Positions 1 to 33,054 of a stretch of 33,054 bases of DNA are shown one piece after another. Source of the stretch: Planctomycetes bacterium GWF2_41_51 (GTDB taxonomy: Bacteria > Planctomycetota > Phycisphaerae > Sedimentisphaerales > UBA12454); NCBI GenBank assembly GCA_001825665.1, contig MHXZ01000097.1, positions 1 through 33,054 of the forward strand, written 5' to 3'. Below the pieces are notes generated by a model that made no database searches, was not told the DNA's origin, and was given only the letters and a program-made list of their open reading frames with translations. Both the position numbers and the translations under genes were made by a program. Within the stretch, counting starts at the first letter, position 1. The number at the start of each line of letters is the position of its first letter.

Positions 1-528
1 GGCTGACTGTTCGAGCAGAAGCGTTCTCAAATAACTACAGCATAACTGGTGGGAGTGAATTGATTTCTCGAGGCCTTTTTTCAAAATGGCCTGTGCTAAA
101 TAGAGTATATCGCCTGATTTTTTTAGTTTGAGGCAATCGCCTTTTTTAAGGCCTGCAGCATTGAATAAATCACGGGCGTGGGAACCTGTGAAGACAATGA
201 AAATATGCTCCATTGGATTTGCCTTGTCGGCGATATAATGATGGGGCAGACCCGGTGTGAAACCGGCAATCGTGTTATTGGCAAGCAAATGCTGTTTGCT
301 GCCGATTTTAAGCGTGCATTTCCCGGCGGTCGGGATTTCAATTACGTAGTATGGATATGTTCTTCGTCTTATTTCAAAGTCTGGTGCGCATTTTTCGAAC
401 CCGCCGAAGATTATGGCCAATTCATATTTCTTTTTGGGGTCTGTATCGAAGAAGAAATACTTCGAATGCGTTACTTTGCCTTCGAGGCAGAGAGCGAACT
501 TGTTATCGGGTGCTTGTTGTTGGTTCAT
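1..528 (-). CDS. AraC-type transcriptional regulator, N-terminal part (cut by window edge)
   Basis: An open frame runs without a stop from an ATG at 528 down to position 1, giving 176 residues; the C-terminal part, where the DNA-binding domain would lie, is outside the window. The visible part reads like the cupin-type ligand-binding domain of AraC-family regulators: a beta-rich stretch (KYELAIIFGGFEKCAPDFEI, then RRTYPYYVIEIPTAGKC), the turn FTPGLPHHYIADKANPMEHI typical of these sensors, then a helical segment with LFNAAGLKKGD. Family knowledge: such domains bind a sugar or other small effector and the two HTH motifs follow. The gene is divergent from the deacetylase/PFK operon starting at 677, so it is a natural candidate for that operon's regulator. 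The HTH cannot be seen, so the AraC assignment is probable rather than certain. No strong Shine-Dalgarno precedes the chosen ATG. Confidence 0.7.
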   Translation of the reverse strand, partial: MNQQQAPDNKFALCLEGKVTHSKYFFFDTDPKKKYELAIIFGGFEKCAPDFEIRRRTYPYYVIEIPTAGKCTLKIGSKQHLLANNTIAGFTPGLPHHYIADKANPMEHIFIVFTGSHARDLFNAAGLKKGDCLKLKKSGDILYLAQAILKKGLEKSIHSHQLCCSYLRTLLLEQSA

Positions 529-578
529 TTTTTAATATCCAAGGTTACTTTTATACATTATTATGTTACGCAGAGCTA

Positions 579-607
579 TTGACGTCAAGTAAATAAAATG
601 AGATACT
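579..607 (+). promoter_or_regulatory. Putative sigma70-type promoter of the PIG-L/PFK/SIS operon
   Basis: TTGACG at 579-584 is followed after 17 nt by GATACT at 602-607. The -35 overlaps a perfect 10-nt palindrome (TTGACGTCAA, 579-588), which could be an operator half of the divergent region. The match to the -10 consensus is only 4 of 6, so this is a moderate call. Confidence 0.45.
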
Positions 608-619
608 TATATTGCTTGG

Positions 620-639
620 CCGCTGTGATTTTCACACGG
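620..639 (+). promoter_or_regulatory. Inverted repeat, operator-like (TGTGA-N3-TCACA)
   Basis: Arms TGTGA (624-628) and TCACA (632-636) surround TTT, and the repeat extends to CCG/CGG at 620-622 and 637-639 with one bulged C. It lies just downstream of the putative promoter and about 40 nt before the deacetylase start, where a repressor site or a leader hairpin would be expected. The spacing is 3 nt, not the 6 nt of a CRP site, so it is not called CRP. Confidence 0.4.
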
Positions 640-676
640 TATTTGAAAGCAGGTTTATGGTTCAAAGGAAACGGAA

Positions 677-1546
677 ATGAACAGGAATTCTAACGGCAAT
701 ATAACTGAATCGGAATTTGTCCGGCTTGTGGGCGATGAGAGGCGCACGGGCGGGACATTGGCGAGCGTGTCACGGCACTGGCGGAATGAGAAGGAGCGAT
801 TTTTGTTTATCAGTCCGCACGACGATGATGTTGTGCTTGGTGCGGGACTTTTTATTCAGCTTGCGATTAAAGAGGGAATCCCGGTACATATTATGATTGT
901 AACTGACGGGTCTATGGGATATTGCAGTAAAGAGCAGGAATCTGTGATTTCGGAAATTCGCAGGCAGGAAACTTATGAGTGCTATAAATCGCTCGGGGTC
1001 GCGGACGAAAATATTATATGGCTGAGCTTTCCGGATTGCAGATTGAATTATTACAGGGGACGCAGAGTCGCCGAAGCAAATGACCCAACGAAAATCGGCA
1101 CATATACGGGGCTTCAAAATTCGTTTACGCACTGGCTGAGGAAGATAGCGCCGAGCCAATGTTTTTTGCCGACGTCGAGCGATTTGCATCCTGACCACAG
1201 GATTGTGCATGAAGAGTTTTTAATCAGCCTGTTTCACGCGGCGGGAAGTATCTGGCCGGAACTTGGGAACAACACGGAGTACGTTCCTTATGTTCATGAG
1301 ATGGGAGTTTACTGCGATTTTCCGCAGCCGCCAAGATTGCGTGTCAGAACGTCCGCTTCGCTGCTGGAAAAAAAGCTTGGGGCTATCGGCGCATTCAAAT
1401 CTCAAAAGCAGATCGGTTCATTAATCGAGATAGTGCAGAAGTCCGGGCCTTTTGAATATTTCAGGGAAATCAGCTTTAAACTTTATCAGCCTGCGTTTTA
1501 TTACGATATGTTCGAGAAGAAACAGCAGATGCCATTTATCAGGTAA
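677..1546 (+). CDS. PIG-L/LmbE-family deacetylase
   Basis: A 289-residue protein with the PIG-L (LmbE-like) zinc hydrolase signature: FISPHDDDVVLGAG at 44-57, a variant of the usual HPDDE motif with H48, D50 and D51 in the metal/catalytic positions, and HPDHR at 171-175 as the second histidine motif. Members remove N-acetyl or other acyl groups from amino sugars and related glycoconjugates; no signal peptide is visible, so it is probably cytosolic. An AAAGGAAACGG ribosome site precedes the ATG. It is the first gene of a four-gene run (amidotransferase-like, PFK, SIS) and is separated from the next start by only 7 nt. The neighbours suggest a sugar or amino-sugar catabolic role; the exact substrate cannot be read from the sequence. 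Confidence 0.88.
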   Translation: MNRNSNGNITESEFVRLVGDERRTGGTLASVSRHWRNEKERFLFISPHDDDVVLGAGLFIQLAIKEGIPVHIMIVTDGSMGYCSKEQESVISEIRRQETYECYKSLGVADENIIWLSFPDCRLNYYRGRRVAEANDPTKIGTYTGLQNSFTHWLRKIAPSQCFLPTSSDLHPDHRIVHEEFLISLFHAAGSIWPELGNNTEYVPYVHEMGVYCDFPQPPRLRVRTSASLLEKKLGAIGAFKSQKQIGSLIEIVQKSGPFEYFREISFKLYQPAFYYDMFEKKQQMPFIR

Positions 1547-1553
1547 CGTATCA

Positions 1554-2330
1554 ATGAGAAAAATATTATATCTGGGCGATACCGCACTTGCGGAGGCGGC
1601 AAGCTATCTTGCGGGGGTAATGAATTATTTTGAAACGGATTTTGATTACGCGGAGTCGAAAAAGAAATTCGATGAGTCGTTATTAAAAAACGATTATGAC
1701 GCGATTATCATAAGCGATTATCCGGCGGAAAATTTTACTGAATCGCAAATTGATAAAATAATTAAAAAAGTCAAAAGCGGAACAGGCCTTTTGATGATTG
1801 GCGGATGGGAATCGTTTACAGGTTTAAATGGGGGATACAACCATACCGCGCTGACGGAAGTTTTACCGATAATAATGGAAGATTTTGATGACAGGGCAAA
1901 TTGCTCTGGGCCTTGTCTGATTGTGAGAAATCGCGAGCATATAATAACTGATTCGCTGCCGTTTGAAAATCAGGCACCGGCGGTTGGGGGATTTAATAAA
2001 TTGAGACTGAAGCGATTCTGCAATGAGATACTTTCGGTAAGGCGGTTTAAAGCTGAATATAAAGATGGAAAGTTTGAATTTTTGGAAGCCGGGGATTTTC
2101 CGCTGCTTGTTACGGGCAGTTACGGAAAAGGGAATGTTGCGGCGTTCGCATCGGATGCTGCACCGCACTGGGTTGGGCCGCTGGTTGACTGGGGCGATAA
2201 ACGAATAACGGCCAAGGCGGCGGGCGGGACTGAAATAGAAGTTGGAAACTGGTATGCAGAACTGTTTATAAATATGATTCGCTGGGTAAGTAAAACCGAG
2301 CGGCAGCAGAATACGGAGGCAAAATGTTAA
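1554..2330 (+). CDS. Glutamine amidotransferase-like domain protein
   Basis: A 258-residue protein. The ATG at 1554 is preferred over an upstream in-frame start that would overlap about 100 nt of the deacetylase gene; it begins MRKILYLGDTALAEAASYLA and has an AGG-containing site upstream. It shows the alpha/beta pattern of class-I glutamine-amidotransferase-like proteins: NDYDAIIISDYPAENFTE, then GTGLLMIGGWESFTG where the nucleophile elbow would lie, and LLVTGSYGKGNVAAFASDAA near the C-terminus. No clear catalytic Cys sits in the GGWES turn, so it may be a non-glutaminase member (GATase1-like, or a ThuA-like fold). It is cytosolic by appearance. Its stop overlaps the next start by 7 nt, so it is translationally coupled to the phosphofructokinase. 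Confidence 0.7.
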   Translation: MRKILYLGDTALAEAASYLAGVMNYFETDFDYAESKKKFDESLLKNDYDAIIISDYPAENFTESQIDKIIKKVKSGTGLLMIGGWESFTGLNGGYNHTALTEVLPIIMEDFDDRANCSGPCLIVRNREHIITDSLPFENQAPAVGGFNKLRLKRFCNEILSVRRFKAEYKDGKFEFLEAGDFPLLVTGSYGKGNVAAFASDAAPHWVGPLVDWGDKRITAKAAGGTEIEVGNWYAELFINMIRWVSKTERQQNTEAKC

Positions 2331-3526
2331 AAGGTAATGCAATAATCGGGCAGTCAGGCGGACCTACATCGGTGATAAACGCATCGCTGGCGGGAATCGT
2401 TACGAAAGCGAAGGAATTTGACGGCATAAAAAATATTTTCGGGATGCGTTACGGCATTGAAGGATTTATGGCGGAGAATATCATTGATTTAGGCAGTGAA
2501 TCTTCGGAGACGATCGCGGGATTGAAAATGCGTCCTTCGAGCGCGCTGGGTTCGTGCAGGCATAAACTACAGGATGAAGATTTGCCGAAGATTTTGGATT
2601 TGCTGAAAAAATATGATATCCGATATGTTTTCCTCATCGGCGGCAATGATACGATGGACACAATTCATCGAATTGAAACATACGCTGCGGAAAATAATTA
2701 TGAACTGGCGGGTATCGGGGTTCCGAAAACGGTTGATAATGACCTTTTCGGGACAGACCACACGCCGGGGTTTCCGAGCGCGGCGAGATATATCGCGCTT
2801 TCAGTTTTGCAGGCCGGGATTCTGGCAAAGGATATGCAGAAGGTTGACCAGTTCGTAATATTCCAATGTATAGGCAGAAAAGCGGGATGGCTGCCTGCGG
2901 CGGCAACACTTGCAAAAAAAGAAGCATCGGATGCGCCGCATATTTTGTGTCTGCCGGAGCGGGTTTTTGAAAAAGAAAAATTTCTCGCTGAAGTAAAAAG
3001 ATGTTATAATGATTTCGGTTTCGTTTCGGTAGTTTGCGGAGAAGGTTTGGAATATGCGGATGGAACCGCGGTTTCAGCTTCTCAGGTAAAAGATAAATTT
3101 AACAATGTCGAATTCGGCGCGATGGGCGGAACAAGCGTTGCAGTTGCGCTGCACAGGATGATTTCCGGCAATCTTGGTTTCAGAGGCGAATTTCAGATTA
3201 CCGAATCGCTGCCGATGTGTGCTTCTGACCGGGCGGTGCTGCTTGATATCGAAGAAGCGTTTGCGGCGGGAAAAGGCGCCGTTGAACTTGCGGAAAAAGG
3301 CAAAACTGGATTGATGGTTACGCTGAACAGAAGGCCGGGCAAAAAATACGAATTTTTTACCGGCTCGATAGGCTTGAAGGAAGTTGCGATTAAAGCGAAA
3401 CCAATGCCGGATGAGTTTATCAGCAGAGACGGATTTTCTGTAACAGATGCGTTTATGGATTATGCGCGGCCGCTGATTGGGCCGATGCCGGAATATGCGA
3501 AACTAAATTATAAAAAATTTAATTAG
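2324..3526 (+). CDS. 6-phosphofructokinase, probably pyrophosphate-dependent
   Basis: A 400-residue PFK-family protein that would interconvert fructose 6-phosphate and fructose 1,6-bisphosphate in the cytosol. Visible motifs are GQSGGPTSVINAS (9-21), GGND (106-109) and PKTVDND (134-140). In ATP-dependent enzymes the two diagnostic sites read GGDG and PGTIDND; here Asp replaces the last Gly of the first and Lys the Gly of the second, which is the known PPi-type pattern, so a diphosphate--fructose-6-phosphate phosphotransferase is likely. GEGLEYADG and GAMGGTSVAVALHRMISG follow in the sugar-binding half. The CGGAGG site lies within the end of the preceding gene. Its place between an amidotransferase-like gene and a SIS gene suggests dedication to one substrate route, although it may also be a glycolytic enzyme. 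Confidence 0.88.
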   Translation: MLKGNAIIGQSGGPTSVINASLAGIVTKAKEFDGIKNIFGMRYGIEGFMAENIIDLGSESSETIAGLKMRPSSALGSCRHKLQDEDLPKILDLLKKYDIRYVFLIGGNDTMDTIHRIETYAAENNYELAGIGVPKTVDNDLFGTDHTPGFPSAARYIALSVLQAGILAKDMQKVDQFVIFQCIGRKAGWLPAAATLAKKEASDAPHILCLPERVFEKEKFLAEVKRCYNDFGFVSVVCGEGLEYADGTAVSASQVKDKFNNVEFGAMGGTSVAVALHRMISGNLGFRGEFQITESLPMCASDRAVLLDIEEAFAAGKGAVELAEKGKTGLMVTLNRRPGKKYEFFTGSIGLKEVAIKAKPMPDEFISRDGFSVTDAFMDYARPLIGPMPEYAKLNYKKFN

Positions 3527-3543
3527 AAGCTAAGGAGAAACAG

Positions 3544-4557
3544 ATGAATAATGATAAAAAATACTCGCAGTTCGCACTTGTTCGTGAAATGATGGAGACG
3601 CCGGACATACTTCGAAAATTCAAATTGAATGGTATTGATGAAGTTGTCAATTCAATCAAACAAAACGGAAGTCTCTTTTTTACAGGTGAAGGTTCGAGCA
3701 GAATTTTCCCGGCGAAGAACGCGATGTACGCGGCGAGAAGAGCGGGAAGCAATTTGAATCTTGCAACTGACGGCGGACTTCAGTCATGCTCTTATGACCT
3801 TGCGGCATTTACGGTTTTCGGGGCATCCAACAGCGGACAAACAAAAGAAGTAATTCGGCTGTTCGAGCGGCTGAATACAGTTAATCATAAAAAACTTTAC
3901 GCACTGACAGCGAATAAAAATACCAAACTCGAAACGCTTGCAAAGCAGACATTTATTCTAAAATGTGAAAAGGAACAGGCGGTCGCGGCTACGAAAAGCG
4001 TCGCGGAGCAGGCATTGTTTTATCAGGCACTTCTTGCAGCAATAAAAGGTTCATCGCTTGAGAAGAAACTGCCGCAGCTTGCGGATGCGTTTAATACAGC
4101 GCTGACGATGGAAATAAAACCTGAGATAACGAAGGCAATCGCGGCTGCACATACGATTTATTTCGCAGGCAAAAATGACGGAGTTGCCGAAGAGTTGACT
4201 TTAAAGACTAATGAAATTACACGCAAGAAGAGCGATTTTCTGGAAGGCACTTACGCAGTGCACGGCATCGAAGAAGTAATGACGGCCAATGATGTTGTTA
4301 TACTAATTGACCCGTTTAAGAGCGAACTTGAAAAGATTAAGCAGACCCTTGTTGACGGTGTGGGATTAAAAGTATTCGCGGTCAGCGATGAAGAAACTAT
4401 CTTCCCGACAATTAAAATACCGGACATCGGCGAGCTTTCGAATTATGTATATCTTGCGGCTGGCTGGAACATACTTGTTGAAGTGGGCGTTGCGCTGAAT
4501 ATAAATCTCGATAAACCGCAGCGAGCAAGAAAAGTTGGGAACGAGTTTGTAGGATAA
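3544..4557 (+). CDS. Double SIS-domain phosphosugar isomerase/deaminase-like protein
   Basis: A 337-residue protein with two SIS (sugar isomerase) domains like the isomerase half of GlmS and AgaS/FrlB proteins. The first domain contains FFTGEGSSR (45-53) and the phosphosugar-binding SNSGQTKE (95-102); the second starts near IYFAGKNDGVAEELTLKTNE and carries the VHGIEEVM segment (239-246), where H240 corresponds to the conserved His-Gly of GlmS-like enzymes. There is no glutaminase domain, so it is not GlmS itself; an aldose/ketose isomerase or aminosugar-6-phosphate deaminase is likely. A good AAGGAG site precedes the ATG, 17 nt after the PFK stop. It is the last gene of the operon and ends just before a terminator. 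With the PIG-L deacetylase it supports an amino-sugar pathway. Confidence 0.8.
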   Translation: MNNDKKYSQFALVREMMETPDILRKFKLNGIDEVVNSIKQNGSLFFTGEGSSRIFPAKNAMYAARRAGSNLNLATDGGLQSCSYDLAAFTVFGASNSGQTKEVIRLFERLNTVNHKKLYALTANKNTKLETLAKQTFILKCEKEQAVAATKSVAEQALFYQALLAAIKGSSLEKKLPQLADAFNTALTMEIKPEITKAIAAAHTIYFAGKNDGVAEELTLKTNEITRKKSDFLEGTYAVHGIEEVMTANDVVILIDPFKSELEKIKQTLVDGVGLKVFAVSDEETIFPTIKIPDIGELSNYVYLAAGWNILVEVGVALNINLDKPQRARKVGNEFVG

Positions 4558-4588
4558 CAAGAAACCTGCTTTTATTTGCAAATATTAT

Positions 4589-4628
4589 CTCCGCAATTTG
4601 TCGATAACAACGGATTGCGGAGTTTTTT
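4589..4628 (+). terminator. Rho-independent terminator after the SIS gene
   Basis: An 8-bp stem CTCCGCAA (4589-4596) / TTGCGGAG (4615-4622) is followed by six T residues. The loop contains a second short stem (TTGT/ACAA). It sits between the convergent SIS and gcvPB genes. Confidence 0.8.
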
Positions 4629-6072
4629 ATAATTCAGCGATATCGACGTTTTTGGCGGCGGCGGTTTCGTCTAATCGGCCGACGGGAGTTGTAACCGGAG
4701 CGGCTTTGAGCTTTTCAGGTTCATTCTCCGCAAGTTTCGCAAGTTCAATCATCGTTTCGATAAACATATCGAGCGTTTCCCTGCTCTCGGTTTCGGTCGG
4801 CTCAATCATTATCGCTTCTTTAACTATCGATGGGAAATAAACTGTGGGCGGATGAAAACCTCTGTCTATTAATCCCTTTGCGATGTCTATCGCATGGATT
4901 CCATTTGCCATTTGTCTTTCGGCACTGAAAACACATTCGTGCTTGCAGGTCTGACCGAAAGGCAGGCTGTAATAATCTTTTAATTTTTCCTTTATATAAT
5001 TTGCGTTCAAAACAGCATTTTCAGAAACGGCTTTCAAACCATCTCGGCCGAGCATTAAAATATAAACATACGCACGAAGAATAATGGCGAAGTTGCCGTA
5101 GAACGGCGCGATATAACCAATCGATTTGGGTCTATCGTATTCGAGCGCGAAAGTTCCGTCGTTTCTTTTTACGACGAGCGAGACGGGCAGGAAATCGAGC
5201 AGCTTTTGAATAACGCCAACGGGCCCTGCGCCGGGGCCGCCTCCGCCGTGAGGAGTTGCGAAAGTTTTGTGCAGATTCAAATGAACAATATCGAAGCCGA
5301 AATCGCCGGGGCAAGCTTTGCCGACAATGGCATTGAGATTTGCGCCATCGTAATAACAAAGGCCATCGACTGAATGAATTATATCGCATATTTCTTTTAT
5401 ATTTTTTTCGAAAATGCCAAGTGTATTGGGACAAGTGAGCATCAGCCCCGCCGTTTCAGAATTGACCAATTTTTTCAATTCATTGACATCCATCATCCCT
5501 TCGCTGTCGGATGGCACTGTAACGACTTTATAACCTGCAATGGCTGCGCTAGCGGGATTTGTACCGTGGGCGCTGTCAGGAATCAGAACGGTTGTTTTTT
5601 TATTTCCTTTGTCGCGATGATAAGCGGCCATAATCATAATGCCGGTAAGTTCGCCGTGAGCGCCGGCCATTGGCTGCATTGTAAAACCGGCCATAGCTGT
5701 CAATTCACAAAGGAATTTATCCATATCATACAGAACTTCGAGCGCGCCCTGGGTAAGCATACCGCCGCGGCGAAGCTGAGGCATAAGCGGATGAAGATGC
5801 GCAAAGCCGGGATATGCCGCTATTCTTTCTGCGGCTTTGGGATTGTATTTCATCGTGCAAGAGCCGAGCGGATAAAAATTTGTATCGACTCCGAAATTCC
5901 TGCGTGATAGTTCCGTGAAATGCCTGACGACGTCAAGTTCACTTAATTCTGGCAATTTAGCATCGGAGCTTCGTAAAAATTCTTTCTTAATATGAATTGT
6001 ATTAGGAACATCGCTTGAAGGCGGCATTACGCCTTTGCGACCGCTTACGCTTTTATCATATATCAATTTCAT
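4627..6072 (-). CDS. gcvPB: Glycine dehydrogenase (decarboxylating) subunit 2
   Basis: A 481-residue protein, the C-terminal-type half of the split P-protein of the glycine cleavage system. With GcvPA it decarboxylates glycine and passes the aminomethyl group to lipoyl-GcvH. The PLP-binding lysine lies in NLHKTFATPHGGGGPGAGP (K269), and the N-terminal part contains FYPLGSCTMKYNP and MQPMAGAHGE, both typical of this subunit. Its length matches the usual subunit-2 size of about 480. Its ATG overlaps the stop of gcvPA in an ATGA junction (6069-6072), so the two subunits are translationally coupled. Its stop overlaps the T-run of the convergent terminator. It is the last gene of the operon gcvT-gcvH-gcvPA-gcvPB. 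Confidence 0.97.
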   Translation of the reverse strand: MKLIYDKSVSGRKGVMPPSSDVPNTIHIKKEFLRSSDAKLPELSELDVVRHFTELSRRNFGVDTNFYPLGSCTMKYNPKAAERIAAYPGFAHLHPLMPQLRRGGMLTQGALEVLYDMDKFLCELTAMAGFTMQPMAGAHGELTGIMIMAAYHRDKGNKKTTVLIPDSAHGTNPASAAIAGYKVVTVPSDSEGMMDVNELKKLVNSETAGLMLTCPNTLGIFEKNIKEICDIIHSVDGLCYYDGANLNAIVGKACPGDFGFDIVHLNLHKTFATPHGGGGPGAGPVGVIQKLLDFLPVSLVVKRNDGTFALEYDRPKSIGYIAPFYGNFAIILRAYVYILMLGRDGLKAVSENAVLNANYIKEKLKDYYSLPFGQTCKHECVFSAERQMANGIHAIDIAKGLIDRGFHPPTVYFPSIVKEAIMIEPTETESRETLDMFIETMIELAKLAENEPEKLKAAPVTTPVGRLDETAAAKNVDIAEL

Positions 6073-7400
6073 AGTACAGCCTCCAGTGATTCGGTAAGCA
6101 TACCGATTTGCTGTTTGGTCCTTTTTTCTGTAACGGCTATCAACAGCGAATTTTCCATACCTTCGTAATACCTGCTCAATGGGAAACCAGCAGCGAAACC
6201 TTTATCAATCAGTTTGCCTGCTATCTCGGCGGCGTTTGCGGGCAGTTCGAGAACAAATTCATTGAAAAACCATTTAGCGCCAAATCGGGATTTAACGCCT
6301 TTTATAGCAGTCATTTTCTGCCAGGCATAACTTGCCTTATCGGCACATAACTGCGCGGTTTGCTTTAAACCATCTTTGCCGAGCAGAGATGAATATACCA
6401 AAGCCGTTAATGCGCAAAGCGCTTCATTTGAACAGATGTTCGACGTCGCTTTGTCGCGGCGAATATGCTGCTCGCGAGCCTGAAGAGTCAGTACGAAACC
6501 CGTTCTGCCCTGATTATCTTTTGTTCTTCCGACGATTCGGCCGGGCATTTTTCGCACATAATCTTTTTTAGTTGCCATAAAGCCAAGATACGGCCCGCCG
6601 AAAGACATCGGCAAGCCAAGGCTTTGACCTTCACCGGTAACGATATCAGCACCCATCGCGCCGGGAGTTTTCAAAATGCCAAGTGAAATCGGGTAGCAGG
6701 ATACAATCAGCAGAGCGCCTTTTTTATGAGCAGCTTCGGCCAAGTCGGTGAAATCATCGACACAGCCAAAGAAATTCGGATTCTGGACAATTACGGCAGC
6801 GGTGTTATCGTCGAGTTTTTCGAGGAGAGCTTTTCTGTTAATCAGGCCCTGGTCATTTTTGGTTTCCTGAAGTTCGATGCTGAGATTTTTAGTATATGAA
6901 TGAATCATAACGCGGTAAATGGGATTGACGCTGTCATCGATGAGAATTTTATTTCGGTTTGTGATTCGCAGCGCCATCATCATCGCTTCATATAAAGCTG
7001 TACCACCATCGTAAAGCGATGCGTTTGCGGCCTGCATTTCGGTGAGTCTGCAAATAAGCGACTGATATTCGAAAATCGCCTGCAAAGTGCCCTGCGATAT
7101 TTCCGGCTGATAAGGCGTATAAGCGGTATAAAACTCGCTCCTGCCGATAATCGCATAAACGGCGGACGGAATGAAATGGTCGTAGAAACCGCCGCCGAGA
7201 AAACATGTCAGGTCGATATGATTTTTTGCGGCAAGATCTGCGAGACGATTGCGGACATCGAACTCGCTCATACCATCAGGCAGATTAAACTTCTTTTCAA
7301 GAAATTCCTTCGGAATATCCGCGAAAAGACCATCCATCGAAAGACCGATTTGGGCGAGCATTTGTTTCTGCTGCTCTTGAGTATTTGCAATGAAAGACAT
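6069..7400 (-). CDS. gcvPA: Glycine dehydrogenase (decarboxylating) subunit 1
   Basis: A 443-residue protein matching the N-terminal-type half of the split P-protein. Recognisable stretches are FIANTQEQQKQML at the N-terminus, YTPYQPEISQGTLQAIFEYQ, the run NASLYDGGTALYEAMMMALR, and IVGRTKDNQGRTGFVLTLQA followed by REQHIRRDKATSNICSNEAL. It forms a heterotetramer with GcvPB in the cytosol. A GAGG site lies just upstream of the ATG and the gap to gcvH is 13 nt. The organism therefore uses the two-subunit P-protein, as is common outside Proteobacteria and eukaryotes, rather than the single long form. Confidence 0.97.
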   Translation of the reverse strand: MSFIANTQEQQKQMLAQIGLSMDGLFADIPKEFLEKKFNLPDGMSEFDVRNRLADLAAKNHIDLTCFLGGGFYDHFIPSAVYAIIGRSEFYTAYTPYQPEISQGTLQAIFEYQSLICRLTEMQAANASLYDGGTALYEAMMMALRITNRNKILIDDSVNPIYRVMIHSYTKNLSIELQETKNDQGLINRKALLEKLDDNTAAVIVQNPNFFGCVDDFTDLAEAAHKKGALLIVSCYPISLGILKTPGAMGADIVTGEGQSLGLPMSFGGPYLGFMATKKDYVRKMPGRIVGRTKDNQGRTGFVLTLQAREQHIRRDKATSNICSNEALCALTALVYSSLLGKDGLKQTAQLCADKASYAWQKMTAIKGVKSRFGAKWFFNEFVLELPANAAEIAGKLIDKGFAAGFPLSRYYEGMENSLLIAVTEKRTKQQIGMLTESLEAVL

Positions 7401-7413
7401 TTGTACCTCTGAG

Positions 7414-7791
7414 TTAAATGCTCTTCAAATATTCTTCGTATTGTGCGGCGGTCATCAGGTGCTTTGTGTCCGGATTGGAAACTTTTAGTTTGCAAAGCCA
7501 GCCTGCTTTGAAGCAATCCTGATTGATAAGTTCCGGCTGTGATGAAAGTTCGTCATTGACTTGCGATACTTCGCCGGCCAGCGGACTGTAAACATCGCTT
7601 GCGGCCTTGGAGCTTTCGACTACGGCAGCAACATCGTGAACATTCAATTTCTTTTTCAAAGCCGGGAGTTCGACAAAAGTAATTTCGCCGAGAGAATGCT
7701 GAGCGTAATCCGTGATTCCAATTGTGGCAGTATCGCCGTTAATCTGTGCCCATTCGTGGTCTTTCGTATAAAAAAGATTTTCCGGTATCAT
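7414..7791 (-). CDS. gcvH: Glycine cleavage system H protein (lipoyl carrier)
   Basis: A 125-residue protein starting MIPENLFYTKDHEWAQINGD. The frame is open for another 36 codons upstream, but the ATG at 7791 is chosen because a GGAG site lies 5 nt before it and because H proteins normally begin with this DHEW region at this distance. The lipoylation site is AAVVESSKAASDVYSP with K62; GITDYAQHSLGEITFVELP is the other family signature. It shuttles the aminomethyl group between P, T and L proteins. The L protein (dihydrolipoyl dehydrogenase) and a lipoylation enzyme are not in the window. It lies 129 nt after gcvT, in a gap holding a palindrome and a copy of a dispersed repeat. Confidence 0.96.
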   Translation of the reverse strand: MIPENLFYTKDHEWAQINGDTATIGITDYAQHSLGEITFVELPALKKKLNVHDVAAVVESSKAASDVYSPLAGEVSQVNDELSSQPELINQDCFKAGWLCKLKVSNPDTKHLMTAAQYEEYLKSI

Positions 7792-7832
7792 ATAAACTCC
7801 GTAAATTCGTTTATCGGTTGCGACGCTGGTTT

Positions 7833-7848
7833 CGTAATACGTATTACG
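7833..7848. repeat. 16-nt perfect palindrome in the gcvT-gcvH gap
   Basis: CGTAATAC is followed immediately by GTATTACG. It could be a protein-binding site, a tight RNA hairpin, or part of the degenerate repeat sequence that fills this gap. Its role is not known. Confidence 0.6.
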
Positions 7849-7884
7849 GTTACGTATTGAACGACGATTCACGATTGACGCAAC

Positions 7885-7910
7885 CGAAACGAGCTTCACA
7901 ACCGCTACCG
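7885..7910. repeat. Dispersed repeat, copy A (second copy at 30277-30302)
   Basis: CGAAACGAGC followed by TTCACAACCGCTACCG. The copy near 30277 differs at only three of the first 25 positions, more similarity than expected by chance in 33 kb. It lies between gcvT and gcvH; in the frame opposite to both genes it encodes the short run KRASQPLP, which is not a real protein. Confidence 0.55.
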
Positions 7911-7920
7911 TTTAACTTTA

Positions 7921-9099
7921 TTAAAACTTTTCAAACCTTTCTATTACCAGGCCTTTGATGTCTGTTGTCAATTTTTCACCTAATGCGACTTTTTCCTTCC
8001 TGCCCTGCTGGATGTGGCCTGCGTTTCTGGCAAGATAATAAATACCGACGGAATTACCCGGCGAATTAAATTCTTTCTTTATAAGTGCCAATGCAATTTG
8101 CTTATCTCCAGCCGCGGCACAGCTTAAAACCTGTCCGATGCAGATTCCGTCATCATCCAAGATTCCATCCAATTGCCTGATTGGCCTGATTCCTTTGCCG
8201 CCATCGAATTTCAATCTTGCGACTTCGGTATCATAATCTGTTTTTTTCGCAATCGCGTCTTTGCCGATGAAATTATCTTTCTGCAATTTAACCGCCCAGC
8301 CGTAACCTGCCTGGAAAGGCGAAATATTAAAATCGCCGTCAAGTTCGTGGCCATATAACGGCAGTCCCGCTTCTATTCTTAAACTGTCTCTCGAACCCAG
8401 TCCGCAGGGAATAATGCCGAGATTTTTTCCTGCTTCAAGAATTGTATCCCAAAGCAGAGACGCTTTTGCAGGATGAACGAAAAGTTCAAAACTGATTTTT
8501 GAGCCTGTATAACCGGTAGATGAAATAATCAAATCGAGGTCTTTTGTTTTGCCGTAAGTAAATGATAAAGATTTAAGGCCGCTTACATCAACGCCGAAAA
8601 TATTTTTCACACATTGAGCGGAAGCAGGTCCCTGCAGAGCAATATCAACTCTGCCATCAGGTAAAGATGCATCTTTCAGATCAGAAACTTCAACCTGACC
8701 TGCTTGATTTTTTACGATCCAGTCTTTAACTTTCTGTTCATTTGACGCATTGGCGACCAACATAAAATTATCATCAGCGATGCAATAAACTATGACATCG
8801 TCGATGATATTTCCGGCTGTGTCGAGGACATAACCGTATTGAGCTTTGCCGGGTTTGAGTCTTGATACATCATTGGTTATGAGAGCATTGAGAAAATTCA
8901 TTGCGTCTTTGCCTGCGATTTTCAGAACCGCCATGTGCGTACAGTCGAAAAGCCCGGCAGTTGTACGAACGGCCTTGTGTTCTTCACTGATGGATTTATA
9001 CCACAGGGGCATCATCCAGCCCGCAAAGGGCACAATCTGAGCCTTGCCGGCAAGAGCGGCGTGCTTTTCGAACAAAACTGTCTTTTTCACATCTGTCAT
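7921..9099 (-). CDS. gcvT: Aminomethyltransferase (glycine cleavage T protein)
   Basis: A 392-residue protein that transfers the methylene group from aminomethyl-lipoyl-GcvH to tetrahydrofolate, releasing ammonia. Family features include VPFAGWMMPLWYKSISEEHK and TTAGLFDCTHMAVLKIAG near the N-terminus, NDVSRLKPGKAQYGYVLD, and PCGLGSRDSLRIEAGLPLYG in the middle, the last a hallmark of GcvT. It is slightly longer than the usual 360-375, with the extra residues in the C-terminal barrel region. First gene of the operon. A hairpin covers the GGAG that lies 12 nt before the ATG, so leader control is possible. A sigma70-type promoter is seen at 9148-9175. Confidence 0.96.
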   Translation of the reverse strand: MTDVKKTVLFEKHAALAGKAQIVPFAGWMMPLWYKSISEEHKAVRTTAGLFDCTHMAVLKIAGKDAMNFLNALITNDVSRLKPGKAQYGYVLDTAGNIIDDVIVYCIADDNFMLVANASNEQKVKDWIVKNQAGQVEVSDLKDASLPDGRVDIALQGPASAQCVKNIFGVDVSGLKSLSFTYGKTKDLDLIISSTGYTGSKISFELFVHPAKASLLWDTILEAGKNLGIIPCGLGSRDSLRIEAGLPLYGHELDGDFNISPFQAGYGWAVKLQKDNFIGKDAIAKKTDYDTEVARLKFDGGKGIRPIRQLDGILDDDGICIGQVLSCAAAGDKQIALALIKKEFNSPGNSVGIYYLARNAGHIQQGRKEKVALGEKLTTDIKGLVIERFEKF

Positions 9100-9111
9100 T
9101 TTCGGGAAAAA

Positions 9112-9139
9112 CTCCGCTTTTGAATATCGCTTAGCGGAA
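9112..9139 (-). promoter_or_regulatory. Leader hairpin before gcvT, attenuator-like or SD-sequestering
   Basis: On the minus strand TTCCGCT (9139-9133) can pair with AGCGGAG (9118-9112), and five T residues follow at 9111-9107. The 3' arm contains the only GGAG upstream of the gcvT ATG. It resembles a small terminator or a structure that masks the ribosome site. No glycine riboswitch core was recognised, so the ligand, if any, is unknown. Confidence 0.4.
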
Positions 9140-9147
9140 TAGTGCTA

Positions 9148-9175
9148 AATTTAAGCAAAAAAATTACATTGTCAA
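9148..9175 (-). promoter_or_regulatory. Sigma70-type promoter of the gcv operon
   Basis: On the minus strand a perfect TTGACA (9175-9170) is followed after 16 nt by TAAATT (9153-9148). The -10 region reads CTTAAATTTAGC, the same 12 bases found in the gltX promoter at 24456-24467. It predicts a 5' leader of about 40 nt for gcvT. Confidence 0.65.
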
Positions 9176-9191
9176 ACAGAAATTTCAAAAC

Positions 9192-9220
9192 TTGTACTTT
9201 ACGGCTCAATCCGGTATCCT
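9192..9220 (+). promoter_or_regulatory. Promoter of the tsaC-phosphatase fusion, possibly leaderless
   Basis: TTGTAC (9192-9197) is followed after 17 nt by TATCCT (9215-9220). The start codon is at 9227, only 6 nt after the -10, and no Shine-Dalgarno precedes it, so transcription would begin at or next to the ATG. Confidence 0.45.
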
Positions 9221-9226
9221 AATAAT

Positions 9227-10348
9227 ATGGCAGCGGAAATTATAGAAGTAAAAGACCCAATCAGGGACATAGAAAAACTCAAAAAATGCGCCGAATGCAT
9301 CGACAGCGGCGGGCTGGTTGTTTTTCCAACTGAAACCGTTTATGGAATTGCCTGCCGGGCGGAAAAAAAAAGCATAGAACGGCTCGATGAAGTAAAACAG
9401 AGAAATATTGAAAAAAGATATACCCTGCACATCGGCGATAAGAACAAACTTTCGGATTTCGTACCAAATCTGACCCCGCCTGTAAAAAAACTTGTGCGGA
9501 ACGCCTGGCCGGGCCCACTGACGATTGTTTTTGAAATAGGCGCCAACGATATTGAGAAACTAAAAGAAAAACACGGCGGGGAAACTGTCGAACTTCTTTA
9601 TAAAGACAGCAGCATTGGAGTTCGCTGCCCTGACGAACCGGTTGCCGAGACACTTTTGAATCTTTGCAAATATCCGGTCGTCGCGCCGAGCGCCAATACA
9701 GCAGGCCAGCCCCCCGCCACCGAAGGAAGGCAGGCTTATGAACAAATTGGCGACTTTGTCGATATAGTGATTGATTCAGGCACATGCAAGTTCGAAAAAA
9801 GCAGTACCGTAGTAAAAATTTCACCTTCCGGCCTTGGAATTTTGAGGGTCGGAGCCTTTTCTGAAAGACAAATTCGAAAAATGTACAAGTTAAACATTCT
9901 ATTCGTATGCAGCGGAAACACCTGCAGAAGCCCAATAGCCGAGGCGATGGCAAAGAAATTTTTAGCCGAAAAATTTGGCTGTAATATTGACCAATTGGAG
10001 GATATGGGGTATAAAATTGAATCCGCAGGCGTTTTGGCAATGAACGGAATTGCCGCAAGTGACGGCAGTGTAATGTTTTGCGAATCAAGGGGCGCAGATT
10101 TGAGCAAACATAAAAGTCAGAGGCTTACGGTCGAAAAAATTAAGTCTGCCGATTATATTTTTGCGATGTCAAACGGGCACAAAGATGCTATAATGCAGCT
10201 CTGCTCGCAGGCGGAACGGAAATGTATGCTGCTGAAGGAAGACGCAGAGATAGACGATCCCATCGGCGGCGATTACGAAGCTTACAAATTTTGCGGTGAA
10301 ATCATTGAAAAAGCAGTCAATGACAGGATGAGTGGGCTTTTCAAATAA
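9227..10348 (+). CDS. Fusion of threonylcarbamoyl-AMP synthase (TsaC/Sua5 type) and protein-arginine-phosphatase-like LMW phosphatase
   Basis: A 373-residue two-domain protein in one uninterrupted frame. Residues 10-215 are a TsaC/YrdC domain that makes threonylcarbamoyl-AMP for the t6A37 modification of ANN-decoding tRNAs: GGLVVFPTETVYGIACRA (28-45), K57/R59, AWPGPLTIV (93-101), APSAN (153-157) and SSTVVKI (192-198). Residues 221-373 are a low-molecular-weight phosphatase with CX5R loop CSGNTCRS (C228 to R234) and general-acid motif DDPIGGD (343-349). A Thr after the Asn of the loop is the known mark of protein arginine phosphatases such as YwlE, where tyrosine phosphatases have Ile. B. subtilis keeps ywlC (sua5), ywlE and ywlF (rpiB) together, so the fusion next to rpiB fits. 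M219 could serve as an internal start for the phosphatase alone. Confidence 0.9.
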   Translation: MAAEIIEVKDPIRDIEKLKKCAECIDSGGLVVFPTETVYGIACRAEKKSIERLDEVKQRNIEKRYTLHIGDKNKLSDFVPNLTPPVKKLVRNAWPGPLTIVFEIGANDIEKLKEKHGGETVELLYKDSSIGVRCPDEPVAETLLNLCKYPVVAPSANTAGQPPATEGRQAYEQIGDFVDIVIDSGTCKFEKSSTVVKISPSGLGILRVGAFSERQIRKMYKLNILFVCSGNTCRSPIAEAMAKKFLAEKFGCNIDQLEDMGYKIESAGVLAMNGIAASDGSVMFCESRGADLSKHKSQRLTVEKIKSADYIFAMSNGHKDAIMQLCSQAERKCMLLKEDAEIDDPIGGDYEAYKFCGEIIEKAVNDRMSGLFK

Positions 10349-10424
10349 CTCAACTTCCGAAATTCGGGAAGCAGGAATTGAAAGCTTTTACAGATAAGGA
10401 TATTTTAATTTTACAGGTGTCGGG

Positions 10425-10892
10425 ATGAATGTAGCAGTTGCAAATGACCATAGAGGTATTGAAGCAAAAGAACAGATAAAAGCCATAGTGTCTGAATTGG
10501 GGCACAGCTGCCTGGATTTGGGCACAAACAATGACGCTCCGGTCGATTATCCGGATTTGGCTTTTCTGGCAGCTTCCTCTGTCGCCACAAAGAAGGCGGA
10601 CAGGGCAATCCTCATTTGCGGAACTGGTATCGGCATGTGCATCGCGGCTAATAAGGTTGACGGCGTTCGCGCAGCGCTTTGCTACGACGAACTTAACGCC
10701 CGAATCAGCAGACAGCATAACGATTCGAATATTCTGTGCCTCAGCGGCGATTTGCTCGGCTCGCAGGTACTCAGGAAGATAGTCGAAGTCTGGCTTGTAA
10801 CTGAATTTTCAGGCGGCAGACATCAAAGAAGAGTAAATAAAATTTCCGCTATCGAACAAGGGATGGACCCAAGCGCTATAAGTAAGCAATAA
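10425..10892 (+). CDS. rpiB: Ribose-5-phosphate isomerase B (RpiB/LacAB family)
   Basis: A 155-residue protein of the RpiB/LacA/LacB family, which interconverts ribose 5-phosphate and ribulose 5-phosphate in the pentose phosphate pathway. Visible are VAVANDHRGIEAKEQI at the N-terminus, the LDLGTNNDAPVDYPDLA region, ILICGTGIGMCIAANKVDGV with the catalytic-Cys-type motif ICGTGIG, and ARISRQHNDSNILCLSGDLL. Length fits the family (about 145-155). It lies 76 nt after the tsaC fusion on the same strand. The gap holds a bulged hairpin but no clear terminator, so the two are probably co-transcribed. A LacA/LacB-type sugar isomerase is an alternative, less likely here given the ywl-like neighbourhood. 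Confidence 0.93.
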   Translation: MNVAVANDHRGIEAKEQIKAIVSELGHSCLDLGTNNDAPVDYPDLAFLAASSVATKKADRAILICGTGIGMCIAANKVDGVRAALCYDELNARISRQHNDSNILCLSGDLLGSQVLRKIVEVWLVTEFSGGRHQRRVNKISAIEQGMDPSAISKQ

Positions 10893-10947
10893 GCCCGGAA
10901 CTGACGCGAATATCGGAATTTTACATTTCTGCTTTTTTCACAAAAGA

Positions 10948-10976
10948 TTGAAAAACACTGCATTTGTGATTACAAT
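10948..10976 (+). promoter_or_regulatory. Promoter of the aconitase gene
   Basis: TTGAAA (10948-10953), a 17-nt spacer, and TACAAT (10971-10976) form a strong sigma70-type promoter. A GGAG site at 11031-11034 lies 6 nt before the ATG at 11041, giving a leader of about 60 nt. Confidence 0.7.
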
Positions 10977-11040
10977 CATTCTTTTAATCGAGATTTCTTT
11001 GCTGCGCTTGCAATGGCACGGCTTTTTACAGGAGTTTTAA

Positions 11041-12990
11041 ATGGCAAAAACACTTACATATAAAATACTCGAAAAACATCTCGTTGACGGTAGTTTGGAA
11101 AAATCATCGCCAATCGGGATTAGAATCGACCAGACCCTCACACAGGATGCGACGGGAACAACGGCGTTTCTGCTATTCGAATCGATGGGAATCGAACGCG
11201 TAAAAGCCCAGACCGCTGTCAGCTATATCGACCATAATATGTCGCAGTTCGGGCCGGAAAATCATAACGACCATTTATACCTGCAAAGCGTCGCGGCGAA
11301 AAAAGGCGTATATTTTTCCCGGCCGGGAAATGGAATCTGTCACCAGGTCAATCTCGAACGATTCGGCAAACCCGGCGCAACACTTCTCGGCAGCGATTCA
11401 CACACCCCGACCGGAGGCGGTATCGGAATGCTCGCTATCGGTGCAGGCGGTCTCGATGTCGCCGTTGCTATGGGAGGCGGAGCGTTTTATCTTAACTGCC
11501 CGAAAGTCATTGGAGTGAAACTTACCGGCACACTGAAGCCTTGGGTTGCAAGCAAAGATATAATTTTAAAACTGCTTAGTATCCTGACAACAAAAGGAAA
11601 CGTAGGATGCGTAGTAGAATATTTCGGCCCCGGCGTTGCCACACTTACCGTTCCGCAAAGAGCGACTGTTACAAATATGGGCGCAGAATTGGGCGTAACG
11701 ACGAGCGTTTTCCCATCGGATGAACAGACGAAAAAATTTCTTGCCGCTCAAAAAAGAGAAAATGATTATCAACCCCTTGCCGCTGATGAAGGATGTGAAT
11801 ATGACCGTGTAATCGAAATTGACTTGTCGCAACTTGAAGCAATGGCCGCGTGTTCACCTTCGCCGGACAATATAAAAACTATAAAATCGCTTGCGGGAAC
11901 AAAAGTAAATCAGGTCATCATCGGAAGCTGTACAAATTCAAGCTTTACGGATTTGATGATGGTTGCAAAAGTTCTCAAAGGCAGAACAATTAATCCATCT
12001 GTCGAGTTTGCAATCGCTCCCGGCAGCAAACAGGTTATGAATATGCTCGCGGCCAATGGTGCATTAGGCGATATCATCGCTGCCGGCGCGAGAATTCTCG
12101 AATCATCCTGCGGCCCATGCATAGGCCAAGGCTTTTCACCGGCTGATAATGTAATTTCTGTAAGAACATTCAACCGGAACTTCGCGGGAAGAACCGGAAC
12201 GAAAAATGATATGGTATTTTTGACAAGCCCGGAAATTGCGGTTCTAACAGCTTTAAAAGGCGAAATTATTGAACCTGAAAAGAGCGGCATAGAATTTCCG
12301 AAAATAGAAATGCCGTTTGAATTCACGGTTGATGACAATATGATTCAAAAACCGCTTGCAACTAAAGATGCAAAGAAATCGCAGGTAATCCGCGGTTCAA
12401 CAATCGTCGTTCCCGAAGCTGCGTCAAAACTGGCTGATGATTTAAAAGGCAAAGTCCTTCTCAAATGCGGCGACAAAATCACAACAGACCACATTATGCC
12501 TGCAGGCGCATTTCTGAAATACCGTTCGAATGTCCCGGTATATTCGCAATATGTTTTTAACTGCTTCAACGAACAGGGCAAACCGACATTCGCGCAGCGC
12601 GGCCTTGAATTAAAGAAAAACGGAATTGCGGGAATCGTAATTGCATCGGAAAGTTACGGCCAAGGCTCAAGCAGAGAACACGCTGCACTTTGTCCGATGT
12701 ACCTCGGCGTTAAAATGATTATCGCAAAGAGCATCGAAAGAATTCACAAGGCGAATTTGATTAACTTCGCGCTTTTGCCTGCGGAATTTGAAAATCCGGC
12801 AGACTACGACAAAATTAACGCAGACGATGAACTTGAAGTAAAGAATCTTAACGATGCGATTAAGTCATCTGATTTTGTTATGGTAAAAAATAAAACCTCC
12901 GGCTTCGAATTCAAATGCAAATTAAATTTATCATCACGCGATAGAAAAATTCTGCTGGCGGGAGGATTATTGAATTTTACGAAAAAGTAG
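11041..12990 (+). CDS. Aconitate hydratase
   Basis: A 649-residue single-chain aconitase of the short bacterial type, converting citrate to isocitrate. The 4Fe-4S cluster ligands are C297 in IIGSCTNS and C357 and C360 in SSCGPCIGQG. The N-terminal part has LLGSDSHTPTGGGIGMLAIGA, and the C-terminal swivel domain (from about 465) has CGDKITTDHIMPAG and SYGQGSSREHAALCP (538-552) with the substrate-binding Ser/Arg. It resembles a fused LeuC-LeuD layout, so homoaconitase or isopropylmalate isomerase activity must be considered, but the presence of both domains in one chain, the length and the SYGQGSSREH motif favour aconitase. It has its own promoter and ribosome site. The enzyme is oxygen-sensitive by family. 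Confidence 0.93.
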   Translation: MAKTLTYKILEKHLVDGSLEKSSPIGIRIDQTLTQDATGTTAFLLFESMGIERVKAQTAVSYIDHNMSQFGPENHNDHLYLQSVAAKKGVYFSRPGNGICHQVNLERFGKPGATLLGSDSHTPTGGGIGMLAIGAGGLDVAVAMGGGAFYLNCPKVIGVKLTGTLKPWVASKDIILKLLSILTTKGNVGCVVEYFGPGVATLTVPQRATVTNMGAELGVTTSVFPSDEQTKKFLAAQKRENDYQPLAADEGCEYDRVIEIDLSQLEAMAACSPSPDNIKTIKSLAGTKVNQVIIGSCTNSSFTDLMMVAKVLKGRTINPSVEFAIAPGSKQVMNMLAANGALGDIIAAGARILESSCGPCIGQGFSPADNVISVRTFNRNFAGRTGTKNDMVFLTSPEIAVLTALKGEIIEPEKSGIEFPKIEMPFEFTVDDNMIQKPLATKDAKKSQVIRGSTIVVPEAASKLADDLKGKVLLKCGDKITTDHIMPAGAFLKYRSNVPVYSQYVFNCFNEQGKPTFAQRGLELKKNGIAGIVIASESYGQGSSREHAALCPMYLGVKMIIAKSIERIHKANLINFALLPAEFENPADYDKINADDELEVKNLNDAIKSSDFVMVKNKTSGFEFKCKLNLSSRDRKILLAGGLLNFTKK

Positions 12991-13001
12991 GAGCTATATA
13001 G

Positions 13002-13029
13002 TTGTTAGTCACTGGTTGATAGTCGCTAG
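13002..13029. repeat. Quasi-tandem 14-nt phrase after the aconitase gene
   Basis: TTGTTAGTCACTGG (13002-13015) is directly followed by TTGATAGTCGCTAG (13016-13029), 11 of 14 identical. It is one of several short quasi-tandem phrases confined to gene-free DNA in this window. Confidence 0.55.
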
Positions 13030-13128
13030 TAAGCAATAGCAAAAATCGAATATTAAAAATCAAAATGACAAATAAAAATTTAAAAAGCCTTTTAGAAAAT
13101 TACTTCGTTTCAAAGAAAGCATGATCGT

Positions 13129-13791
13129 TTGAGAAAAATTACTAATAATATTTTGGTTGTGCTGACCTTTTTATCTGTGGTTTTCATTCCACCTATTATG
13201 TTGCTTTATATTGTATCAGGCCTTGTAATAGGTTTTAGAAAAGGATTTAGGCCGAAAAGCCTAAGCTTTCAGCTCCTTATCTTTTCTTCAGTATTTCTTG
13301 TTTTATCTGTCTTATTTTTTATTTTTGTGGCGATACCAGTAGCGCAACAGCATGAAGAAAGCGAGAAACTCTATTCGGCTTCTTACAATTTGCGGATAGT
13401 TCGACAAGCTTTAATTAATTATGTCAAGTCTAACAACGACATACTACCTTCTTCGGAAAGGTGGTGTGATGAGTTGTTGGCTTATGATGAAAACCTATCA
13501 AAAGCTAATTTTAAACATCCTGCTGATCCTAACTGGGTTATTGCGATGAATCGGAATGTCGCCAGGAAAAACTTTGGAAAATTGCCTAATGAAGTGGTTT
13601 TACTTTTAGAGGCAAAAGGAGATTGGAATACAGCGATAGACCAAAATAATATTACAAGGGATACAGACAGACGATTTATTAATATAATTCTGAAAGATGG
13701 AACAATTCAAGATTATTGGCTGCCAGAACGGGGCATAAAAAAAGGAATGTTTCATGAAAGATATGTACCTGTTATATGGATGAATGATTAA
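13129..13791 (+). CDS. Two-TM protein with a prepilin-tail-like soluble domain, function unknown
   Basis: A 220-residue protein. The start is a TTG at 13129, since the ATG at 13121 is out of frame and stops at once. Two long hydrophobic segments (about residues 7-35 and 47-73, IFSSVFLVLSVLFFIFVAIP) are followed by a soluble domain. That domain contains AMNRNVARKNFGKLPNEVVL, LLEAKGDWN and INIILKDGTIQDYW. This pattern resembles the tail of planctomycete prepilin-like (DUF1559 / H-X-DG type) proteins, where a sentence such as VLLFE..GWN precedes a final VVFADGHVEF block. Here the classic FTLVELLVV pilin start is absent and two TM helices replace it. This similarity is my inference from memory of the family. 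No operon partner is evident; the LOG gene downstream has its own promoter. Confidence 0.6.
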   Translation: MRKITNNILVVLTFLSVVFIPPIMLLYIVSGLVIGFRKGFRPKSLSFQLLIFSSVFLVLSVLFFIFVAIPVAQQHEESEKLYSASYNLRIVRQALINYVKSNNDILPSSERWCDELLAYDENLSKANFKHPADPNWVIAMNRNVARKNFGKLPNEVVLLLEAKGDWNTAIDQNNITRDTDRRFINIILKDGTIQDYWLPERGIKKGMFHERYVPVIWMND

Positions 13792-13849
13792 TTTTATCCA
13801 CAAGCATATCAGACATAATAAGGGGATTAAATAACAGCGAATAATCGAT

Positions 13850-13878
13850 TTGAGTTCATTATTTGAATGTGTTAAAAT
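13850..13878 (+). promoter_or_regulatory. Promoter before the LOG gene, predicting a leaderless mRNA
   Basis: TTGAGT (13850-13855), a 17-nt spacer and TAAAAT (13873-13878) precede the ATG at 13888. The expected start of transcription (about 13885) is 3 nt before the ATG and no Shine-Dalgarno exists. Confidence 0.55.
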
Positions 13879-13887
13879 AAAAATCAA

Positions 13888-14418
13888 ATGAGCGAAAAAA
13901 TAATAACAATATTTGGTTCTTGCAGAATTAAAGAAGGAGACATTGCGTTTGAGCTTGCCTTTGAACTCGGCGGGCTTTGTGCGGATGCGGGGTTTGCAAT
14001 CGCTAACGGCGGATATAATGGCGTAATGCTGGCGGCGGCTAAGGGTGCGAAACTGGCAGGCGGAAAGACAATCGGCGTAACCTGCGCAGCTTTCGGCAAA
14101 AAAGGGCCTAATGAATTTGTCACCGATACAATCGTAACCCAAAATCTCACCGAAAGAGTCGCCAAACTTGTTGAAATCGGCGATGCTTATGTGGTTTTGC
14201 CGGGCGGGACGGGGACGCTGCTCGAGTTTGCGGATATCTGGGAATCGGCAAACAAAGGCTTTGTAAATCCCCAAAAACCGATTATAATTATCGGCGAGTT
14301 CTGGAAGCCGTTAGTGGAACTGATGGCAAAAGACGACCCGCGAACCGGCAAGTGTATTTTGACTGCTGACGGGCCGCAATCGGCTGTGAAATTGATAAAG
14401 GAATATTTTTCAAAATGA
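13888..14418 (+). CDS. LOG-family protein (nucleotide-binding Rossmann protein)
   Basis: A 176-residue protein with the LOG (lysine decarboxylase-like) signature VLPGGTGTLLEF, matching PGGxGTxxE, and an N-terminal IITIFGSCRI followed by FAIANGGYNGVMLAAAKGA, the dinucleotide-type glycine-rich turn. Some family members are cytokinin riboside 5'-monophosphate phosphoribohydrolases; others release ribose 5-phosphate from nucleotides or have unknown roles, so no specific activity is claimed. It is cytosolic. It is the first gene of a tight unit: its stop overlaps the next start in an ATGA junction (14415-14418), and hisD follows. The -10 lies only about 9 nt before the ATG. Confidence 0.88.
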   Translation: MSEKIITIFGSCRIKEGDIAFELAFELGGLCADAGFAIANGGYNGVMLAAAKGAKLAGGKTIGVTCAAFGKKGPNEFVTDTIVTQNLTERVAKLVEIGDAYVVLPGGTGTLLEFADIWESANKGFVNPQKPIIIIGEFWKPLVELMAKDDPRTGKCILTADGPQSAVKLIKEYFSK

Positions 14419-15188
14419 AAAAGCTTATCTTAATCCAGATTATTTTACTGTCGGGTTTTTGCCTTGCGCAGGAAAGCTCATTTCGCAAAGCGGTTCCTGT
14501 TCGCGACGGCTTTATGCTCGACGGCATCGACGGCAAAATCACCAATCATAACGACCAATGGTTTTTTACAGCTTATGAGCCAACGACCGACGGCAGAGGT
14601 GTTATGACGACTCCGGCGGAAATCCTGCCTTCGAGTACGCTCGAAAAATTGACCAAGATGATGACGGAAGGAAATGATACTTTTCGAATCTGGGGGAAAC
14701 TTACAACATACAACGGCCGCAATTATATTTATCTTTCTTACTTTTTGCAGGTGGCCGATGTCGTCGTTGAGGTTAACGAACCTAACGATCCCAATAAACC
14801 TGTAGAAAAAAAAGACGCGAATGAAACTCAAATCATACCTGAAGAAGCGCTTGCACTGCTCAAGCCCAAGCGGGTCATAAATCTGACGGAACTTCGAAGG
14901 CCCGAAGGCGTTGAAGCCGATGGGATACTTTCCGACAGGACAGGTTTTCTGGAACAGACGAAAGACGGTGTATATTTCGGTTTTGATGCGATGGGCAGAA
15001 ATGTCAATTTGCTCCAACTGCCGATGCTCAAATGCGAAGAGCTTGAGAGAATTGAAAAACTTCAAAAGGAAACAGCGTTTCCGATAAGATTCAAAATTTC
15101 GGCAATCGTAACGAGATATAACGGCAGAAACTTCCTGCTTGTTCAGCAGGCGAGAAGACTTTACACACACGGCAATTTCGGAAGATAA
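14415..15188 (+). CDS. Exported protein with two internal repeats, function unknown
   Basis: A 257-residue protein starting with a signal peptide (MKKLILIQIILLSGFCLAQE, cleavage likely after Ala18). The mature part seems to be a tandem duplication. Module 1 (about 36-120) begins DGIDGKITNHNDQWFFTAYE and ends FRIWGKLTTYNGRNYIYLSY; module 2 (about 173-250) begins ADGILSDRTGFLEQTKDGVY and ends FKISAIVTRYNGRNFLLVQQ. Each has about 80 residues with a TxYNGRN strand near its end, compatible with small beta-barrels, possibly OB-like; that fold is my inference. A Pro/Asn-rich linker (NEPNDPNKP) lies between them. Not recognised as a named family. It is translationally coupled to the LOG gene and 3 nt ahead of hisD. 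Confidence 0.75.
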   Translation: MKKLILIQIILLSGFCLAQESSFRKAVPVRDGFMLDGIDGKITNHNDQWFFTAYEPTTDGRGVMTTPAEILPSSTLEKLTKMMTEGNDTFRIWGKLTTYNGRNYIYLSYFLQVADVVVEVNEPNDPNKPVEKKDANETQIIPEEALALLKPKRVINLTELRRPEGVEADGILSDRTGFLEQTKDGVYFGFDAMGRNVNLLQLPMLKCEELERIEKLQKETAFPIRFKISAIVTRYNGRNFLLVQQARRLYTHGNFGR

Positions 15189-15191
15189 TAT

Positions 15192-16499
15192 TTGGAAAAA
15201 TTACAAAAAATATTTATATCGCAGAAAACTGAAAAAAAGTTTAATGAAAAACTGTCTGTTTTCCGTAATAAAATCATAAACGCTCCCCTGCTCAAAGAAA
15301 TAGATTGCAAAAAGGTAAGAAAAATAATTAAAGACGTTCAGCAAAAGCGGGACAAAGCTGTTTCTGAATATACGAGAAAATTCGACAATGTAAAACTGAC
15401 ATCAAACGCATTCAAAATTTCCCAGCACGAATTAGATGCCGCTCATAAGAGTATCGATGGGAAACTTCTGGCCTCGATAAAAAAGAGCATTAAAAATGTT
15501 CGGCAGTATCAAAAGCAGATTTTCATCGGCAAAAATAAAAAATTCAGCGGCACAGGGGTAAAATATACTCCCATAGAAAGAGTCGGCATCTGTGTTCCCG
15601 GCGCATCTGCTCCCCTGCCTTCGACGGTAATAATGACGGCAGTTCCCGCTCAGGTTGCCGGAGTGAAGGAAATTGCGGTTGTTTCTCCGCCCCGTTTTAA
15701 CGGCAGCATTCATCCTGTGATTTTAGCGACATGCAGAGAATTGGGCATAAATGAAATTTATCGTATCGGAGGAGTACAGGCTGTCGCGGCTCTTGCTTAT
15801 GGAACTCCGGCAATTCCGAGAGTATTTAAAATTGTCGGCCCCGGTAATAGCTGGGTACAAACTGCCAAAAAGGAAGTTTTCGGTCAGGTCGATATCGATT
15901 CTGTCGCGGGACCGAGCGAAGTTTTGATTATCGCCGACAAAAACGCCAACCCAGAATTTATCGCCGCCGATATGCTCAGTCAGGCCGAACACGCGCCCGG
16001 CAGCGCGGTGCTGTTCACCGATTCGCAACAGCTCGCTTACGATGTTCTCGGGCATCTCACTATCCAGTGCAAAAATCTTTCAAGATCACAGGAAACAATT
16101 AACTGCCTTAAAGGTTTCAGTCTCATAGCCTGTTTCAGGAATATGAAAGAAATAATCACAGCAGCAAATAGTTTCGCATCAGAACATTTACAGATACAAT
16201 GCGGCAAAAACAGCAGACAAGTCGCTGACAAAATTAAAAATGCCGGCGCGATTTTCATCGGCGAATACAGCCCTGTTGCGACAGGTGATTATTTCGCAGG
16301 GCCAAGTCATACCCTCCCGACCGGCGCAAGCGCAAGATTTTTCAGTCCGTTAAGCAGTAATGATTTCATCAAATCAACAAGCATAATTGAATATAGTGAG
16401 GGTATGCTCAAAAAAAGTGCTGATGATATAATTCGCATCGCCGAAGCCGAAGGTCTTGATGCCCACGCAAAGAGCGTAAAGATCAGACTAAAGAAATAA
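15192..16499 (+). CDS. hisD: Histidinol dehydrogenase
   Basis: A 435-residue enzyme catalysing the last two oxidations of histidine biosynthesis (L-histidinol to L-histidine, NAD-dependent). All expected sites are present: IVGPGNSWVQTAKKEVFG, DSVAGPSEVLIIAD, zinc ligands Q264, H267 (SQAEH), D366 (TGDYF) and H425, and the catalytic pair E331-H332 in ASEHLQI. AGPSHTLPTG follows. Length is normal. The start is a TTG 3 nt after the previous stop, with GGAAG from the end of that gene as ribosome site; no ATG fits better. No other his genes are nearby, so histidine genes are scattered. The gene ends at 16499 and the convergent neighbour's stop begins at 16500. Confidence 0.96.
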   Translation: MEKLQKIFISQKTEKKFNEKLSVFRNKIINAPLLKEIDCKKVRKIIKDVQQKRDKAVSEYTRKFDNVKLTSNAFKISQHELDAAHKSIDGKLLASIKKSIKNVRQYQKQIFIGKNKKFSGTGVKYTPIERVGICVPGASAPLPSTVIMTAVPAQVAGVKEIAVVSPPRFNGSIHPVILATCRELGINEIYRIGGVQAVAALAYGTPAIPRVFKIVGPGNSWVQTAKKEVFGQVDIDSVAGPSEVLIIADKNANPEFIAADMLSQAEHAPGSAVLFTDSQQLAYDVLGHLTIQCKNLSRSQETINCLKGFSLIACFRNMKEIITAANSFASEHLQIQCGKNSRQVADKIKNAGAIFIGEYSPVATGDYFAGPSHTLPTGASARFFSPLSSNDFIKSTSIIEYSEGMLKKSADDIIRIAEAEGLDAHAKSVKIRLKK

Positions 16500-17501
16500 T
16501 TATATCTCCCAGTTTAATCTTTCAGCATTTTTATAATAAAATCTGCCCAAAAGATGCGCAGCAACCATCAACAGGTAAATTTTAATAAATCGCGCAAAGC
16601 CAATCCCGATTGTAAACAAGACAATATTCCCCACCGCTGCTTTTGTGAAAAAAAATCTAAAGTATTGAATCGCGAATATAGATGCCCATAAAGCCAGAAC
16701 CAGCGGCACATAATAAAGAAATGTTTTTAATACCGATTTGATAAGCAGAATAGGATTTAAACCGAGTATCGAGCTGTGCATAATAATTGACAGCAGACCC
16801 ATAGGAAATACCGCAGCGCTTGCGGCCAACACATAATAGAAAATTTTATCAGGCTTGCTATACTCAGGAAAAAATAATAAGAAATCCAGGATACCATCGG
16901 GTTCATTATATTGATATAAACGAATAAAAGGCAAAATTAAAAAAAATAAAAAACAGCCTATTGTCCTCAACATCATAAAAAATGTTTCGCCCAGACTTGA
17001 ATATTCGCTGACATTCACCGACAGGCGAACATAGCCTTCTGCGCTGTTTCGCACACATTGGCAAATATAAAAATACGCGTACAAATTTATCACTAAAATA
17101 ATCAGAGAACCTGTCAAAGATATAAATAGCCCTATCACAGGCCAGGGCATCATAAAAAGAGAAAGGCACATAATCAGAAACGGAATTCCCGCCATAATAA
17201 GAATCATCGAAATGCCTGTTGCGTTAAGCGGATAAAAAAACACATCGATAAACCAGGGGAATTTTCGTTTTAAATCTTTTTCATCTTTCTCATCTTTAAA
17301 TTCTTCATTCAAAGTATTGACGAAAGGTTCAGGCACATCGTTTGTAAACTTCGGTTTTTGAAGTTCAGGCGGGAGAAATTCTTTATTCGATGATGGAATT
17401 GTTACAACGGAATTGCATTTGGAACATTTACCTTTTTTGCCCGCACAATTATCAGGCGCGGAAAACCACTTCCCACAGTTTTGGCAATCAAAGTAAATCA
17501 T
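16500..17501 (-). CDS. Zinc-ribbon membrane protein, function unknown
   Basis: A 333-residue protein. The N-terminus holds a zinc ribbon with C6, C9, C26 and C29 (DCQNCGKWFS ... KGKCSKCNSVV), then a charged linker (EFKDEKDEKDLKRKF, about 67-85) and a hydrophobic body with roughly six membrane segments (for example ISMILIMAGIPFLIMCLSLF near 95-115, then FISLTGSLIILVINLYAYFY). Many planctomycetes carry such zinc-ribbon-plus-polytopic-membrane proteins of unknown function; the link to any one family is not certain here. It follows alaS by 28 nt on the same strand and would be the last gene of the gltX-recA-alaS unit. Its stop codon abuts that of hisD with no gap. Confidence 0.8.
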   Translation of the reverse strand: MIYFDCQNCGKWFSAPDNCAGKKGKCSKCNSVVTIPSSNKEFLPPELQKPKFTNDVPEPFVNTLNEEFKDEKDEKDLKRKFPWFIDVFFYPLNATGISMILIMAGIPFLIMCLSLFMMPWPVIGLFISLTGSLIILVINLYAYFYICQCVRNSAEGYVRLSVNVSEYSSLGETFFMMLRTIGCFLFFLILPFIRLYQYNEPDGILDFLLFFPEYSKPDKIFYYVLAASAAVFPMGLLSIIMHSSILGLNPILLIKSVLKTFLYYVPLVLALWASIFAIQYFRFFFTKAAVGNIVLFTIGIGFARFIKIYLLMVAAHLLGRFYYKNAERLNWEI

Positions 17502-17529
17502 AAATTATGCGAAAAATCCAGGCTTGCTG

Positions 17530-20211
17530 CTACTTTCTCAATTTCGCTTTGACAAGTTCGGCCGCTCTGGCAAGTGCATCGTCGATTTTTGACGGGTCTT
17601 TTCCGCCTGCCTGCGCCATCTGCGGTCTGCCTCCGCCTGCACCTGCAACTATTGGCGCGATTTCCTTAACAATATCGCCCGCTTTCAAACCTTTGGCGAC
17701 AAGGTCATCGGTGACACCTGCAAGCAGCGTAACTTTGTCGTCCGCTTCGGCCATTCCAAAAACTACAACGGCAGTTCCGACTTTCTGCTTTATCATATCA
17801 ATCGCCGTGCGAACCTGTTCAATCGGTGTATTTTCAATTTTGCTTATCACGACAGAAGCGGCTGCGATTATTTCCGCATTGTCGAGCAGTTGCCTTGCCT
17901 TATCGAGAAAATTCGTTCCATTATTTACCGGCGCCGATTTTAACTGCTTTGCGAGTTTCTTATTTTCATCGATAAGTTTATTCACGCGCACAGGCAGTTC
18001 CTGCGCTTTTGCTTTTAGAGTTTGCCCAAGCTGTTCGATGATTTCACTTCGCTCGGCGTAATAATCCAAAAGACCATTTCCGGTCAGTGCAGTAATTCTT
18101 CGCACGCCCGCAGAAATGCTTTCTTCTTTAATTATTTTCAGGCCGATGATTTTTCCGGTATTATCGACGTGCGTTCCGCCGCAGAATTCCCTGCTGAACG
18201 CCTGCGAAAGATTCTTTTCATCCGGAGCGCCGACTCCAATCACGCGAACTGTGTCGCCATATTTTTCATTGAACAACGCCATCGCGCCAAGTTTTTTCGC
18301 TTCATCTATCGGCAGCACAACCGAAGTTACCGGCAGGCTTTCCCTGATTTTATCGTTTGCAAGTTTTTCAACCTGCTTGATTTCTTCCTGCGAAAGTGCT
18401 TTCGGCGTTGTAAAATCGAACCGCAGATATTCCGGACTTACGAGACTGCCCTGCTGCGCGACATTTCTGCCGAGAGTCTGCTGCAATGCCCACTGCAGAA
18501 TATGCGTGGCCGTATGATTTTTTCTGCTCTGCTGACGAGACTGGTCAACGATTGCATTGACTTCATCACCGACTTTCATTGAGCCATTTATCAGCTTGCC
18601 TTTATGAATGGCGCAGTCAGCCATTTTCTCTGTCATCTCAACAGCAAATTCGCCTGCTGAACATTTTATAATTCCCTTGTCTCCGACCTGTCCGCCCGAC
18701 TCCGCATAGAAACAAGTCTTCTCAAGCACAATCGCGACGTCATTTCCTGTAGTCAGAATACCGCTGTTTTTAAAGCCGCTCTGGTCAATAAAGCCAATTA
18801 CTTTTGTTCGTATATTTTCTCTATCATATTTCGCGCTGTCATCCGTCGCCGGAAGCTGCACATCCGTAACAATCTGAATGCCGGTTGTTTTTTGCGCCGC
18901 TCTTGCGCGTTCTCTTTGTTCTTCCATCAGCTTTTCAAAGCCCGCAGTATCGACCTTCAAATTCTGCTCTCTCGCCATAAGCTGCGTTAAATCGAGCGGA
19001 AAGCCAAACGTATCGTAAAGCTGAAACGCATCTGCGCCGCTGATAGTTCCTGTGCTTTTACCTTTTTGAGCGGCTTCGGCAAAAATTTCAAGACCTCTGT
19101 CGAGCGTTCTGCCGAAACTTTCTTCTTCCGACCTGATAACTGTTTTTACAAGTTCGCCGCGCTGCTTGATTTCATCAAATGCGTGCCCCATCAAATTTAT
19201 AACTACATCGACAAGCCTGTAAATAAATGGTTCGTGCATATCGAGTGTTCGGCCGAAACGTGCGGCTCGTCTCAAAATTCTGCGAAGCACATATCCCCTG
19301 CCGTCATTGCTCGGAGTACAACCGTCAGTTATCGCAAAGACAAGCGTTCGCAAATGGTCTGCAATCACGCGAAACGCAATATCTTTTTTCTCCATCGTGC
19401 CTTCATACCGCTGATTGCACAATATGCCAATCGCATTTAGAATTTGTGTGAATAAATCCGTATCGTAATTCGATTGTTTGCCTTGCAGGATGCGCGTTAT
19501 TCTTTCAAGGCCCATTCCCGTATCGACATGCTTCGCGGGTAATGGTGACAACTTGCCGCTGCTGTCGCGATTAAACTGAATGAAAACAAGATTCCAGATT
19601 TCAATTACGCTGGGATTATCTTTATTTATAAATGGAGCGCCGGATTTATCAGGCGTCCCATCATAATGTATCTCGCTGCATGGCCCGCAGGGACCGCTGT
19701 CGCCCATTTCCCAGAAATTATCTTTTTTATTTCCCTTGTGAATCCGTTCTTCAGGCAAAAACTTAAGCCACAAATTTCGTGCTTCATCATCAGGCGCAAG
19801 ACCATCGTGCTCATCGCCCTGAAAATAAGTCGCGTGCAGTCTCGACGGGTCGATTCCCCAACGCTGCGTTAAAAGTTCCCACGCCCATTCGATTGCCTCG
19901 GCTTTGAAATAATCGCCGAAAGACCAGTTGCCCAGCATTTCGAAAAATGTATGATGATAGGTATCTGTTCCGACATCTTCGAGGTCGTTGTGCTTACCGC
20001 CGGCGCGGATGCACTTCTGACTGTTTGCAGCGCGTTTGTAATCTCTGCTGCCTGTACCGAGGAAAACATCCTTGAACTGATTCATTCCCGCGTTTGTGAA
20101 CAGCAGCGTTTCGTCGCCAATCGGCACAACCGGCCAGCTCGGAACAAAAGTATGTTTTTTTTCTATAAAGAAATCAATGAACGATTTTCGTATTTGTGCT
20201 GCTGTCAACAT
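17530..20211 (-). CDS. alaS: Alanine--tRNA ligase
   Basis: An 893-residue class II synthetase that charges tRNA-Ala. The catalytic core shows TNAGMNQFKDVFLG (39-52), HHTFFEMLGNWSFGDYF (86-102), the GDSGPCGPCSEIHYDG run (170-185) and DTGMGLERI (230-238). The editing domain has HTATH (566-570) and CGGTH (677-681), with the metal-binding residues intact. The C-terminal domain contains AQAGGKD. The length is normal. The ATG is 6 nt after the recA stop; no good Shine-Dalgarno lies directly in front of it, so translation is probably coupled to recA. The recA-alaS pairing is seen in other bacteria and supports the start choice. Confidence 0.97.
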   Translation of the reverse strand: MLTAAQIRKSFIDFFIEKKHTFVPSWPVVPIGDETLLFTNAGMNQFKDVFLGTGSRDYKRAANSQKCIRAGGKHNDLEDVGTDTYHHTFFEMLGNWSFGDYFKAEAIEWAWELLTQRWGIDPSRLHATYFQGDEHDGLAPDDEARNLWLKFLPEERIHKGNKKDNFWEMGDSGPCGPCSEIHYDGTPDKSGAPFINKDNPSVIEIWNLVFIQFNRDSSGKLSPLPAKHVDTGMGLERITRILQGKQSNYDTDLFTQILNAIGILCNQRYEGTMEKKDIAFRVIADHLRTLVFAITDGCTPSNDGRGYVLRRILRRAARFGRTLDMHEPFIYRLVDVVINLMGHAFDEIKQRGELVKTVIRSEEESFGRTLDRGLEIFAEAAQKGKSTGTISGADAFQLYDTFGFPLDLTQLMAREQNLKVDTAGFEKLMEEQRERARAAQKTTGIQIVTDVQLPATDDSAKYDRENIRTKVIGFIDQSGFKNSGILTTGNDVAIVLEKTCFYAESGGQVGDKGIIKCSAGEFAVEMTEKMADCAIHKGKLINGSMKVGDEVNAIVDQSRQQSRKNHTATHILQWALQQTLGRNVAQQGSLVSPEYLRFDFTTPKALSQEEIKQVEKLANDKIRESLPVTSVVLPIDEAKKLGAMALFNEKYGDTVRVIGVGAPDEKNLSQAFSREFCGGTHVDNTGKIIGLKIIKEESISAGVRRITALTGNGLLDYYAERSEIIEQLGQTLKAKAQELPVRVNKLIDENKKLAKQLKSAPVNNGTNFLDKARQLLDNAEIIAAASVVISKIENTPIEQVRTAIDMIKQKVGTAVVVFGMAEADDKVTLLAGVTDDLVAKGLKAGDIVKEIAPIVAGAGGGRPQMAQAGGKDPSKIDDALARAAELVKAKLRK

Positions 20212-20217
20212 TTGCGT

Positions 20218-21273
20218 TTACGCTTTCACTCCTACTGCGGTGAGAATTTTATCGCTGATTTCTTTGGTTAATTTTTTATCTTCGATAAGAAGTTTTTTGG
20301 CGTTTTCTCTGCCCTGACCTAATTTTGTTTCGCCGTAGAGCAGCCATGCGCCGCTTTTGGCGATAACGCCGCATGTACAGCCAAGGTCAATCAAGTCGCC
20401 TTCATAGCTTATGCCGCCGTCGAACATGATATCGAATTCAGCTTCACGGAAAGGCGGCGCGATTTTATTTTTTACAACTCTTGCACGAACTCTGCTGCCG
20501 ATTGCGTTGACAGCGTCTTTTATCGTCGATACTCTTCTGATATCCAGCCTGACGGAACTGTAAAATTTCAGAGCGTTGCCGCCGGTCGTTGTTTCAGGAT
20601 TGCCGAACATCACGCCGATTTTCATTCTAATCTGGTTAATGAAAATCAGACAGGTTTTGCTCTTGCTTATAATGCCGGTAAGTTTTCTCATCGCCTGACT
20701 CATCAGTCTTGCCTGCAATCCCATATGCGACTGACCCATTTCGCCCTGTAATTCGGCCGCAGGAATAAGAGCTGCGACAGAGTCAATAACTATAACATCA
20801 ACCGCATTAGACTTTACCAACATCTCGGCAATATCCAAAGCCTGCTCACCGGTATCCGGCTGGCTTACCAGCAAACCGCTGACATCCACACCGAGACGTT
20901 TTGCCCACGTAGTATCCAGCGCGTGTTCGGCGTCGATAAATGCCGCGACACCGCCCATCTTTTGAGCTCCTGCGATGACGTGCAAAGCAAGAGTAGTTTT
21001 ACCGCTGGATTCAGGCCCGAAAAATTCTATTATTCTGCCGCGAGGTATGCCGCAGCCGCCCAGCGCGATATCCAGCGACATTGAACCGGTTGGAATTCCC
21101 TCAATTTTGGCGTATCGGCTCTCGTCCATCTGCATAATCGAGCCGCTGCCGTATTGTTTTTCTATCTGTGCGATCGCTCTTTCGAGAGAACTGTTTTTTT
21201 CTGTCTGTTTATCCTGCTTTTCCTGTTTTTCGTCTTTTTCTTCCGTCTTCTTTGGTTTACCAGCCTTAGCCAT
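20218..21273 (-). CDS. recA: RecA recombinase
   Basis: A 351-residue RecA that forms filaments on ssDNA for recombination and repair. Walker A is GPESSGKT (86-93), Walker B lies in [12 protein letters not shown], and the diagnostic [20 protein letters not shown] and [28 protein letters not shown] follow. A Lys/Glu-rich N-terminal tail of about 27 residues ([20 protein letters not shown]) is longer than usual and low in complexity. A strong AGGAAGG site precedes the ATG. It sits in the middle of gltX-pfkB-thpR-recA-alaS, 30 nt after thpR. I saw no clear LexA-type palindrome immediately upstream, so SOS control from this position is unsupported. Confidence 0.98.
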
Positions 21274-21303
21274 AATTTTCCTTCCTGTTATTCCTTTAAA
21301 TTA

Positions 21304-21864
21304 TTATTTAAAATTTATTTTCTTCAACAGCGTATATACCGGACCGTCAGATGTCAACTGACTTTTATAAAAGCATACGCCGTCTATTTTTATCTTTGGT
21401 GCATCGACTTTTCCAAAATCCGCAATAGTCTGCGGCAGCGTCCTGTCTTTAAAACCTTCCTTTACCCGTGCAAGGGTAAGATGAGGACTGAAATCCCTTT
21501 GTTCCTTCTCAAATCCCAGTTCTGCGAACGCATCTTCTAAATCGGCTGCAAGTTTCTGGAGTTCTTCGCTGGGCTTTTCGACTCCGAGCCAAAGCACTTT
21601 CGGCGGCCTGCCGAAGCACCCTACTCTCGAAAATTCAAGTTCAAAACTTTTTATACCATCGCAAACAATTTCAAGCGTTTGGCAGATTTCTTCGGCCATA
21701 TCATCCTGCACATCGCCCAAAAATTTCAAAGTCAGATGAATAAGTTCAGGATTAACCCATTTTATCCCCGCAGGATTTTTCAGCTTGCGTTTAAGTTCGC
21801 TTTGCAGTTTTTCAATCCTGCCTCGAAGTTCACTGCTAATATCTGCCGCGATAAAACATCGCAT
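21304..21864 (-). CDS. thpR: RNA 2',3'-cyclic phosphodiesterase
   Basis: A 186-residue member of the 2H phosphoesterase family. The two HxTx motifs are HLTL at 43-46 and HLTL at 128-131, with the typical N-terminus MRCFIAADISSELRGRIEKL and GCFGRPPKVLWLGVE in between. Such enzymes open 2',3'-cyclic phosphate ends of RNA (formerly called 2'-5' RNA ligase). Length is normal for the family. It begins 2 nt after the pfkB stop and is followed by recA; in many bacteria thpR lies near cinA/recA genes, and cinA is missing here. Probably cytosolic. Confidence 0.92.
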   Translation of the reverse strand: MRCFIAADISSELRGRIEKLQSELKRKLKNPAGIKWVNPELIHLTLKFLGDVQDDMAEEICQTLEIVCDGIKSFELEFSRVGCFGRPPKVLWLGVEKPSEELQKLAADLEDAFAELGFEKEQRDFSPHLTLARVKEGFKDRTLPQTIADFGKVDAPKIKIDGVCFYKSQLTSDGPVYTLLKKINFK

Positions 21865-21866
21865 AA

Positions 21867-22772
21867 TTAGAATTCCGTCATTTTCCTTAACTCGTTAAAT
21901 CTCTTATCTATTTCAGACCTGCCCTCAGATGTGATAGCAGACAATGAAAAGCCTTCAATTATAATCGAAGCGGTAACTGTTCCATAAGCAATAGCGGTTT
22001 TGAGAAATTGGGAATCTGTTCTGCCAGATGCCGCAAGATAACCCATCAAAGCGCCTGCAAAAGAATCGCCCGCTCCCGTTGGGTCTTTAAGGTCGATGCT
22101 CGGATACGAGCCGAGAATAAACCAGTTGCCGTCTTTATCGAGAGAGATAGAACCATTCGAGCCTTTTTTGATTATCACAGCTTTCGGTCCCATTTTTACA
22201 AGTTCTTTCGCGGCAACCGCAAGATTATCGCACCGCGTCAGCATTTTCGCTTCGCCTTCGTTCAATATCAGTGCGTCAATTCTCGGCAAAAGTCTTTTTA
22301 GCTCATCGCATTGACCGTCTATCCAGCAGTTCATCGTATCAGCGACAATAAACTTCGGATTGGTTAATTGTTCGAGAAGCTGTTTCTGCAATGCGGGATG
22401 CGTATTGGCGAGAAAAACATATTCACTGTCCCTGAATTGCTCCGGAACAATCGGCGGCCGTTCCGAAAGAACATTTAGCTGCATCGCGTCAGTCAATGCC
22501 TGGCTCATATCGCCCTGATAAGAACCCTTCCATCTGAAAGTTTTACTGCCGCTGCGAACCTCAAGACCGGAAAGGTCAACGTCCCGCCCTGCAAAAACTT
22601 TTGTCAAATCGAAAGGACAATCGTCCCCTACTACCCCGACAAAACGTACCGGCGAAAAGAAACTTGCCGCCATCGCGAAATAAACTGCCGAACCGCCGAC
22701 GCAATTCTCACTTTTGCCCATCGGCGTACTTACCGTATCAATCCCTATCGATCCTGTTACAAGCAAACTCAT
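21867..22772 (-). CDS. PfkB-family carbohydrate/nucleoside kinase
   Basis: A 301-residue ribokinase-type kinase. The C-terminal PfkB motif DPTGAGDSFAGALMGYLA is present with catalytic D236 in GAGD (233-236), and the N-terminal GGSAVYFAMAASFF corresponds to the first signature. It starts MSLLVTGSIGIDTV, as in adenosine/inosine kinase-like and sugar kinase members. The substrate cannot be deduced: sugars, nucleosides or aminoimidazole riboside are all known for the family. An AAGGGAG site precedes the ATG and the gap to gltX is 29 nt. Planctomycete neighbourhood does not pin down its role. Confidence 0.88.
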   Translation of the reverse strand: MSLLVTGSIGIDTVSTPMGKSENCVGGSAVYFAMAASFFSPVRFVGVVGDDCPFDLTKVFAGRDVDLSGLEVRSGSKTFRWKGSYQGDMSQALTDAMQLNVLSERPPIVPEQFRDSEYVFLANTHPALQKQLLEQLTNPKFIVADTMNCWIDGQCDELKRLLPRIDALILNEGEAKMLTRCDNLAVAAKELVKMGPKAVIIKKGSNGSISLDKDGNWFILGSYPSIDLKDPTGAGDSFAGALMGYLAASGRTDSQFLKTAIAYGTVTASIIIEGFSLSAITSEGRSEIDKRFNELRKMTEF

Positions 22773-22801
22773 TTTGCACTCCCTTAGGATTAACTCCTTT
22801 T

Positions 22802-24430
22802 TTATTTTTTCGAATATTCGTTAATAGTCCGTTCCATTCGTGTTATTGTAGCATTAATTCCCAACATCTCAATAGATTCAAATATTGGAAGTGAAATTGT
22901 TGTCCCGCAAATAGCAACCCGCAGCGGCTGTGCCACCTTGCCAAGCCCGATTTGCTTCTGCTCTGCTATCCCGCGAAGAAGATTTTCAATAGATTCTTCG
23001 CTGATTTTGTCCAGCGCAGCTAACTTTTCTTTTAAAAGAGCAAGCATCGCAAGACCTTCACCATCGTTTTTAAGCAGAACTTTCTCTACATCCTTTTGGT
23101 CATATTCAACTTTGTCATCTGCCGTGAAAAGAAATCTGCTCTTATGGTCTATTTCCGCCAGTGTTCTGGCACCGGCGCAGGCTTTTAACACCTTTTTGAG
23201 CAGCAAATCATCAGCTTTAGCTGCCGGCGAATTTACCTCTTTCAGAAAATCTTTGTACCTGCTTAGTAACTTCTCTTCCGGGAGCATTTTTATATGCTCC
23301 ATATTAAAGGCCACAAGCTTCTTGCGGTCAAAAAGACAATTAGTTTTATTGAACCGGGTCGGGTCGAAAGTATCGATGATTTCCTGCAAAGTCATTATTT
23401 CTTTATCGATGGGCGGGCTATACCCCAAAAGTGCGATAAAGTTTACAAGTGTTTCAGGCAAAAATCCGCTTTTGAAAAAATCCACGATATTTATTTCGGG
23501 AAGCTCTATTTTCAGATACCCTGCCATCGCATCAATCGCCGGAGTATCAGGCATCGCATCGCCTGAAAGAAACTCATCAATCTCCGCAATAGTTATCCCG
23601 CCGATGGCTGCAAGTTTTTCCTTATCGAGGCCTTGTGCCTTTTTTATTGCGGCTTTTAAAACTTTCGCGCGTTCGCGTTTAGACATTTTGCCGCCGCCTT
23701 CGCTGACGATTACCGACAAATGCGCATACACTGGTGTCTTGAATCCAAATGCCTGCTGCATAACAATATGCCCCGGCGTATTCATCAGGTGTTCCTGCCC
23801 CCTGATAACGTGTGTGATGCCCATCAATTCGTCATCGACAACACAGGCAAGATGATATGTAGGAAATCCATCGCTTTTCTGGATTATAAAGTCGCTTAAA
23901 TCTTTGCCGTTAAATCGAACCTCTCCGCGCACAATATCATTAACAATGATCTCATCATCCGGCATACAAAATCGAACAACTACATCCCTGCCCTGTGCTT
24001 TTGCGGCTTCGACATCCGCAAGAGTTGGAAATTTCGCAGGACGCCGGTAAAGAAAATTCTGTTTTCTATCCGAAGCCTCTTTCCGCATCCGTTCTAATTC
24101 TTCAGCGGTATCGAAACAATAATATGCTTTACCTGCATCCAAAAGCCGCTGAATATATTTATTATAAATGTCGAGTCTTTGTGACTGGAAATATGGCCCT
24201 GCCGGCCCGCCGATTTCCGGACCTTCGTCCCATTTTATCCCAAGCCAGCTTAAATCGTCCATTACCTGTTTTGCCGCGGTGGGACTATTTCTGCTCTGGT
24301 CGGTATCCTCCATTCGAAGGATATACTTACCGCCGGTATTTTTTGCCCAAATGAGGTCAAAAAGTGCAGTGCGAGCACCGCCTATATGAAGATACCCAGT
24401 CGGAGATGGTGCAAACCTCGTTACTGCCAT
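22802..24430 (-). CDS. gltX: Glutamate--tRNA ligase with an insertion after KMSKR
   Basis: A 542-residue class I synthetase that charges tRNA-Glu (and tRNA-Gln if non-discriminating). HIGH-type motif HIGG in FAPSPTGYLHIGGARTALFD (6-25), EDTDQSRNS (41-49), VIRGQEHLMNTP (208-219), and KMSKR (248-252). Between KMSKR and the normally close GFLPETLVNFIALLGY (322-337) about 65 extra residues occur, including a helical KVLKAAIKKAQGLDKEKLAA and a small acidic segment; typical GluRS have roughly ten there. This accounts for the length above the usual 470-490. The C-terminal anticodon domain is present. The first gene of the operon, with AAAGG before the ATG and a sigma70 promoter at 24460-24488. Confidence 0.95.
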   Translation of the reverse strand: MAVTRFAPSPTGYLHIGGARTALFDLIWAKNTGGKYILRMEDTDQSRNSPTAAKQVMDDLSWLGIKWDEGPEIGGPAGPYFQSQRLDIYNKYIQRLLDAGKAYYCFDTAEELERMRKEASDRKQNFLYRRPAKFPTLADVEAAKAQGRDVVVRFCMPDDEIIVNDIVRGEVRFNGKDLSDFIIQKSDGFPTYHLACVVDDELMGITHVIRGQEHLMNTPGHIVMQQAFGFKTPVYAHLSVIVSEGGGKMSKRERAKVLKAAIKKAQGLDKEKLAAIGGITIAEIDEFLSGDAMPDTPAIDAMAGYLKIELPEINIVDFFKSGFLPETLVNFIALLGYSPPIDKEIMTLQEIIDTFDPTRFNKTNCLFDRKKLVAFNMEHIKMLPEEKLLSRYKDFLKEVNSPAAKADDLLLKKVLKACAGARTLAEIDHKSRFLFTADDKVEYDQKDVEKVLLKNDGEGLAMLALLKEKLAALDKISEESIENLLRGIAEQKQIGLGKVAQPLRVAICGTTISLPIFESIEMLGINATITRMERTINEYSKK

Positions 24431-24459
24431 AATTGCCTTTCAAAACAAAACTTTCGCTA

Positions 24460-24488
24460 AATTTAAGTCTCATAAATACTAAAGTCAA
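24460..24488 (-). promoter_or_regulatory. Promoter of the gltX-pfkB-thpR-recA-alaS unit
   Basis: On the minus strand TTGACT (24488-24483), a 17-nt spacer and TAAATT (24465-24460). The 12 bases CTTAAATTTAGC around the -10 are identical to those of the gcv promoter at 9144-9155. The predicted leader is about 25 nt. Confidence 0.7.
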
Positions 24489-24602
24489 GGAGATAATAAG
24501 AGCCTGACGCGGTTATCAGTTGTCGATTATCGACTAATCCGTGTCTAATTTTACTGATAACTGAGTCCTGGAGAACTGATAACTTATCACCATTTTATTT
24601 AT
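24489..24602. repeat. Intergenic phrase region with inverted and direct short repeats
   Basis: Palindrome GTCGAT-T-ATCGAC (24522-24534). ACTGATAACT occurs directly repeated at 24553-24562 and 24575-24584, and inverted as TTATCAGT at 24513-24520. No gene is seen. The rest of the gap up to the prepilin gene contains a promoter and a long leader. Confidence 0.55.
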
Positions 24603-24617
24603 TTTGCCATTTTTCTA

Positions 24618-24646
24618 TTGACAGATTGTTTACAGTTTGCTATTTT
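24618..24646 (+). promoter_or_regulatory. Sigma70-type promoter of the prepilin-like gene
   Basis: A perfect TTGACA (24618-24623), a 17-nt spacer and TATTTT (24641-24646). It is the only strong promoter in the gap and implies a leader of about 370 nt before the ATG at 25028. Confidence 0.65.
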
Positions 24647-24654
24647 ATATTTGT

Positions 24655-25027
24655 TATTGGTTAGAGCCAATAGTTGGGCAATTATAATAATTTAATAAAA
24701 GCCATTATATTTCTTAAGTATTTCATATCTTTAAGCCCACATTTGGCACTTTTTCAGAGTACATTTTAAAGTTAGTCAGTTTTTATTTCGATGTATCTTA
24801 GATTAGCATCCTTGGTAGGTAAGTTTTTTTCACAATTAAACGGATTAAATGTATTAAAAAGTGCTGCCTTTCGGTTCAAAAATGATTTGCGCAGAGAGAT
24901 TTGCCGATAATCGACCTAAAACCGAACAGTTTAGAGTTAGATTTGCTCTTATAAGTACAGTTTAAATGTTGCCGAAGACAGCGCTTCTGTGGATCTCTCG
25001 GCCAATGATAAATGAAAGGACAACTTT
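24655..25027 (+). promoter_or_regulatory. Long 5' leader of the prepilin-like gene, unassigned
   Basis: The leader begins with a hairpin TATTGG-N6-CCAATA (24655-24672) next to the expected transcription start, then an AT-rich stretch without a recognisable gene. I looked for a c-di-GMP riboswitch core and did not find one. An AAAGGAC ribosome site ends the leader. No function can be assigned beyond a plausible regulatory leader. Confidence 0.35.
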
Positions 25028-26101
25028 ATGGAAAGGCGAAAAATGAAAAAGAAAGGCTTTACACTGGTTGAGCTGCTGGTGGTTATTGCCATCATTGCGA
25101 TGTTGCTGGCGATTCTGATGCCGGCTTTGGGCAAAGTTAGACAGCTTGCCCAGCGTATTATGTGCAGCACAAACCTCTCTGGTCTCGGCAAAGCTATGCT
25201 GACCTACAGTAACGACGACAAATACGAATCATTCCCAATCGGCGGCGCTTCTGGCGCTTACTGGAGCCGGGCAGGTGCTACGGCTAGTACAGCTGGTACT
25301 AATACATTCGACTGGAGAATATCGACATTTGTAGATCCGAAAGGCACTGGACAGCGAACAGCTACTCTTAGTTCATGTTTGTATCTGCTCGTAAAAATCG
25401 CTGATACAACACCAGACCAGTTTATTTGCCCCGGCTCTGACAATAAAAAATTTGAACTGAATAATTATGATTTTGACGGCGCTGCGGCCAGTTACTCAAA
25501 TGCCAGTTTCTCCGATGTATGGGATTTCGGCGCAAAAGATGATGCAAAATCAACTTACACAATGGGAAAAGGTCATAATACTTATTCTTACCAGTTGCCA
25601 TTACCAATTGCAAGCAATCAGTCAGGCAATGTTTATCCAATTTCGACCACCTCAAACCCGGCCAGACCTGTTATGGCAGACAGAAACCCGTATTGGACGT
25701 ATCCACTAGTAAGCACAACAGCCAGATTATATAGTTATGACGCCACAGGTGCTAAGGTTTATGCAGATACAATTCCAAACGGCAACAACACTTATCATCA
25801 AAAAGAAGGCCAGAACGTCCTTTATGCCGATAATCACGCCAAATTCGAAAAACAGGCAAATTGCGGCATACAGATGGACAATATCTATACTTACTCGGGT
25901 TATTCCACTCTGCCGACAGATACTGCCACAGCGGAAAAAGCAAGACAATGCGGAAAAGGCGCTAATAATGATGCCTCCGCTACTAGTGCTGCAACATTTG
26001 AAAATCCCGCTACTACAACTTATTCAAACGCTAACGGCAGTGCTACCATTCCAATACATGAAGATGATAGTTACCTCGTTTCAGACGTGGACAATTACTA
26101 A
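25028..26101 (+). CDS. Prepilin-like protein (type II secretion pseudopilin family, planctomycete type)
   Basis: A 357-residue protein with the class III prepilin start KKKGFTLVELLVVIAIIAML: positive leader, cleavage expected between G10 and F11, E15 in the +5 position, then one hydrophobic helix. After the helix comes ALGKVRQLAQRIMCSTNLSG and TYSNDDKYESFP, typical of planctomycete prepilin-like proteins (DUF1559 / H-X9-DG family). The tail has YHQKEGQNVLYADNHAKFEK, a variant of the usual H-X9-DG motif with ten residues and DN instead of DG. It is exported and membrane-anchored through the helix, likely part of a surface or pseudopilus structure. Two ATGs are possible: 25028 or 25043; both have an AAGG-type site. 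It has its own promoter, long leader and terminator. Confidence 0.85.
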   Translation: MERRKMKKKGFTLVELLVVIAIIAMLLAILMPALGKVRQLAQRIMCSTNLSGLGKAMLTYSNDDKYESFPIGGASGAYWSRAGATASTAGTNTFDWRISTFVDPKGTGQRTATLSSCLYLLVKIADTTPDQFICPGSDNKKFELNNYDFDGAAASYSNASFSDVWDFGAKDDAKSTYTMGKGHNTYSYQLPLPIASNQSGNVYPISTTSNPARPVMADRNPYWTYPLVSTTARLYSYDATGAKVYADTIPNGNNTYHQKEGQNVLYADNHAKFEKQANCGIQMDNIYTYSGYSTLPTDTATAEKARQCGKGANNDASATSAATFENPATTTYSNANGSATIPIHEDDSYLVSDVDNY

Positions 26102-26148
26102 CATTAACGTTAGAAGTTAAAATAAGACTGTAATCAGGCTGCAGTCGC

Positions 26149-26187
26149 ACCGGCCTTTCGCGATGAGTGAAAGGCCGGTTTGTTTTT
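26149..26187 (+). terminator. Terminator of the prepilin-like gene
   Basis: An 11-bp perfect stem ACCGGCCTTTC (26149-26159) / GAAAGGCCGGT (26169-26179) with a 9-nt loop, followed by TTGTTTTT. Confidence 0.88.
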
Positions 26188-26221
26188 ATCCACTGTTTCG
26201 CATCACAATCTGTATAACAAA

Positions 26222-26260
26222 AAAGGTCTTGATGATTTAATCACAAGACCTTTCTTTTTT
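26222..26260. terminator. Bidirectional terminator between the prepilin and ParA-CBM genes
   Basis: A 10-bp stem AAAGGTCTTG (26222-26231) / CAAGACCTTT (26244-26253) continues inward with TGAT/ATCA. On the plus strand it is followed by CTTTTTTT; on the minus strand by a T run, so it ends the minus-strand ParA gene as well as plus-strand read-through. Confidence 0.88.
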
Positions 26261-26289
26261 TATTATTTAATTTTATATCTTAAATTTCT

Positions 26290-27639
26290 TTACTTTACTT
26301 CGAGAATCGAATTATATTCGCCGTAAGGATTCACTTCGACATTCCCATTATACGGATCCTGCTGCCATTGCCCGTCAACAACCATACGATAACGATATTT
26401 GCCCGGCGCCAATTCCAGTGCTAATTCCCATTTACCATCTTTCGCCGCCTTCATAATCGTCTGCTGAGGCTGCCAGTTATTAAAATCGCCCGCAATTTGC
26501 ACCGTCTTGGCTCGCGGATAAAGCGTAACAAACCTTATCGACTTATCGAACTGACGAACACCATAAAAATCATTCAGCTTACTATCGATATCCTTCTTTG
26601 CCTCAATCGGCTTAATCAAAACAGTTTTATCTTTCGCCTTTGCCTGGCTGTCCTTCAGACTCGCAAGAAGTTCCTGCGCCGATGTACTTATCAAATCAAG
26701 ATTATCATCCAGAACCTTAACGATTTCTTTCCGTTCCTGCGGTTTTGCCATCTGTTTAGCTGCCGTCGTTGGAGCGTTAGCGGAAACAACATTATTTTTG
26801 GCAACTGCAGGCGCTTGTTTAATCGCCGCAACTGCTTTCTCCACTTGTCCTCCGGATTTCTGCTCGATAAGCGTACCGGTTGCGATCAATTCCTGTGCGA
26901 GACATTGAAAATCCTTATGCCCCCTGCTTGCCGGATCATATTCACAAATCGGCTGACCCAGACTCGCCGCCTCTTTAAGCCTCGTATTAAAATTGACAAC
27001 CGTCTTAAACATCCGGCCCGCAAAATTCTTCCGCAGTTCAGACAAAATCTCACGTCCCATTTTCGTGCGAATATCATACATACTCGCAAGTATCATCACA
27101 TTGATATGCTGCGAGCACTGCTTGCAAAGAATACTCAGAGTATCAAGCTGCTTGCTCAACCCGTGCAGCGAAAAGTACCCCGTCTCCACCGGCACAATCA
27201 CATCCGTCGCCGCCCGAAGAGCATTGAACGTCAGCAGACCAACCGCAGGCGGACAATCCAGAACCGCATAATCATAATCTTTGGAAACGCCCGCCAACAC
27301 ATCATGCAGGCAATTTTCACGTTCAGCAATACCATTAAGCTGCTGCTCCAGCGCCGCAAGGTCGATACTTGCCGGTGCAAGCTGAAAATTATCGCCTATT
27401 TCCCAGAGAACCTCCGCAAGTTTCACCGGCTCACCCCGCCTCGTTCCGATTAAGCAATCGTAAATGCTCTGCTCGATTTGCTCTTCCGGCACAGCCAGCC
27501 CGACCGCGCAATGTCCCTGCGGATCCATATCTATCAGCAGCGTTTTCTTGCCCTCCGCAGCAAGAGCGCTTGCGAGGTTAATAGAAACGGTCGTTTTTCC
27601 GCATCCGCCTTTTTGGTTAATTACAGCTATGGTTCTCAT
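26290..27639 (-). CDS. ParA-type ATPase with C-terminal CBM48/AMPK-beta-like glycogen-binding domain
   Basis: A 449-residue two-domain protein. Residues 1-255 are a ParA/Soj-like ATPase: deviant Walker A KGGCGKTT (10-17, with K10 as the signature lysine), DMDPQGH (37-43) and DCPP (128-131); it would bind ATP, dimerise and position cargo on DNA or another surface. Residues 256-350 are an Ala/Lys-rich linker. Residues about 368-449 match the AMPK-beta glycogen-binding (CBM48) fold: IAGDFNNWQP, GKYRYRMVVDGQWQQDP and YNSILEV. Counterparts of the glycogen-contacting AMPK residues are present: W389, W425 and N443, with R418 in place of Lys. No ParB gene or partition site is visible. AAAGGA precedes the ATG. 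Chromosome segregation, or positioning of glycogen granules or another cargo, are both open. Confidence 0.9.
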   Translation of the reverse strand: MRTIAVINQKGGCGKTTVSINLASALAAEGKKTLLIDMDPQGHCAVGLAVPEEQIEQSIYDCLIGTRRGEPVKLAEVLWEIGDNFQLAPASIDLAALEQQLNGIAERENCLHDVLAGVSKDYDYAVLDCPPAVGLLTFNALRAATDVIVPVETGYFSLHGLSKQLDTLSILCKQCSQHINVMILASMYDIRTKMGREILSELRKNFAGRMFKTVVNFNTRLKEAASLGQPICEYDPASRGHKDFQCLAQELIATGTLIEQKSGGQVEKAVAAIKQAPAVAKNNVVSANAPTTAAKQMAKPQERKEIVKVLDDNLDLISTSAQELLASLKDSQAKAKDKTVLIKPIEAKKDIDSKLNDFYGVRQFDKSIRFVTLYPRAKTVQIAGDFNNWQPQQTIMKAAKDGKWELALELAPGKYRYRMVVDGQWQQDPYNGNVEVNPYGEYNSILEVK

Positions 27640-27714
27640 TGAATAATCCTTTATTCATATCATAAGCCTTGAAAGACACTTAATTTCTTCGTTTATAACA
27701 CTAATAGTTAGGTC

Positions 27715-27738
27715 CTTAGTGTCTTAGTGCCTTAGTGG
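27715..27738. repeat. Three tandem 8-nt units CTTAGTGN
   Basis: CTTAGTGT, CTTAGTGC and CTTAGTGG follow each other exactly. It is one of the quasi-tandem phrases restricted to gene-free DNA. Confidence 0.8.
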
Positions 27739-27766
27739 CTATAAATTTTCAATCTTAAAAACAGCT

Positions 27767-27783
27767 TCCCGACCCTGTCGGGA
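27767..27783. repeat. Small hairpin TCCCGAC-CCT-GTCGGGA
   Basis: A perfect 7-bp stem with a 3-nt loop, followed by GCAGCGAAGCGAAGATCCC. It belongs to the CCC/GGG hairpin family seen repeatedly in the right end of the window. Confidence 0.65.
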
Positions 27784-27955
27784 TTCTCGCAGCGAAGCGA
27801 AGATCCCTCTGGGAACAACTTTTAACTTTTCACTTTACACTTTTAACTTTTTCAACCCTGATTTCGCCGATTCCACTGATTTTATTAATTTCTGCGTAAT
27901 CCGCGAAATGCCTTAGGGCATCCTGTGGATCTGCGATAAAATTTTTAAAATAGCC

Positions 27956-27970
27956 ATCCCCGAAGGGGAT
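27956..27970. repeat. Small hairpin ATCCCC-GAA-GGGGAT
   Basis: A perfect 6-bp stem with a GAA loop. Similar ATCCC/GGGAT hairpins lie at 29814-29824 and 32155-32168. Confidence 0.65.
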
Positions 27971-28091
27971 TCAACAGTTTTTAGTTTTAAACTTTTAACT
28001 TTAAACTTATTTGGTAAAGTCCCATATCTGTTTTTTCGGCCACAGCAACCCAATAACTTTAGCCTTTATCGGACAAATCTTAATTTTCTCT

Positions 28092-28109
28092 GTTTTCAGC
28101 ATTGAAAAC
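28092..28109. repeat. Hairpin GTTTTCA-GCAT-TGAAAAC (related copy at 32279-32294)
   Basis: A 7-bp stem with a 4-nt loop. The sequence TTTTCAGCA followed by TGAAAAC recurs with small changes at 32279-32294 in the same kind of gene-free DNA. Confidence 0.5.
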
Positions 28110-28121
28110 ACGTCATTTCTC

Positions 28122-28212
28122 GAAGCCCCCTTTGGGGGACCGGAGCGCAGCAGAGCGTTGGAGCGAAGCGTTGGAGCCGAGCGGAAACCCCATTTATGGG
28201 GGAAACCCCGAG
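28122..28212. repeat. Composite repeat element with three hairpins and a 13-nt tandem
   Basis: Order: CCCCC-TTT-GGGGG (28126-28138), then GGAGCGCAGC, then AGCGTTGGAGC twice with a 13-nt period (28154-28164 and 28167-28177), then CCCCAT-TT-ATGGGG (28188-28201) and a final CCCC block. It looks like a REP- or MITE-like element without coding capacity. The 69-codon frame running across it is judged spurious. Confidence 0.55.
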
Positions 28213-28489
28213 TTATTTAGAAAGTTTTTTGCCTTGAATAAAAACTTTTGAGGGGGGAGAAATCCGCCGTTAGGCGTTCTGAGCGAAGTCGAAGAATCTT
28301 AAAACTCATCCGCGAAGCAGATTCAATAACTCAAAACTAAGAATTCAAAACTCAAAATTATGTTCTACCCTATCCCCTGCCCCCTAAACCTCTATTTCCC
28401 ACTTCTATATTCTGCGTCCGTGTTCTCTTTTAAATTTTTCCCCTTTTTTAATACTGAAATCCGATTTAACATTGCGCGGTGTATTTCTA

Positions 28490-29068
28490 TCATTTTGATG
28501 GAGCATTAGGATCATCTTTGCGAATCATTCGTTTAAGAGTTATTTCATTACCACCATCCTCCTCATCTTTGGGCAATTCTGTCCTTTCGTCTCCTAATGG
28601 CGTAATCCAATAAGTCCCATCTGTAATCCATGTTGCATCCCATATTCCTTTTTCAAGATCAACCTTACCTAACAAGTATTCAGTGCCTCTCATTTCCATT
28701 CGGCCTACTGGTGTCATTGCATCGCAATTTATAATTTCTAATGACACATTTAACGTACCATCAGATTTATAATCTACTAAAAAATCTCCTGTCTTGACAA
28801 TCATTGTATTATTGTCTCCCTGCATGGGGAAAATAGCTTCAGAGTTTTCCCCGACAAATTCGCCCACAAATGGAGGTTTGGCAAATTCTATTGTCCCCTC
28901 CGGCGAAAATTTTATAACCCAATGTATCTCGCTAAAATATCCTTCCCATACTGCTGCAAGAGACTTAGGAAAAGTTTTTGCAATATCCTTATCATTTTTT
29001 AATGTATTACTGATCTGACACCCACCTGCAATAAGGGCTAAAAGTGTAAAAAAACAAATTTTTTTCAT
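28490..29068 (-). CDS. Lipoprotein of unknown function
   Basis: A 192-residue protein with a lipoprotein signal: MKKICFFTLLALIAGGCQIS, lipobox with C17 as the expected acylated cysteine. The mature part contains SLAAVWEGYFSEIHWVIKFS, then PPFVGEFVGEN, and a run of beta-strand-like repeats such as GTLNVSLEIINCDAMTPVGR and LEKGIWDATWITDGTYWITP. No family was recognised; a small beta-barrel or lipocalin-like fold is a guess. AAGGAATCC precedes the ATG, and a promoter is seen at 29100-29128. It stands alone, separated from the PEP-CTERM gene upstream by a terminator. Confidence 0.75.
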   Translation of the reverse strand: MKKICFFTLLALIAGGCQISNTLKNDKDIAKTFPKSLAAVWEGYFSEIHWVIKFSPEGTIEFAKPPFVGEFVGENSEAIFPMQGDNNTMIVKTGDFLVDYKSDGTLNVSLEIINCDAMTPVGRMEMRGTEYLLGKVDLEKGIWDATWITDGTYWITPLGDERTELPKDEEDGGNEITLKRMIRKDDPNAPSK

Positions 29069-29099
29069 TTGGATTCCTTAAAGAATTTTTATACGTATT

Positions 29100-29128
29100 A
29101 TTCTATAATTATATTTAATTGTTCGCAA
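29100..29128 (-). promoter_or_regulatory. Promoter of the lipoprotein gene
   Basis: On the minus strand TTGCGA (29128-29123), a 17-nt spacer and TAGAAT (29105-29100), predicting a leader of about 25 nt with an AAGGA site. Confidence 0.5.
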
Positions 29129-29129
29129 A

Positions 29130-29162
29130 TATAAAAAAACCCCGGTTTTAAGACCGGGGTTT
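29130..29162 (-). terminator. Terminator of the first PEP-CTERM gene
   Basis: A perfect 10-bp stem AAACCCCGGT (29137-29146) / ACCGGGGTTT (29153-29162) with a 6-nt loop; on the minus strand it continues into a run of seven T. Confidence 0.9.
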
Positions 29163-29202
29163 AATTTTTTGAAAACTAATAAATTGACTTCGTGGTGAGC
29201 GT

Positions 29203-29697
29203 TTATTTCTTCCTGCGAAAGAATAAACCACCAATTCCTAAAAGTGCCATTGTCATTGGCTCTGGAATATTTGTCAACACAGTAACCTGACCAATTACAT
29301 CCAAGTTACCATCAACTAAATTTAAAACTACTGGCACAGTACCTTCATTAGCAGCAGCACCATTCAGATCAAGTGTAGCTAATGTCGCTCCATTTGCCCA
29401 AGTTCCCGATGATTTGCCCAATGTCACCATGTATACGCTAAAACCATCGGTATCCTGTGTAAAAACACCCAAATTTGGGATATCTGCGGTTACGCCTGTA
29501 AGAACTGCATCCATTCCATTAAACCCCGGTATCGCTAAGAGCGGACTGTAATCAATAAAAAGATCATCGACGTAGTCTCCTGCAGCTGCCGCATTAATTG
29601 TAAGCACGAATGGTTCCGTAGAGCTCACAGTTGTCAAACCAGCACTCACTAAAGAGGCTAATCCTAAAACCATAACTAAAACTAACATTTTCTTCAT
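29203..29697 (-). CDS. PEP-CTERM sorted surface protein, copy 1
   Basis: A 164-residue exported protein. A signal peptide (MKKMLVLVMVLGLASLVSAG, cleavage after Ala19) is followed by a compact beta-rich domain and a C-terminal sorting tail: IPEP at 144-147, a hydrophobic stretch and RRKK at the end. PEP-CTERM proteins are recognised by an exosortase system and attached to the cell surface or matrix; no exosortase gene is in the window. The domain pattern (DDLFIDYSPLLAIPGFNG, then SVYMVTLGKSSGTW and NGATLATLDLNGA) resembles cohesin-like beta-sandwiches, which is an inference. The middle is 94 percent identical at DNA level to copy 2 (30399-30890). AGGAG lies before the ATG and a strong terminator follows. 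Confidence 0.88.
   Translation of the reverse strand: MKKMLVLVMVLGLASLVSAGLTTVSSTEPFVLTINAAAAGDYVDDLFIDYSPLLAIPGFNGMDAVLTGVTADIPNLGVFTQDTDGFSVYMVTLGKSSGTWANGATLATLDLNGAAANEGTVPVVLNLVDGNLDVIGQVTVLTNIPEPMTMALLGIGGLFFRRKK
29264..29644. repeat. 381-bp duplicated block, copy 1 (partner 30457-30837)
   Basis: I count about 23 differences over 381 aligned positions (about 94 percent identity) and no gaps. Identity ends sharply at both sides, which leaves the signal peptide and the sorting tail of the two genes divergent. Confidence 0.9.
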
Positions 29698-29797
29698 TGT
29701 TCAGTCTCCTAAAAAAAGAAGTTAATAAAAAGAATTTATTCGGTAACACTACCTAATACATACTACATTCTACATACTATATAGAACGCGTTTTAAA

Positions 29798-29851
29798 GCC
29801 GAGATTTAGCCACTCCCGAAGGGATGCCTTCCCGCCTTTGGCGAGATCGGC
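29798..29851. repeat. Clover-like repeat with two mini-hairpins inside an outer stem
   Basis: Outer stem GCCGA (29798-29802) / TCGGC (29847-29851) encloses TCCC-GAA-GGGA (29814-29824) and CGCC-TTT-GGCG (29833-29843). A compact three-way-junction-like arrangement in gene-free DNA. Confidence 0.5.
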
Positions 29852-29855
29852 AAGA

Positions 29856-29874
29856 GTTCACAGAGGACACAGAG
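29856..29874 (+). repeat. Dispersed phrase, copy 1 (inverse copy at 32790-32808)
   Basis: GTTCACAGAGGACACAGAG matches the reverse complement of 32790-32808 at 18 of 19 positions. It lies directly after the clover-like element. Confidence 0.7.
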
Positions 29875-30276
29875 TATCTAACTTAAAAATAATTAGTGTA
29901 TCTTCGTGTTAATTCGTGGTTAATTAGATGAAATTTTTGAAAGAGCTACTACCGTTCGTCCTTGAAAATAGATTTCACAAAGTAAATAAACAACAACTAA
30001 TTTCTTCGTGTCTTCGTAATAAAACGAACTGCAATAACTTCTCTCGATCCCCAAACTCGAATTGGCTATAAGTATTTAAACTCATATCCAATTGACTAAA
30101 GCATTATAGCAGACAACTGGAATATTTGCAAGAGAAAATTTAAAAAAAATTTTAGCCAGTCTTTTAATCCGCGTTAATCCGTGAAATCCGCGGTTCTTTT
30201 AATCGCTAATTACACTGTTTTCGCTTATATTATCAGACGTTTTTATTGTATAACTCGCAACCAATTTACGTAAAGA

Positions 30277-30302
30277 CGAAACGAGCATCGCAACCTCTAC
30301 CT
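30277..30302. repeat. Dispersed repeat, copy B (first copy at 7885-7910)
   Basis: CGAAACGAGC followed by ATCGCAACCTCTACCT. Matches the copy in the gcvT-gcvH gap with three differences in the first 25 bases. Confidence 0.55.
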
Positions 30303-30327
30303 TATTACGTTCAACTTTTGTTAAAAG

Positions 30328-30364
30328 ACAAAAAAAAGAGGCAGGTCCGAAAACCTGCCTCTTT
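30328..30364 (-). terminator. Terminator of the second PEP-CTERM gene
   Basis: A perfect 12-bp stem AAAGAGGCAGGT (30335-30346) / ACCTGCCTCTTT (30353-30364), loop CCGAAA; on the minus strand it runs into TTTTTTT. Confidence 0.92.
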
Positions 30365-30398
30365 AATTTTAATAATCAAGCTTTTTAACAAAAGCTTA

Positions 30399-30890
30399 TT
30401 ATTTCCTTCTCAGCAGCAATCCGCCGAGAGCAAGAATAACCATTGTCGCTGGTTCCGGAATATTTGTCAACACAGTAACCTGACCAATTACATCCAAGTT
30501 ACCATCAACTAAATTTAAAACAACTGGAACAGTACCTTCATTAGCAGCAGCACCATTCAGATCAAGTGTAGCTAATGTCGCTCCATTTGCCCAAGTTCCC
30601 GATGATTTGCCCAATGTTACCATGTAAACGCTAAAACCATCGATATCCTGTGTAAAAACACCCAAATTTGGGATATCTGCTCCTGCACCTGCAAGGACTG
30701 CATTCATTCCATTAAACCCTGGTATCGCTAATAGTGGACTGTAATCAATAAAAAGATCGTCGACGTAGTCACCTGCAGCGGCCGCAGTAATTGTAAGCAC
30801 GAATGGTTCTGTAGAGCTTACTGTTGTCAAACCAGCATTGGCGAAAGATACCATTACTAAAACTAAAACCAAACCTAACAACTTCTTCAT
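30399..30890 (-). CDS. PEP-CTERM sorted surface protein, copy 2
   Basis: A 163-residue paralogue of the protein at 29203-29697. Signal peptide MKKLLGLVLVLVMVSFANAG, a mature domain that differs from copy 1 at about six positions (for example N35 to T, D63 to N, the VLTGVTADIP region to VLAGAGADIP, and T83 to I), and the tail IPEPATMVILALGGLLLRRK. PEP at 145-147 and the terminal RRK mark it as an exosortase substrate. An ideal AAGGAGG site precedes the ATG. The gene starts 70 nt after the dockerin-protein stop with no terminator between, so it is probably co-transcribed with that gene from the promoter at 32226-32254. It ends in a very strong terminator. Confidence 0.88.
   Translation of the reverse strand: MKKLLGLVLVLVMVSFANAGLTTVSSTEPFVLTITAAAAGDYVDDLFIDYSPLLAIPGFNGMNAVLAGAGADIPNLGVFTQDIDGFSVYMVTLGKSSGTWANGATLATLDLNGAAANEGTVPVVLNLVDGNLDVIGQVTVLTNIPEPATMVILALGGLLLRRK
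30457..30837. repeat. 381-bp duplicated block, copy 2 (partner 29264-29644)
   Basis: Same length as its partner and ungapped, with about 23 differences. The flanks share only the short features expected of the same gene type. Confidence 0.9.
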
Positions 30891-30960
30891 TAGAAAACCT
30901 CCTTAAAAAATTATATTAAAATTATTAAACTTCATTTTAAACTACTTTCTTTTTTCAAAA

Positions 30961-31914
30961 TTACGGAGCAACTGTCCAGAAATTGTACTCAGCGGCATAT
31001 GCAGCTGAACTCAATTGACTTGTCTTCTTACCAAAGTTTGTCTTGAAAATTGTCAAATCAACGCCACCAACCGCTTTAATTCCAATACCAGTACCTTCAT
31101 CAAGATGATCGAAATCGGCACATACTTGGTTCCCAGTCATTTGATTTCTTTTCTTTCCAAAACTATTCTTGAAGCCTGTCAAGTCAACTCCACCAATTCT
31201 CTTGATACCAATACCAGTGCCTTCTTCCTTACCATCAAAATCACCTAATTGCTGGTATTGATAGCACCAGCAAGCTGGTTTACCACTGGTTACCCAGTTT
31301 GTATATTTCTGGCCAATTGTGTCTTTCATACATTCTTGCGGTTCAGCTTCGCCAGCCTGTACGCTTGCGATTGTAACCCCAGGAGTTGATCCGTCTTCAA
31401 GAACAACGCCGCCACGATATACGGTTTCTTCTACAGCGCTCAATGTAACAGTGCCTTCGTTAGTATTGAGTCCAACTGTACAAAGAGTTCCGCTTAATGC
31501 AGGAGCATTTCCTGTAACGCTTGAATCATACAGTGAACCGAACTCAAGGATAAGAGTACCTGTACCCAAACCTGTGCCAACGGTGCCCGGATGACCATCT
31601 TTCGCTATCGGATTACCGTCTTCAGTTACATTGCCGGCACTGTCAATAACGATTGTTGCCGGGAAAATACCAAAACCATTATTCGTTACAGTGCTTTCGC
31701 CTGTAATATAATTGGTCACAGACACAAACGAACCGGCATCAACTGACAAAGTCAGTGCAAAAGCTCTCGGACGTTCTGCTTCACTTGCACAACTGTAGTT
31801 GATATCAACCAAATTAGAATCTGGTGATGCGTGTGGAACCAATGTAACTTGCACAGCAGCCAATGCTGGCGAAACCATTAATGCTATCGCTAATACTAAA
31901 ATCAGCTTCTTCAT
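30961..31914 (-). CDS. Exported protein with two dockerin-like repeats at the C-terminus
   Basis: A 317-residue protein. The ATG at 31914 (MKKLILVLAIALMVSPALAA) is chosen over a TTG 24 nt upstream because GAGAGG lies 6 nt before it and it starts a regular signal peptide. Residues 21-185 form a beta-rich domain (AFALTLSVDAGSFVSVTNYI, GTGLGTGTLILEFGSLYDSS, TNEGTVTLSA) that resembles a cohesin-like sandwich. After an Asp/Cys-containing linker (CMKDTIGQKYTNW, CWCYQY) come two repeats, GDFDGKEEGTGIG...GVDLTGFKNSFGKK (224-255) and ADFDHLDEGTGIG...GVDLTIFKTNFGKK (266-297): paired calcium-type loops plus helices, as in planctomycete dockerin-like modules. The protein is secreted; docking partners are not known. 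It heads a probable operon with PEP-CTERM copy 2. Confidence 0.8.
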   Translation of the reverse strand: MKKLILVLAIALMVSPALAAVQVTLVPHASPDSNLVDINYSCASEAERPRAFALTLSVDAGSFVSVTNYITGESTVTNNGFGIFPATIVIDSAGNVTEDGNPIAKDGHPGTVGTGLGTGTLILEFGSLYDSSVTGNAPALSGTLCTVGLNTNEGTVTLSAVEETVYRGGVVLEDGSTPGVTIASVQAGEAEPQECMKDTIGQKYTNWVTSGKPACWCYQYQQLGDFDGKEEGTGIGIKRIGGVDLTGFKNSFGKKRNQMTGNQVCADFDHLDEGTGIGIKAVGGVDLTIFKTNFGKKTSQLSSAAYAAEYNFWTVAP

Positions 31915-32101
31915 TTCATACCTCTCAAAATAAAACAATTCTCTTTTTCTAACATTTCGTCAGGCAGCCTGGTTTAAGAGCCGCCCAACACGGTTTTGAT
32001 TTCTTTTTTTTCCTTCTTCGAATCCGGTATCATTAAAAACCGTCTCGAACACCCTTTAGCCTATAAGAAATCTTAAACAGGCCAAGTTACGTATTTAAAG
32101 G

Positions 32102-32131
32102 TCAAACCCAGAAGGCAGGTTTGATCTTCAC
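32102..32131 (-). CDS. Possible 9-residue leader peptide in the dockerin-gene leader
   Basis: On the minus strand GTG at 32131 starts a frame encoding VKIKPAFWV (V read as M) that stops at 32102-32104. AAGGAGA touches the GTG and a stronger AAAGGAGGTG lies about 14 nt upstream. The stop codon lies in one arm of the TCAAACC/GGTTTGA hairpin, an arrangement seen in translational attenuators. Spacing of both ribosome sites is not ideal. An overlapping 27-codon frame (32073-32156) starts at an ATG without a proper site. Function is speculative. Confidence 0.25.
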   Translation of the reverse strand: MKIKPAFWV

Positions 32132-32154
32132 TCTCCTTTTCAGCACCTCCTTTC

Positions 32155-32168
32155 ATCCCTTTCGGGAT
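32155..32168. repeat. Small hairpin ATCCC-TTTC-GGGAT in the dockerin leader
   Basis: A 5-bp stem with a 4-nt loop, similar to the ATCCCC/GGGGAT hairpin at 27956-27970; on the minus strand it precedes the SD-like AAAGGAGGTG. Confidence 0.5.
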
Positions 32169-32188
32169 AAAAAAAATGTTAACTTATA

Positions 32189-32220
32189 TGCGTTTACATG
32201 TTTGGCAGTATGTGAACGCA
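32189..32220 (-). promoter_or_regulatory. Inverted repeat at the transcription start of the dockerin gene
   Basis: Arms TGCGTTTACAT (32189-32199) and ATGTGAACGCA (32210-32220) pair at 10 of 11 positions around a 10-nt spacer, directly downstream of the -10. It could be a repressor operator or the first hairpin of the mRNA. Confidence 0.55.
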
Positions 32221-32225
32221 CGGTC

Positions 32226-32254
32226 ATAGTAGCATACGACTGCATAAAAATCAA
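32226..32254 (-). promoter_or_regulatory. Promoter of the dockerin/PEP-CTERM operon
   Basis: On the minus strand TTGATT (32254-32249), a 17-nt spacer and TACTAT (32231-32226), a good sigma70-type match. Confidence 0.7.
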
Positions 32255-32278
32255 GAAAAAAATTAAAAAAAATCCAGT

Positions 32279-32294
32279 TTTTCAGCACTGAAAA
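32279..32294. repeat. Hairpin TTTTCAG-CA-CTGAAAA (related copy at 28092-28109)
   Basis: A 7-bp perfect stem with a 2-nt loop upstream of the dockerin promoter. Confidence 0.5.
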
Positions 32295-32429
32295 CGCAAT
32301 TTTAACCCCACCCAAACACCTCTTTAATATTACCATATTTTTACTGAAAATGCCCGATAAAATCCCCGTTTTTCACCCTGGTATTCCTATCAATTCTACC
32401 TCCTATATTCCACATTCTCTATTCTGCGT

Positions 32430-32487
32430 GTCATTGCGCGGAATCCCGTTGAGCAAAGCGAATCGGGATGACAAAGCAATCTCAGGG
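32430..32487. repeat. GTCATTGCG...GCAATCTC dispersed element
   Basis: Ends ATTGC (32433-32437) and GCAAT (32476-32480) are inverted; inside, ATCCCG (32443-32448) pairs with CGGGAT (32464-32469) around a loop GAGCAAAGCGA. From memory, elements that begin GTCATTGCGAGG and end GCAATC are dispersed in many bacterial genomes (for example Dehalococcoides and Rickettsia). It looks like a non-coding hairpin repeat. Confidence 0.6.
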
Positions 32488-32789
32488 TTTCGAATATTAG
32501 AGATGCCTCTATAATTTTTTTTTTAGGATTTAGAATTTTTTAATATATCCCCTATACCCTGTCCCTGCCCCCTGCACCCTAAACATTTCCTATTTTCTTC
32601 CACGCCCAAACCATTCCATCATATCAGGGTTAATCTCCCCATGCCCGGCGTTGCTTTAAGACGCAATCCCGCAGGGGTAACAAATTTCAAAATATAATCA
32701 CGGACGAAGCTCGCTTAGGGAGTGATTATTTTTGAAATTTTTGGCTTGATTCATCAAGCCTGTCTTAAAGCAAATCTTCGTTTTTTTAC

Positions 32790-32808
32790 CTCTGTGTTCT
32801 CTGTGAAC
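32790..32808 (-). repeat. Dispersed phrase CTCTGTG..., inverse copy of 29856-29874
   Basis: CTCTGTGTTCTCTGTGAAC, followed by TCTGTGG, a quasi-tandem of CTCTGTG units. Its reverse complement matches 29856-29874 at 18 of 19 positions. Confidence 0.7.
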
Positions 32809-33054
32809 TCTGTGGCTGAATTTTTTCGCAATTAGTACAAAAATCCTCATTTTGCGTCGATAGTAGTCTATTAAAGACCCTGAACCTCTATAGAAAACGC
32901 TCAGTTTTGATATACTTTTCTCATCATTTTTTTCAAAATCCTGTCCAAATCCGTGCAATTCGTCAATTCTGTTCGGCACTATTTTTGCTTAAAAAAAATC
33001 TGAAAAAAACATTTTGTACTTGCGCCATCGAGATTTATTGTTTTAATAGCTTTC

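Follow-up and report, generated by a model that had tools for sequence, protein, structure and literature searches.

The fused gene and its neighbours

The window is the whole 33,054-nucleotide stretch of DNA analysed here, one contig of the 4.83-Mb genome of Planctomycetes bacterium GWF2_41_51, which is 95.6% complete. The gene under study (Table 1) begins with ATG and is read through 373 codons with no internal stop. What appear by eye to be glycine-cleavage genes lie upstream in the opposite direction. The downstream neighbour is rpiB, which is the order predicted from B. subtilis, where sua5, ywlE and rpiB are presumably adjacent.

Table 1. Features of the fused gene and its downstream neighbour in the window.
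Feature	Position	Strand	Basis
Fused TsaC/Sua5 (threonylcarbamoyl-AMP synthase) and YwlE-type LMW phosphatase gene	9227..10348	+	85 further fusions in the phylum
TsaC/Sua5 domain, residues 24-209	9296..9853	+	PF01300 (Sua5_yciO_yrdC), E 3.8e-42; TIGR00057 above cut-off
Junction from G209 (TsaC end) to C228, 18 residues, includes M219	9854..9907	+	Alignment of fusions
LMW phosphatase domain, predicted arginine (YwlE) type, residues 224-365	9896..10321	+	PF01451 (LMWPc), E 1.5e-24
P-loop CSGNTCRS: C228 nucleophile, T232 selectivity residue, R234	9908..9931	+	Thr/Ile rule from PMC8001253
DP motif, D344-P345, predicted general acid	10256..10261	+	Aligned with the YwlE DP motif
rpiB (ribose-5-phosphate isomerase B), 76 bases downstream	10425..10892	+	LacAB_rpiB, E 1.5e-53 (Pfam)

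The original prediction, that a TsaC/Sua5 synthase and a CX5R phosphatase share one 373-residue frame, was borne out by Pfam and NCBIfam. The Sua5 domain is full length (144.2 bits against a cut-off of 25.1), and the NCBIfam model for L-threonylcarbamoyladenylate synthase, TIGR00057, scores 143.9 bits against 123.2. The first half carries all the core motifs of TsaC/Sua5 synthases (FPTETVYG, K57-x-R59, WPGPLT, GVRCP, SAN at 155-157, SSTVV and RVG), and the substrate-site residues (PTET.YG, K-x-R and SxN) are kept. The second half has the C-X5-R loop and the DP acid by which LMW-PTPs are recognised. Both domains are complete and match their families far beyond chance. By the features tested each half is a member of a known family, the exception being the partner of the synthase: the C-terminal SUA5 domain is absent and the LMWPc domain stands in its place.

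A sequencing frameshift or assembly artefact was ruled out, because dozens of other genomes have the same uninterrupted frame, and several of these are assembled as a single contig. It is also very improbable that the frame yields two proteins, by internal initiation at M219 or by cleavage at the junction. M219 does stand just before the phosphatase domain, but no strong ribosome-binding site is seen upstream of it, and methionine is not conserved in that column of the alignment, which makes separate products by internal initiation unlikely. An AlphaFold model of the fusion, built from a four-sequence alignment, had a mean pLDDT of 33 and was discarded.

Apart from the fusion, the genome has one Sua5 domain, part of a 769-amino acid HypF-like frame that also has a TsaD-like domain, so that the fusion is the sole dedicated TsaC. 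Similarly, every other full-length LMWPc protein is ArsC-like, which leaves the fusion as the only YwlE candidate. TsaD is encoded elsewhere in the genome, and a second, shorter match to the TsaD family may be TsaB.

Distribution of the fusion in the phylum

Matches spanning the junction within a single open frame were sought in 392 genomes of the phylum. They were found throughout it, and none of the ten further genomes sampled from the order lacked them. Eighty-six fusions were aligned; they represent over 50 of the roughly 100 family-level groups (our count from the survey table). The comparison across Planctomycetes that the original prediction called for thus shows a widespread architecture. 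The stretch from G209 to C228 is 18 residues long in 77 of the 86, and this near-constant junction fits one ancestral event; the two domains were most likely joined once, at an early stage of the phylum. No paper describing a fused TsaC-phosphatase was found in the collection of literature searched, and domain databases may well already hold the architecture.

Descent from an ancestral tsaC-ywlE-rpiB cluster, also proposed at the outset, is supported by gene order: at 73 of 95 loci rpiB adjoins the phosphatase gene, many of the stretches ending at contig ends. In one genome (G278; L137, frame 2049-2999, minus strand) the YwlE-type phosphatase of this neighbourhood shares a frame with its other neighbour, RpiB, and not with TsaC. 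The PDB chain 4egs, YwlE-like and 180 residues long, is assigned to RpiB by its chain name. Free phosphatase frames of 155-203 codons occur in six genomes of the same class as the window (G231, G342, G303, G384, G251 and G380).

A scan of named relatives returned one close fusion, one ArsC-like protein, one TsaC and one HypF-like match. The close fusion, from Planctomycetota bacterium UR.bin163, a low-coverage MAG (L055:3001-3771), is that of the closest named relative. It is partial, a few dozen TsaC residues being missing in frame at the SAN motif, either through a real deletion or through an assembly error.

The phosphatase half

A sequence search of the PDB placed the arginine phosphatase YwlE 4pic first among relatives of the second half (E 7.2e-19), followed by 4egs and then B. 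subtilis YwlE, with tyrosine phosphatases later. Residue 232, at position 5 of the loop, is threonine and not isoleucine. In YwlE, Thr or Ile at this position directs activity towards phosphoarginine or phosphotyrosine, respectively, and the T11I change in PtpB raises general phosphatase activity (PMC8001253). The loop threonine, the top YwlE match and this rule together support the predicted arginine-type assignment. With YwlE of B. subtilis and Geobacillus, and with PtpB of S. aureus, the protein of the window shares the LMW-PTP family, the C-x-G-N-T-C-R-S loop, the DP acid and an McsB-type kinase in the genome. It differs from them in being fused behind TsaC and in coming from a genome in which no CtsR was found, and its phosphoarginine activity is a prediction from sequence.

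Cys228, Asn231, Ser235, Gly268 and Pro345 are invariant across the 86 fusions, while Arg234 and Asp344 are kept in 98% (D in 84 of 86, P in all 86). Judged by the alignment, both active sites of the fusion are under constraint. Loop position 5 is occupied by Thr in 69 fusions and by Ser in eight, the remainder having Leu, Ile, Val or Arg. Some of the 17 non-Thr loops belong to genomes whose McsB is intact (G001 and family-level group f62), and the threonine rule is therefore not strict. Among the sampled fusions of f62 the loop residue is Ile in five (L129, L130, L242, L246 and L259) and Thr in a sixth (L241).

The arginine kinase system

The original prediction implied an McsB-type kinase elsewhere in the genome, and one was found, encoded by adjacent mcsA and mcsB genes on contig C58. 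The kinase keeps the motifs NEEDH, CPTNLGTGIR and GEGTEA, and ends in RDILRA, an instance of the RDxxRA motif that we take to be the phosphoarginine receptor of Firmicutes McsB. It passes the NCBIfam protein-arginine kinase model NF002194 (400.6 against a cut-off of 385), and its closest PDB matches are McsB structures, which are protein-arginine kinases. In the proposed search for mcsB, ctsR and clpC, the first and last were thus recovered, together with mcsA; clpC, whose product has two N-domains, is on a different contig from mcsA-mcsB. CtsR gave no match in this 95.6%-complete genome, nor did the B. subtilis control for PF00217, Clp_N or CtsR, and for that reason neither single negatives nor controls were read as proof of absence.

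The adjacency of mcsA and mcsB, the catalytic and RDxxRA motifs and the presence of ClpC are shared with the McsA/McsB/ClpC quality control of Firmicutes. The differences are that clpC stands on a separate contig, that the phosphatase is borne on a tRNA-modification enzyme, and that the CtsR repressor of the Firmicutes ctsR-mcsA-mcsB-clpC heat-shock operon was not found. Contig C58 also has a short phosphatase-like frame (L006:4587-4739, YLFICAANRNRSKAAEQ...) that stops after 51 codons; it is either a remnant or a member of a small distinct family.

McsB-type kinases were detected in 371 of the 392 genomes, and in 212 of the 217 of good quality. In the literature collection searched, no paper discussing such kinases in planctomycetes was found. 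Kinase and phosphatase are lost together in a few places. Two genomes of one genus (G311 and G331) have CEANTLSS as the loop, an altered DP acid and an McsB without its catalytic motifs, while the TsaC half is intact. In G017 McsB is dead, and the LMWPc proteins left are one Ile-type and one ArsC-type; in G014, an incomplete genome, McsB is also dead and no LMWPc was found. In three genomes with no McsB found (G004, G028 and G107) the LMWPc proteins are only of Ile-type or ArsC-type. Conversely, no LMWPc was found anywhere in G088, whose McsB is intact, and a strong McsB match without a detected LMWPc was obtained in G300, G345 and G206. The pair is therefore not obligatory. Nine genomes, 56-93% complete, have an arginine-type fusion and no McsB found, each having McsB-bearing relatives in its family-level group. 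Co-occurrence is given here without a p-value because the fusions were sampled on presence and because of these nine incomplete genomes; the co-losses represent few independent events.

The four McsB-like proteins that have lost their catalytic motifs (L144 and L145 in G311 and G331, L160 in G017 and L161 in G014) are each accompanied by a remaining McsA-like frame on the same stretch, and they are possibly pseudokinases with a retained role. In f62 the McsB proteins (L154-L159) are divergent with their motifs intact, and no mcsA was found on the stretch.

These distributions bear on the substrate of the phosphatase. That the C-terminal half acts on phosphotyrosine or some other substrate, its threonine being incidental, would accord with the isoleucine found at the selectivity position in fusions of two family-level groups (f62 and f10). 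We consider it quite improbable, given the threonine in most fusions, the ranking of YwlE as top match and the near-universal McsB. Moreover, the phosphatase is dead where McsB is dead, and the three genomes with no McsB found that carry only Ile-type or ArsC-type proteins are reasonably complete.

Separate decay of the TsaC half

Eighty fusion genomes were tested for Sua5 domains, and 17 were found to have a second, stand-alone TsaC. When a TsaC half is counted as broken if 16 or fewer of 20 core residues are kept, the fused half is broken in 14 of these 17, compared to 1 of 69 others. A strict test of the SxN motif gave loss in 12 of 17 with a second TsaC and in none of 63 without (Fisher p 1e-10, a value that ignores relatedness). 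The catalytic residues of the phosphatase are intact in every fusion with a broken TsaC half. On a tree of McsB and the phosphatase half, the TsaC state changed about eight times, and a single genus contains both states: G157 has an intact TsaC half as its sole copy, and G209 and G261 have a second copy and a broken half. A test that allows for relatedness found five well-supported independent pairs, of which about 4.5 agreed (sign test p 0.06), and the corrected support for the association is modest. If the domain has a non-catalytic role, the strongest sign of it is that broken TsaC halves have been kept.

Why the two domains are joined

Our preferred reading, to which we give a probability of about 0.78, is that the fusion is a bifunctional enzyme derived from the tsaC-ywlE-rpiB cluster, whose halves work independently and whose phosphatase opposes McsA/McsB. 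The domains, their intact active sites, the kinase partner, the spread and the separate decay are all read from the sequences; from them we infer both activities, the substrate and any benefit of being fused. The N-terminal half would convert threonine, bicarbonate and ATP to threonylcarbamoyl-AMP for t6A37 of tRNA. In the C-terminal half, Cys228 would attack the phosphate of phosphoarginine with Asp344 as the acid/base, Thr232 selecting for phosphoarginine. By opposing the McsA/McsB arginine kinase this half would rescue tagged proteins from ClpC. The adjacent genes of the cluster would have been joined early in the phylum. Proximity might keep the enzymes of t6A synthesis free of phosphoarginine, which the preferred reading does not require.

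The original prediction went further, and held that through the fusion t6A modification is tied to the removal of arginine phosphorylation. In B. subtilis, McsB phosphorylates TsaD on Arg282, ClpCP degrades the protein and YwlE protects it (PMC7546277), which makes such a link plausible. A phosphatase held on the t6A machinery might shield TsaD and its partners from McsB/ClpC, or might sense threonylcarbamoyl-AMP, threonine or ATP bound by TsaC. The preservation of the fusion over most of the phylum is in keeping with joint regulation, as are the broken TsaC domains kept with an intact phosphatase in the genomes with a second TsaC, as if in non-catalytic use. However, the halves lose activity independently, the phosphatase is free in six genomes of the same class, and in G278 it is joined to RpiB. 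As it was stated, the claim is unsupported, and we regard regulatory coupling as a doubtful reason for the fusion.

The independent decay of the halves and the phosphatase-RpiB fusion point instead to adjacency, and not obligatory coupling, as what made the fusion. Co-transcribed neighbours could have become one gene when a stop codon was lost, and splitting them again would need a new start with no benefit attached. We give this even odds; it concerns only the reason for joining and is compatible with a bifunctional enzyme. The frequent neighbourhood of rpiB and the naming of the YwlE-like chain 4egs as RpiB are in line with such an accident. On the other hand, broken TsaC halves have been retained, not deleted, in many genomes, and the length of the junction is nearly invariant. 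A TsaC half that serves, even when broken, as a targeting or sensing module holding the phosphatase at the t6A machinery (TsaD/TsaB/TsaE) is, in our estimate, unlikely.

Implications

Most work on protein-arginine phosphorylation has been done in Gram-positive bacteria. A set of McsA, McsB, ClpC and a YwlE-type phosphatase that looks complete at the sequence level is now seen across much of another phylum. Its eraser shares a chain with a t6A-pathway enzyme, and another member of that pathway, TsaD, is a reported target of McsB and YwlE in B. subtilis (PMC7546277). If the TsaC half did act as a targeting module, tRNA modification and the protein degradation driven by phosphoarginine would be inherently linked in planctomycetes. 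The lineages in which one half is dead are natural experiments, and make the reason for the fusion directly testable.
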